64,000 nucleotides of DNA from assembly GCA_006384855.1 (NCBI GenBank), contig VCJN01000895.1:1-64000 (forward strand), read 5' to 3'. Position 1 is the first letter of the stretch. Each line of letters starts with the position of its first letter. This document shows positions 1 to 64,000 of the stretch, one piece after another. The position numbers were made by a program, and so were the translations under genes. Source of the stretch: Tetraselmis striata. Its lineage: Eukaryota > Chlorophyta > Chlorodendrophyceae > Chlorodendrales > Chlorodendraceae. The notes under the pieces were generated by a model that saw nothing but the letters and a program-made list of their open reading frames with translations, had not been told where the DNA came from and made no database searches.

Positions 1-921
1 CGGCGGCGGAACTAGAAGCGCCGGTCGATTTCTTGCGATATCTGATGACAGACCAACGCATCTTGATATTTGTCCGTATGAATCACATCTCTTGTCATGC
101 GTTAGCGTTGTCGACGTGGCAGCCCGCGGTGCGCGAACGGTAGATGATGACAAGGATTATCTGATGACGCGATGTCCGTATGATATGCCTCTAAATATCG
201 CGCGATGTCGTCATGAGGAGAATCTCCTCATCTCACAAAACGATACGGGTACGCCGGTACATGTACGAATATACAGCACCGGTTCTTCAACACATGTACG
301 ACAACCCTCGCTGCAACGGTCTTGCCTACATTCAGCGTCCGCCTGCTGCAACCGTACCGGGGTAGTGACGTCGCTACTGGTCGCTTGACATTCGGTGGCT
401 GACAGCACCAAGCTTCTCTATACATCTCCGTATTATTATAATAAATAGTACTGGATAATAGTCGCTACTAGTCGCCCTTCTTTACGACTACCTTCTACCG
501 GTAGGGGTATTTCAAATTATGATAAACGCGGAATGTAAGGATTAGCTAGCGACGCTACAGCAATATCGACGGTATCTCCCTTTAGTATCGATCGATCATG
601 GGAATGTAACATCGGAATGTACTGGTATCATCGGAATAACGCGGGATGTAGCGACAGTTCGGATTATCTCCCTTTAGTATCGTCGGAATACTTCAGTGAA
701 TACCCGCGGTTATTCTATCGGCATCGCATCGCTGCATGATGATGCGGCGGCGCCGATCAGCTACGCTTACCCGTACTGGCTGGCTTCGGTCGACGCGAAG
801 GCGCCTGCGTGCGCATGCTGTCGAGACTCAAGACTCCACGCAGCTGCACGCCCCCTCCCCCGCGCCGCCTGCAGGGACAACTCCACGGTCACACAAACAC
901 CGAGGGCGTCGACAGCGCAAG
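1..921. other. Intergenic, no gene recognised
   Basis: No convincing coding region is visible on either strand. Short open frames here lack recognisable motifs. A small imperfect local duplication is present: the string atctccctttagtatcg occurs near 573 and again near 664, each followed by related tcggaat-containing sequence. The stretch just before 922 would hold the 5' flank of the FUSC-like gene; no promoter element can be named with confidence. Confidence 0.5.
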
Positions 922-3262
922 ATGGCGTCCGATCATTTCCCCCCTCCGTCTGCTGAGAGACGAGGCAGGTCGATGCTTACCCTGGGCATCGCGCGAGAGT
1001 TCAGCGCCTACGTTCAGCCCCTGCAGGTAGCGACAGGGATCGCGATATGCACGGCGCTGGCAGGGACCTTGTACGGGCCCATCCTCGGCGTCTACGGACT
1101 CTCGGTCGCGCGCGACTGGTACTCCTCACTGCAATGGGCGGCCATCACCACGCTGCTTGTGACTCAGCCCATGTTGGGAGCAACCCTGCAGACGTGCGTC
1201 GAGCGCGCCTTTGGGACGGTGCTGGGCGGCACGGTTGGGTTCCTCATCAACTCTGCCTTCTTTCACGTGTTCAACATCTTTGTCATGACGGCGCTCAGCA
1301 GCTTTGTGTTCGTCGTGGGCTTCTCGGCGATAGGTCTACATTATGCCGCGAAGGTTGGTGCAATGACGATGCTGATCGTCAGCATGGGTGGCTTTACGCG
1401 AGGCACAGTCGCCGCCACGCTGCGGCTGGCAGTCTCGCGGACGTTGGGAATTCTCGCAGGTATTGGCGTGGGCGCTCTCGTGTCGACGCTGTTGTTCCAG
1501 CAACCCGCGTGCGACAAGACATTGAAGTCATTCAAAAACGCATTGAAACTGTTGGCAGAATTCAGCAGTGACGTAAGCCACCCCCCCCCCCCCCCCCCCC
1601 CACGTCTCGACATGCGGTTCAGCCTGATAGCCGCGGCGGCTGGCGTCGCACAGTCGCGCGCCGTTTCGAGGTCGTCTCAAGATTCGCTGACATACGCCAA
1701 GTTCGCCAGGATCGTCGATAGGCATAGGAATACCGTGGCAGAAAATGCTAACGAGAGCCCTCCCCCCCACCCTGTGAATTGGGACTGGAATGTTAACTTG
1801 CGCTGATATACTTGATATACTTGTGGCTGGCAGGCATGGGACGCTCTACCCCCCGCTTTTGATGGATCGCCGGCCCGAGAAAGCTGAGGACCCTCAAGGC
1901 GCAGGCACGGTGCCTGCCTCGTCTAAGCAGGATGCCTACCACCAGCCGCTGCCAGCTTTCCGCAGCTTTCGGGCATTTCGGCAAAAGATGCGCAAATCCG
2001 TGCCAGGCAAGGTGTACGACCCCCAGGATCCTCAGGATGTTATGAAGCGTAACATCCGCGTGGGGACGAAGGCGACCGCAGTGATGAGCTCTTTGAGGGT
2101 AGCACGCGAAGCTGCCGCAGTGGCAAAGCACGAGAAATACGTGTACTCCTCCTGGTTGGGCCTGTCGTTCTTTGTGCCGACGTGGCCCTGGCGGGCCGAT
2201 AGCCTGCCCTTTGAGGAGCTGGACCTGCTGGGGATGGCCATCCTGGATGTGGGCCGCATCATCTGGTCGCTTGACTTGACGCTAATCCAGGGCTTTGACG
2301 ACGAGACGCAGGACAGCCTGAGCAAGCGCCTGCCGCCCGGAATGCTCCCCAGTATTCGCCGCACGGCGACCGACGCCCTGCAGGGAATTCGTGACATGTC
2401 TCCCGTGCGTGCCATCCTGGAGGACAAGCAGCTCGCCGCTTGGGAGTCGGTGCTGGAGAACGTCACCTTGCTGGACAATCTGGTTGAGCTGCTGCTTGAC
2501 CTCAGCCTCTGGAACCGCCACTAAACACTGGCGGAGCTTTCGCGCCTGCAGCAAGGTGACAAGACTGAATCAGCGGCGCCTTTCGAGGACGCCGCCTCTG
2601 ATGGGCCATTCCACAGCTCTAGATCACCCAAGTCTGCGACAGGCGGGTTTGGAGGCCTTGGGGAGGAGTCATGCGCCCCGGGACGCCTGCCGATGGGAAG
2701 GATGATGTCGCGCCAGCCCACCTTGCGCTCCAACCATGCCATGATCGCGCCGGTGCTGGAGCGCAGGGAGTCGCTGGTGAACGGCGATGTTGATTCGCTG
2801 ACGGCAAGGGCCTGCACGCTGAGCCGACAGATGACGGCACAGCACCGCACGAGCCCTGTCATGAGCCCCACAGCCGCGCGGGATAGGCAGCCACCAGCAG
2901 GTGGCGCCATCCCGCCGGCAGAGAGTTCGATGGGTGAGGGGCGGCAGGAGAAGCAGCTGCTGGAGACGCTAGGGGATATGCCTTCCAGCCTGGTGCAGGA
3001 GCGGCTGTTCGCGAACAGCCCCGCTGGGTTCATACAGGAGGTGCGGTGGGTGTCGTTCGCCTACGAGCTGAAGAACTTCTCGGAGGCCGTGTCGGCGCTG
3101 GCACAGATGATGGCGGCAATTGTGGAGAAGCTGCCGGAACCTGGCAACAAGCGGGAGCGGCCGCCTGATGCCGAGAGCTCTCCCCCCAGGCAGTCGCCAC
3201 CAGTGGCAGCAACTGGGTCCGCGGAAGTACCCAATGCCGGCGCAGCGCTGTCCAAGAAGTGA
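922..3262 (+). CDS. FUSC/ALMT-like integral membrane protein, spliced, with an in-frame TAA
   Basis: The first exon (922-1572, 217 codons) encodes about six hydrophobic helices and resembles the membrane half of the FUSC/aluminium-activated malate transporter clan (an anion or aromatic-acid exporter fold). Visible hallmarks are WAAIT followed by an ERAFGTVLGG segment. The start at 922 is chosen because it sits in an AAGATGGC context just before the first helix. The exon ends SSD|GTAAGC, followed by a C-run intron. Splicing between 1573 and about 1833 is unresolved; one consistent model is a 32-nt exon 1742-1773 and a second intron 1774-1833 with a CTGAT branch-like site. From 1834 the sequence is open, helical and hydrophilic to TGA at 3260, typical of an ALMT-type cytoplasmic tail, except for TAA at 2522-2524. 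Coding character continues in the same frame on both sides of that TAA. Substrate unknown. Confidence 0.7.
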
Positions 3263-4071
3263 TATGGCATGCCACTGTGCCACTTTCCACCCTCAAGGCA
3301 CGAAAAGCGTCGCGGAGATAGCGACAGCGGGAGGCATCACATGGAGTCATGTTGAATGAAAAGTATGCAATACTTGTACCCCTGCAGAGTGGCGTGTATT
3401 TTATTTGCCGGCAAATGACAGTGCGCAGTGGCCCGGTGGCGGCTCTCTCGTGTAGCATGAACCAGTGGGCCCTGCTTCTTTCCAACATTGTTGGCTTGCA
3501 AAGCGGTCCGTGATATCTGTGTGTGTCATACCATATGCAAAGCTATACATTCATGATATTCGTTTCACCGTCCCTGAGATGTGAGTTTGTATTGGATGTG
3601 CCGCACATAACAGGCACCATTTCATAGTATAGCAGCATCAGGTAGTAGCCCGATTTCAACAACTTGTCGTTGGTTCGCTCGTGTGTGTGAACTCCGCAAT
3701 GCGGTGTTAGTCTAATAAAATAGAGCATTGTAAGGCGGTACTGGACCTGCGCAGACTGTTCGGGAAGCAACCAGTGTGGATGGTTGACGGCTGCCGTGCA
3801 GATGCACTGCCATTCAGTATATGACTATATACTGCTGCTGTTTGCGACTTATCCCCTTTGGAGGCTGGACCAATGGATGGAAATCGCAGTTAGGCCTGGG
3901 ACATGAATGCGAGGCACTGGATTGCTTGCGGAATTATTAGCACACTTTTGGTTCAGTTACATTTATATGACACTGATATCGCCACCTCAGGGCGATATCA
4001 TTCCTAGCTGGAGGTATCTATATTACTTCATTGCTTAATAGAATATACATATGTACAAAATGATTACTTCA
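3263..4071. other. Convergent intergenic / 3' UTR region
   Basis: This lies between the stop codons of two convergent genes and should hold both 3' UTRs. TGTAA, the chlorophyte-type poly(A) element, occurs near 3729 on the plus strand and as its complement TTACA near 3957, about 110 nt beyond the kinase stop. No further gene was recognised. Confidence 0.45.
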
Positions 4072-5139
4072 TCATTTATTATGTCGTATTCTTTGGGCAA
4101 GAGGATCGTGGATTAGCATATCGTCGTCAGCTGTCCTAAGTTTGCAGTCATTGAGCCACGGGTGCTGGAGAGCTTCCTCGACTGTGAGGCGTGCAGCGGG
4201 ATTGCACGTCAGCAGCCCCCGGACCAGGTCTTTTGCTTCCGGCGACACCAACTCCCATACGGGATCCCTGCCGAAGTCGAAGTCGGCAATGGCGACCTGC
4301 TCCAGGACCTGGTGCACGGAAAGTCCATCGAACGGGAAGTAACCGGACAGCATGATGAACAACGTCACTCCCATGCTCCACAAGTCGCACTCCTTGCCAT
4401 ACAGTAGCCGCTGAGAGACCGACGCGGCTGGGTCGAGGGTGCGCACCACTTCTGGCGCCACATAAGCGGGGGAGCCGCATATTTTCGCCATGAGCGGGCT
4501 CCCCGCGTCGGTCGACGTCGTCATCGAGCGGCAGGCCAGCCCAAAGTCGATGATCTTGACTGACGACAGGTCGCTCTCGTCCGCCAGCGCGATATTCTCG
4601 AGCTTCAGGTCTCGGTGGACGACGCCTTGCGAGTGCATGTAGCGCACGGCCTCGAGTAGACGCTGCGTAATGCTGCGGGCATCCTCCTCCGGCAGCGACC
4701 CGCGCTCCGCCACTGCCTTGCGCAGATCGTCCCCTTGGAGAAGCTCCGTCAGTATGTAGACGGCGTGTTCGGACTCGTGGTACTCCACCAGGCCGGCGAT
4801 GCCGGGATGTTTCAGCCCGCACAGCGCGTACACTTCGAGCAGGGCCTCATCGCGGATGGAGTTGGCGATGTTGCGCCTGTCGTTTCGAGGAAGCGCCACT
4901 TGTTTGCAGGCGTATCGGGCGCCGGTCTTTGGGTTACGTAGCAGCCGAACGGTTCCGGACGACCCCTTGCCAAGCATCGGACCAACGTCGTACTTGTCCA
5001 GAGGGGGCCGCTTGGAGTGATACTTCGCTAGCAGTTTCCGCTGCGCAGGGGTCAGAAATACGGCACTATCATCGCTGGAGGACCTGCTGCTGCTGCTTTG
5101 CTGCAGTAAGGACGACGAGGTGTCGTCGCGGCGCATCAT
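4072..5139 (-). CDS. Intronless Ser/Thr protein kinase, CAMK/SNF1-like
   Basis: A 355-codon uninterrupted frame encodes a complete protein kinase domain. In order: glycine loop GKGSSGTV (57-64), ATP-binding Lys79 in ACKQV, helix-C Glu98, catalytic loop HRDLKLEN (175-182; Asp177, Lys179, Asn182), DFG (198-200), activation segment CGSPAYVAPE (221-230), and the DLWSMGVTLFIMLSGYFPFDG stretch split here as DLWSMGV plus LSGYFPF. The wording is that of the CAMK group (calcium-dependent or SNF1-related kinases). The first ~45 residues are Ser-rich and acidic. No EF-hands or obvious autoinhibitory helix follow the domain, which ends about 20 residues before the stop. Stop is TGA. Every other host gene here has introns, so the lack of introns is notable. 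All catalytic residues are present, so the enzyme should be active. Confidence 0.93.
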   Translation of the reverse strand: MMRRDDTSSSLLQQSSSSRSSSDDSAVFLTPAQRKLLAKYHSKRPPLDKYDVGPMLGKGSSGTVRLLRNPKTGARYACKQVALPRNDRRNIANSIRDEALLEVYALCGLKHPGIAGLVEYHESEHAVYILTELLQGDDLRKAVAERGSLPEEDARSITQRLLEAVRYMHSQGVVHRDLKLENIALADESDLSSVKIIDFGLACRSMTTSTDAGSPLMAKICGSPAYVAPEVVRTLDPAASVSQRLLYGKECDLWSMGVTLFIMLSGYFPFDGLSVHQVLEQVAIADFDFGRDPVWELVSPEAKDLVRGLLTCNPAARLTVEEALQHPWLNDCKLRTADDDMLIHDPLAQRIRHNK

Positions 5140-5420
5140 TTTAGCTGGTGCTTATCCACGAAGCGGCGGGATGCAGGACACTGGCGAGTAGTCGAGTTGA
5201 GAGAAGATGCTCTCCGACGCTACCTCGCCCTTTGTTCGTCGCCAAGCGCCGTCTGTGGCAAGGTAGCAGTTATCTCATTCCAGCCTCTAGCCGCCAATCC
5301 TTATGCCGTATAATCCTTAATCCTTAATGGCGTACCAGAGCGATCGTATTTTTCATTTATTGCTATACTGCAATAAACGGTATGCTCGTAGACCGCCGTT
5401 ACATACTGTGAATACGTACC
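5140..5420. other. 5' flank of the kinase, no gene seen
   Basis: This short stretch lies upstream of the kinase start on the minus strand and before a dispersed repeat. No TATA-like or other defined promoter element can be asserted. Confidence 0.3.
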
Positions 5421-5421
5421 G

Positions 5422-5715
5422 GTGCAGTTGGCGCACGAGGTCAAGTGCTGGGGCGGCTTCGGCCGATGTCCCGGGGCGAACTTTACTTTACTTTTACGTA
5501 CCGGCGCAGGAATACCGTACATTCCTTGTCCGCTCGGTTCAGTGGCCTCGTCTCGTTTATTGCGAGAGGTCCCGGGATCGAGTCCTGGTCAATGTACTTC
5601 GGCAATATCGTCCCGGCGTGTCTTGGGTTTACCCTGTTAATGCATCAGCCCTTCGGGGTTCGATGAGGCCGCAATGGTCTAGTGCCTCGGGCAAATATGT
5701 TGTATACACATAATA
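5422..5715 (+). repeat. Composite SINE-like repeat with tRNA-like head (copy A)
   Basis: Three modules occur in order. Module 1 (about 5422-5480) carries the string cttcggccgatgtcccgggg. A tRNA-like module (about 5516-5592) has an anticodon-type hairpin TCTCG-TTTATTG-CGAGA, a T-arm-like CCGGG/CCTGG stem and a B-box-like GATCGAGTCC. Module 2 (about 5597-5700) carries cggcaatatcgtcccggcgt and a TTCGGGGTTCGATGAGG segment. The same modules recur at 36.6-37.7 kb in another order, and module 1 recurs at about 6640. Identical words at unlinked places plus internal pol III-like boxes are what a tRNA-derived SINE family would leave. Cloverleaf folding was judged by eye only. Confidence 0.5.
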
Positions 5716-5777
5716 AATGTTGTACATACACAACAGAAAGTATGGGCCCTTTACTATGGACAAAGTTGGCATGATGC

Positions 5778-6302
5778 ATGACCACCAGGGCGTCAGGGGA
5801 GGTCCCCGAGAACGAAATAGTATACTCAAGCAAGTTGACCCGGGCCCGGTCGAGTCCGCAGATCGGCCAAAACAAGGCGCCCCGGCCCCACCACCCACCC
5901 ACCTCTCCACTGACCATGGGGAATCCTATCAAGATCAACAGCAGTATGGCCGCCCGGCGTGGGCCATTTGAACCCGCTGCCCTCGGAAGAGTACGCCAAC
6001 ATAGGGCCTTGAAGTTTGATAACGTTGTTGAGTCGATCACCAGCAACAAATTCCGCATCAGGTGGGATGACAGCACAGAGTCATGCGAGACCAATGACAA
6101 CGCCATCAAGCAAGCCCGCTGCACTATGTGCCGTAGTGTGGACGACGACAATGTGGGTTCAGCGTCCTACAAGTGCACGGACTGCGACATCCTTTTTTGC
6201 GTCCCGAGCATGAGGCGTAAGGGCGTCGCATGCCGGACCCGACACCGCCACATGACCGCTTGGGAGCTCGCGGTTTACGGCGTCAACCGCCGCACGGACT
6301 AG
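5778..6302 (+). CDS. Small ORF with Cys-rich zinc-binding tail, transposase-like remnant
   Basis: The frame ends at TAG 6300-6302; alternative starts lie at 5778 and 5917. The last ~60 residues carry CxxC (CTMC), a 13-residue spacer, CxxC (CTDC), then FC and a C-H-H cluster. This spacing resembles the small C-terminal zinc domain found after DDE_Tnp_1_7 (piggyBac-type) transposases. Before it is a basic stretch with an RWDDS motif. No DDE catalytic core is visible upstream, and a SINE-like repeat lies directly on the 5' side, so this is probably the tail of a broken transposase rather than a working host gene. Assignment rests on motif spacing alone. Confidence 0.35.
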   Translation: MTTRASGEVPENEIVYSSKLTRARSSPQIGQNKAPRPHHPPTSPLTMGNPIKINSSMAARRGPFEPAALGRVRQHRALKFDNVVESITSNKFRIRWDDSTESCETNDNAIKQARCTMCRSVDDDNVGSASYKCTDCDILFCVPSMRRKGVACRTRHRHMTAWELAVYGVNRRTD

Positions 6303-6639
6303 GCCGCCACCGGGCAATCCTCCCCGTACCCAAACCCCGTATTTAAAGACCTTGCTTCCCCGGTCGGACGATAATACCGGCTGGTGGTTGCTCCTCCGCA
6401 GTGCCCTGGCCGGAACCGGTGGTGTGATGCTGGTTTTGCGAGCTACAACATCTTAGAGGGCGAGGCTTAGGTTAGGAGCGCGGCGGCCCGCGTTGTAGTA
6501 TGTATTCAAAATCGGTGAATGATGCCGACGTGACCCGTGTTGTATACTCGTGTTGTTGTATTTATGTCATACAACATATTTGCCCGAGGCACAAGGGGCT
6601 ATATATGCTGCCAGGCCTACAACTGCCTTTGGCACAAGA

Positions 6640-6695
6640 GGTGAAGTGTTGGGACGGCTTCGGCCGATGTCCCGGGGCGAACTTTACTATTACCG
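6640..6695 (+). repeat. Isolated copy of SINE module 1
   Basis: The sequence aagtgttgggacggcttcgg, followed by the ccgatgtcccgggg core, matches module 1 at 5422-5480 and 37592-37660 with a few substitutions. The tRNA-like module and module 2 are not seen beside it, so this copy is truncated or module 1 moves independently. Confidence 0.6.
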
Positions 6696-6716
6696 TACAA
6701 ACCAGGGTTGGACTGC

Positions 6717-6790
6717 ATTATCTACTGCACAGCAGCCTGCAAAAACTGCAGCCTGCAGTTAAGCTATTGCACTGCAGCATGCAGTACTAA
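6717..6790. repeat. CTGCAG/TGCAGT-rich cluster 1
   Basis: Dense palindromic CTGCAG and GCATGC words occur within about 70 bp, including cactgcagcatgcagt, which recurs exactly in a second cluster at 8156-8285. This could form several alternative hairpins. No coding explanation was found. Confidence 0.5.
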
Positions 6791-7073
6791 GTCTTCCCGG
6801 AAAGGAGCTACAGTGCAGCTACCCAAAGTGCCCCAAATCTCACTGTATAGCGTTTGGATGGCGCCCGCCAATGATAATACGGTGTATATGGCGACGGTTC
6901 CGGCGGCGGTCAGAGCGCCGCAAATAGCACCGCAATCGCCCGTACCATGTCACACGTCGCCGCATCGGGGCATAGACCAATAGACCACCCACACCAACCA
7001 AACCTATCCTCACTTCACGCTCACCCAGGCACCACTACCTATCATCCTCGTCTCGTCACTCTTCGTCAATTAT

Positions 7074-7193
7074 ATGTTGGAGGGAGACCAGTCTGCCGCG
7101 AAGCAGGGCGCAGCGGCGATGGCGGACGAGACGATGGCGGAGGACACCACCGCCGCCGCCGCGGCCAGCACTGCAACGGAGTTGTGCTCATGA
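7074..7193 (+). CDS. Short Ala/acidic-rich ORF, possibly a first exon
   Basis: ATG at 7074 opens a 39-codon frame ending TGA (7191-7193) with a biased composition (Ala-rich, with repeated MADET/MAED-like acidic segments) and GC-rich third positions, suggesting real coding. It may be complete, or it may splice from a GTGCTC within the last codons into a downstream segment starting after CCCGCAG at about 7380. No homologue recognised. The C-run and CA repeat just downstream resemble local introns. Confidence 0.3.
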   Translation: MLEGDQSAAKQGAAAMADETMAEDTTAAAAASTATELCS

Positions 7194-7217
7194 TCTAAGC
7201 CAAAACATATGTGGTAC

Positions 7218-7230
7218 CCCCCCCCCCCCC

Positions 7231-7280
<50 letters not shown>

Positions 7281-7290
7281 CACACACACA
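7218..7290. repeat. C-run followed by (CA)n microsatellite
   Basis: A run of about 14 C is followed by about 25 CA dinucleotides with one T interruption. The position between two coding-looking pieces suggests it may lie in an intron. Confidence 0.9.
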
Positions 7291-7663
7291 CACAAAAAAA
7301 ACAACACACATGCTGATTTTTACCTCCCCCTTTTACTGCTGGCTGGTGTTTGTTGACTGCCGCATGCTCCCTACCCGCAGGCCATCAAAATAAAAAAGAT
7401 CACCACAAGGTTGTGTCAAAAGTCAAAGTCAAAAAGACAATGCACGCCGATGTGTGTGCCCGCGTTGGCAAGGCAGGGCTAACGTTCATCACCCCGGTGA
7501 AAACCAGGTTCACCAGCGTATGCCCCTTTCTTCCTTTCTCTCATCTCTGAATTAGCTAGGATTGTTTTATGTGTGCCGGGCTCAAAGATTGAGTGCGAGC
7601 GTGTGGCTGCTCTCTCTTGCTGGTCTTATCACCATGCACTTAAGAAATAGAATGAACCCGGAT

Positions 7664-7933
7664 AACATGGGTGCCTGCGTCTTCGTTCAATGGAACTTGG
7701 ACTTGGGTGCCAAGGTCAGGGAGCTACTGGCGTCGTACTACGAGGAGGCTGCTTTCAACGCCGTAGTATGTGGCGGCGGATCTACTCAAGCCATGCGGAG
7801 AGGATTGGCTGGCCAACCAGGTCCTTGAGGGCGAGGGCGAGGGGGAGGCCTTCCGCATTCAATGGGAAGCGGTGGAGTCCGTGCTGGAGCAGTATGGAGC
7901 CGAGTCAGCGGATGAGGAGGCGGGGGATTAGAG
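7664..7933 (+). CDS. Fragmentary coding-like region, function unknown
   Basis: Two coding-like pieces lie in different frames. One begins with an ATG near 7666 and reads a hydrophobic-to-helical segment containing VQWNLDLGAKVRELLASYY. The other (about 7780-7931, stop TAG) is acidic and reads EDWLANQVLEGEGEGEAF then QWEAVESVLEQYG. A small intron or a frameshift would join them. I do not recognise the family. It could be the 3' part of the gene beginning at 7074. Confidence 0.25.
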
Positions 7934-8986
7934 GGGTTTTATGCCATCATGCTTTTTTTCGCGTGTTTCACTATGCATGCGTTGGAGCATCATCGTTGGT
8001 CACACACAAATGTACACACAGTAGGCGTTTCCCCCTTGTAGGCAATATAATGATATATTACATCTTCCACCACGATTGCGCCCCCTCTGCATCCGCTATG
8101 GCTGCCTCTTTGCCCATCCATGTCCCGCCCTTCCCTATATTCAGCAGTTTCAGTGCTACTGCAGTCTGCACTGCAGCATGCAGTCATGCAGCCTGTTGAC
8201 CGCAGGCAGGCTGCACTGCAATGCAACCTGCAGTCATGCAGGACTGTTGACTGCAGCATGCACTGCATCTTGCATGCAGCCGGAAGTAATGGAAAGTGGA
8301 CTGCAACCCAACCATGGTACAAACCCGAATGGTTTGCGGATAAGTAACGTTGTCGATCCTCCGCAAAGCGTGAAAAGTATTAAACAGAGGGAATCATAAA
8401 GAATATATTCCGATTACATCACGAATATTCCGATTTGAAGGTGCAAAACAGTTCATTTTTTGTCCGCGGATCGTATTAATTTTGCGGTAGGTACTCGCGA
8501 CGGAGTACTTCGTCTTTTTTATTTAATGTAAACCACATCAGTACAATGCTTTTAGCGGTGGATTGTTAGTGGTATTTTTTGGTAATTCACACTATCAGCA
8601 CAGGTTGCGACTACAGAATGTGAGGAGGAGGGTTCTGCAAATAACCTTAATATTATCTGCCCGTATTAACTCAGCATAAACTTCGGATATTGTTGCAGAA
8701 ACGGGAGAAATAATGTTTGTACACTCGATATCTTTCAGAATCCGTTAATCGCTAACGGTACTACTGGTAGATAGACGATGAAACCACTACTCCAGGGTAT
8801 ACAACTGCCGCCCGTAGTAGTATTTTGCCTTCGCCCGACTCTACCCCGCGTGACCCCACCCATCACTACGGTTAATTAATCGAGCGTTTCAAGATACTCC
8901 AGCACGCCGTGGATGAAGCTACAGGTATGCAGCTTCCGCCTTATTCCGGGGCCACTGTACTCGCGGAGACCTACGGTACCGGTGCC
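7934..8986. other. No gene recognised; contains CTGCAG-rich cluster 2
   Basis: About 8156-8285 is a second cluster of CTGCAG, TGCAGT and GCATGC words sharing cactgcagcatgcagt with cluster 1. The remainder (8300-8986) is AT-richer and shows no coding structure. The last bases form the left target-site duplication of the retroelement that follows. Confidence 0.5.
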
Positions 8987-10814
8987 ATAAATGACGCACT
9001 GCTACTGGTGTGAATTACAAAAAGGGCAGTTCCCCAGAATTAGAAAATCAACACAGCAAGCCGCCTAAAAGCGGCCCGCATCCCGCATAAGGCGGGATGG
9101 ATGAGTGATGCGCACACGGTTCAGAGTCCGGGCCACGCGAGCACGTGTGTGTGTGGGTGATCCTCGGACGTGCTGTGCAGCTTCAGCAACGGGATGGGAG
9201 ACGAATCCGCGCCGTCTGATGAGGCAGCGAGCACGCTCTCGAGCGGCCACCAAGCTCAGGACCCCGAGGAAATCTCTTGCGAGCAAGGCCTCCTGGTGAG
9301 CCCGGGTGATGCACCGAGTGCCCCGCGATGAGAGGGCACCCCGGTCCGCAGCCAAGCATGCGATACCACGCACTGTGCGGTGCACCCCCTTGCTCACCTC
9401 ACCCACTGTGCCGAAGACCATGCCCGTGTACTCCGACATATCCAGGATGTCTCGAAGAGGACCCTTGTGTCCGGGCTCTGTGTTGTGCCACGCCGCGTCC
9501 CGCGCAGCCAACCCCCGTTGTATGTCGCCCAACAGGGAGCGCTCAAACCGATCCACAGCTGTGGCCCGGGGCACTGAAGTGTACTTGACCCCGTACCGCA
9601 TAGTCTTGAACTCTAGCAGCGTGGACTTCAAGCTCCGGGGATCATAGCTCCCGGTCACGACGTTGAACGCCGGAAGGGAGAGCTCTGCGTCCGGCACTAG
9701 GTCCTTGAGTTCATCCCGGGGTACGGTGTTGCCGAGAGGCACTGCCTGCTGGAACAAGTCATCCACCTCCCGCCGTACCGCGATACCTAGGTCGTGAACA
9801 CAGTGATCGCGGAAGGCATCTGCGATAGCGTCGTGCTGTACACGCCAGTGAGCGTCTCCAGGCGCCGGGAGGTTCATGAGCGCGTCGCCGTATAGATCAA
9901 CAATGACGGGGTTGTGCTCCGTCGAGGGCAGAATAATCTGGCACCCAACCACCGGGGCCAAGCACGGGCTAGGCAGAAAGAAGTACCCGGCAGCGACCTC
10001 CCGCAGCTCATGCGGAGTCATGGCTGTCCGCGCGGTGGGGATGGCCACTGTCCACATGCCTGACGCCGCGTCGAGCTGGTTGAACAAGATCCGTTCCCTA
10101 CATGTGGCAGGGAGAGCGCACACCTCATTTCGAAGCCGAGAGTTGTTGGCCTGGTCTAGAAATGCCGTCAGCTCCTTTTGCGAGCCCGACGCAGCCTCCA
10201 CTTCCCGCTCCATCTGGCGTGCATCTGCGTCGCCGAGATGGCCAGCAGTAGCCGCTTGGAGGCGGCCCCACGCCTCGCGCATCTCCGCGGCGTAGCTGTC
10301 CGACCCATGAGCATCGTTGAGGAAGTGGTCATACTGGCGGGCGGAAGAATTTGCGTTGAAGCTGCCTCGGCCAAGTACGGACGCGAGCTGTGGGTCGAAG
10401 AAACCAGGGGTGGGGGTGTTGGTGCCGGAGTTCCTAGTCAGGAACCTTGGGAGGATGGCGTTCATGCAGCCGATGAAGGCGGCATCACGAACGGTAGCCA
10501 TGCGGCGGATGCCAGCTCCCTTCAATCGAGTGGGGAGGTGAAGCCTGCTGCGCGCCCTGGCCACTGCATCCTCGCTCAAGGTAGCCACCTCCGCTGCCAT
10601 GGGGTCGGGGTCGTGCAAAAGCTCCGCCAAAAAATCGGTGACCACCGGATTGGTGTCGGTGCCGTACGTGGAGGGATCAAAAGAAACCCCTAGCACCCGT
10701 TCGACCGCCGCGAGGATGGTGGCATCCACCGCCTCCGCAAAGGCCTCCACCTCGGACGGAAGACAATTGCGGAGCCAATACCCCGCCTTGTGTTGCATGC
10801 AATAAATGACGCAC
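8987..10814 (-). mobile_element. 5'-truncated non-LTR retrotransposon with perfect 13-bp TSD
   Basis: The word ataaatgacgcac occurs at 8987-8999 and again at 10802-10814, exactly flanking a 1.8-kb segment that carries one long minus-strand ORF. This is the signature of target-primed insertion. The 5' end (near 10801) falls inside the ORF, so the element is 5' truncated. Its 3' end (near 9000-9010, minus sense ...TTTGTAATTCACAC) is shared with a tiny insertion at 33.4 kb. There is no poly(A) tail. It landed immediately beside a gag-like remnant at 10.83-11.33 kb. Confidence 0.8.
9065..10801 (-). CDS. Retrotransposon pol C-terminal part (post-RT and nuclease-like region), 5' truncated
   Basis: An uninterrupted frame of 577 codons ends at TAG. 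It opens at the truncated end of the element, so the first Met is probably not native. Near the start is RLHLPTRLKGAGIRRM, a wording seen just after the reverse transcriptase in retroelement polyproteins of algae and oomycetes. Towards the C-terminus is TLLEFKTMRYG, which could be the E-x-K half of a PD-(D/E)XK-type nuclease, followed by a VFGTVGEVSKGV segment common in the same proteins. No RT motifs remain. The frame has no stops despite truncation, which argues for a recent insertion. The last third becomes very Arg-rich, perhaps 3' UTR read as protein. Confidence 0.5.
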   Translation of the reverse strand, partial: CMQHKAGYWLRNCLPSEVEAFAEAVDATILAAVERVLGVSFDPSTYGTDTNPVVTDFLAELLHDPDPMAAEVATLSEDAVARARSRLHLPTRLKGAGIRRMATVRDAAFIGCMNAILPRFLTRNSGTNTPTPGFFDPQLASVLGRGSFNANSSARQYDHFLNDAHGSDSYAAEMREAWGRLQAATAGHLGDADARQMEREVEAASGSQKELTAFLDQANNSRLRNEVCALPATCRERILFNQLDAASGMWTVAIPTARTAMTPHELREVAAGYFFLPSPCLAPVVGCQIILPSTEHNPVIVDLYGDALMNLPAPGDAHWRVQHDAIADAFRDHCVHDLGIAVRREVDDLFQQAVPLGNTVPRDELKDLVPDAELSLPAFNVVTGSYDPRSLKSTLLEFKTMRYGVKYTSVPRATAVDRFERSLLGDIQRGLAARDAAWHNTEPGHKGPLRDILDMSEYTGMVFGTVGEVSKGVHRTVRGIACLAADRGALSSRGTRCITRAHQEALLARDFLGVLSLVAARERARCLIRRRGFVSHPVAEAAQHVRGSPTHTRARVARTLNRVRITHPSRLMRDAGRF

Positions 10815-10827
10815 AGTGTTCGGTGCT

Positions 10828-11333
10828 GCCTATTATAGAAGGCGACCGCTACTGCTGCTGTACTCGTAGTGATGCTGTGGTAGCATTCATTCCCTCCTGG
10901 GCTGTGTCATACCGGCACGGTCTAGTGGTCTACCGACTATCTACTGATTTCTATCCGAGTCCGTCAGAAGCTCGGCACGATGAATCGCTCGTTCTCTCTT
11001 GTGCTCGCTCTTGGCAGCACTTTTGCTAGGCGCTCTTGCGCTTACTTGCTCCTTCATCACTTGCTGCTTCTGATGGCGTGGGGTGAGTGTGGTGTCCACG
11101 ACATTGAGGAGGTTGCTCGTCTTTCGCTGTCGGAGCTTCGTATTCGTCACCTAGAGGATTCCATCAATACCGTCCATAACCCTATTATAGTTTCCCGCTA
11201 TGCCGTTAAAGCGGCTTATGCTCCCGAGCAACGTCGCCTTCATGCAGCTGAAGCTACTCGGCACGAGTCTCGCTTGATGGCTCTTGCGGCGCAGCTCAAC
11301 AATGTGATCATCGTGCATGCGATGGCAGCGTGA
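10828..11333 (+). pseudogene. Gag-like retroelement remnant A
   Basis: Low-stringency similarity extends over roughly 450 bp to 34522-34985, including cggcacggtct, a Ser/Leu-rich leader, and a coiled-coil segment reading HLEDSINTV here and its counterpart there, followed by PEQRRLH in both. The coding content is helical and Gag-like, but the two copies have indels and different frames. It is interpreted as the 5' leader and start of ORF1 of a retroelement family, now degenerate. Confidence 0.4.
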
Positions 11334-11611
11334 TATCGCATATATGATATCCTCGTGGAAACCTCAAGGACACATAATACACGTGATGGTAGCGTCTGTA
11401 TATAGACATCGTAATTATCACGCTCGGGGCGCCATGAAACCGGGCGTCTTGCACGTACGCCGTAAAAGTGTAAATTATGGTCGAGCGATACGCATCGTAT
11501 ATGCCATGCCATCTCTTGCTTGGCTTGCAATTGCGCCCGTCCCCCAAGCTTGTCACCCGCGCCGCCCGCCGTGAGTCCAAGCCCAAGTCGGACGTGCGTG
11601 CGGTGCGCGCG

Positions 11612-11619
11612 CGTGTGTG

Positions 11620-11653
<34 letters not shown>
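11612..11653. repeat. (GT)n microsatellite
   Basis: About 18 near-perfect GT dinucleotides are preceded by gcgcgcgtgtgtgt. Confidence 0.9.
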
Positions 11654-11654
<1 letters not shown>

Positions 11655-11725
11655 GATTGGCTGCCCGTGGGAGTCATGTGGAATAAGTGTGGATCGCGAA
11701 AGTCGAAGCAGATGCGCGCGACCGT

Positions 11726-11877
11726 CGGCCGGGCACATGCATGTCATGCGCGCCTTGCTCTGTTTCCACTCTCTTCATGTCCACAGTCCCCGCAGCTCGA
11801 GCCCGGCTCGCTCCTCCCACCGTAAGATGCTCCGAGCACTTCTACTCACCATCACCTCCGCGGTTGAGCCGTTTAGG
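11726..11877. repeat. Direct repeat R1, copy 1
   Basis: It shares cggccgggcacatg, then gtccccgcagctcgagcccg, aagatgctccgagcactt and gttgagccgtttagg with 13742-13922, in the same order and orientation. Function unknown; likely a dispersed-element fragment or LTR-like piece. Confidence 0.75.
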
Positions 11878-13741
11878 TTATGGGCCCTTAGACGTCACGT
11901 GGGCGCGAAAGGGTGCATGGAGAAATAGTCCGTGCGTCTGGCGCACGTCCGGAATCGTTCGAAAAAACGGCCGACGGCTACCACAAGGGCGCCGAAAACA
12001 AGCCCTCACGGAGCATGGAATCACGCTGAGCCTCCGGGACCAGTACACAACCCTCCCGACACCGTATAGGGGTTCCGCCTACCGGCCTGAGAGAGCCAAC
12101 CTCCGGGGCTGCGCTCAGCTGACAAGTCCCCGGGATTTTGTCGAACCGCCGATGTGCTTAGCTATAATATTCAAACATTACCTATTTGATTCGAACACAC
12201 ACTTTGCGTCGAGCCATGCCGTCACACGTCGTGGTTCCACTAGCAATATATCACCGACGTCAGACAGTGAAACGACCGGCGAGCATGCTGGTGGCTTTTG
12301 CTTAGTAGAAGGATCGCCGGACGACCGTCGCGGAGCTACTGTGCGGATCCCCGGATCTTGTACAACGATAACACAGTGGAGCGTTTCAGCGCGGAGCGCG
12401 TCGATTAGAAGCTAGCCAAGATCGTCGCAGCGAGAACAACACGGGAACCACCCAGGCGCCTACCTACCTAGGTCCCGCCTATCACGTCCCGCCTGCCACC
12501 TTCGGCGGAGTGGACGACCGATGTGGTGCTGCTGGCCACTCGTCGACCGCCGCGCGTACAAGGGGAAATTCGAGCGCTCCCAATATCGCAGCACACATCT
12601 CCAGGCAGCCCGCCTACGAGCAGTCTGCGTAGTATGAGCTGCCCGGCTACGGCTACCCAGGCAGGCGCCTACCTACCCAGGTCTCGCCTATCACATCCCG
12701 CACACCGGTCCCACTTACCGGAAGCAACAACGTGGTACTCTTGCCGCCGACACAGGGCCGCGTAGCGGGCATCCACTTCGTCGTGCAGTGCTTTGTGTTT
12801 TGTGCAGTGTTTTGTGATGTGTGCTTCACACAGCGGCAGTAAAACGCCACATGGCGACTTCTTCGCGGACCATGGCGAGAACGCGCATCTACGACACCGT
12901 GCTCGATTTCACCGTGCTCGTCGACACCATGACCCTATGAACGGCAGCTGCGACAACCCTTGCGCCTACTGCGCCGATCTCCATGGCCACCCCGATGCAA
13001 GGCCCGACAAGGGCAGCCAGTGCGGCGGGCGGGCGTGCGAGAACACCATTCAACTTCCGCGCCGCACCCGGCGGCTGCTACTGTTGTTGCATCATCGGCG
13101 AGCGCAGTGGCGACCGCGAGGAGGGCGAGTGCACCCTCCGGATAAGCAGCCCGCCTATGAGCAGCCCGGATACGAACAGTCCAACTACAAGCAACATGTG
13201 TATGAACTGCACGGGCTCCCCCCGAGTGCGTTGGCTGTCTGCCCCTTGGCTTGGAGGCGTGCGTGCGCGATGGGGCTACTAGCGTCGGCGAGACATCGCT
13301 ACTGCTGGGTGCCGGCAGTTCCGCTACCTGCAGCCAACCATGTGCTCCCCCGGCTGCGTTGGCTACCAACAACCCGTGCTCAGCAGCCCCGCCGCTCGCA
13401 GAGAGGTTGCCAGAGAGCATCTTGCGCAGCGCACTGCCCGGCATCGCCCAGGGCACGACGATGCCGCCCGCGCGGCATCATCACCAGCCAGCTCCGGCAG
13501 ATAAGGCAACACGGCGGGGCGACGCTGCAGCATGGAGTGCAGTGCACGCGGGAGCGCCTCGCCCGGAAGCTATGAAGGTAGTTGCAAATGATTACCGCTA
13601 CTATTCGGTGCGGCATTAGCGTCATACTCCGACCATTGTTTCAATTGCACACACCGGTCAGACGGAGATGACCCCCGTGTACAATTGAGAAGGGCTGTTG
13701 GAATCTGCCCGATACCCTAGCACCGGCCGATACCCTAGCAC
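11878..13741. other. Degenerate coding-like DNA, no gene assigned
   Basis: Several long frames are present but none carries a recognised domain. Short Tyr/Gln/Pro-rich pieces recur: a QPAYEQ-type phrase near 12605 and again at about 13146-13192 (QPAYEQPGYEQSNYKQ). The 45-bp phrase beginning ggcgcctacctaccta at about 12455 recurs at about 12664 with substitutions. This looks like a decayed low-complexity ORF bounded by the two R1 repeats. Confidence 0.35.
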
Positions 13742-13922
13742 CGGCCGGGCACATGTCGCGCGCGCCTTTGCGCGCGCGTGCCTGTTTCCCGGCCCGCCCG
13801 GCGCTCTATTTCTACTCTCTTCTTGTCCACCGTCCCCGCAGCTCGAGCCCGGCTCGCTGCTTCATTGCAAGATGCTCCGAGCACTTCCACACACCACCAC
13901 CTCCGCCGTTGAGCCGTTTAGG
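13742..13922. repeat. Direct repeat R1, copy 2
   Basis: Second copy of the repeat at 11726-11877, about 30 bp longer because of a GC-rich insertion near its start. A further tail fragment (gagccgtttgattatgtggc) lies at about 14209. Confidence 0.75.
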
Positions 13923-14342
13923 GTGGTCTGGCGTTCCGTTTCGCACTGACTCTGCAAAACTCGGGCCACAAGCCACACGGAGCATAAGAAAGAAGAGCAC
14001 ACTAGACGAGCGCGTTAGTTTTGCCCTACCACGACGAGTTCCATACTTGGATGCCCTCAACTATTTTCTCCGCCCACTTGCTGGAGTGCGGCCAGTTCCT
14101 CCTGCGGCTTCGAGCCGCCTTCTGAATATGCTTGCGCATGGTGGCATCGGTAGGCTGGCCGGGATACGGTCGTACGGACAGCCGGCGCAAGCCGCCGCGA
14201 GGTCCTTGAGCCGTTTGATTATGTGGCCCTTAGTGTATTAATTAACGGATCTCGTTGTCCAACATGGGCAAGCCGCAAACATTATCGATGGGGTGGAACG
14301 ACGCGATGGCATTGTCAAACGGTTTTCAATAGCGCTGCTCGT

Positions 14343-14364
14343 GGGGGGGGGGGGGGGGGGGGGG
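14343..14364. repeat. G homopolymer, about 22 nt
   Basis: A long mononucleotide run. No coding exon could be tied to either side. Confidence 0.9.
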
Positions 14365-15900
14365 TTCGTCCACTTAGATGAATTTATCACAAAATAAGAC
14401 GATGTACTAGTTGGTTTGCAGAGACGGGACGGACGGGAGGAGTGGTACCTGGGATAGCGTGCTCAGCATGCTTCATGCCCGTGCCGTCCGGTGCCGTTAT
14501 GCCGTAAGTGAAAGCTTTCACGGCGCTGCCGTGTCCGGCCGCCGCAAGATGAGAGACGCGAGACCGCGGTCGTCCGGGCGGGTGTATGTATAGAGTCGGA
14601 ACCTGTCATCGGCAGCTAAGCGAATCAAATCCATCTGCCAACTGTTGCTCCTTACCTTACTGGAACACGAAACGTGCTTGGTAGCCCTAGTCCGTCGAAT
14701 CTTCAGTGTCCTCCACGCACGTATACACGTTCGCCCCTCGCAGTGCCTCGCGTTATATGTTGTTGAGAGCGTAGAGGCGTGCAACAGGCCTTATCCTCGG
14801 CTGACGACAACTTGGCGCACGTCAGATAGAAGCGGAGGGGCGGCCCCTGCGATAGGGGAAGGTCCCGAGGTGGCCCACTCTCCGCGGGAAGTAAGGGTGT
14901 CTCCGCTGGCGGAGAGAATCGCTGTGCCTCCAGATGCCGTCATGGTGGTGGGGGATGGCGATAGTAGTGAAGTGCTGGCTGACTCCAGCATGTTGTGCGA
15001 TGACTCATTGCGATGTAGTGGTCGCTACTGAGGTTGTCATCATCACTTAGCGACTAAGTGATATGGAACCCGGCAAGAAGTGATGCGGCGTAGTATTAAT
15101 ATTGTATATCAATACATTATTGTGATTGCGGTCCATGGCACCTGGGCACCGAGGTCGACACAAATCAGTCATGCATACTGGCGCACAATACCACAACAAT
15201 GTTGTGAACTACTAGAAATATGCAGATGCATCAAAATACAATCAAAAAAATCATGACATGACCGGAAATTATCAATACTGCAGAATACATGCACATATAT
15301 CCTTGTTTGGTTACAGCGGTCGATGAGGTACGATAACGCTCTCTCTTCTATCGGCGACCGTAATGGTGTCGACGCATAGTCAGTCGCACGTTGCGTTGCA
15401 TGACGTCTCATGTGTGACATGCGTGAAAAATCATTGATGAAGCAGATATAATGAATACAATTGACAGACAAGGTTTTGGAAGGAAATATGTCGTTCTGTT
15501 ATAGTTGGAAACCTCAGACCCACCCGGCGCCTATGTTCATATTATTTCCTGCGCCTGTCATTCTACGCAAACATACTGCGCAGCTGCTTGTACTAAAACT
15601 CAGATCATCAGCCTACCCTGCGTTGCCATGCCCTCAGAAACATGTGAACGCTAATCATGCATGCTCATGAGCTGCGATGCATGATGAATTAACGCGCTGA
15701 CGTTGTTATGGCTACTTTGGAGCGTCGCTATCGCCATCGTTCAGATCATCGGGGCAGACCGGGGTGTTGGCGTGAGAGTGCTTCACATAGGAAGCCCACA
15801 TGGTGAAAGCTGAATTAACAATATCATGTCAGTGTCCAAATAAAACATGAGACAACGGTGAAGGGGCAGCTGGGGGGTGGTGCTGACATACCTCAACATA
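14365..15900. other. No gene recognised
   Basis: Only short frames without motifs occur. An AT-rich stretch covers about 15080-15300. Confidence 0.4.
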
Positions 15901-15915
15901 TGTATTGGCGCAGCA

Positions 15916-18900
15916 TCAGCAACTAGCGGCCGTCTCATGCCGCCGACCCCTACCAGCAGTGCTGGTGGATACCGCCTCTGTATAGGTATATGTGACCAGC
16001 ATGCCTTGCACGATGCCGAGTGGGAAGACGAAGTCCGGCCGGAAGACTGCATTCACATCGCCTTCCCATATCCCGGTGGTAAGTGGGGCTGATTGAAGCC
16101 GACTCCCACGGTAGGCATCTCCAATTGCGAAGACAACCGGGAGCGAAGCAAGAGGGTTGTATAGGGCGTAGCACTCTGCCACAACTAAATACCTTATCTC
16201 AACATGGAAGATCTCCTGGAACCTATTATGGTTCTCCGTCTGTTGGCACAAAGTCCACACTGGCTGTTTGTTGAGTAGTTTGCGGGATATAGTAGTCCAG
16301 GGACACAAGGGCTGCACCCCAGAAGAGAACGGCATTGTGGTCCGACCCGCACATTGACGCCCTTCCTCCACTACCTTCGCGCTGACTGCGCGACCCACTG
16401 CATCCTGCCGTGCCTGGCGATTCTTCGCCGCTGCCGATCCTCACACACAGCCTAATTCCCGCCGCCGAGCACGTCGTCAAAGGGAAGCTCCAAATCATGC
16501 GGTCGCATCGCTAGCGCCAACAATCAACAGTGAGAAATTACACACGACTAGTAGTGGGCAGTTGCACACAGGAAGGGGGGGGGGGGCACATGTTCACGAC
16601 CTCGACAGCAAAAGCCCTCTCCGGATTCTTGTGGCACTTGACGATGATCTTCCGGAAGAACCTAACCTATACACAGACCATATAGAAGGATTATCTGTGA
16701 AATGCTCGATGGATACATAAGATGCCTCGTTTGAAGCACAGTGTGTGGAACGGGTGGGGGGGGGGGGGGGACTCACCCCTCTCTCGAGGAACATCTCCAC
16801 CTCACGCGCAGTGCATCCGCAAGCCTTCTTCTGAGTCGCCAACCTGCAAACCAGCACAAATGCTCACATGCCTTGGCAAAGCACTTCAGGTTGGCGACGC
16901 CATCGCCGCGCCGGTTGTCGATGGCCCTCTTGGTCTCCAATATCCGCCCCATGCGGGACGCTTCAGACTCACCAGGCTTGGAATACACAGCAAGGTCGGC
17001 CTTCAGATAGTGACGGCATACATAAGCGAGACGCATGAACGTTGTGCGCCAGTGCTCCGGCAGCTTCTTCTACAGATCACGGCAGAGCGCAAAATCGATG
17101 ATACTGAGTTACTTAGTAGTGACGTGACAACAATCTGGGGACACAAACAGTACATTAGGACTTGTACTAGCACATCTTAATATATGGGTAAATATCATGG
17201 ACTACATGTAATATATAAGTAATATATGTACATATAGATATATGTACATATATATATGTACATATATATATGTATCTATGTACAAAGATAAGTATCTATA
17301 AATATACATACATATATATGCATATGTACATATGACTTACTTCTAGGATGTATGCAGTACGTGCAATCATGGAAGTAGGAAGAAGGGGAGGCGCACTCCA
17401 TTCCCAGATGGGCGTAAGTAAGCATGGAGTCTTGGAAGCTCTCCGCCGTAGACGTTCCACGTATGATGATGGGGGGGCGTCCAAAGTCATTGGTGACCTT
17501 GATGTTCTTCACCCGTTTGTCATATTTCTGTGAGCAACGTGTAGGTACATCATTTGCAGGTCAACGCTGCAACTGTAAGCAACACGCGGGCTGCAGAAAG
17601 GCAAGCAGGCATGCCGGCATGCAAGTATCAAATTTTGAAGAGATTCTTGGACTTGGCCTTGTTGCTACGTGGACCAGCTGGGTGCACCGACACTTCCCCC
17701 ATCCTCATGAGGAAGGTCTTCACTACACCCAAATGAATAGCATGATGTAATGGTAGAGCACGGGAGTTGACTATGATGAAAGTCGCACCCAAAATGTTAT
17801 ACGCAGAGTGTAGATGGGCGCAACCAACTAGTGACTTGGGCAGCTTCCCGTTGGCAGAGGCGCGCTGGAGTGCCTCGAGCTCGGTGTCCGTCAGCACGGT
17901 GCCGTTCACTCCAAGGATGCATGCATGCACACACTGTCGGCCTGGGGCTCGCAGAAATCCCGGATGCACTGCACATGCGCTTCCGTCACCTTTCTCGCCT
18001 TGGTAGCTCTCATTCTCTCGCCAACGGAGATCACTAGGTGGAGCGCATGGTGCCATAGCTGTTGAGCATCCGCTGCAAAGTGCCCCATGAAGCGCACAGG
18101 TCCATCCAAGTGGAGAAGGCACCGCAAAAAACGCAAAGAAAGCTGAATGAAAGCCCATTCCTGTCAATTTGCAATGGCAGGGGTAGTCATTTTGGAGAGC
18201 CCCTCAGGAAGATCTTGGTTTTGCCAATGGTGGGAGCAGAAGCAATTTCCTATGTATGGGCAACGCATGATAACAACCATCACGAAAAACAGGCTGGCAA
18301 GGTGTAATAACAATAACTATGTAGCTGCTATGACAAGACATATGAAAAAGGGGGGGGGGGCGCAGTGGCGCACCATCAACGGGTGCACCGACTACATCAA
18401 CAAGTGAACTACCAGATGCCGCTAGTGCATATGCCGCCGGTACAAAGAGCATGCCAAATGGCAAGGGGGTGTCGTGCGACTGTCGATTGGCATTAAAGGT
18501 GTCCTTCAAGAAAGTTCCAGTATTGGGCGCTTCATGTGGCCCAAGAACCACGAGCAGGATTTTCGAGTTGGTCGCGCCGGCCGCACGGTGCCTGCCGCAA
18601 TAAAGCAGCGACATGCCACAAAGGAAAGGGGGGGTAATCCAGCGAAAATGTTGCAGCAACAGGCTGCAACAACCGAAACAACGGGGAGGGCATTCCCGTG
18701 GCACATTGGCAGCCCGCGTGACGTGCGCAGTCGCGGAGTAATCTTTGAACTTCGTCAGCTGATTTCCGCCGCTGCCAACGACGATGCCAATGATGAGGTT
18801 GGTTGGGTCGCCAATTGCTCCATCAGGAGCCCCCATCAAGGCTCTGCCGAAGTCGGAGTTCAGGAAAGCATTCTTCGACAAATCTTTGCGGTATGGCTGG

Positions 18901-19899
18901 TTCGCGGCGGAGTCGGGGCGCCGCGGCGTCCGGGATATGGCGGCGTTCCGGTACCGGTACGCCTCAAAACCTCGCGACGCCGACGTCGTATGTAGTTTAT
19001 GCCGCCGGGCTCCATGATGATCACTCGGTTCTTGCGAATAATTACGAATCAAGGGGTATTGCAATTCGGGTAGTCAGATTGCAACGCCATGCTCGTCTGC
19101 GCATATGGAACGGTATCATGATGTTCAGCGGAACGTCGATAATGCCACGCAAATACTAATGTGACGTGCGCGGAGTAATGCCTATGTGAGCAACATACAC
19201 ATGGTGATGGGGGGGGGGGGGGGGGGCGAGAACGCACCACTCTCGTGCAACTTCCAACGGCCATCTTGTGTTGAGAAGCTATACTCCTCGTCGAACAACG
19301 TCATCTCGCACGGCGGCGGGTATACATGTTGCCCGCAGCTGCGACACCAATGTCTCTCAAATAAATAAAAGCCAAGACTGATGCCCAACGCCTTCAGCGA
19401 GGCCGCCTCCGTCTTCGGAAACCTCGCGTTGCCCAACGTGACGTGCAAAAAATGCAGTATCTCCTCGCATGCCGCGGTATTCTGCATTGACGCCAAGCAG
19501 ATCGACGAGCACATCCCCGATGCTCGAACGCTTCGGGGCTTACCCAACAACTCGTGGGAGAAGCAGTCCGGCGGATCTTCGTAGCGCTTGTCATCCTCGG
19601 CACCAAGCTCAGGCTCGCCGCCACTACTAACCTTTAGAAGGGCACACAGCACAGCTAGCAACAAGTAGACGGGATAGGGTTCTATCCAAGTGCACCGTAA
19701 AGGCGCGCAATGCGAACCGCAGCAAATGTGTAATGCGACTTACCTCTTTGGCACCGCCTTCAACAGCGCCTTGGAGGCGCGGTTCCCGTTCCTCTTCTCC
19801 CTCATGTTCCTCCTCCTCTCCCCCCGTCTCGTCCCCGTCCATGCCGTTGAGGACGGAGAAAAATCCGTCGGTTCGCGTTCTTCGTCGGCGCCCTCCCAA
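15916..19899 (-). pseudogene. Multi-exon Plavaka/CACTA-like DDE transposase remnant
   Basis: A series of minus-strand coding pieces is separated by introns with sense-strand C-runs (at about 19208, 18350, 16758 and 16577). The first piece is acidic and ends GAKE|GTAAGT near 19733. The second (19630 down to about 19240) starts after a CTAAAG acceptor and holds HWCRSCGQHVYPP, a probable zinc knuckle; it ends at GTGCGT plus a C-run. Later pieces contain FGRALMGAPDGAIGDPTNLI then DGxxLTKF-like GGNQLTKFKDYSATA (about 18800), and LPLHHAIHLGVVKTFLM (about 17720). The phrase order D-x-L-T-K then ANxP then LHxxxLGVVK matches fungal/algal Plavaka-type (CACTA superfamily) transposases. A further ordered piece, TNDFGRPPIIIRGTSTAE, is near 17470. 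Frames are interrupted, so it is probably dead. Family call is by eye. Confidence 0.45.
17196..17335. repeat. AT-rich (TATGTACATA)n tract
   Basis: Imperfect repeats of tatgtacatatatata span about 140 bp within an intron-like part of the transposase remnant. Confidence 0.8.
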
Positions 19900-20574
19900 A
19901 AGGCATCGTCGTCAGCAATAGCCCGACTCTGCTCTGCCCTCCCCTCATCACCGTTTAGGTTTTTAACCCTAAACCGCCCGGTCCTTCGTCACATGACCAC
20001 CAGTTGGGCTCTGAACCATGCCCCCGTCGCTGCCAACCTTATTGTCGATGTCCATATCGCCGCCAGTCCCGTCCGAGGTATTGTCTAAGTATTGATGGAA
20101 ACACAGACGAATTACTAGGTCGCGCACAACCGATAGTTGCATCGCGCGTATTGGAACGGAGCGGGCGACACGCCACATGATTTCCTATTGGTGAAGAGGT
20201 GTGCTGGGTGGGAGGCGACGAATTTGGCTGGGGCGCAAATAAGCATGCGTGTATGGAATATAGTACCATCGGGCAGAAATTGCCGTCGTGATGCCGCACC
20301 CTAACCTTGTTGCTAGTGAGCATGGCTGTAATGACAACCTCGGAGTGATCAAACGACAAGAACATCACGCTGACTCATTGTCCCACATTATTTCATTGGT
20401 CCGGAATGTCCCGCTGTTCTTCGCGCGTGCGGGGTCGACGCGAACGTCGGGTAGCCAGTGCGGCGGATGGTGAGGGGGGCGGAAGGGGGTGTGCAGTCGG
20501 TTCGGGCGAAGACGGGGCAGGGTTGCGATGCGGTGGTGGCGGTCTGAAACTGAAGTGAAGGAAGGGGGGGGGCG

Positions 20575-20841
20575 TTATGGCGAGCGTCGGTTAAGATTGC
20601 GCCATGGCAAGCTAGAATCCACACACTCGCAAGCACTCACCGACAATAAACGGGCTAGCTCCACCGAGCGTGCGTCGTTGGCTGGGTGACTAAGGTGTTG
20701 TACTTTGAAGTGGCGGATGTTCCCGGCGAGGTGACTTTTGCACACACGGCACTGGACCGTAAGGTTATTAGCCTCGCTCGGCCCGTCGCATACATCGAAG
20801 ACGCTCTTCTTGCTGCATGATCTCGCTTTGCCGCAAGACAT
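20575..20841 (-). CDS. BED-type zinc finger exon, possibly hAT transposase N-terminus
   Basis: From ATG at 20839-20841 the minus strand reads CSKKSVFDVCDGP followed by VQCRVCKSHLAGNIRHFKVQH. The CxxC pair followed by an H-x(4)-H-type ending matches a BED finger, the DNA-binding domain at the start of hAT-family transposases. After SHP the reading is DARSVELARLL, a continuing helix. No catalytic hAT core was found within several kilobases on this strand, so it is either one exon of a larger decayed element or an orphan fragment. Confidence 0.4.
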   Translation of the reverse strand: MSCGKARSCSKKSVFDVCDGPSEANNLTVQCRVCKSHLAGNIRHFKVQHLSHPANDARSVELARLLSVSACECVDSSLPWRNLNRRSP

Positions 20842-21602
20842 CGCGACGAGGGTGCGCTGCGGGAGGCGGGCAGTGAGATAACGAGTGGTTCAATTCTGGG
20901 CGAGAGCAGCGGATTCTAAGTATGTTAGATGACGAGGGATAATATGGTAGTCGCTCCGCCGCCGCGTGCGCGCGTCGGCAACGTCAAGCCCGCCGTGCGG
21001 TTGCGCGCCATGGCGAAGTACGCGTGCGTGGGCCGGCGGGATGTGCATCACGTACCGTTTCACGTACGGGTACTGCTGCTACGTCGACACCTCGGCGCAT
21101 GTACTCGTGGCATGCATAGCGGATAAGCGCGGAGATACGCGGATAACCTCACGTTAAGCGGGAGTAGTCGTCAGGGTATACGAAGTACGGTATTTGTACA
21201 GTAAAAATGAGTACGAATACAGTAGAGGTACCGTATTAAGCGCGATTAAGCGGACCCCTTTTCGACGAGTGGCGGAGTGTTCGGCGGCGCCCTGCGGCCG
21301 ACCCGTTCGGAACACCAGGGAAACCCTCAGCCGCCCCATGAGAACGGGCGAGGGCGGCGAGTGCGAGGAGGCAGGAGCCCGGCACTTAAAGGCCGGGCAG
21401 CCGCTCGGAGGCGGAGAGGCCCGGAGACAAGAGCCGGAGTGCCTTGAGGGAGTCGCAGCCATGTAGCGGGAGGAGTGAGCTGGAGGCAAGCTCGGTATGA
21501 CCATGGACGGTCGGCTACAACGAAGAGGCGCGTTGCGGAGGCAAGCGGCGCGTGGGCGATCAGGACCGACTTGCCGACCACGGAGCAACGACACGCGGAC
21601 GG

Positions 21603-21638
21603 AAGGGGGGCGGGGGGGGGGGGGGGGGGGGGGGGGGG
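21603..21638. repeat. G homopolymer, about 30 nt
   Basis: One of the longest mononucleotide runs in the window, with a single C interruption near the start. It lies inside several long but motif-free open frames, so no coding exon is assigned. Confidence 0.9.
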
Positions 21639-22104
21639 TTGGTGCCCGGCTTCCCCCCTCCAGTCCCCCCTGGGGATCCTACCGCAAGAGCCCAGGCGAG
21701 CGAGATGCATGCATCCTCGGCGGACCGCGCCCGAGGCAGGGCAGACCGCCACATCCGGCGCGGTGGGGCGACCAGCGCCGCGACCTGCGGGATATTTTCA
21801 GCGATGGCGGCAGGAGGAGCCAAGACGCGCGCAGCACGACGACCGAAGGTTGCGCGGTGCCGGTGCATTATCGATGTACATGAAAAGCTTTCCGGGGGCG
21901 AGGCAAGTACTGCATTCGTAATCCCCGTACCGCCAAATAGCGGTAGTCGCTCGTACTGACGACAGCCCGTAGGTATCCGGAAATAACACAGCTACCGATC
22001 AAGTGATGGAAGGAGGCGGGGTTTGGGAACGAAAGAGGATGGCCGGAAGCTTGAGCTGTAATTAAATTATACGTGTTCCCTACTATGGTTAGAGAGGGCA
22101 GCCC

Positions 22105-22407
22105 CTAAGAACAACTCGGTATAAGACTTAGTGGTGAAGAGCAGCAGACTAGCACGTTATTGTAATCAATTTCAATTTCGTCGATAAACGCAGTACAGTC
22201 TTGCGCGGTGTCGACGGTGTTCTCTGGGGCACTCATGGCGACAACATCGGCATCGTAAAGCGGCAGAGGCAGGGACACAAGACAACGCATAACTGTCAAC
22301 ATAACCTCTGGGCATGTCGCCATCGGACCGAACTCCGTCGCCTTCCTCCACGATGGCTTCAACTGATGGACGTCGTCGATGTTGACGCTCACGTTGAATG
22401 CCACCAA
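22105..22407 (-). CDS. Unidentified 100-residue ORF
   Basis: A minus-strand frame with ATG at 22405-22407 has mixed composition and no low-complexity bias, but no recognised motif. It lies 54 bp from a LINE 3'-end fragment, so it may be part of mobile DNA. Weak support. Confidence 0.2.
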   Translation of the reverse strand: MVAFNVSVNIDDVHQLKPSWRKATEFGPMATCPEVMLTVMRCLVSLPLPLYDADVVAMSAPENTVDTAQDCTAFIDEIEIDYNNVLVCCSSPLSLIPSCS

Positions 22408-22460
22408 TCAGTTTCACGGGCATGGTGGGGGTGGCTGTTGTGATGCCCACTCTGGCCTTT

Positions 22461-22540
22461 GGGACATGATTGGCAACAGCTTGCAGCGTCTCTACGACGG
22501 CCGTTTAGGCAGCGATCCAGCTACGGAAAGTCCTGGGCAG
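22461..22540 (-). mobile_element. LINE 3'-end fragment (copy 3)
   Basis: The phrase gcagcgtctctacgacggcc and the following gtttaggcag...ctacggaaag...cctggg match the 3' UTR of the LINE at 29985-30070 and its relative at 33525-33620. Only about 80 bp is present, consistent with extreme 5' truncation. Confidence 0.7.
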
Positions 22541-22625
22541 ATAATTGACCTAGTGTGGAACTTCTAACCGCAGCACATGCCACAGGGTAGCAAGCAAGCT
22601 GATCAAAAAGTCCACAGCACCTAGT

Positions 22626-22896
22626 CTGTCATGCGCAACCTCCCCGCAACCGACGTGCTGTTCCATGTCGCACGTCGGGGTTGGGAGGCGGAAGCCCATA
22701 GCCGGGAGAGTGTCTGGTTACAGAGAAGTGAGCAGGCCCGGTGCGCCGAACGCCTATATGGCGGGCGCGATGCGGTGCCCGCGGCGCGTGCGTAGCGCGG
22801 TGCTCGTACCACTCAGATATGTGCGAAAGTACCAATACGCATACCCTAGCTACATTGTCTGGTGTACAGCAGTGGCAGCACCACTGGTGTCAACAT
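22626..22896. repeat. Direct repeat R2, copy 1 (about 271 bp)
   Basis: Nearly identical to 23437-23711 from ctgtcatgcgcaacctcccc through accactggtgtcaacat. The copies differ by a handful of substitutions and small indels, implying a recent duplication or two insertions of one element. Confidence 0.9.
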
Positions 22897-23436
22897 CCCC
22901 TCCCAATGTCGCAAGGGCATGCGCCAAGCAGGGGTTTCGGCTGCAAACGCTAGTCACTAGCCTAGAGAGGCAGCCCGCCATGCCCTGACCTCGGCATGGA
23001 TCGGGGGAGATCCTCTAGGGAGTCTGACGGCGCCGGCTGTCGAGCGGACAAAAGTCGTGGGTGGCCACTTCTCCTTGGCGCTGGTGTGCCGAGCTTCGCA
23101 TGCGACTTCATACTAGTCGACGAGCGTTGCCCGAATTTTCCAGTCGGCCGAGGCGATAATCTCTTCGGGTGGGAACTGCGGTACGCGGTAGTCGCTGGCG
23201 TCGTGGTAGCTAGCGAGGGAGCCCGTACATGGCGGTTGCTGGCGTCATGGTAGCCAGCGTCTGGATGTGCGCTTTAGATGTAGGTGCGCAAACAACCTGT
23301 CGAGTGTCTAGGCCCCTTTCTGGCTGCGGTGGTCTCGGTTTTACGTCCGGGCTTCCCGCCCAGACGGACTTCCTGCGAGGTCTAGCGTCAGACCATTCTC
23401 ACTAGTGTCCGACATAGGCTGTAGAGGGCCCATAAC

Positions 23437-23711
23437 CTGTCATGCGCAACCTCCCCGCAACCGACGTGCTTGTCCATGTCGCACGTCGGGGTTGGGAGGC
23501 GGAAGCCCATAGCCGGGAGAGTGTCTGGTTACAGAGAAGTGAGCAGGCCCAGTGCGCCGAACGCCTATATGGCGGCCGCGATGCGGTGCCCGCGGCGCGT
23601 GCGTAGCGCGGTGCTTGTACCACTCAGATATGTGCTGAAGTAAGTACTAATACTCATACCCTAGCTACATTGTCTGGTGTACAGCAGTGGCAGCACCACT
23701 GGTGTCAACAT
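23437..23711. repeat. Direct repeat R2, copy 2 (about 275 bp)
   Basis: Second copy of R2, 811 bp downstream of the first and in the same orientation. The 540-bp spacer between the copies shows no gene. Confidence 0.9.
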
Positions 23712-24628
23712 AGTCGCTGCATATGCATTGCACCTGCATGTGCATTCGAGCTGTCGTACACAACCAGAGGAGTTGCCTATCGGTGAAGAGGAGCGTTGCA
23801 TTGGCGCCGTTACATACACTAACTCCGGCGAAATGTGACCGTTCCCTTCTAACATGTGGTTGAGGTAGTTGAGAGAATAACGCTCCGAGAGGTCTAATAA
23901 TGATGACGTATAAGACAACAGCCCGCCAGCATTAGTAAGCGAATCCGCCAGGAGCAGACAGGACGTTAGACCAGATGCTGATGAGCAATCATGAAAGAGC
24001 GCAGAGAGGGTGAGAGAGAAAGTAAAACTAGGCGGCCACGGGGCTTGCATGGTTTAGGGTTTAAACCCTCCCCGTCGATTCGACTATTCATGTGTGCCTG
24101 CAGCCCCATTTGGATAATTGGATTTGGGCGGGGTGCTGTTGGCCGGGAACAATCACGATCAGCGCGTACATATCATCCAAGATGGAACGGCCCATTCCCG
24201 ATCGCCTCCTTCTAACCGCCAGCCGCCACACCATACAATTAAACACCGGCGCAGCAAGATGCGAGGACACGGAAGCCAGACAACCGCGCCCGCCAGCCAG
24301 CAGCAGGATCTCGCCTAGCCACTGTGCGAGCCGTGAAGAGTAGTGTCATCATATGATGAAAAGGCTCGGCCACAGCAGCGCGTACCTGCGCTCAGGTCAA
24401 GCCGGACATGCCTGAGTATGAACAACTGCAGCACTATGTTTACCACAATTGGGAAGCTGGGAAGGTTTGCGTATGAAATACAATGTGAAATGCAGACGGC
24501 CGCACCCGCGAGATAAAGGCGGTGGGTGCATACTAGAAGCAGCCATGCGCCTTCTTTAAACGCGACATGGCGCACCCTGAAGGCTGGCGGCGACGGCGGG
24601 CAGCATCGCGGCAGGTGGGATCAGTGGC
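23712..24628. other. No gene recognised; 3' flank of the sialidase-like gene
   Basis: No coding structure was found. The right end must include the 3' UTR of the minus-strand sialidase-like gene. Confidence 0.4.
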
Positions 24629-27600
24629 TCACGCTGCGGCGCTCGGCTGGTACCAGCCGCGGGTGGTGCCCCAGTCCCAGGCGCCCCGGATCCACCCCTC
24701 CGTGACCTGCATGTAGCGGATGGCCACGCGGCGGCGCGTCAGGGACCAGGTGTACGTGATGTGGATCTTGCCGTCCGCCGTCTGCTTGATGCTGGGGTAG
24801 GAGTACTCCAGCCTCTGATCAAAGTGCTCCTCCAGGTCTGCGCGCCACGGCCAAGCAAGTGAGTGGGCGGGGGGAAGGGGGGGGGGTCTTAGTGGAAGCC
24901 ATTTCGCTCCAAGTAGCCAGGAGATCTTAGCAAGGGGGCGGTTGAGGGGGTCCGCTGTCCCGAAAAGAGTTTTTGTTTCATTCAACTTTACTAATCGCAA
25001 CACCTTCCATAGCAGAATCGCCAAGATCGCGCTCAGTAATCGCTAACCATACACATTTATGTTAATAGTCCATGGGCCGATATATGCAGTTTCGTTGGAT
25101 CACAGAACAAGAAAAGAAAAAAATAAAATGGAAGGACACAAGCATATGCGCATTGATATCGAAAAGATGTACATCTCAAAAGTCTTCAAGCGCAAAGTGA
25201 GGGCAAGGCCGAGGAAGGGGGGGGGGGGGGGGGGGGGGGGGCGGTCGAACCTCGGACGTAGGGCCACGTGATGCCGCCGTCCAGCGACAGGCCGATGCTC
25301 ATGGGGTACATCTTGGAGTCCGTGCAGCCCCAGCCGTCCTGGCAGTCATGCATGCCCCTGACGGGGGCCGGCAACCACAGCACCGTGTCAGCGCGCTTCC
25401 CTGTTGCGCCGACCCTCAGTGCGCACACGCGTGAGGTGGCGAGGCGCGGGGCGCACCGGTTGTTGTCGAACACAAGCGCGATGGCGCCGCTGTCCAGGGT
25501 GATGCACTGGATGGCCTTGTTCTGCTGCGGCAGCACCGTGCGCTCCGGCGCGCTCCAGCTGCGCCCGTCGTCGCGGCTCACCGCGCGCCACACGTTGTCG
25601 GCCGCGCGGCTGCGGAAGAACGCCACAAGCTGCTTCTCCCCCGCCGTGCCGTCCGCCACCCAGGTTACAGTCGGCTGCACGAGGCCCATGCCCTGGAAGT
25701 GGAGCGCGCCGTGGGGGGCGGGGGGCTTTTATGCACCCATGCATATGTATGTGGGCTTGTTGCGACAGGAGAGCCACCCTAAACCGTGGACCGGGCGGAA
25801 AGTTTGTCGCAAACCGCGATTTCAGAGATGGTGGCGCCATATTGGCACAGCACGGCTGCACCCATCAGCTCACTACTTCACCGCCATGTAGCGCATGGTA
25901 ACACAGTACTGAATGCGTGTATCCTCGTTCTTGCGGTATGTTGTCCCACCAGACTATCCATCGTGTGTTGGGGGTAGACAACCATGCAGTGCTTGACGTG
26001 GAGTTTCAGGGGCTGCATGGTCTTCAAAGGGCGCCGCACTACGGACAACATGTGCGCGCATAGTCCGCTGATATCGGCATGCTTTGAGGCGGCCTTCACT
26101 AGGAACAGCCATACTGAATTCCGCCACTTCTCTCGCGCGGGAGGGTCCATCCCGTGACCCCTACTTTGGCTGGAGGATGTCCAGTCTTTGCGTGTGAGCA
26201 GCGCCTGGGAGACGCTGGCGATGGTAACGGCAATGGTAACGCCGTTGGTGATGGTCGTGGCGGCGCAGGAAGTGGGGCCCACGGGGCACATTTCGCACCT
26301 GCGGCGCCATGATGACGCCCTCGCCCCAGGTGCGGCCGCCGTCGGCGCTGCGCAGCATCTGGCTCCATTGCGACCCCGCGTCGTGGAAGCCACGCGGCGT
26401 GTGGTACATAGGCAGCAGCCACGTCGAGTTGTCCGCCGCCAGCAGTGGCGCGTTCTTGAGGAACGCGCCGGGCTGCTCAAACAGCACCTCCGGCCGACCA
26501 AAGCCGGCGGCCGCGGTGGTGTCCTTGACCGCCACCTCCACGTGAGAAGTTCCCTGAGCAGAAGCGTTATTGCCATTGGGGGTTAGGGACATGTTGGGGC
26601 CTATATAGCATAGCAACCAAGAAGCAAGGGAGTACGAGTTACGTAACCAATATGATTGCCTTCACCCCCCCCCCCCCCCCCCCCCCCGGCAAAATATAAA
26701 CTTCTCTGCAGCATCACATCTGGTATTGCAGTGGCGTGCTCATGGTGGTGTATTTTGACCATTTCGATGAAGAAGTTGACTAATTGGCGGCGTTGGTCCC
26801 TGTTCCCTTGCACGCAGGGGGGTGAGGGGGGACCTGATCATGGCCGGACTGCGAGGTGAACATGAGGCGGACCTCATGCACAGGGCGGTCCCACAGCCAC
26901 ACCGGATTCTGCAGCGACTTGTGCCCACCGCGGGCGGCCAGCACCTGGTGATGCAGCACAGCGCAGGTGCCGTGTCAGCATGGTCCGCAGGCAGCCTGGG
27001 GCCAGCCTGGCGTGCGTTACGCGAGAGGAAGAGAAATGGCTGAGGCATTGAAGCACACGAAGATGCCCATTTTTGGCTGTCATCCGCCTGCGGAGATGGA
27101 TCCTGTGAATGGGCACCTTCAGGTCACGCAGCCGACGCAGTATGTGCAGGTGCCCACCCTTTCAGGACTGCGGAGTACTCACTGGACATCACCGACGCCC
27201 CGCCTACCGCATGACATCAAGTGGCCGCCAAGTGCGGCCAGTAAATGTAAACGCTTCGATACCGCCACCTTCCTGAGACATGAGCCCCAACACGGCCAGT
27301 TGCTCGTCTAGAAAGAGAAAGGGAAGGGGGGGGGGGGGGGGAGTCTTGGTGGCTGGTTTTATGTTGAAAGGGGGGGGGGGGGGGGACGCACTGGGCGCGT
27401 CCAGCCCGTCGCGTCCCTAGCGAGCAAGGCGTACGCGATGTCCACATGCTCCCCCTCCACGCCGCTGAACCAGGCGCAGAGCAGGGAGTAGCGCTGCGGG
27501 TCGTCGCTGCTGTCGACAGAGCCACCATCCTCACCTCAGCGGGGGAGGTGGGTGGGGGGGGGGGGGGGCATCGTCCTCCGCGGCAATCAAGCAAAGCGCG

Positions 27601-28853
27601 CATCGATGCCAAAATATTCATCCGGATCTGCTCCGTTGACGGATCGTCTCACGTGTTATGTTCGTAGGCAATGCTAGCTACAGGACCGCAGCGCGCCCAC
27701 TGGAATCACGCAATGTACCATTGATCTACGCCATTGCGGAGTGCGGGTGCCGGCAGACATACAACAACCGATAAAATGCGCCCTTGAATTGCGTTTCGCG
27801 CAACCTATTGGGTCATTAATTATAGTTCCGCCATAGTTATGCGCATCCTCCACGCCTGGCAGGTAGGGCACGATCCTAGTTGCAGTGTTTGCAGTACTGC
27901 GTCGGCACGTGCGGGCCTGTGTGTTGGAGCCGGAGGCTTGCGGGTAGGCGGCAGGGCGGCGGAGGGGGGGATTACTCGTAGTAGACCAGCAGCTGGGACG
28001 CATGGTGCTCGTAACCCGTGGGCAGCAGCAGGGCCTGGAAGCGGGTAGCACATCGCCAGTGAGCCGCCGGTGCCTCTGCCCCTATCACTGCGCCAAGGGG
28101 AAGAGAGGCTGGGGGCGGGCGGGGAATGGGAGGGGGGGCAGCGCTCACCCATGTGTAGTTGTGCTCCTCGTTGTACCGGAGCTGGCCGTCCTGGTCCGGG
28201 ACTGCGTGCGCCGCATGCGCCGCGTGCTTGCTCGTGAGCCGCGGGGACTGGCCTAGCCCGAGATTACCCTGGGAGCGGCGGCCCAGCGCAGCAGTGAATG
28301 GGACATGTCGTGGCCGAGCGCATCGGCGGCAACAGCAGCAGCGCCTGCGTGGCTCCCACCTGGTTCAGGCCGCTCATCACGCGCGCACGGAACTCCGCGG
28401 CGTGCCTCTGCACGACATCCGGCTCGCCAGATGGAGTGTCCCAAAGCCGCGCCGCAGCGCCACACAGCAGCCTGCAGTAGAAACCACCGATGGGAGGGGA
28501 GGAGGGGGGGGGGGGGGGGGGGGAGTGGGAGGGGGAGGGCTCACTAATGGCCATAACATACATAAATATACATACATATATTCCTATATACATATAGGAA
28601 TATATTTTCTACACATAAAAATATATATTGATACGTATATATATATTCATATATTTATATATAAGTATTCATATGTACATACAGATAGTGGTGCCTTCCA
28701 ACCACTTACAGCTCCATTTAAGGTTTCTCTCTCCCTCTCTCCCTCTACATACACATACACAGACACACAGACACAGACACACACACAGAGACACACAGAC
28801 AGACACACACAGACACAGACACACACAGACACAGACACACAGACACAGACACA

Positions 28854-28906
<53 letters not shown>

Positions 28907-29428
28907 ACACAGACACACACACACAGACACACACAGACACAGACACAGACACACACACACACAGACACACAGACACAGACACACAGACACACACACACAC
29001 ACACACACGTGTGTGCGTGTGCGTGTGCCCTTGTATCGGTACATACCAGGTAATGCGTGTACATTACACATATATACAGATATATATAGACATACATATG
29101 TACGTAAATATAAAAATGTATTATTTCATGCACACACACATATACATATTGATACGGATATCTGTATGTCTATAGAAACTGTGCTTCCTTTTATAATGCT
29201 AGCGGTACGACTAGCGCAGCCGCCACTGCAATAGAGCGTCGGCAAACACGCAACTCGGGCATCCTGGCCCTCCCGCCGCCGGCACTTAGCTGTTTCCTAT
29301 TTGCTGTTCTAGTGCTCGCAAGTCAAGGGAGGAGTAGCATATAAGGGCGGTGGAGGGAGGGGGGAGGATGCTCACGAGGCGAGGAAAGCCACCAGTAGAA
29401 CACGTCCCCTGTGGGCGGGGGTCGCCAT
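24629..29428 (-). CDS. Secreted sialidase-like (BNR/Asp-box) hydrolase, nine exons
   Basis: Exons on the minus strand: 29428-29376, 28471-28360, 28268-28149, 28034-27987, 27529-27392, 26944-26834, 26553-26299, 25692-25251 and 24837-24629. All phases match and they total 1488 nt (495 residues plus TGA). Residues 1-25 form a signal peptide (basic start, then [16 protein letters not shown]), indicating secretion or a lumenal place. Sialidase wording follows: YEHHASQLL (about 103-111), LLCAWFSG (about 127-134), [18 protein letters not shown] and WLLPMYH. Asp boxes are SADGGRTW (263-270), SRDDGRSW (318-325) and SLDGGITW (415-422); YSYPSI follows in the last exon. This is the six-bladed propeller of exo-alpha-sialidases (BNR_2/GH33-like). 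The classical FRIP arginine motif is not evident, so the substrate is uncertain. The exon 4 donor (GTCTAC) is the weakest junction. Intron 1 holds a long CA-rich microsatellite. Confidence 0.82.
28741..29008. repeat. (CA)n/(CAGACA)n microsatellite, about 265 bp
   Basis: Interleaved ACAC and CAGACA units are continuous from 28741 to about 29008. The tract lies within intron 1 of the sialidase-like gene and is flanked on both sides by AT-rich TATATA-containing sequence. Long frames through it on both strands are artefacts of the repeat. Confidence 0.95.
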
Positions 29429-29970
29429 TTTTCCTGCAGCGCATGGCCATGGCTCAGGTGAGGGATTGATGGAGCCACCACTCCGCCGTTTTGTCACCGC
29501 CAAGTGGATCCCTGGCGTGCGTGCTCCATAGAGCCGCCACATAGGAAGAGCGCCGCTGCGGGGGCGTGCGGCTGGCCGCGGAGCTACATGTCGCAGGGTG
29601 GCAAGGTCGCAGAGGAGGATGGGCAGGCAGACAGGGAAAACCGAGAAGAACCAGAAGCACCCACCAGTGAACCGGCGAGGCTGTGATGGTTTGGCGGAGG
29701 GCAGCCGCTGACGACTGCCGAGCACGCCGTCAGTACGCCGGGGTCAGAACGCTGGAGGCTGGCGAATGAGGAGTCGCCGGGTCGGAAGTGTTAGGACACC
29801 TGTTTCATCTTGACGTGAACTGACTCACCAGTAGGTCGCTTCTGCTGCCAGCGAGGGCAGACCCGAGAGCGTGCTCCTGTCCATCAGCTGCTGACGTGCA
29901 GACGTACACGTACATTGGCGACGACGTGCCCGGATCGATATGATCACGCGCGCGGGACGCGGATGTGCAG
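29429..29970. other. 5' flank of the sialidase-like gene, no gene recognised
   Basis: This lies upstream of the sialidase-like start codon on the minus strand and next to the LINE 3' end. No promoter element can be named. Confidence 0.3.
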
Positions 29971-29971
29971 C

Positions 29972-32900
29972 TTTTTTTTCGCCCCCGGGACAGGACTGGC
30001 AACAGTGAAACCCTTGCAGCGTCTCTACGACGGCCGTTTAGGCAGCAATCCAGTTACGGAAAGCCCTGGGTAGGCGACGCTCCGTTATAGTCATGAAGCA
30101 AATTGCCGAAGCATTTCGCAAGACTAATTAAAGGCCAGTGACGGAATTTCCAACACTGTTGGATCACCGTCTAAAACACTGCCATCAAAATACCCGGCAC
30201 TGACCACGAAAGGTCCGCCCTACCCGTTTGGGCGTCGGCCCATTCGAGTAATGCGAGTTGGGGCAAGCCCCAACCCGCGGAGCAAAGCATTTCGGGAGTG
30301 CGATACATGTGCAACAAAAAAAGCAATGTGAGGGAGGGCCCGACGCCATAGCTGGAAAAATTTCCCATTCCAAGTAAAATCCAGGGCGCCGTGAAAGGAG
30401 GGGGGGACCCCGCCCAAAATAAAGGCAGTTAAGTCCTCAGGCGTTGACGCACCAACCTGACTACTAATAAAATCCCTGAACTCCGGAACTAACAACCCAA
30501 AATTATGACGGTGATACCCCCACCGCGGGCACTCCACCAACATATGTTCGATAGTCTCAGATTCACCTCCGCCACATGCTGGGCAGTGTTCAAGGAACCG
30601 CTCAGGCATGGCATGAATCCGGGCCAATCGGCGGGCAGTGGGAAATACTCGGGTGCGTAATTGTATCATAATGTGCAACCCGGCCACAACCCCCGCGGGG
30701 ACACCCACACCGTACTGTGGCAACGGGTTTGACGCATAGGACGCCTGGACATATATACCCCAGGTGTTATTGCGTGCTAATGATACCGACGATTCGTAAC
30801 GCGCCCACACCGATGCCTTTACTAGTTTAGCGGCATCGCGCGCGGCTAGTGACCTCCACTCAAGTGGAAGGTGCGCCCCCTCAGCTAGCCCTACGTTCGC
30901 CCTACCTAGTCGATCTAACCACCGCACAGTCCCCGACGTCCACGTGTTAGCTAGGGCGCGCCCGACTTGGCTGATCTACTAAATGGGTTATACATGTATT
31001 CAAGTCGGATGCTTTAAGGAACGCCCGAGCCCGTGCCGCAGCGGCCGTAGCCTCTATGGGCGCAATATCCAATTCCCGCATCATCGGTGCAGTGGCCACC
31101 CCAGGGGAGTTTTTACCTACCCCAATGAGGCAACGCAAGCACTGATTGAGTACGGTTTGTAATTTATTTGCGCCGCTAGTTTTATCCATGCCCCATACTT
31201 CACACCCATAAGTTAAAACCGGCAGTACACAGGTTTTAAAAACCGACACACGCACATTAATAGGAATTATGTCCCGTCCACCGACTAATACCGAATCGAG
31301 CGCCTCAATAGCACGTTTACCATTCTTAACCCGGTCGTCTACTATGTGTTGCATACCTAAATCCGATCTAATGACCGTACCCAAGTACCTATATTCATTT
31401 ACAACCGGTACCCGTTCCCCCCCAAGCTGCCATCGGGCAGCTTGTTCGCGTAACGCGGTCTCGTCTGAATATCGGCCTAATGCCATCACCCCACACTTAA
31501 GTACCCCAAACCCCATAAAATGGTCCTCCGCCCACTGCGAGAAGTGGGCGAACATGGCATGCAGATTATCGAACGAGCCTGTGATACCAACAGCGTCGTC
31601 CGCGTATAACTGACCTGGCACCCGTAGTGGTTGCCTTGCCGCTAATGTGTCAGTGCACCCTGGTACATCACACCCTAGATGTTCTACCCCATCGAATATA
31701 TCGTTAATAAATATGTTAAATAGGATGGGGGAAGCGGGGCATCCCTGTCAGAGGCCACGCTCTATGGGTATGGGGTCTGATAGTGTTCCCGGGGCCACCC
31801 CTGTCTCGACCCGTACCATACTATCCATGTATAAAGTTTTAATGAAGGCAAGCATATGACCCGTAACTCCTATGGCTTGTAGTTTTAGGAATAAAAGCTC
31901 ATGAGGTACGGTGTCATATGCCTTCCTAAAGTCAATAAAACCCGCGTACGTGGGTAGACCTGCCGCTTGGCGACGAGCCGCGATATCGAACAAGCTGGCG
32001 ACTTGCATGGGGCCCTCCTCATTCCGCATAAAACCCGCTTGCCAACGGCGGATTATCCCTTTAGCTTGGCAGACGTCTTGCAAGCGTTGGGAAATGACGG
32101 TCATAAGGAGTTTCATAGCGGCACCCATAATCGAAATACCCCTATAATTGTCCATAACGGTCGCGTCGCCTTTCTTGGGCACCGATACTATGGCCGAGCT
32201 ACGCCACTGCTGGGGGATATAGTTCTTAGTCCATATCCCGTTAATCAAGGCCAGCAATGCCTTGCCAAAATGGCTATTCGGGGCGTATATCGCCAATTTT
32301 AAAGCCTCTGCAGTGATCCCATCCTGCCCCTGGGCCTTATTATTGTTTAAACGCCTAAGAGCTTTGACTAGTTCCTCCCATGTTATATGCCCATTAATCC
32401 CGTTTAGTGCGGGGGCACTGGGTGGGGATGTACCGTGGCGGTATTCCCACGCCGCACGGTATATCGCAACCCGTTGTGCTAGGGGGTGGGGGTCACGCAG
32501 CAGCTCCCGATAGTGCCGCGCCCAGCACGCATTGATTTCGCCCGGCTCGGTATGAAGTACCCCCGATACCGGATCGCGTACTGGCTGGTCGTTCGCGCCC
32601 TCGAATGAACCCTGCCCCTTACGGAGAGAGCGCGCCCACTTCCAGAACTCCCGTCTCCCACCACCCTTCTTAAAATCCTGAACCGCTTTTAGCACGGCCC
32701 GCTCCCTCTGGCGGCGGCGGTTATTACGTACTAGTGTCCGGACCCTATGCCGTGCAGCAGCATAATGTGCCGACGCTAGAGCGGCATCCCGAGGGCCCCT
32801 AGTCCCCCGGCACGCCATAAAGGCCATGCGCCGACGATTAATCGCACCAAGGATAGACCGTTGGAGCGGCGGCCCTAGGCCACGTCGCCTGGGTTTGGTA

Positions 32901-33392
32901 ACAGCCCCTACCCCACGCGCCGCCGACCATATTGCCTGAATAAAGTGGTCGGCGCCGGTGTCTAGGGACCCCCCCCCCCTCCCGAGGGCCCGCCGTCTAC
33001 ATGTGGGTCATCTAGAGGGGTGAGCACCGCGAACGGATTAGCGGTGACAAAATCGTGGAACGGCTTGGGCCATTCAGAGGGAGAGTCACCGTGGGCCGGT
33101 TTGGGAATGGACCTTGCAGACAGGCGTTCATGCAGGGGAGGTGGACAAGCATCCTCACGGATGGCGCCCATGGGGAAACAAGACAGGACAGGGAAGTGAT
33201 CGGAGGTGTCCCAAGAGTAGTCCACCCATGCCGAGGGCGAGAGAGGGGGGGGAGGGCCTATGGTGGGAGGCCATGCGATGAAGTGGTCGAGAACGCGGCA
33301 GCTGCCCCTCCGGCAAGTACCCCGTTCGCGCGCCGATGAATCCCGCGGCCACATGGGCTTTCCGCCGGGAAGGCACCGTTGTTCAGCTACCC
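29972..33392 (-). mobile_element. LINE retrotransposon, 5' truncated, with A8 tail
   Basis: On the minus strand the element runs from the C-terminal part of an endonuclease near 33354 to a 3' UTR ending ...GGGGGCG followed by eight A (29972-29979). The 3' UTR phrase recurs at 22461 and 33525. A similar 3' end without coding capacity follows in the same orientation at 33.5-34.3 kb, so two insertions lie head to tail. No clear target duplication was found. Genes: see the pol pseudogene. Confidence 0.85.
30220..33354 (-). pseudogene. LINE pol: AP-type endonuclease C-terminus, reverse transcriptase, zinc knuckle
   Basis: Order: TSDHFPVLS (endonuclease SDHxP motif) near 33200; RT fingers and palm with NNKAQGQDGITAEALK, NYRGISIM, AGFIDFRKAYDTVPHE, then QGCPASP and LYADDAVGI (catalytic YADD); thumb/connection; then a CPACGGGESETIEHMLVECP zinc knuckle near 30560. 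Three lesions are visible. A frame change lies at a run of C near 32971-32985. An in-frame TGA at 31748-31750 sits just before QGCP, where the family has a basic residue (one C-to-T change from CGA would do this). A one-base frame change lies near 30945. The RT core residues themselves are intact. The element is non-functional as read, unless the homopolymer shift is a sequencing error. Confidence 0.88.
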
Positions 33393-33488
33393 GTACCTTG
33401 TCGTCGGTGTGAATTACAAAGAGGGCAGTTTCCCATAATTAGAAAATCAACACAGCAAGGCGCCTAAAAGGGTACCTTGTCGTCGGTA
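33393..33488 (-). mobile_element. Micro-insertion: 66-bp retroelement 3' end with 16-bp TSD
   Basis: The word gtaccttgtcgtcggt occurs at about 33393-33408 and again at about 33473-33488. Between them is a segment (gtgaattacaaa...cgcctaaaag) that matches the last ~65 bp of the non-LTR element at 9.0 kb with few differences. It is therefore an extremely 5'-truncated insertion of that same family. Confidence 0.8.
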
Positions 33489-33504
33489 CCATGTAAACCT
33501 GTAG

Positions 33505-34285
33505 AAACTGTTTTCCGCCCCCAGGACAGGACTGGCATCAGTAGTAAAAACCTTGCATCAGCGTCTCTACGACGGCCGTTTAGTAGGCAGCGCGATCCAG
33601 TTACGGAAAGCCCTGGGTAGGCGACGCTCCGTTACAGTCATCAAGCGAATTATTGCCGAAGCATTCTGCAAGACTAATTGAAGGTCAATGATGGAATTTC
33701 CAACACTGTTGGATCACCGTCTAAAACACTGCCATCAAAATACCCGGCACTGACCACGAATAAAGGTCCGCCCTACCAGTTTGGGCGTCGGCTCATTCGA
33801 GTAATGCGAGTTTGGGAAGGCCCAACCCGCGGAGTAAAGCAGTGGGATACATGTGCAATAACAATAAAATGAGGCAATGTGAGGTTGGGCCCGACGCCAT
33901 AGCTGGAAAATTTCCCATTCCCAATAAAATAATCCAGGGCGCCGTGAAGGGAGGGGGGGACCCCGCCCAAAATAAAGGCAGTTCAATCCTCATGTGTTGA
34001 CGCAATACCTGACTGCTAGTAAAGTCCATAAACTCCGGAACTAACGACCCGGCCCAAATTATGACGGTGATACCCCCACTGCGGGCACTCCACCAACATA
34101 TGTTCGATAGTCTCATATTCACCTCGTCCGCCACATGCAAGGCAGTGTTCAAGGAACAGCTCAGGTATTTTCTGGCATGAATCTGGGCCAATCGGCGGGC
34201 AGTGGGAAATACTCGGCTGCGTAATTGTATCATTATGTGCAGCCCGGCCACAACCCCCGCGGGGACACCCACACTGTATATTGTG
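33505..34285 (-). mobile_element. Second LINE copy, 3' end only
   Basis: The minus strand repeats the last ~250 codons' worth of the LINE (HIMIQLRSRVFPTARRLA, then VPEF) and its 3' UTR, with several frame changes and small insertions such as duplicated TAA/TAT units relative to the copy at 30.0-30.7 kb. It is truncated at about 34285. The zinc-knuckle cysteines are broken by frameshifts. Confidence 0.85.
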
Positions 34286-34521
34286 GACATGTAGCCACTA
34301 GTGGTACCTTGTCTTTGTTCCTCATGTACTATACATGCACCTATACATGTGGCCGGTCAACCACAGTCGTTGCGCTTATCCAGCATGTCGTGAGGACCCG
34401 CGGTAAATTCCCGGAATATGACTATTGAGCGTTTTCGGATACCTTGGAGAAAACATCAGCTGCTGATGAATAAGACCGGTGTCTGAAAATGCCGGCACCG
34501 TTTTCATCATTGCTGTCGGCC

Positions 34522-35320
34522 CGCCTATATATGGCGGCCGCTACTGAGGTAGCACTTATGCTCTCGTGTCAGGCCGGCACGGTCTACTATCCCCTATCGA
34601 TTCGAATATGTTTGTCCATGTCATAAGCTCGGCACAATTAATCGCTTTACCATGTGCTCGCTCGTGGCAGCTCTTTTGCTCGGCACCCTCGCTCGTTCTA
34701 ACTCCCTCATTCGCTGCCTCTAATGGCGCCAGTGGATCCGGCGCCCGCGACGATAAGGCCAGTCTTTCGCCGCTTGATAGGCGTATTAATCGGCGCTGGA
34801 GGACTCTATCAACACCGTCCAAAACTCTAACAGAGTTTATTCTCGCTCCGCCGAAGCTGCCGCAGCTTCTACTCCCGAGCAGCGTCGTCTTCATATGAAG
34901 CGGAAGCCGCTCAACTTGAGCCCCGTCTCTCGGCCTTGGACGCGCAGCTGCTCAACCAGATGATCGGCTGGTCATCGCCCGCATGCTACAAATAAGGCGT
35001 CGATGGCGGCTGCTTCTCGCCCGACCAACCGCAGGTCTGGCAAGGAACATGCTAACGGCAGTCGTCGTGCTTCTTATAATCGCGTTTTTCGGGACGACTC
35101 GGATTCCGATAGCGAGGAGGATTATGCGTTTGGCAATGACTCCAAGAATTTACCTCGGGAGCTTCCCAAGCTTGTCGACGGCTACAAAGAGGGTTGGCGG
35201 AGCGTAACATCTCCTGACCCCCGCCCCGATCTACTTGAGGTTGCGCGGTCTCACCTCGACTCTCCGCGAAGCATGGGTGCGAGTAGTGCCGGATCTGCCG
35301 GTCACGGCGCGGATGATTGA
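34522..35320 (+). pseudogene. Gag-like retroelement remnant B
   Basis: The 5' ~460 bp is a diverged relative of 10828-11333. It encodes, across frames, a coiled-coil containing PEQRRLH-type and LSALDAQLLNQM phrases. The last part is an open frame (35003-35320, stop TGA) that is basic and then acidic (DDSDSDSEEDYAFG), followed by LPRELPKLVDGYKEGW. This is reminiscent of capsid/Gag ORFs in algal retroelements. No protease, RT or LTR was seen adjacent. Confidence 0.4.
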
Positions 35321-35388
35321 GCTAGTGGATGAGTCTTGGCTGCCCGGCTCTGTCGTAGGGCGCGATGCTACACGGTGGCATCCTCACC

Positions 35389-36627
35389 CCCCCCCCCCCC
35401 CACCCGGCGCCCCCTCCCCCTACTATATCAACACATCATGTCTACGCGGTTGCACGTTAGCGTGGTCTCCCCCTCCCCCTCCCCTTCCTGCCCCTCGGCA
35501 GCAACGATGGGGCGGCGGCCGTGGTCCCTAGCCGCAGTCGTCGCGCACCATCATCGACTACATGTCACCCAAAGTAACTGCAATGGTACACAACATTCGT
35601 TTGATATTCGTTATACTAGTAGGAATACCGGTGTTTCATTTTTTTTTGCAACGTGTTTATAAATCTGCACTGGGAAATGCTACCGGGACACGCCTAGTCA
35701 ATTGTTAGCGACGCGAAGCGCTAACGGTATGGTATTTGTTCTTTAGCGCGTGCTTGTTTCATAAAAGTGGGCCTAACTACCGAGGAAGGTGAGTAAGTGT
35801 TTATGTGTCGATGTTGGCATCGCGCGCAAGGCACACTTAGTTTGCTACCATGACCACCCATCACAATACATTATGTCTTTCGTGTAATAGGGGTCATCTA
35901 GTGAACACAACCTAGTTGCTCCCAGTGGAAAAGAGCACGGCACCGGCACTTCTTGCATTAATGCATTTCAAGGCCCCCTACCTAAGGGGTTGTGTTTCTA
36001 CCGGGCTTCGCTATCTTAAGTTTAGTGTTGGGACGAGATAGTTAGCTGCAGTACTGCAATCTAAACTTGGGTTGTCCGATAATGGCAGAAATTGAAAATA
36101 ATTCAAATTCAGGTAACGGTTACACTGGCCCCGCCCGTGCAAGGAACCGTATTAATGCTTCAAAACCTTCGAGATTTGGAAGTCCTCAACCACATATTTG
36201 CGGCATTCGTGGTGATGGTAGGGATTTTACGGATATTTACTTGACATGCCCGCGAGACCATTTTAATAAGTATGCGGGTACTGCTATAGGCTAGGAGTCG
36301 TCCCGGCGGCCGGACAGTCAGGGTTTACATAATCTGCTGCCTCGCGCTCATCGTGTGTCGATTTCTCCGGACGCTTTGCTTGCAGCGAGCAAATGCCCCA
36401 ATCCAAATGAAAGGGGGCGCCCTAATTATATTCAACATTTTCACGGTTTCACCCCTAACTACGGGGCGTAGGACGATCAGATAGGGTACCAGTACCCGGA
36501 TAGCTTAGGACCTAGCTAGCCTGTCTACATGGGGATATGCGGTGGTCCCCAGTACCGCATATATATTACATGAGCTAGCAGCAGAAGGCGATATCGGAAA
36601 TCACCAAAGAAAGATGTACCGCATATC
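35389..36627. other. No gene recognised; one short ORF
   Basis: A 13-nt C-run lies at 35389. The only notable frame is 36082-36294 (+), starting MAEIENNSNSGNGY and ending TAG. It is hydrophilic, with a PQPHICGIRGDGRDFTDIYL segment, but no family is recognised. Otherwise nothing was identified. Confidence 0.3.
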
Positions 36628-36700
36628 GTACATCCGTTGTCCGCTCGGTTGAGCGGTCGTCTCGTACGCGAGAGGTACCGGTTTCGATTCCTGATCTGTG
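36628..36700 (+). repeat. tRNA-like SINE module (copy B)
   Basis: This aligns with 5516-5592 over about 70 bp (cgtacat...ttgtccgctcgg...cgagaggt). It carries a perfect B-box-like GGTTTCGATTCC. Its anticodon-type hairpin is shorter than in copy A. It abuts the broken end of a DNA polymerase fragment. Confidence 0.5.
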
Positions 36701-37345
36701 TTTGTCTAGCTTGGACTTTGAAACACGCCCGATAACCACCTTACCTCCTACGATCTCGTATGCATTAACCGAGATACCGTTCAGCCTCTCGAACTTGTCA
36801 ATGTCGCTTAGCTTAACTGGAAAAGGGGTTCCCGAGAAATTAAGCTCATCCTCGAAAGGTCGGTACTTGGACACGCGGTCGGCATCTCTTTGAGGTGGAT
36901 GAAGGGAAGCCAAAACACTCCACATGAAACACTTATCGTCGTTGTTTTTTACGTTGATACACGCTTTCTTGGAGGCAACCCAAGTCGGAAGTGGTTTGTA
37001 CCCGCGCGCGGTCCTAGGCTTGAACGAGGATGTCCCGACACTAGCCGATACAACCCTGCGGAATACCCAATTACTCCCAACTCCATTCGATAAAGACGAA
37101 TGCTCGATGATCGTATCCGGTCCCGTCGTTTTTGTTTGAAGACGAAATAGATAGGTATCGATATCACCAATAGAATAAACCGTATCATTCTCATTGAAAA
37201 AGATCGTGAGCGTCTTCCAAACCTCTTGATTGTCCATGATAATCCTTGATTGATACTCGAGCTGGATAGTGATCCAAGTCTTGAACTTCATGTCGCGAGT
37301 TAACGATGATACTTTGCCTCTAAGGATGCTACCGTAAGTTGCCAA
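36700..37345 (-). pseudogene. Maverick/adintovirus-type DNA polymerase B N-terminal fragment
   Basis: The minus-strand frame reads ATYGSILRG, a charged beta-rich domain, SNWVFRRVVS, GYKPLPTWVASKKACINVKN, DDKCFMWSVLASLHP, RVSKYRPFEDELNFSG and FPVKLSDIDKFERLNGISV in order. This series is the characteristic region that precedes or begins the family-B DNA polymerase of Maverick (Polinton)-type elements and adintoviruses. The exonuclease and polymerase motifs are absent: the frame runs into the tRNA-like module at 36628-36700. The host-side start is also lost in SINE modules. It is a fragment of an old integrated element and cannot be functional. Confidence 0.65.
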
Positions 37346-37482
37346 TATGTCCGTGCGTCATGTTTTCATCGAATCCCGAGGATATCGGAGTGATATTCCA
37401 TTTGTTAACCCCAGGAAAATTATTTGGTTTGGTCCTGGGACCGACAACGATACGATTGCGGCGGGTGGGGACGGTGTGTTTT

Positions 37483-37665
37483 CGGCAATATTGTCCCGGC
37501 GTGTCTTGGGTTTCCCCGGTTGATGATGAACCCTTCGGGATTCGAATGAGGCAATGGTCTATACGGGCTATGCTAGACCTATACCAGGTACGACTGCAGT
37601 TGGCGCACGAGGTCAAGTGCTGGGGCGGCTTCGGCCGATGTCGCGGGGCGAACTTTACCGCATAT
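37483..37665 (+). repeat. SINE modules 2 then 1 (copy B)
   Basis: Module 2 (about 37483-37560, cggcaatattgtcccggcgt) is followed by module 1 (about 37592-37660, cttcggccgatgtcgcgggg). This is the reverse of the module order in copy A. The end of module 1 also appears inverted at about 38353-38372 (aaagtaaagttcgccccggg). Confidence 0.65.
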
Positions 37666-37699
37666 CGCCCGTGTCGGGTCAATAGCTACGGGCGCGCGG

Positions 37700-38907
37700 T
37701 GTTATTGGGTTAGCGGCGGGTAAGCGGTTTTGTTGAAAACAATTCCAACACGGAACGGCCATCCAACTGTGATAGACTCGCAGGGCCCATCCCGCACCGC
37801 CACCGCCCGTCGCTATGGTGCACTCACCGCGCACACCCATGAGGGACAAACCTCTAGAGAGCCACGGACGGCCGTGATATCACGACTTTGGGTGTCGCGC
37901 GGTCGCTACACGCCGGCGCGGTGCGTGCGGTCGGACCCGTAACATCGGGTGGCACGCGGCATAACCCACCATTCCGGCTGGCCAACGTGAAATCAAACAT
38001 CCCAACAGCGATTTGACCGACAAACATATTCAGATATTACTGAGCTAGCAATATTCGAGCTGGCGGAGGAAGGGGGTCGAGATGGGGGACGCTGAGCTGG
38101 TGAGGCCTTCGAGATGGGGAGGTGTGAGTGCTAATCGCTCACTGCCACCCGCCGTCCGCCGACCTTCAATGCCGTACCACCGGCCTACGTACGGCGTATA
38201 CTACCCAGCAATAATGTCACCTTCTCGGGTTAGGAGCACTGCCTTGCAGCTACTTGCGACTCTAACCGTGGCTGGACGGCCCTCACTCGGGCCGGTTTGG
38301 CCTGAATGTTGATCGGGAGTGCGTTGTTGAATTAATTAGCGCCACCCGTAAAAGTAAAGTAAAGTTCGCCCCGGGCCACCCGTACCGTTACGTTTTACCG
38401 GCCCGACTCGCCAATAACTCCGCCGAACCAGGCCAGGAACCCACCGTGTGACCCAAAGGGCCGATTTATCCGGCCCTCACTTTCTGGGCCAACATAGGGG
38501 ACCCTGAGCTGGCCCAGAAGCGGTCATGCGCCGGGGTTTGCCTGCTAGGGTCTGGGCTAGCAGCCATCCCACAGTTTGCCACAGAGGGTGGGGATGTCTT
38601 GAAATTAGGGCCCGTTCTCGCTAACCAAACACACAATTTCACCCCTTCCGCCGCGGCCCGCCGCGGCATGCATCACTCGTCCCGACTCGAGCTTCGACGA
38701 CGTCGACTCGCTCCTCTACTGATGCGCCTACCTCGTCCTGCGAACTAGCTTACCCGCGACAGCGTTTCGCTGCTCTGCATCCGGCGCGCCGCAAAAGCCA
38801 GCGCGGATACAGCGTGAAGGCAATCTGCTGGAGTCGACAGCTCTCCTCCGGGAACCGGGCGTGCAGGGTGTGTTGAGGGTTGACCGCGGCGAGACGGGCG
38901 CGGCGCG
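37700..38907. other. No gene recognised; 5' flank of the docking-complex gene
   Basis: Only motif-free frames are present. The GC-rich stretch from about 38640 to 38907 is the probable promoter and 5' UTR of the following gene. Confidence 0.4.
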
Positions 38908-41900
38908 ATGCAGCCGACCGCCGCGGTGGCGGCCGAACCCGGCGCGGAAGCGCCCTCCGTCGTGATGCCCATCCTCGGGAGTGATCCCTCCGAGCGCACG
39001 CTCTACAACGTGGCGGAGGAAGGGGTGGACGCGGTGGAGGTGGCGGAGCTGGCGCGCAAGACGCGCGCGCTGGATAGCGTCCGGCGGAACTACATGGAGG
39101 AGAGCCAGCGCGTGATCGCGCGCCAGCAAGACGCCATTGGCCGCCTCAAGGGCGAGAACCGCAAGCTGAAGGATGACCTGGACGCCGGCCTGAAGGTGAT
39201 GGCTGCATGCTGGCGTGTGCTGGAGCGTGCCGAGTGGCGGCGGGCAGTGCTGCGAGCACGGACACGGGCAGGGGGGCTGACTCGGCCGGCTGACTTCGGC
39301 TGACTTCGGCTTCTCGCCACTCTGCCATTTAGGTCGACGCCGCCAACCCCTCGCACGCGGAGGCGGCGCGCATCGCGCAGCTGAAGGACCTTGTGGACAG
39401 CTACAGCCACAAGGTCGAGGTAGAACAGCGCAAGGTGGAGGAGCAGAAGAAGGACACCGATGTCACGGAGGCCAAGGTTGCCCCTCCCCCCTTTCTTCAG
39501 TATCTCTCTGCAGTCCCCAGGCGCCCTGGGCTAAGCCACCGCCTGCCTGCCTCTTCCTCGATAACCCCGATGCCTTAGGCCCTTCACCTGCGCAAGCTAG
39601 TGGGAGGCGCCTCAGGTGCCAAAGAGAATGCCTTACAGCTGCAGAAGATGGGCATGGTGTGCCCTGCTATGTGCCCACCCCCCCCCCCCCCCCCCCACCT
39701 GCTTTGCTGCTACGTCATCATGGCCTGCTCACTGCCCCTACACTCAGTCCAGCTCTGGCAGCCAGGGATTTAGGCAGCAGCGCAGCGCTGATGGGATCGC
39801 TGCTGCGCCTTAGGTGCTGGAGAACCGTCTGGAGAAGGCTCAGGTCAAATACAACCAGGTGCGGGTCACCCCATCGCGGAGAAGTGAAAGACAGGGCCGG
39901 GGGCGGGGGGGGGGGGGAGTCCTCGCGGCTCGGTGGCGGCACCGGCAGTGAAATTTGCGGCAGCATTCCTAGCAGCATTCAGCAGGCAACGTCCAGTATG
40001 TCCACTTGTTGTCCAGGTGACAGATCAGAGTGTGATGATGGCTGTGTGGTGCTGGGCCACGTGTGAGGGGCAAGTGACAGTACAGCGGGTGCATCCCTCG
40101 GAGAGGAGAGAAGGCTGACTCGCTGGCCCCTGCGCCGCCCTCCTGGCACAGTTGCTGAGCAAGAACAAGGCGGTGCGTGACGAGATCGACCACCTGCGCA
40201 AGGAGCGCGTGACGTTTGAGGGCATCTACAAGAAGCTGGAGGACGAGCTGGTTGAGAAGAAGGGCGAGATGGCGAGCCGCATTGAGGTCAGCAACATCGC
40301 GTACGAGGCGCGCGACGCGGCGCTGGAGGAGATGGCCGCGCTGCGTGCGCAGAGCGACGGCGAGCAGCGCGCGTTTGAGGGCGAGATGGCGCGGCTGGGG
40401 GCGCGGCTGGGGGCGGGGCGCGGCCGCCGTGACGAGGCGCTGCGCAGCCTGCTGTACGCCTCGGTGCAGTCGCTACCAGCCAAGGTGTGCTGTCTCCTTG
40501 TTGATATCAGTGTATTTGTGGGGAGCGGGGATATATAGGGAGAGAAAGGCCTCTTCTGATGTCAAGCGTGGGAGACTTGTTGTCAGCCAAGCGCCCCTCT
40601 TTCCGACCTTTCGTGGAGTCCTCTCTCTTAGCAACTGCCTGCGGACCCGCAGGACGGCTCCCCGCCGGACAGCTCTGAGCTGGGAGGCTACGAGGCGGTG
40701 TTTGAACGCCTACGGGCGGCGCCGGGGGGTGACGCGCCCCCGGGGAAGGTGGTTGACAACTTCATCGCGGCGGAGGACGCCAATCTGAGCTTGTTCAACT
40801 ACACCACGCAGCTGAAGCAGGAGGTGGCGCGGCTGAATGAGGTGTGAACCAGCCCACAATCACCAACCCCTCGCTCGACCCCGTTGGCGTCCCCCCCCCC
40901 CGCCCCCGCCCTCCCCCACCCTGTGCCCCCTCACTCTGCCGCTCCGCCATTGGCTGACTAGGCCCTATGGCGCCCCAGATGCTGGCCGAGCAAGAGGCGG
41001 AGCTGGAGCGCATGAAGTCGCAGAACACACTGGAGGAGAGCAGTCAGCGGCGTGGGCTGCTGGCGGAGCTGGCGGCGGAGCAGGAGCGCACCCTGGGGAA
41101 GCTGGAGGCGGTGCGCGCCAAGAGCGGCGAGGCGGGCGCTACCTTTGACGTCCTCGCGGACTTGGCGGCGCGGCTGGCGGCGCGGGTGACCCCCCCCACC
41201 CCCCCGTTCAACACACACACACTCTCCAACCTCACCCCCGGGTCTGCTGTCCTTCACGCCACGCCACGCTGTAGCGTGAACACGCAGAGAGTAAAACTTT
41301 CGTCTAGGAAGGTGGGCTCCAGGCTGACTCCGCCTCTGGAGGATCGACATTTTATTACTGTGCTGGACTAAATTCATTTGTCTTCCCGTAGGCATGATGC
41401 CTGCCTTTTTGGACAGCGTATTCATTTCGAACTTGATCAGAGAACACTAAAAACGCTGCACGGAAAATCCGATTGAACGCTGCAGGCCAATCCATGACTT
41501 TGCATTCGCCCTCATGGACCAAGTCCCCCGCTGCGGTGTGGGTACATTTGGTGTGTCCGGGGCGGGGACGGCGCGTGCCCGTGCTGCCCGGCGGGCGAGA
41601 GCAGTCCCCTCGCAGCGCATGGGACAGAGCGTTGACCATCCCATCCCCGCGGCGCGGCCCTCTGAACGTACAGGTGGGCGCGGAGCCGCCCAACGACGTC
41701 ACAGGCAAGAGCAGCGTGGAGGCGGTGCCGCTGTGGCTGGGCGCGCTGGAGCATCGCGCCAACGAGGCGTGCACCATGTGGGCTGCGTACCAGGTGCGGG
41801 GGGAAGGCTCCCTCAGGATTGCTGGACGCCATGCCGTCGCGACGTCTCGCTTCTGTTGCATATATCTTGCTCTTTATCCTCGTGTGAAGCGGGTGTGAAG

Positions 41901-43341
41901 AGATAGAAATGTCATCACGGAAAACCGGGACTGATTGCTTCAAATGATTAGTTCATTTCTTTCGGGACCCGCAAGCGTCATGCACTGGCCTACGCGTCAG
42001 CGGGTGGTTTACGAGCTTGGCGGGGGTTGTAGGGTTTGTTGACAATGTAGTAAAGTTTTACCGGTTCTGCTGCCTGCTTCGGAACAAGGTATTATTCATC
42101 TTAGGGCTTACGTAAACAGGGTGCGGGAGCCTTTTACGGGCCACTCCAGCGCTAAGTCCTGATTTCATAAGCAGAATTCTCAATCCCAGCAGACATCCAT
42201 TCCAAAATTGGCCTGAACTGGATTCAAGCCCAACGCCATACTGGAATGAGCATAACTGCCATTATACTCGCCGAGGTTTACATGCTGCATACTGAGGTGG
42301 TCCTCCTTATACCCTGAGAACTTTGGGCTCATAAGCCCCCTCCCCCCCCCCCCCCCCCTCTCTTACACCCACACACATCTTGTCACCACGCAGGCAACCA
42401 GGCAGGCTGGAGGCACCGCCACTGCTACGCACAGCGGCCCGCCCTGCCCCGCGCGCCAGGCGAGCGGTAAGATGGTGGTGGTGGCGCCCAGCATCCGGGA
42501 CACCAGCGCGGGTAGCGGCGACGATGACAGCGACAGCAGCGACGCGGAGATCCCGCTTACGTCCGCACAGATCAAGAGCAAGGTACCCCCCCCCCCCCCC
42601 CCCCCCAACACACACACACACTAAGGTGTTTCCAGGCATCTTCATGCCTCGGCTGATAACACAGCTCGAGCCCTCTACGCGGAACGTGTATCGAGACTGG
42701 ACTGTCGGCCGATGTCCCGTTTTCCATACCTGCATTGGCTGCAGTGTCACCAGCGAAAGAGCGCGGTTCGGCTGTTGCACATGCTCACATGCCCAAGACA
42801 CCGAAGAATGACAGAGTCCACATACCAATGGCGACCGTATGCAGATGTGCCCATCAATAACACCTGAGCTTTCCGGTCAGCAGCGCAGCGTCCCCCTTCG
42901 CGATTCCCCCTGCCATCGCAGTCCAGTGTGCCGCAGAGGCTGGGGCGGCGGCGGCCCTCACACAGATGGCCTTCTCAAAGAGCCCCCCCCCCCCCCCCCC
43001 CCAACCTCCCACTCTTGCCCCCCGTTTCCCCGCTCCAGGTGGCCATCGAGTCTGGCCTGGCGTACGAGAAGTTCCTCGCCGGCGGGCAGCCCAAGAAGAG
43101 CACCACGCCGCAGCGGCCGGCGTCCGCGGTGCCCAAAGCTGTGCGGTCCCCCGCGACGGGTGCGGCGGGCACAGCAGCGGCTCAGGCACGCGGCGCCTCG
43201 CTGCAGCGCTCCGCGTCGGCGCGGTCCGCGCACCGGCGGCCCGTGGGAGAGGCAGCAGGCGCAGGCCCGGCGCGACCCGCCTCTGGTGCATCCCGCGGCG
43301 GGCAAGACAAGGCCAAAAAGCCCGGCGGCACCTGGCGCTAA
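38908..43341 (+). CDS. ODA1: Outer dynein arm docking complex subunit, ODA1/CCDC114/CCDC63 type
   Basis: Ten exons: 38908-39195, 39333-39476, 39579-39656, 39814-39858, 40152-40484, 40653-40841, 40979-41185, 41674-41793, 42394-42582 and 43039-43341. All splice in phase 0 and give about 631 residues with a TAA stop. The protein is mostly coiled coil. Family wording includes SQRVIARQQDAIGRLK (exon 1), NKAVRDEIDHLRKERVTF then IYKKLEDEL and EARDAALEEMAALRAQ (exon 5), and FIAAEDANLSLFNYT (exon 6). The GDDDSDSSDAEIPLT acidic turn is in exon 9, and the Ala/Pro/Ser-rich tail is in exon 10. In Chlamydomonas and animals this protein is part of the complex that anchors outer dynein arms to doublet microtubules, so the organism builds motile flagella. 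TGTAA lies at 43405, 64 nt after the stop. Introns 3, 6, 7, 8 and 9 hold C-runs; intron 4 holds a G-run. Confidence 0.93.
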
Positions 43342-43489
43342 AGGCAGCCGCGATCGAGTGTATGCTGCGACGCTACAAAGGGCGAAAGCGGTCCATTTTA
43401 TTTATGTAAACAAGACGAGCCATCAATGGACAGTTCTGCCAGTGGAGCCCCGATGCAATGGGGTAGCGCTACAAGGGAGGCGTCCAGCC

Positions 43490-44219
43490 TCAGGACTCAG
43501 CGGCCTTGAACTCCCAGGCGCGGCGGCACATCGGGCAGCGCTGCTCCGCCTGCGAGTGGATCCACTTCTGGATGCACTGCAGATGGAATGCGTGCCCGCA
43601 TTGCCCCCACACCACCGGGCTGTCGTCGCCGGGGTACTTGCCGTCGGGTGGGCACCCGTCGTACGGCATCCTGCGGGCGGGACCGTCGTGGGGCTTCAGC
43701 AGGCAGCACAGCGCACGAGGACACCATGTGTATATGTGCATAGAACGTGGGAAATGACACCGCCACAGTGAAAACTTTGTCGGGTGTTTACGTTTGGAAG
43801 CTCGAGGGGTGCCAGCACACGCCCGACGGGGGTCAGAAGTGTTGCGTGCCACACACATGAATTCCTGTGATAACAGATGTGAAGTGCATTTGTCGTACGC
43901 CACCATTCCAAGTGGGATATGATGATTCCATGTTGAGGTGTGAAATACCGGAACTGGGTCCGGGTTGCAGATTCTCGTGTGTGTCCGCTGGAAGTTGGAA
44001 ACTCCACCGGACGGTTGCGCGGCGTTTGGCCGTATGAATGTTTTCACGCGTTAACCCAGGATGATAATACGGGTGTTTACGATCTATATATGCAATTTCC
44101 GGAATTTTCAATGCAATGGGGATGCGGGCGCACCGGCAGATTCCGCACACGTCGTCCCCCGCGTTCCAGGTCCACGAGCCCACCGCGTGCCACTTCTTCA
44201 CTGTGACGCTGAACGTCAT
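43490..44219 (-). CDS. APC11: Anaphase-promoting complex subunit 11 (RING-H2 E3 subunit)
   Basis: Two exons, 44219-44134 and 43670-43490, join in phase 2 at CG|G to give 88 residues and a TGA stop, close to the ~84 residues usual for APC11. The N-terminal part reads VKKWHAVGSWTWNAGDDVCGIC and the second exon gives MPYDGCPPDGKYPGDDSPVV, then WGQCGHAFHLQCIQKWI and CPMCRRAWEF. All RING-H2 zinc ligands are present (CxxC, the C of DGC, CxHxxH in CGHAFH, final CPMC). APC11 recruits E2 to the anaphase-promoting complex and drives ubiquitination at mitosis. The gene is tail to tail with ODA1, with only 148 bp between stops. The intron is 463 bp and has no C-run. Confidence 0.95.
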
Positions 44220-45663
44220 TGCCGATGCTCGCCACCTGCCTCTCCTGCAGCCTCCACCTGGGCGCTAGGCTAGGGGGCCGGGTTTGGCGGACCTAGTTTC
44301 CGCTGGCTCGGCGGGGCTGGGAAGAGCACCGCACGTCCTGTCGTGGTCGTCAGTCAGCGCGCGTGGACTGCGCGCCCCCACCAGCGGCGCCAGCGGCAGC
44401 GAGTCACTGTAAACTGTAAACTGTCACGAGCCCTCCGCGCGGTGGCGCTCGTGAGGGGGCAGTTCGTCCCCGTGGACAGCTTTTCTGGCCAGTGCCCCTC
44501 CGAAATTCGAGTATACTGTGCCGCCCGTGGCGCAATAATAAAGGCTGCTCGTGTGCTGTTGGCGATTGAGCGTCGTCTGTCCGCTCTGTCTCCTCCATCA
44601 GGCCTTGCTGGATACCGGATGCACTGCGGCCTGGCGGAGAGTTCAGTCGGTCGTCATCCCCCGCCAGCGCAGGGCAAGCGCGTGGGCGCGCGCGTTTCGT
44701 TCATTCGTCACACGCTCTTAATTTTGTACGCGGGTTTTCTGGCATGCGCTTTCTTACGGGGTTTTAGCAGGGCTATAATCCTTGGTCTCTATCTGGCCCA
44801 TCATTTTTGGAGGGGCTGGCCCACTCTTGTAGTCCTATTATTGGGGATGTAATCCTTTAACGCAGTACATTACAGTGCTGGCTCGAAGATGCCCCTGCCG
44901 CACAGCCAGTCAGAGGTGTCGTTATAGCTTCATATCGATATATTATTCGACATTATGCAGGAGTAGTCATACCTCAGCCCTGACCTGACTCCTACTCCTC
45001 TAGAGCTAATCGCGCAGGGGGTGCTGGGCAGCGGGAGCGATTAATAAAAAGCCGGAAATGGCGAGCCGGGTCTTGCAGACCTCCTATCTATTTGTAGTTA
45101 GATAAACGAGGTTTCTAACATGTTGTGCGGAAAAGCGTGGCGCCCTTGGGGGTTTCAAGTTAAGGCGTAACTTAAGAGAAGAGTATCATTAAGCTTAATT
45201 CAGCTTACGAGACGTAAGGTTGAATTCCGGACCGGAATTCATGCCGGAATTCAAGCCGGGACTTTTGTAAGTTAAGGTATGCAACTATAAATTAAGGCAT
45301 GAAGTGTTAGGGTGGTGTGATCTCCCTTGCACCCCGGGTCAAAGCATAGCATAGCAATGGCCGAATGTTGTGTGGCGCCAATACACCAATCGCGGGGAAG
45401 TAGGGTGAATGTGTGTAAGCAGCATGTGGGAGTCGGCGGCGCGTTTTTTAGCGCAGCGCATGGCATGAGATGGCAGCAATCGCATCGCCCTGTGTCTAGG
45501 AGCTGTCGTCGCCTGAACTGTCGCCACCGAAATGGAACCCGAGCAGTCACGATGGCCATGCTCTGGCTCGCACAAGGGGAAAGAGAGATTTGGGACTTCA
45601 AAGCAGCGGCTCGCGAGCTTTGACCTTAGCGCGGCATGTCGTACGTCACAAACCCAACATAAG
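44220..45663. other. No gene confirmed; flank of APC11 and of the LTR element
   Basis: One plus-strand frame (44343-44852) ends in a hydrophobic stretch but has no recognised motif. Part of it (AARVLLAIERRLSALS) faintly recalls the Gag-like coiled coils at 11.2 and 34.8 kb. Otherwise nothing was identified. Confidence 0.3.
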
Positions 45664-48600
45664 TGTTAGAGTTACACTGTAAACCTACATGCATACTCAT
45701 ATACTCATCATACTCGTATACCGATACTCGCAAACACCTGCATATATTATATATATAAAATATCGGGGTTTAATTATATATCTACAGTGTTGCCTTCGCG
45801 CGAGCTGCTTCGGTCCTTGCTAGCTTCTGCATACTTTGCCATCCCAGCTGACACGGTTGTTGCCACAACATACTATCCGCGATCGCGAAACGTGCTGCTA
45901 TCCAAAAGTACTACCGACGCCGCCCCGACATTGGCAAAAACCAAGCATGTCCGGCCAACTGCATGTTCGCCCGCCTCCACTGCTTTAGTTATTGTGATGA
46001 CTTCACTTGCATGCCTCAACAATCGGTTAAACAACGAGTTAATGACTAGCGACTGCTATAACCTAACAAAAGACTACATATATAGTTTGTTTACCCATAA
46101 TGCTTTTTTATTGCGTTTATCACGGTCTATCCGAGTTTTTGTACACGCGAAAATCCGTCTACTACACCGGCTATCGGTCATACTGTGTTTATTTTTATAC
46201 CACATTATGCATATGCGCCATGTATAATAAAGGATTCGTTGGCATGTTGTTGTTGATTCATAATTAATTTTCGACTATATCATTATTGCTGATATACATA
46301 CCCATTGCCATATATCCACCTTTAGCATTACTATATATACTGAGGATTATACGCTATTTCATACCCTTGCCATTCTCGTTTTACCTCGCTGGCGTTGTAA
46401 CCTCGGAAAGTTATGACGCCCCATCTGGCCCAAATACCGCTTCATTCACTCGTATCCGGCCGAAACATTTGTCCCATATTGTCACAACTGCAACTGGCGA
46501 CTTGCCAATGCCATCACCAACCAACTGGATCGTGAATGTTTACCTACCTCGCCAACAACACAATCAAGGTTTAACATGCGGCCAACCACTTCACACCGCA
46601 TCAGCATGCGTTAATACCACATGAAGGCTCTTGAGCTTGAGTTTAAAGGTAAGACCTCTATGTGCCCAATAAGACGTTTAAAAGCCCGGCCTGCCCAGCT
46701 TTGAAACCGAAAAAAGCTTTCCTAACCTCTACATCCGATCACTGTTTACTGTTGCGAAAATCCAAATTAACCGATCATGAAAACCTACTCCCACCCACAA
46801 TACTACGAGTACCGGATTCCGGAGCAACGCTGTGTTTATACGTGACGCCACCTTCGTTCGCCTGCGCAAAATTAAAACTGCGCCGCTCGAAATAATAAGA
46901 GTCATGATGGCATACGGCCGCATGACACTAGCGTCACAGTCCCGCACGTAAAAAATAGAATTAGTCGCTAGGTGGATATTAAACAAGTGTTGAATTTATA
47001 ATCACCATAACCAACTTGCAAAATAATTTCGACGCCGTCATCGCCCTGCTTTCTTTCCTCACATCCGAATCGAAAACCGTATTTTAATTCGACCGCCGGC
47101 TCGTCGCTCGCGTTCCCCGACGACCACACGGCCACATGCCCTATCGAGCCCCGCTCCCGTATAATGTCGACGCCATTCATGGGAAGACTATGTTGGCCGG
47201 AGAAATACTTAAAATATATCCCGACACCGTATTCTTTTGCGCCGTAGTCCACGAATACGATGCAACAACAAGCACTAATGCCCAATCCACTGATAGTGAT
47301 ATTGCCGCGCTATCACTGCCGACCAATATGCTGCTGAATATATACTTTACAAATTCGATCCCTTATACTTAACCATAATGAATAAATATGCCAACTATTA
47401 AATTCCCTTCCACAGTTATGCCCCGGCTTTGACTTCGAAATACCACTATACTCTGAGATGTCCATATATTACCACCCGGCAAAATATATCGCCTTCCACC
47501 AATCTACCTACCGACTTAGAAGCACATAAAAAGCATTTAACTGCCTTTTAAGACGAGAATTTATTGGGTAATCGTTCCCGCCTTATACTGCACCTGTCAT
47601 ATTTGCCCAACATGACAATATGGACATGCGCACGTGCATTGACTAACGTTGTAGTTGCATAAATATACCCGCCAAATAGGTTTCCCGATACAACACGCCG
47701 CCATGTTCTTAGATATGCTCTCCGGCGCTGCCGTGTATTCCGCCCTCGGCCTAGTTTGGTCGAACACCGCCTTGGAGTCAAAAATACGGACGCCCACAAC
47801 GTATCGTTCAAAACTTAATTCGGTCAGTCAGTACGAATGCCTAGTCATACCATTTGGCCTGTCCAATATGCTTCGTCGGCGTTTCACCGATGGATGGGTA
47901 ATGTTTTGCAGTCACATAAAAACACTTGTATTCTTTTCTACTTTGACGACGTTTTGGTATTTAGTATCCCCCTCGATGAACAAATAATACGCCTCATGGC
48001 ACGCTGGTTTTGCTTGCCGACATTGCATACTATTGCGACTGACTACATTTTCCATGCCGAGAACAAACTCGAATATTTGCACCACTAGTAAGCCAACGGG
48101 GCACCCTCGTTTGATAATAACATTGCTGCAATTCGCGATTGACCTCCGACTTTGTTTATCATGCCGCCCTCTGCACAAATGGCTTTAGCATTATAGCACA
48201 ATTGCACGCAGATTTATACAAAACAAGCCCACTTCATCCTTTGTAGTATCCACGTATAGGCTTCTCAGCTTGCCCGCTTGTTTACTTAGTTATTGACCAT
48301 ATTTTCCGCCGCAACGGAAAATATTGCCGCATAATGATAGAAGACCGCGGTCCCCGCTTCACCTTGTTTTTTTTGCGAAATAGGTTCCGCTCGCTATAAT
48401 CGTTGCATCATTACAACTGGCCCAACTTATCCCACCTCGCCGATTTTGCGTATAACAATATAATGCCAACCAATCCGCAATTAAATGCACTCCATTTGAT
48501 GCCTGCTCCTGCGTGAACCCGCTGATGTCTGCTACCTTGTTTTGTCAACCTGTCGACCTCGCGGATTGCATAACATCGTACATAAATACAGGATATGCCC

Positions 48601-49276
48601 ACGCCTTTTTAGTAACGGAATACTACTTCGCCATCAGCCGGCTCGATGATTTCGTTACATCAGCCCATACCCCATCGACCGCGAAATTCCCTCACATGCC
48701 TGCCAAACTCCGCATGCCTGACTCATGCTATGGTCTAACTTCCATCCCGTGTTCCACGATTCATGTGAGCCATTTTTCTAACCTGAAACGTGTTAAAATG
48801 CTGCACGATTATGCCCGAAAAACCCCTTCCCTCCGACAATTTCTTGCAAATACCTAATCATAGTGCCTTGTCCGCAAAATATCCCGCCCACTGTCCTCTA
48901 TACGTATCACGTATATATACTTTTTGGGGCCGGGTGGAATGTTAGGGTTACCACAATAACCCTACCTGCTACTCATACTCATCCCACTCGTACCGATTCT
49001 CGTAAACACTTGCATATTCATATATATACGAATACGAAACCCGTGTTACTCATCTGCTCATTCCCCGTAAGCCACCAATACATGTTATACGTCATTTTAA
49101 CGGACGGCCACATTACGCCCCCATGCCTCTACCGATGCCCGAGACTGTCAATAAGTAAAATCTCCGATGACTTCCAGACAAGATTGCATCGATCTCCAAG
49201 CCTAGCGCCCGCTTGCAACCGGCTGCCAAGCCGATGGTTATATATAAAGTTGTGTACGCCCGAGTACACTGTAACA
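45664..49276 (+). mobile_element. Decayed Ty3/gypsy-type LTR retrotransposon
   Basis: Direct repeats begin TGTTAGAGTTAC at 45664 and TGTTAGGGTTAC at 48940 and stay alignable for ~95 bp (catactcat...cgtaaacac-ttgcatat). The second copy is preceded by a purine-rich ggggccgggtggaa, placed as a polypurine tract should be, and ends ...ACTGTAACA at 49276, giving TGTTA...TAACA termini. The first copy looks shortened. Between them is an RT fragment: YECLVIPFGLSN (about 47830-47868), then in another frame AFHRWMGNVL and FYFDDVLVFS (the YxDD site, about 47935-47965). The remaining internal sequence is AT-rich and full of stops. No target duplication was found. Confidence 0.6.
47800..48000 (+). pseudogene. 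Gypsy reverse transcriptase fragment
   Basis: Two abutting frames carry the RT palm: ECLVIPFGLSN in one, and FHRWMGNVLQSHKNT followed by the catalytic YFDD in the next. One frameshift separates them. The flanking integrase and protease could not be recognised. Confidence 0.75.
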
Positions 49277-49319
49277 ATTCCTTTGCTACAAATCCTTTTC
49301 TTGCCTACGCTAAAGCCTT

Positions 49320-50420
49320 CGCTTAAAGCTTACAAGGAAGATGACGACTTCTTTGCGAGAGCACGGATAGACCGCGCCCGTTGAGGCACGTCACACGATG
49401 GCTACCAACGCCAACCTCGACAATATGCCGAAGCCGCACGCGTTGAAGCCGAGGTTCGAGCTCAGATGCTTCAAGACGACAACGCCTTCCAAGGAGAGGC
49501 TTCATGAGAGGCGCCAAGGAGATGCTTCAAGATGACAACGCCTTCCAAGGAGGGGCTTCATGAGAGGCGCCAAGGAGAGGCTTCATGAAGGGAATGGGAC
49601 AAGATTATAGCGTAAACGGTACATGCCACTATACTTCACTTATGACTCACATAAAATGGGACAATTTACTAGCTTTAAACCCTGTGCAGGTTTTTAGGGT
49701 TCGCGTGTACTGGCGCAAAGTACATGATCACTTGGTGGCGCCGGAACGAGGCAAAGGCGGCGGGTCGAGGCAGGTTCTCCGAAGGTAGGTAGGTAGGTAG
49801 GTTGCCGCGAAGTCGAGGCAGTTCTCCGCCTCCCACACCTATCTAAAAGTTCTCGCTGAAACAAGTAGGAAGTAGGGCTGCGGGGTCAGTATGGGTTCCC
49901 CCTTGCGGGCTATACACGAACTTCGCGCTGCACTTGGGGAGGTGCGGGAACTCATTCATGATCATGAGGGAATGTTGAGTAGGGAAGTTCTCGAGATGGC
50001 AACAAGTTGTATCGGGTCTGCCGTCGGGTATGCCCGTCTCCTCGCGTGGGGCAGCCTTGCGTGATGCTGCGACCTTGGAAAAGTCGTTAAGGGGGGGGTG
50101 GCCAGCGCCCCCCAGCGTCTTTGGCCGAAGTAGTGGCGTCTGAAGAGGGTGCCGCAGGCAGCCCCGGTATGCAAGGCAGCGCTAAGCGTTCCGACACGGC
50201 AGTTGCAGGGGCCATGGGGCTGAGGTATGACCACACCATATCGGTCACTGGCTTCCTGCCGAAGACGGCCACACTGAATATGCCGACTACAAAGCGGTCA
50301 AGTCGGTAATCTCATGCCTCTCTACTAATTGGCGGTTCTTATATGCCTCGGCGGCTACAAAGGTATGCTGCCCCTCAAACAATTTCCGCGTGCAGGTAGC
50401 AATCACCTGCGGTTGAACCA
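49320..50420 (+). pseudogene. Retroelement-like coding fragments in several frames
   Basis: Plus-strand coding-like pieces follow one another with frame changes: a coiled-coil piece (about 49410-49508, AEAARVEAEVRAQMLQDDNA); a 57-codon frame at 49891-50064 (LRAIHELRAALGEVREL, then AVGYARLLAWGS); a Gly/Ala-rich piece (about 50121-50309, GAAGSPGMQGSAKRSDTAVAG); and a last piece (about 50232-50417) containing EDGHTEYADYKAVKSVIS and ending TGA. Together they look like a Gag-type protein broken by indels. Family not identified. Confidence 0.35.
49465..49590. repeat. 56-bp tandem duplication
   Basis: The unit starting gatgcttcaagacgacaacg at 49465 repeats at 49521 with few changes, and a partial third copy follows. 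Confidence 0.85.
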
Positions 50421-50429
50421 ACGGATACA

Positions 50430-53400
50430 TTGCAGCAAGGCCGCCCACCTTGGCGACTGGCGTCGCTTCTTTTGAGGCCGGTTGCGACTATGCGGCAGCA
50501 AGGCGAGGGGGTACGTCGCTCGTGCAGCTAGCAGTCGGGGGGATGTGGGTAGGTTGAACGCGCGATGGCGACATAAGTAGCAAGCCATAAAAATGCAAAG
50601 GTGGACAACAACATTATGTCGCAGCAAGGCCGACCACCTTGGCGACGTGTGTCGCTTCTTTTGAGGCCGGCTGCGACTCGTTGGCGGCGGGCGAGGAGAT
50701 GCGTCGCTTGTGCCAGCTTTTGCACTCGGGGCTGTGGGTCGAATGTGCGATGGCGACATTATAATTAGCAAGCCGAAAACTGAAACAGCCAAGCATAGCC
50801 TTACCTCGCAGAAAGGCCGCCCACCTTGGCGACTCGCGGCGCCTCTTGCAAGCCGGCTGCGACTCGTCGGTAGCAACGCGAGGTGGTGCGTCGCTCGTGC
50901 CAGCTTTTGCACTCGGGGGCTGTCGGACGAACGTGCGATGGCGGCATAATTAGCAAGTCGGAAACAAACTAAAACAACCTAGCATAGCCTTACAACATCG
51001 CAGTAAGGTCACCCACCTTGGCGACTCCCGGCGCCTCTTGCGAGCCGGCTGCGACTCGTCGGCAGCAAGGCGAGGGGGTGCGTCGCTCGGGGGCTGTGGG
51101 TGGAACGTGCGATGGCGACAATAATTAGCAAGCCGGAAACTACAGGAGCCTATATCCCATAGCCTCACATCAAAGCAAGGCCGTCCACCTTGGCGACTGG
51201 CGTCGCTTCATTTGAGGCCGGCTGCGACTCGTCGGGAGCAAGGCGAGGGGGTGCGTCGCTCGGGGGCTGTGGGTCGAACGTGCGATGGCGACATAATTAG
51301 CAAGCCATAAAAATGCAAAGGTGGACAACAACATTATGTCGCAGCAAGGCCGACCACCTTGGCGACGTGCGTCGCTTCTTTTGAGGCCGGCTGCGACTCG
51401 TTGGCGGGGGCGAGGAGATGCGTCGCTTGTGCCAGCTTTTGCACTCGGGGCTGTGGGTCGAATGTGCGATGGCGACATTATCATTAGCAAGCCGAAAACT
51501 GAAACAGCCAAGCATAGCCTTACCTCGCAGAAAGGCCGCCCACCTTGGCGACTCGCGGCGCCTCTTGCAAGCCGGCTGCGACTCGTCGGTAGCAAGGCGA
51601 GGTGGTGCGTCGCTCGTGCCAGCTTTTGCACTCGGGGGCTGTCGGACGAGCGTGCGATGGCGGCATAATTAGCAAGTCGGAAACTAACGAAACAACCTAG
51701 CATAGCCTTACAACATCGCAGTAAGGTCACCCACCTTGGCGACTCCCGGCGCCTCTTGCGAGCCGGCTGCGACTCGTCGGCAGCAAGGCGAGGGGGTGCG
51801 TCGCTCGGGGGCTGTGGGTGGAACGTGCGATGGCGGCATAATAATTAGCAAGCCGGAAACTACATGAGCCCATAACCCATAGCCTTACATCACAGCAAGG
51901 CCGTCCACCTTGGCGACTGGCGTCGCTTCATTTGAGGCCGGCTGCGACTCGTCGGCAGCAAGGCAAGGGGGTGCGTCGCTCGTGCCAGCTTTTGCAATTG
52001 GGGGCTGTGGGTCGAACGTGCGATGGCGACATAATTAGCCAGTCGAAAACTAAAACAGCCTAGCATAGCCTTACATCGAAGCAAGGCCGCCCACCGTGGC
52101 GACTGGCGTCGCTTCATTTGAGGCCGGCTGCGACTCGTCGGCAGCAAGGCAAGGGGGTGCGTCGCTCGTGCCAGCTTTTGCAATTGGGGGCTGTGGGTCG
52201 AACGTGCGATGGCGACATAATTAGCAAGCCGAAAACAACAGAAGCCCAGGATAACCTTACATCGCAGCACGGCCGCCCACCTTGGCGACTGGCGTTGCTT
52301 CTTTTGAGGCCGGCTGCAACTCGTCGGCAGCGGGGGCATGGAGTGCGTTGCTCGTGCTAGTTTTTGGAGTCGGGGGCTGTCAGTCGAACGTGTAATGGCG
52401 ACATAATTAGCAAGCCGTATAAAAATACAAAGGTGCACCACAACATTATATCGCAGCACGGTCAACCCCCCCCCCCCCCCCCCCCCCGCCCCCCCTCTCC
52501 ACCCTGCCCTCCATCCCGCCTTTTCCGCATCTCTTACAATGGGCATGGTGGTTGTCGCGCCTTTAGCCTCCGAGCCGCTGGCATCCGGCACGCCCTCACC
52601 CCCGCCTAATGCTAGCGCCAGTCCAGAGAGTGTGGCTGCCGACGCGCCGGCTCCCTGCCCGCCGCTCTCCCCCGCGTGGCTATCGCTAGGCGTAGGCAAG
52701 CCCTCGGCCGCATCGCGAGCGGCAGCCGCCAAACTCGGCGACATGTCTGCCGCTGGCGGGCCCTGCCCCGGACCCGCCACTGACTGCGTATCGGCCTAGC
52801 TAGGTCCAATGGCCAGGGCCGCCACGCGACGAGAGCGTTTCGCATGCGGGTCAGGAGCAGCGCCGCGAGGAGGTTCGTCGCTCGGGCCAGCTTTTGCGCT
52901 TGGGGTCTGCGGGGGCCAACGTGCGATGGCGACTCAATTAGCATGCCGTAAAAGTAACAAGTGCGCAACGGCAACAAAGGTGCAGCGGGTCCAACCCACC
53001 TTGGCGACATGAGGCGCCCGTGTCGAGGCCGGCTGCGACTCGGGAGCAGCGCTTCGAGGGGGTGCGTCGCTCGGGAAAGCCTCTGCGCTCGGGGTATGCG
53101 GGGCCAACGTGCGATTTCGACTCTATTAGCGAGCCGTAAAAGTAATAGGTGCGCAATGGCAACACGTGCAACGGGGCCAACCCACCTTGACGATTCGCGT
53201 CGCCCTTGTCGAGGCCGGCTGCGGCTCGGCAGCAGGCACGCGAGGGGGTGCGTCAACACGACTGCCATACAACACGACTGCCACTCCGAATACCAGGTCA
53301 CCCAGGCGCGCATTGTCGCGTATACCAACAGTAGGCGAGGATTTCTGCCCCAACCTTGTCGCTTCTTGCAAACCGTCCACAGAGTTTGTTGTCGACTGAA

Positions 53401-54900
53401 GTGCGTTTCTGCGGGCGACAATGGGGTTTCCTGCGACTGCGACGAGTCCAGAAGGTGCCGGCAGTGCAGCCACCTTTATCTATGGCGGGGACTTTTGCAT
53501 ACATCACCAGGGTCTCAGGCTCCGCTGCGCCCGGCACCACTTCAGCGGTGCCCACCCCATAGTAGAGCTGGCGATCCTGCGCTCCGCCCTCTTCCTCACG
53601 TCCTGGGGAACGATGGACCAGGACCGCGGCGGCTTGACTGCAGCGGATGGGACAAACTTGTGCGGTGCTCCGGGGGAGGTGGGTGAAGAGGAAGTGACGG
53701 GAGTGGCAATAATCGGCGGCGGGATCGCTCCTCACGGCCGCGCTTGGAGCCAGCACCACCCTGCCCGCGTTTGCCCTTGCCTTTCCCCCCTTTTTGCTTC
53801 TCCCGGCCTGCACAGGCGTCACCAAAGGATTGCCGCAACTGTGAGCAAACTGTGAGGGTCGTTCGGGCCTTTTGCAGCGGGGGCAGCGGGTGCGTCGCTC
53901 GTGCCAGATTTTGCAGTCGGGAGGTATGGGTCGAATGTGCGATGGCGTCTACATAATCAGCAAGTCGGAAACTTAAAAAACCCAACATAGCCTTACATCG
54001 CAGCAAGGCCGCCCACCTTGCGACTGGCGTCGCTTCTTTTGAGGCCGGTTGCGACTCGCCGACAGCAAGGCGAGGGGGTGCGCCGCTCGTGCAGCTAGCA
54101 GTCGGGGGGGGGGGGGGGGTCGAACGCGCGATGGCGACATATTTAGCAAGTCATAAAAATGCAAAGGTGGATAACATCATTATGTCGCAGCAAGGCCGCC
54201 CGCCTTGGCGACGTGCGTCGCCTCGGTTGAAGCCGGCTGCGACTCGTCAGCATCGGGCGAGGGGATGCGTCGCTCGTGCAAGGTTTGGGACTCGGGGGCT
54301 ATCGGTGGAACGTGCGATGGCGGCATAATAATTAGCAAGCCGGAAATTGCAAAAGCCTAGCTTTACCTTACATCGCAGCAAAGCCGCCCACCCTTGCGAC
54401 TGGTGGCGCATGCGAGCCGGCGGCGACTCGTCGGCAGCAAGGCGAAGGGGGTGCGTCGCTTGTGCCACGTTTTGCACTCGGGGGCTGTGGGTGGAACGTG
54501 CGATGGCGACATAATTAGCCAGTCGAAAACTAAAACAGCCTAGCATAGCCTTACATCGAAGCAAGGCCGCCCACCGTGGCGACTGGCGTCGCTTCATTTG
54601 AGGCCGGCTGCGACTCGTCGGCAGCAAGGCAAGGGGTGCGTCGCTCGTGCTTTGCAATCGGGGGCTGTGGGTCGAACGCGCGATGGCGACATAATTAGCA
54701 AGCCGAAAACAACAGAAGCCCAGGATAGCAACACTACATCGCAGCAAGGCCGCCCACCTTGGCGACCGGCGTTGCTTCTGTTGAGGCCGGCTGAAACTCG
54801 TCGGCAGCGGGGGCAGGGAGTGCGTTGCTCGTGCTAGTTTTCGGAGTCGGGGGCTGTCAGTCGAACGTGTAATGGCGACATAATTAGCAAGCCGTATAAA
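50430..54900. repeat. ~186-bp tandem repeat with ~720-bp and ~2.46-kb higher-order copies
   Basis: Unit boundaries marked by cttggcgac recur every 183-188 bp where units are full length (52281, 52095, 51909; 54758, 54575, 54392). A four-unit block repeats at about 720 bp: 51735, 51544 and 51358 match 51017, 50825 and 50638. A larger block, the lead exon plus three units, is duplicated at about 2.46 kb (55.3-54.5 kb versus 52.9-52.1 kb). Confidence 0.9.
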
Positions 54901-55400
54901 AATGCAAAGGTGCACCACACTACCACAGCATTACATCACAGCACGGCCACATCCTCCCCCCCCCGCCCCCCGCCCTCCATCCCGCCTATTCTACAGCTCT
55001 TACCGTGAGCATGGTGGTTGTCGCGCCTTTAGCAGCCTCCAAGCCGCTGGCATCCGGCACGCCCCCACCCCCGCCTAATGCGAGCGCAAGTCCACAGGGT
55101 GTGGCTGCCAACGCGCCGGCTCCCTGCCCGCCGCTCTCCCCAGCCTGGCTATCGCTATGCGTAGGCCAGCCCTCGCCCGCACCGCCAGCGACAGCCAAGC
55201 TCGGCGACATGTCTGCCGCTGGCGGGCCCTGCCCCTGACCCGCCACTGACTGCGTATCGGCCCGGCTAGGTCCAACGGCAAGGGCCGCCACGCGACGAGA
55301 GCGCTGGGTGGGGGCACGTCGAGCAGACGCAGCCCTTGGTCGAGCGGGTCGGGCGGACCGGCTAGCAGACTCTCGAGAGGGTGGCCGCGTGCGGGGGGGA
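50430..55400 (-). CDS. Gene with a tandem array of ~96-nt exons encoding a Pro/Ala/Ser-rich repeat
   Basis: On the minus strand a long lead exon (about 55396-55004) ends at a GTAAGA donor in phase 0. It is followed by short exons 54853-54758 (96 nt), 54664-54575 (90), 54484-54392 (93), 54298-54204 (95), then a unique part and more diverged units at about 53255-53186 and 53090-53000. A second lead exon, 52916-52538, again ends GTAAGA in phase 0 and feeds 52376-52281, 52190-52095 and 52004-51909 (96 nt each). Each exon begins after CAG and ends AAG or ACG before GTGG. Repeat residues read SDAPPRLAADESQPAS followed by EATP-VAK. Introns are ~90 nt with a conserved TGCTAATT then CACGTT...CAG. Further units to 50430 have lengths 77, 95, 93-94 and 78, where frame is not kept. 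No homologue is known to me; the protein would be low-complexity and probably disordered. Ends of the gene are not resolved. Confidence 0.5.
53260..53870 (-). other. Unique segment inside the repeat array
   Basis: A ~600-bp non-repeated stretch interrupts the array. The minus strand has a long open frame (about 53825-53298) containing ETLVMYAKVPAIDKGG and a basic KKGGKARANAGR segment. Just upstream, in one frame, is a Cys-rich phrase CPRCKRPERP-SQFAHSCG that could bind zinc. It may be an additional exon of the array gene or a separate insertion. Confidence 0.3.
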
Positions 55401-55407
55401 AGCGGGG

Positions 55408-56187
55408 GGGGGGGGGGGGTTGCTAGGCACCTCCATCGCGATGGGACCTACCCCAGCCTGCATGGCAGTAACCGATAGCGTGAGCTGCAAGTCTCTATAG
55501 CAGCCTACTCACCAGCCGTGCAGACCTACGCCGAAGGTAGGCGGAGTCCATTTATGTCACGGATCCGGGCGTTCGCGCCTTTTTGTGTAAGTTAAGACCC
55601 TACATGCCTGTGTCGCATGGGATCCTTTCCTATGAATAGTCGCTAACTGTCTGCCACGGCCCGGTTTGGGTTCTGGGCAGCCTTGGCGGTGGTGGAAAGG
55701 TATGCCAGTAGCGACTAGTAGTACTGCGCAGCCCCCCTCCACTCGAGTGGGCGGGATAAGGGATGGCGGCGGCGACGGCGAGTATACAGTACTTTGCGCT
55801 GTATATATATGTCTGTAGTACATTGTTTGGCGCGCGAGCTAGTAAATTGTCCCATTTTCAGTGAGTCAAAAGTGAAGTACAGTGGCCTGCACCGTTTACG
55901 CTATAATATTGCCCTTTTCCCCTTCATGAAAACCTGACAACACATCGCCCGGCGATGCGAAAAAGGGCACGAACCTCGTTGTCATCGACGTCTCGGATGT
56001 GAGTCATATCATTGTTTGTCATTTTTGTCCTTAACATGACAAAACAATTGGCGCAGATAGCATGCTTATCATTTTGTCTCGACTAGGACAAATATGGTAT
56101 GTGGTGTCTCGCTCGGGATTGACATTGCTCGCAGTCTTGGCCATCATCAGGTGCATATGGAAGACAAGTGACCTGAGAGTCTTGGTG
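55408..56187. other. No gene recognised
   Basis: Contains a G-run (about 55408-55419) next to the array gene's first visible exon. Otherwise only short motif-free frames. Confidence 0.35.
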
Positions 56188-56675
56188 ATTAGGAGTCGAG
56201 ATTCGTCATCGGGCTTGTAAAGTCGCGCGAGACTACCGAAGACACGTTGACCGTGGCCGTTTATGAGCCCTTCCATGCCGATGCAAAGGGCAAAACTCTC
56301 ATGCCTATGTGGTTGTACGCGCAGACAAAACGAGGGAAGAAGCCGGTTGACACAAGCTAGGAGAAGTGCCTGACACCTCCTTATTGGAAGCTTGTTGAAG
56401 CCGTCCCTCTATCGTACGCGAAGGCCATCCACGACGCGTCGGGAAGTCGCGAGGTGTTCAACGCGGACGGCACCATGGTCGGACATAAGTGGTACGATAA
56501 AAGCGTCAAGGTCTTGAAGACATACGGGCAAGCTGGGTGGCAAATCAGCCATCCAAGAAACAACTGCGTCCACGTCATGTCAACCACCCTAGCGAAACGC
56601 AAACCCGGTGGCGTTGTCAAGTTTAACGCTGCCACGAAGAAGGACTTGCTTGAGTTGGGGATGCTCAACGAATAA
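56188..56675 (+). pseudogene. Unidentified ORF interrupted by one in-frame TAG
   Basis: A single frame reads FVIGLVKSRETTEDTLTVAV, YEPFHADAKGKTLMPMWLYA, then TAG at 56358-56360, and resumes as EKCLTPPYWKLVEAVPLSYA through SVKVLKTYGQAGWQIS to TAA at 56673. Composition and codon use on both sides of the TAG are alike. The layout (a short beta-rich domain followed by a basic tail) recalls C-terminal tails of retroelement polyproteins, but I cannot name a family. Confidence 0.35.
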
Positions 56676-57415
56676 ATTGTTAGCAACAGCTTGTGGATAT
56701 GCGATGGATTCAATCGTCATAGCTAAGGATATGCCTCCAGTTCGGACAAAATGCTCCGAAACCATCACTGGATATGCGTCACGGCCAGTTTGCACGTTGT
56801 CGAATGCCACTTTACACCCTAGTTCTACAAACCCAAGCTACAACACCCGTGAGTCTTAAGTACTGATAATAGCCCCGGGAACTAGGATAAGACCAAACCT
56901 TATCGTGCAAAATGAAATAATGCGCGGTACAAAATAGGTTAATTTACTGTTGTTACCATTCGCGGGCTGTTTGGGAAGGCGGCTGTTGTGGCTTTGGCTG
57001 TTTCCGAGCCTACTGACCTTTGGATGTGTCGAGGTGGAAGTGCGGGGTACGGTCGGGGTATGCGGCCCGGAGGGCAGCCGTCATCGTGGTTGTGGCATCG
57101 CCGCAGACATCCGCAAACATCTACAACATTGACGTTCTTGAGGTAGTTAGGGGGCGGAGGCCACCAAGTACACTCCACCGGCCGCTTAGTGCCGAGGTTT
57201 GCGTCCGGAGCGAGCAAGGTGTGTTTCTGGGGACCGGAATTCGGTTGGGTCCGCGAGGCGGAGCTCGCATGGTTATTTATGTATGTAGATACAATTGAGG
57301 AGATGGGCTTTCTTGCATGACGCATCTGTCCACTCGGGGAGGATGATCACGGCGGCGGAAGATTAGTGTCGCTGGGCATGCACGTAAAGCGTGTTGCGCC
57401 GCTTTCAACATGCAT

Positions 57416-57823
57416 TTACTCGGGGTTAGCCAGGGGCGTTTCAGCGCATAGGTACATATCGTTGGGCGGGCTCGCGCGGAAAACTGCATCCTCGGGGTAT
57501 AGGCTGCGGTACCGGGAGGTTAGATCGATTTGTTGAGAGGTTCGCTGAAGTTCCGTGCAGGCATGGCGGGCGGTCATGATTGCTAGTGTGAGGCGGTCGT
57601 CCGTGGCCCATATGTTCTTTCGGATTTGGCTTTGGGACTGGTCGTCGGCACTCGTAAGGGTGCCCACTTTTCCCAGAAGCGCGTAGGCCTTTGCTGCGAA
57701 CATCTTGTATGTTCTGTCCGGGCCGAAGAGAAAGTAGAGGTGTTCGACTCTCCAGCGGTCGCGGATATAGGAGGACGTGCCGTCGGGCTTGTGAAGCATT
57801 AGTTGGCGATGTTCGTCCATCAC
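57416..57823 (-). CDS. Unidentified 135-residue ORF
   Basis: A minus-strand frame starting near 57823 is helical with balanced composition (VEHLYFLFGPDRTYKMFAAK, RKNIWATDDRLTLAIMTARH) and looks like real protein, but I do not recognise it. Upstream in-frame continuation (ISYNV) suggests the true start is further out. A host gene or retroelement capsid-type ORF are both possible. Confidence 0.3.
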   Translation of the reverse strand: MMDEHRQLMLHKPDGTSSYIRDRWRVEHLYFLFGPDRTYKMFAAKAYALLGKVGTLTSADDQSQSQIRKNIWATDDRLTLAIMTARHACTELQRTSQQIDLTSRYRSLYPEDAVFRASPPNDMYLCAETPLANPE

Positions 57824-57879
57824 GTTGTAAGAAATAGAATTCCCCCGTGGGCAAAGAGTCCATGTCCGGGTTCATTGAT

Positions 57880-59529
57880 GGTGGCGAGTTCGATGTCTAC
57901 TTGGTGTTTGTGAGGGTGTCGCGCGGCCGGTTGAGCGAGCGGGAGGGGAGGGACTCCGGGGTTTCGAGTCTGGTCCGAATACGATGACATTAATTAAGTG
58001 TGCGCGGCCCGGACGCCGTGGCCAGAATGGACTCGGGTTGTGCCGCACGTCAGTGCGGAACGTTGGGAGCACTAGCCTTGACTGAGGGCTGGAATCTATA
58101 TGGCTATGGCCCGCTACGTGCACGCCTAGGTCTACGCCTGCGGGGATCGTGGTGCCCGAAGCGGCCTTGCCCTTGGTGGAGACCTACGGCGCGGTACTCC
58201 CTCCGTCCGTGATTGGCCAGATGCCCGTCCTCGTTAGGATTGGTAGCCATGTCGGCATGCCTGATGCTGCCCCGCCCTCTCTTTGGCTTGGGGGAGCCCA
58301 CGTCTCCAACATGTGCGAGCTCCCCCCTTCGGCGTGATATTCTCCGTTCCGGCCATGGTAGCAGATCGCTGACAGTTTTTGGAAAAAATGAACACAGAGG
58401 GAGTGGTGTGGCATAGCATGCCGTGGTAACAAGGTGGAGGTGGATCTGGGTGTGACGTTGCACTTATGCTTAGTCTGCCGTACGTCCCACTATATGCGTA
58501 GATGTCAATGCTGTGCATAGTCCTTCGACCCATGTATGCCCCCCTCGTCCCCGCGCATGTTCATGCGCAACGCTACGGGCGTTGTTCCCGACAGCTCACG
58601 TCGTCTGTCCGTTGCTTTAACGTACATGAACATGTTTGGCCCGGGCCGGGCGACGTTTAACGTTCCACGGCATGTAAGATGCGTCACGTTGTGATCAGTG
58701 GCGGTTGTTACGCCACTTTCATCTTATTAAGGTAAGTATTACAATGCACGTGCATGCTTCATATATTTGCGGCTAGGCATTGTAGTTTCCATGCAGGTAG
58801 GGCTATCGAGGGTGCGGGCCGGCAGGTGAGCAGGTCGTGGGCAGGTCAATGCCTGGTGGTGGCCGGGCGGGAGTGAGGGCAAGGGTGGGAATGAGCATCT
58901 TTGACCACTTTCCATGACGAGGTCGGATTATGGATTATCTATAATTGATATTCGTCTTTTTTCAAAGCAAACAAATTGCCACAAATACCCTGGTTCCGAA
59001 CCTCGTACGTATTAATTTGCGGCGCCGTGGTTTATAACCGCCCGGATGTTATTTGTACGGGACATTCATTACCGGTAGTAGTGCCAACAAGCGCAACTGC
59101 TACAAGCACAACTGCTACTGTACCTGTACTCGAACAAGGAGACATAAGGATCATATCGCTGCCTGTATGGTACGGAACGGGTCGTCGTACAGGTAGTCCT
59201 TACCCGTAGTCGCGTCCCTCATCGCGCCCGTAGTGACGCGTCCTCACGCGCGCGCGGATGGAGCGATACCTGCTGTACCTGTACCGACGGGCCGCCGACG
59301 ACGGCGATCGGTCCGCATGCCACGCCTGGCGCCCTCTGCACTGCCGCCAGCGTCGCACCGCTGCCGCCTGCTCGCTAGCATCTGTGCCCACCGGCGTAGG
59401 TCGAAGCAAGAGCGTGTACTCGTGCTGCCCGTTGCGCGTCGAGCAAGGCGAGCGGCAGACGAGAGAGCCGCGGCGGCTGTGTCACCGGAAGCGGGCGCTA
59501 CCTAAATATCTGCTTATTCTCGGCTTTCC
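57880..59529. other. No gene confirmed; 5' flank of the PC-esterase-like gene
   Basis: Overlapping motif-free frames occur on both strands at 58.0-58.5 kb. The GC-rich part after 59250 probably holds the promoter and 5' UTR of the next gene. Confidence 0.35.
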
Positions 59530-62500
59530 ATGACGCGCCCCTCCTCGACCGACCCCAACGCTGCTGGCCCTTCACGTGACCATGAGGCGGGCACACGTGT
59601 CAGCTACATGGAGCAGGTCTGCCAGGCGCCCGGGCCCCGGCAGCCCTCGTCGGGATCGGTGAGTGGGGTGGCGGCCACGACGCCCCGTCGACCACCCGCC
59701 GCCCCCCCCCCCCCCCCCCCCCCCCCCAAGGACGCACACATCTCCCCGACCTCCCCAGCCGCCGCCGCCGCTCACTCCACGACGTGCTGCTTGACCACGC
59801 CAGGCCCCGCGCGATGGAATGGATCCACGCGTCAAGCTGGTGCTGGCCATCGTGGCATTGGCGAGCGGCTACGCGGTGTACCTGCACTCTTCGAGCGCCA
59901 GGTGAGCAGCGCACAGATCAGCCGGGCAGCCCCGTCCTTGCGCCCCCGTCACCCCCTCGCTCAGCACGACAGCGCAGGCCAACAGCCAAGGGTTGCGGCG
60001 CCCGAGTTTCAGACGGCGGCATAGCCTCCCGGGGCGCAGCAGGCGCTCAACCCCCCCCCCCCCCCCCCCCCACGCCGCGCGCGTCGCAGGGCGCGCTCCG
60101 AGTACATGCAGGTCTTCGACGCGCCGCCGGCGCCGGCCAGCCCGGACGACGCCGAGCTCCGCGCGGAGCTGCAGCGGCAGGAGCATCAGATGCTGCTGGC
60201 GGAGCGCGAGCAGGTACAACGAACCCCCCCCCCCCCCCCCCTCCTCCCCCCGGCCAAACACATACACAAACCAGATGATGTCAGACATACACAGCACTTG
60301 ATAGCACTGTACATCAACAAGGATTCCATGAATCCAACCACCAGCCGCAAACATGAATCCCCCCCTCCCCCCTCCCCCTCTCTCATGCGCCAATCGCCCT
60401 GCCTATCTGGCTTGATACTGATGGTGTTCTGCTTGCGCCGACAGCAAGCACTGGCTGAGAGTCTCCGCCCGCTATACATGAAGCCGCCGCCACCGCCGGT
60501 AACACCCCGCGCCCAAGGAGGGAGGGTAACAAGATCCGAGGGGAGCGGGGTAGGGGTGGCTTGCATGATGAGCTGTGCAGGGGGGGTGGCTGAGCTCCAG
60601 GTTCCCACTGGGTTGCAGGCTGCGCCATCCGCGCCGATGATGACGCGCAAAGAGTGGAAAGCGGTGATCGCCAGGGAAACAAAGCATTCGGAGGCGCTGC
60701 GGCACCAGGCAGAGCAGGGCAAGGACCGGAGGTTTTACCTGGCAAAGGGCGACTGGTGCGCTACAGCCCCTCCCCCCCCCCCCCTTCTCAGTGCCAATCT
60801 CCATGTTCTTCCCGCCATGTGGCGTGTGGACCAGCACCCACGGCAGTATGCCGCGCGCCGCCGGGCTCATTTCAGTATTTGGCATTCGCAGGTACTGGAA
60901 GTACAGCCGCAACTACAATACCAACATGCAGAATCCCAAGCTGCCGCAATGCTTCCAGAACGCCACGGCGAGGGCCGCCGATTTTTGGGCACCCATCGAG
61001 GGCTCCTTCCGGGTGCCCCCCCCCCCCCCCCCCTGCAGGCGCCTCGTGATCTGCCGCCCCGTCTGACCGACGTCCAGCTCAGCAGCCGTCATGGGCAATA
61101 CCGTACCCTCACGCATTGGCTGGGCAGCAAAGCGGGGAGGCGCGTACCAGCTTCCATCCTGCAGGCGCCCGCACGGCAGTAGGATCCCGCTGGTGCACCT
61201 GAAACTGAGAATACATCGGACTCGCATGCGGTGTTGTACCCGGGTCATGCCGACCAACTCGTGTGGACGCTGCGAAGAACCCTGCGCTGCCTGTCAGAGG
61301 CCGGATATAGGCGACCCTATCAATAGTAGAGCTATACCAAATAGGCCTATACGGGTGGCCTGGATACAGTCCAGTTTTAGGTGTATATTGTGGAGTCTTA
61401 TAGGAACGCTGGCAGCACGCGTGAGCATTTCACCCCATTCTGTCGCCCTCCATGCACCACAGCACCGCTGTGCTCCGAAACCACACTTGAATATTGTCAC
61501 CGGAGGTTGAGACGAGAATTACGGCCCTGCGTGGTCATGCGCTTTGTTTCTCTTCCTGTGTCTGGGAGAACGCGGCTGGCAGGGGCGAGACCCCCCCCCC
61601 CCCCCCCTGATCCTCCTACTGCAATGTGTGTCTAAGTAGATATGATAGCTGCCTGTGCATGTATAACTTGTGCTGCAGTCTTGGTGAATTCGGCGCGTGG
61701 GAGGGCGGGGCTGCTGGGGAATGGGCTAGCGGGGACATTGGGTGAGCGTTAGGCCTGACCGCCCCTCCCGCCACTGCACCGCGGCTCCAGCACGACAAGG
61801 TGCTGCCCATATACGACCAGAACCACCTGAACACGCCCAAGGCGCTGTGCTTCACGGGCTCCAAGAAGCAAACGCGCGGCTGGAAGACGCAGGCGTGCTC
61901 CGCCGCGGTGTGGGAGCACCAGATCAAGGCGCGCTGGTCCAGCGCGTCGTGCGCCATGAAGCCGCTGTACGAGGACATGCTGCTGGCGCTGCTGCGCGGC
62001 CACCGCGTGTGGTTCTTTGGCGATCAGAACACGGAGAGCATCTACAAGACGCTCGCGGTGCGCTGCTAAGCAAAGGAGAAAGAGCACCCCCCCCCCCCCC
62101 CTTTGCAAGCAGGAGCGGTCGAGCATTCACTGGTGTCCAATCCCGTGTTGCCACTCGTCTGGTTTGCAGCTCGCTGTGAAGGGCACTTTAGGCCCTTAAA
62201 TTGTGACGTCCTGGCACTGTCATCATGGATTGAGAGACATGTGTCCTGGACATACGGTTTCATCATCCAAGCGCCATTGAAACAGCCTCTTTCACCGTTA
62301 ACTACAACCTGTTAGTTCTGTAATATCAACACCGATGTTTGCGTTGTAGATTACCAACGATCATCAATGGTACTTACCCTGTGGGTCTTCTGTCGAGTAA
62401 CCTGGTAACCATAAGAGTTGCAGGATAGAACTGTTGATTGTTACCATTATACCTCGAACAGAATACAGCAGCCGTTTTATGTATTAATGATGTGCTGTCT

Positions 62501-63568
62501 ATTATTAATGCACCATTTATTCTACCCAGCTGTAAATTGACCCTTTCCGCAATGTCGGTGGTGTTCAGCCCCGAAAGTTAACTTTGCATCTGCCATAGTC
62601 TGATAGCGTGTTTAACCCTGAGAGCATCTTGAAGCTTACTCCAGATGACACTGCCTGCCTACCACGGAGGGCGCTCTTTGTCGTTTACCCATGTGCCGCC
62701 CCTGCACCCGCAATCACAGTGCACGATGGCGCCGCACCGCAAGGGCGCGGGCAAGCTGGCGCAGGGCACGATCACTGGTATGACACCCGTGTACCAGAGC
62801 TTTGGATTCCAGCAGGACACAGCGCTGCACTACGTTTACGTTGGTGCGCCCCCCCCCCCCCCCCCCTCTCTCTCTCTTTTTCTCAGCCATCCCCTGCTCT
62901 GGAGCATGCTCATGCAGCGTGAGAACGAGGGCGTGATGGCAATTAGCCTATGGCCCAATTAACATGCCATCTCCATGATGATCCGCCTCCGCACTAGATG
63001 GCCTCATTGCAAACGGTGGAGCTAACAACGTCGGCTCACCTGGTGCAGGCCCCTACCAGGCCAAGCCTAGCGATGGGCCTGCGGGCAGCCAGGCAGACAT
63101 GGGGCTGGGCGCGGAACTGCGCAGCCGCTATGGCATCGACACCGCAGCGCAGGAGAATCTAGACCGCCAGCATGGTCTCCCCCCCCCCCCCCCCCTCCCT
63201 CCCCCAGTGATAACGCCAATTATTATCACCCACCCACTGCACACACGGCCTGCACACCTGCAAACGATGCCTCCGACACTTCACCTGCGGAGCGCACCCA
63301 AGTTGCATTGATGCCGGACATTGCCCCCCTCAGGCCAAGGAGCGATAAGTTGAAAGCCTTATTGTAGTAATCAATTCTGAATTATGAATCCCCCGTAGTG
63401 ATCCAGCTGAACGCCCCCCCCCCCCCCCCCCCCCCCCCCCAAAACCGCCCACCCCCCATCGTCTCCTGGCTCCCGGTACCATAGAGCTTGCGGATGCACT
63501 GCAGGAGAACATGGACAACTTTCTGCCGACAGATGTCATTGTGCTCAACATCGGAAATGACTTCAAGT
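59530..63568 (+). CDS. Membrane-anchored PC-esterase/TBL-like protein, 3' end likely beyond window
   Basis: Exons in consistent phase: 59530-59658, 59804-59901, 60090-60213, 60445-60498, 60619-60755, 60892-61012, 61039-61143, 61791-62057, 62720-62843, 63049-63174 and 63485-63568. A type II anchor (KLVLAIVALASGYAVYL, about residues 54-70) is followed by a coiled-coil stem and the segment DWYWKYSRNYNTNMQNPKL. Then come RVWFFGDQNTESIYKTLA, where PC-esterase/trichome-birefringence-like proteins carry GDS, and DVIVLNIGNDF, the usual D-(V/I)-x-(V/I)-x-N-x-G motif. The His/Asp of the catalytic triad would lie downstream. The frame meets TAA directly after GTAAGAG, better read as a splice donor, so the gene should continue past 64000. 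Such proteins O-acetylate or de-acetylate cell-surface glycans in the Golgi. Serine is replaced by Gln in the GDS position. Junctions at 61143 and 61039 are the least certain. Almost every intron carries a C-run. Confidence 0.62.
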
Positions 63569-64000
63569 AAGAGCGCATGCCAGTAGCCCAAACGAACCCT
63601 GCTCCGCCCCCCTGCCCCACCTTGTTTTTCAAGCATCCATGCACACAAGTTATTTGCATTGCATCAAAACCAATATTGCTCCGAAACCATGCATGCTCTG
63701 TATCTTTCCCCAGACCCTGCTAATCCTCCGGACAGTTCTTGCTGATTCCGCTCTCAGACGCAATCAGACTGTTGTGTGACCTGCTTCGAAACTATTCATG
63801 CTCCCAAACCATGCTGTTATGTGGCTTGACACTGTGAAAGCTCGTTCAGACGATTACCGTTGCATAAGTACACATCTTACCCTGCCCCACCCCCGCATTT
63901 TCCATTGATATCTGCTCCGCCGGAAGTCCATTATCGGGCGGAGCTTATTCTGTTCCCTTGGCATCCTGGACTTACACTCGCTTTGCGCTCTTTTGGCTTC
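63569..64000. other. Probable intron of the PC-esterase-like gene
   Basis: It starts at the GTAAGAG donor. No exon-like continuation is visible before the window ends. Two related phrases, ctccgaaaccatgcatgctc (about 63680) and tcccaaaccatgctgttatg (about 63799), form a small local repeat. Confidence 0.4.

What the first reader, a model, noticed from the sequence alone, without database searches (positions are those of the whole stretch)
50430..55400. A gene growing by tandem duplication of a 96-nt exon
Seen: ~186-bp units whose minus strand carries CAG, a ~96-nt open block, AAG|GTGG and a ~90-nt spacer containing TGCTAATT about 30 nt before the next CAG. Exon lengths in the best units are 96, 90, 93, 96, 96 and 96. 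Distant units (53.0-53.3 kb) keep the same reading frame (SDAPPR..A..E.QPAS) while the middle of the spacer has diverged. Two long lead exons join the array in the same phase. Inference: each unit is an exon plus intron, and copy number can change without shifting frame, giving an expandable, probably disordered Pro/Ala/Ser protein. I know of no named family with this repeat.
Basis: partly seen in the sequence, partly recalled or inferred. Interest (0 to 1): 0.85.

Follow-up and report, generated by a model that had tools for sequence, protein, structure and literature searches.

The report
Transposon gene with tandem exon array
The repeats sit inside a multi-copy jumping gene of a green alga; fuller relatives carry the same repeats as a row of small, frame-preserving exon-like blocks, while the copy here is a decayed derivative.

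Summary
The locus, however, is not a host gene. It lies inside a transposon (window 49590-55921; 85-bp inverted ends, exact 9-bp target duplication), with 39 other close copies scored in a 224-Mb genome whose proteins match Tetraselmis striata gene models. Fuller relatives show the parent design: a Mutator-like (MULE) transposase gene and, on the opposite strand, a second gene ending in a row of phase-0 exon-like blocks. In the three parent-type arrays read, 25 of 25 measurable blocks are 96 or 102 nt, and three public gene models string such units together. In the window copy only 9 of 17 are multiples of three, and the joined second block meets a stop. Substitutions do not support coding: exon and spacer diverge about equally, Ka/Ks is 0.58-1.07 in the proposed frame, and the lead exons favour that frame in 0 of 10 comparisons. 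No transcript evidence was available. Verdict: probably a new variant of a known kind, a MULE accessory gene with an expandable exon array, seen here as a decayed non-autonomous copy.

The parts
49581..49589 (.). left 9-bp target-site duplication CTTCATGAA
55922..55930 (.). right 9-bp target-site duplication CTTCATGAA
49590..55921 (-). whole non-autonomous MULE-like copy (6332 bp; minus strand is the sense of the exon array)
   Evidence: shared ends with other copies
49590..49674 (.). terminal inverted repeat, 85 bp, 88% to the other end
55837..55921 (.). terminal inverted repeat, 85 bp
49590..50425 (+). relic of the 5' part of the transposase gene (89.6% to L043:213-1071)
53275..53494 (+). 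relic of the transposase 3' part with CxC...CxH (SWIM-like by eye, name recalled), 89% to L043:2568-2787
55004..55444 (-). 'lead exon' 1, ends at ACG|GTAAGA
   Evidence: coding not supported by Ka/Ks
52538..52795 (-). 'lead exon' 2, ends at ATT|GTAAGA
   Evidence: coding not supported by Ka/Ks
53888..54891 (-). first array block, period 183
52845..53254 (-). two units whose spacer is most like that of parent-type arrays
50426..52417 (-). second array block, about 11 units
54758..54853 (-). exon-like block, 96 nt, PPTPKTSTSNALPAPAADEFQPASTEATPVAK
54575..54664 (-). exon-like block, 90 nt (91 nt in all 10 other non-autonomous copies measured)
52281..52376 (-). exon-like block, 96 nt
52095..52190 (-). 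exon-like block, 96 nt
51909..52004 (-). exon-like block, 96 nt
51735..51811 (-). exon-like block of 77 nt: frame first lost here in the second array block

Best explanation
The array is a decayed, transposon-borne copy of the 3' end of a transposon gene. The parent element is a two-gene MULE: a transposase gene read from one end and, converging on it, a second gene (gene 2) whose last part is a row of 96-nt phase-0 exons, each followed by a ~93-nt intron with GTGGG, a GCTAAT branch-like site and CAG (sites and lengths shown; splicing inferred). Because each unit is a whole exon plus a whole intron and the exon is a multiple of three, gain or loss of units by unequal recombination (inferred) changes the length of a Pro/Ala-rich tail without shifting frame. 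The window copy belongs to a non-autonomous subfamily that has lost the middle of gene 2 and most of the transposase gene; its array varies in unit number as DNA although the frame is broken, and it was spread by transposase made elsewhere (inferred).
For: Ends: 85-bp TIRs; 9-bp TSD exact in 8 of 10 copies including the window, one with one mismatch, none found for C2003; the script let the ends slide by a few bases. Dispersal: 40 places at 95-100% to a 701-bp piece, one being the window, with 40 of 359 candidates scored; 420 matches of a 25-bp TIR core at up to 2 mismatches, reversed control 0. Parent element L043: transposase ORFs on one strand, gene 2 on the other. PF10551 (MULE) matches the central ORF of L043 at E 5e-4, 20.9 bits, cut-off 27.6; five 52%-identical relatives (C2299, C354, C2453, C2764, C2395) overlap PF10551 matches over the cut-off. 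Block lengths divisible by three: L044 17 of 17, L043 4 of 4, L045 4 of 4, against 9 of 16 in the window and 87 of 180 in ten other non-autonomous copies. Thirteen blocks timed from two fixed site patterns: twelve 96 nt, one 95 (C218); two of the thirteen are in L043. Distinct blocks 11 of 11 against 17 of 39, Fisher p 0.001; related sequences, so only a guide. The reading ...RLEQ|TPSAGAG... would join the last large gene-2 exon to the array in phase. Gene models P0004-P0006 string 32-aa units together. Unit number varies: 5 to 27 spacer blocks in 14 non-autonomous copies with an array, 5 in L043, 18 in L044.
Against: No RNA evidence. Exon divergence between unit types (0.21-0.34) is about that of the spacer (0.13-0.33); Ka/Ks in the proposed frame is 0.58-1.07 and that frame is lowest in 4 of 6 comparisons. 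Lead exons: proposed frame lowest in 0 of 10. Block lengths of 96 or 102 in closely related units are few independent events, and the longer spacers differ mainly in slippage-prone poly-C tracts. Gene models are predictions; none of P0004-P0006 uses the ...RLEQ|TPSA junction (they enter at ...ASQ|GAAPSG or ...DLA|GPSD), and P0005 also reads units in another frame. Four models found with a window-type query hold no row of window-type units. No transposase match was listed on the contig of L045. The transposase of L043 scores under the MULE cut-off. In two non-autonomous copies (C1481, 11 units; C1706, 14 units) the joined blocks stay open despite off-frame lengths, so openness alone says little in this G+C-rich sequence.
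Confidence: 0.75

Rival explanations
1. The array is a non-coding minisatellite carried by the transposon; open frames follow from high G+C, and gene-model exons are predictor artefacts.
For: Equal exon and spacer divergence and Ka/Ks 0.58-1.07; no frame preference in the lead exons; unit number varies in copies whose frame is broken; gene models disagree on how the array is entered.
Against: 25 of 25 block lengths divisible by three in parent-type arrays; a TGA in the exon frame right after the donor in the type-C spacer, where coding would need splicing.
Confidence: 0.18
2. The units are read through without splicing as one long repeat ORF (186 and 189 are multiples of three).
For: Open frames of 194 and 301 aa run across units in L043 and the window.
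Against: L044 spacers are 92-119 nt, 8 of 17 not divisible by three; the type-C spacer carries TGA in the exon frame; window spacings within blocks run from 173 to 193.
Confidence: 0.03
3. The array works as DNA: repeated binding sites, for transposase or chromatin, built on the conserved spacer block GTCGCCATCGCACGTT.
For: The block is kept across unit types while much of the spacer diverges; non-autonomous copies with 5 to 27 units have spread.
Against: The array is internal, not next to the TIRs; two family members read have no unit (L039, L042); the block sits just where intron 3' ends carry signals.
Confidence: 0.12

Closest known systems
Mutator-like elements (MULEs) with two genes, such as MuDR
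   Same: 9-bp TSD, inverted ends, MULE-like transposase, a second gene on the opposite strand. mudrA and mudrB of MuDR are named in PMC6446971 (passages seen); their convergent order is recalled
   Different: no exon array in a MULE gene appears in the listings seen
KI-MULEs and other plant MULEs with a ULP-like ORF (PMC2528002, passages seen)
   Same: extra ORF opposite to the transposase; gene 2 of L043 has GGHFAIAVW...YDSL...QQGG...CC, an order of residues recalled from C48 proteases
   Different: no Pfam or PDB sequence match and a failed structure model; the tail of tandem exon-like units
Tetrahymena LRR genes with arrays of exactly 90-bp exons (PMC6564038, passages seen, part of the abstract among them)
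   Same: tandem exon plus intron units, fixed exon length, one intron phase, variable unit number, link with transposable elements
   Different: LRR repeats, phase 2, host genes near a retrotransposon, RNA support; here phase 0, Pro/Ala-rich, part of a transposon's own gene, no RNA support
Brown-algal ROCO genes with one LRR per 72-bp exon (PMC11378527, passages seen, part of the abstract among them)
   Same: each repeat is one exon; exon order and number vary
   Different: phase 2, structured LRR, host genes

Membership tests
MULE (Mutator superfamily) | target-site duplication of about 9 bp | tested here: met
   exact in 8 of 10 copies, one mismatch in one, none found for C2003
MULE (Mutator superfamily) | long terminal inverted repeats | tested here: met
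   85 bp, 88%
MULE (Mutator superfamily) | MULE transposase domain in the parent element | tested here: inconclusive
   PF10551 20.9 bits against 27.6 in L043; five relatives at 52% identity overlap matches over the cut-off
MULE (Mutator superfamily), autonomous | window copy encodes its own transposase | tested here: not met
   only relics; no Pfam match over a cut-off in the element ORFs scanned
Tandem exon array of a protein-coding gene (parent gene 2) | exon length divisible by three in each unit | tested here: met
   25 of 25 measurable blocks in L043, L044, L045; 12 of 13 by site positions, two of them in L043
Tandem exon array of a protein-coding gene (parent gene 2) | splice junctions in RNA | not testable with these tools
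   only gene models were seen
Tandem exon array of a protein-coding gene (parent gene 2) | purifying selection on the encoded residues | tested here: not met
   Ka/Ks 0.58-1.07 between unit types; proposed frame lowest in 4 of 6
Tandem exon array of a protein-coding gene (window copy) | unbroken frame through the array | tested here: not met
   9 of 17 lengths divisible by three; stop at residue 203 of 325 in the joined second block
C48/ULP protease (gene 2 upstream exon) | family profile or fold match | tested here: inconclusive
   no Pfam or PDB sequence match; structure model mean pLDDT 36.8

The most novel reading that the evidence does not exclude
A DNA transposon carries a self-contained, expandable exon module: a 96-nt phase-0 exon with a minimal intron whose branch site and 16-nt block make each new copy splice-ready, so that any unit number gives a working, longer disordered tail of a transposition accessory protein, and the module can be handed to host genes when the element inserts.
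Probability: 0.2. Interest if true: 0.75.

Novelty: new variant of a known kind. Interest (0 to 1): 0.55.

Why it matters
Tandem exon arrays are described in a few host gene families (Tetrahymena and brown-algal LRR genes). Here the array belongs to a transposon's own gene and occurs in many copies of one genome, with 5 to 27 units in the 14 non-autonomous copies counted, some arrays held in frame and others not. If splicing is confirmed, it would be a natural experiment on how exon arrays grow and what keeps them in frame.

Tried and rejected
A host gene in place: rejected, since ends, TSD and copies bound an element. LTR retrotransposon: set aside because the ends found are inverted (which searched the inverted strand only). 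Unspliced repeat ORF: see rivals. Lead exons as coding: over 10 pairs Ka/Ks in the proposed frame is 0.60-1.02 in eight, 2.70 in one and undefined (Ks 0) in one, and another frame is lower in every pair; coding is not supported. In one search the slice for lead exon 1 was out of frame, so its win1 rows are void; redone. An ungapped comparison gave codon-position differences of 190, 176 and 184: no bias. mis-set the L043 donors, and chose the donor that brings the length nearest 96; recut all arrays without that aim. The pattern (49 of 116) misses units with odd acceptors. One search stopped with an error and was rerun. Structure prediction of P0007 failed (mean pLDDT 36.8), so no fold search was made. 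Pfam scans of the element ORFs chosen gave no match over a cut-off. Host intron motifs were looked at in one gene only (APC11-like, GTGCGC...CGCAG, read by eye).
Full report
WHAT IS THERE. On the minus strand of 50.43-54.9 kb lie units of about 186 bp. Each has CAG, an open block of about 96 nt, AAG|GTGG and a spacer with GCTAAT about 36 nt before the next CAG. Nineteen units are recognisable; 17 have both an acceptor and a donor by the rule, and 9 of these 17 have a length divisible by three.

IT IS A TRANSPOSON. A 701-bp piece of the array has 40 places at 95-100% in the window's own 224-Mb genome, one of them the window (40 of 359 candidates scored). Comparison with eleven other contigs gives shared ends at 49590 and 55921 (nine left and eleven right junctions printed). 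The ends are 85-bp inverted repeats, 88% alike. The window insertion is flanked by CTTCATGAA on both sides; of ten copies tested, the window included, eight have an exact 9-bp duplication, one has one mismatch, and for C2003 the script found none. A 25-bp core of the end occurs 420 times with up to two mismatches and its reversed control never. The C2731 copy sits inside another repeat.

ORGANISM. Proteins of the parent element match gene models named jgi/Tetstr1, at up to 100% over part of their length. I read this as Tetraselmis striata; the expansion of the label is recalled.

THE PARENT ELEMENT. L039 shares the ends and carries a transposase-like ORF opposite to a lead exon. A search with that ORF gave 147 matches in the genome (330 candidates, 144 scored). 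L043 (C598) shows the fuller plan: transposase ORFs on one strand, gene 2 on the other, with a 526-aa open stretch followed by tandem units. PF10551 matches its central transposase ORF at E 5e-4, under the curated cut-off; five relatives at 52% identity overlap PF10551 matches over the cut-off. In L044 the last large open stretch of gene 2 could join the array in phase as ...RLEQ|TPSAGAG....

BLOCKS IN THE PARENT. L044 lies on C1913, where transposase and lead-exon matches are also listed. There 17 successive units have blocks of 96 nt (12) or 102 nt (5), without stops, each with donor GTGGGATG, and a different last block follows. Spacers are 92-119 nt, 8 of 17 not divisible by three, the longer ones by poly-C length. 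A recut that does not aim at 96 gives 17 of 17 (L044), 4 of 4 (L043) and 4 of 4 (L045) divisible by three, one unit each in L044 and L043 not measured. L045 (C1619) has a lead-exon match on its contig but no listed transposase. Thirteen blocks timed from fixed site patterns are 96 nt in 12 and 95 in one (C218); two of the thirteen are in L043. The acceptor list showed 100 of 212 places and the donor list all 66. In ten other non-autonomous copies 87 of 180 blocks are divisible by three, in the window 9 of 16 (sums by hand from its rows). In all ten the second unit is 91 nt and the joined first three units meet a stop at residue 55; the window, with 90 nt, is the exception. Counting distinct sequences, 11 of 11 against 17 of 39 (Fisher p 0.001, related sequences, a guide only).

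GENE MODELS. P0004, P0005 and P0006 string 32-aa units together; P0005 also reads some in another frame, and all three enter the array by other junctions than the one inferred above. A search with the P0006 array returned only P0006 and P0005 among 7997 scored candidates. A search with window-type units gave four models, none of which holds a row of window-type units. Gene models are predictions; their RNA support is not known to me.

WHAT SPEAKS AGAINST CODING CONSTRAINT. Between the unit types A, B, C and W, exon divergence is 0.21-0.34 and spacer divergence 0.13-0.33. Ka/Ks in the proposed frame is 0.58-1.07; that frame is the lowest in A-C, A-W, C-W and B-W, not in A-B and B-C. For the lead exons it is the lowest in 0 of 10 pairs. 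If the tail is translated, its length, frame and composition (P 25%, A 25% in L044) would matter more than its residues; that is inference.

HOW IT VARIES. Counting a spacer block, units number 17 to 25 in nine non-autonomous copies, 19 in the window, 27 in L037, and 13, 10 and 5 in L041, L038 and L040; L039 and L042 have none; L043 has 5, L044 18 and L045 4 (L044 and L045 are partial stretches). Spacings suggest that several units are gained or lost together, for example 173/188/185/171 repeated in C1481 and 185/172/170 in C2731. Block lengths in such a set add up to a multiple of three in some cases (77, 95, 93, 77 in C1481) and not in others (77, 95, 93, 78 in the window). Variation thus goes on in arrays that are off frame; in parent-type arrays the unit design would make it harmless to the frame.

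A CONSERVED SPACER BLOCK. GTCGCCATCGCACGTT, between the branch-like site and the acceptor, is kept across unit types with few changes. With up to three mismatches it occurs once in the rest of the window. It may serve splicing or binding; unknown.

LITERATURE. Listings of four searches (4 of 4 papers; 12 of 141; 10 of 140; 12 of 27) showed no report of such an array by title and abstract start; only open-licence papers are held, and the unlisted ones were not seen. None of the 10 papers listed holds 'Tetraselmis'. Passages were seen of PMC6564038, PMC2528002, PMC11378527, PMC6446971 and PMC9168764; no paper was read whole.

VERDICT.

Noticed in passing
G000 contigs C142 and C770: TIR matches on one strand at regular steps (about 4.9 kb in C142, 8.5 kb in C770, with matching transposase pieces each time in C770): whole elements in head-to-tail rows, or an assembly effect.
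   Followed up: no
window about 29970-34280: Another dispersed repeat: parts match other contigs at 84-98%, and the C2731 element copy is inserted in a relative of it.
   Followed up: no
P0002, P0003, P0005: Gene models that put different N-termini before the same gene-2 exons; possible exon donation to host genes, or prediction artefacts.
   Followed up: no
L044 and L043 spacers: 9 of 17 L044 spacers are 93 nt, and an L043 ORF reads through such spacers, so retention of one would add 31 residues without a shift.
   Followed up: partly
window 43490-44230, minus: APC11-like RING gene (PF12861, E 2.8e-23) with an intron GTGCGC...CGCAG read by eye.
   Followed up: partly
window 52945-52538, minus: The second lead exon seems fused to the front of an array block, so the element was rearranged inside; gene model P0010 reads through such a fusion.
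   Followed up: partly
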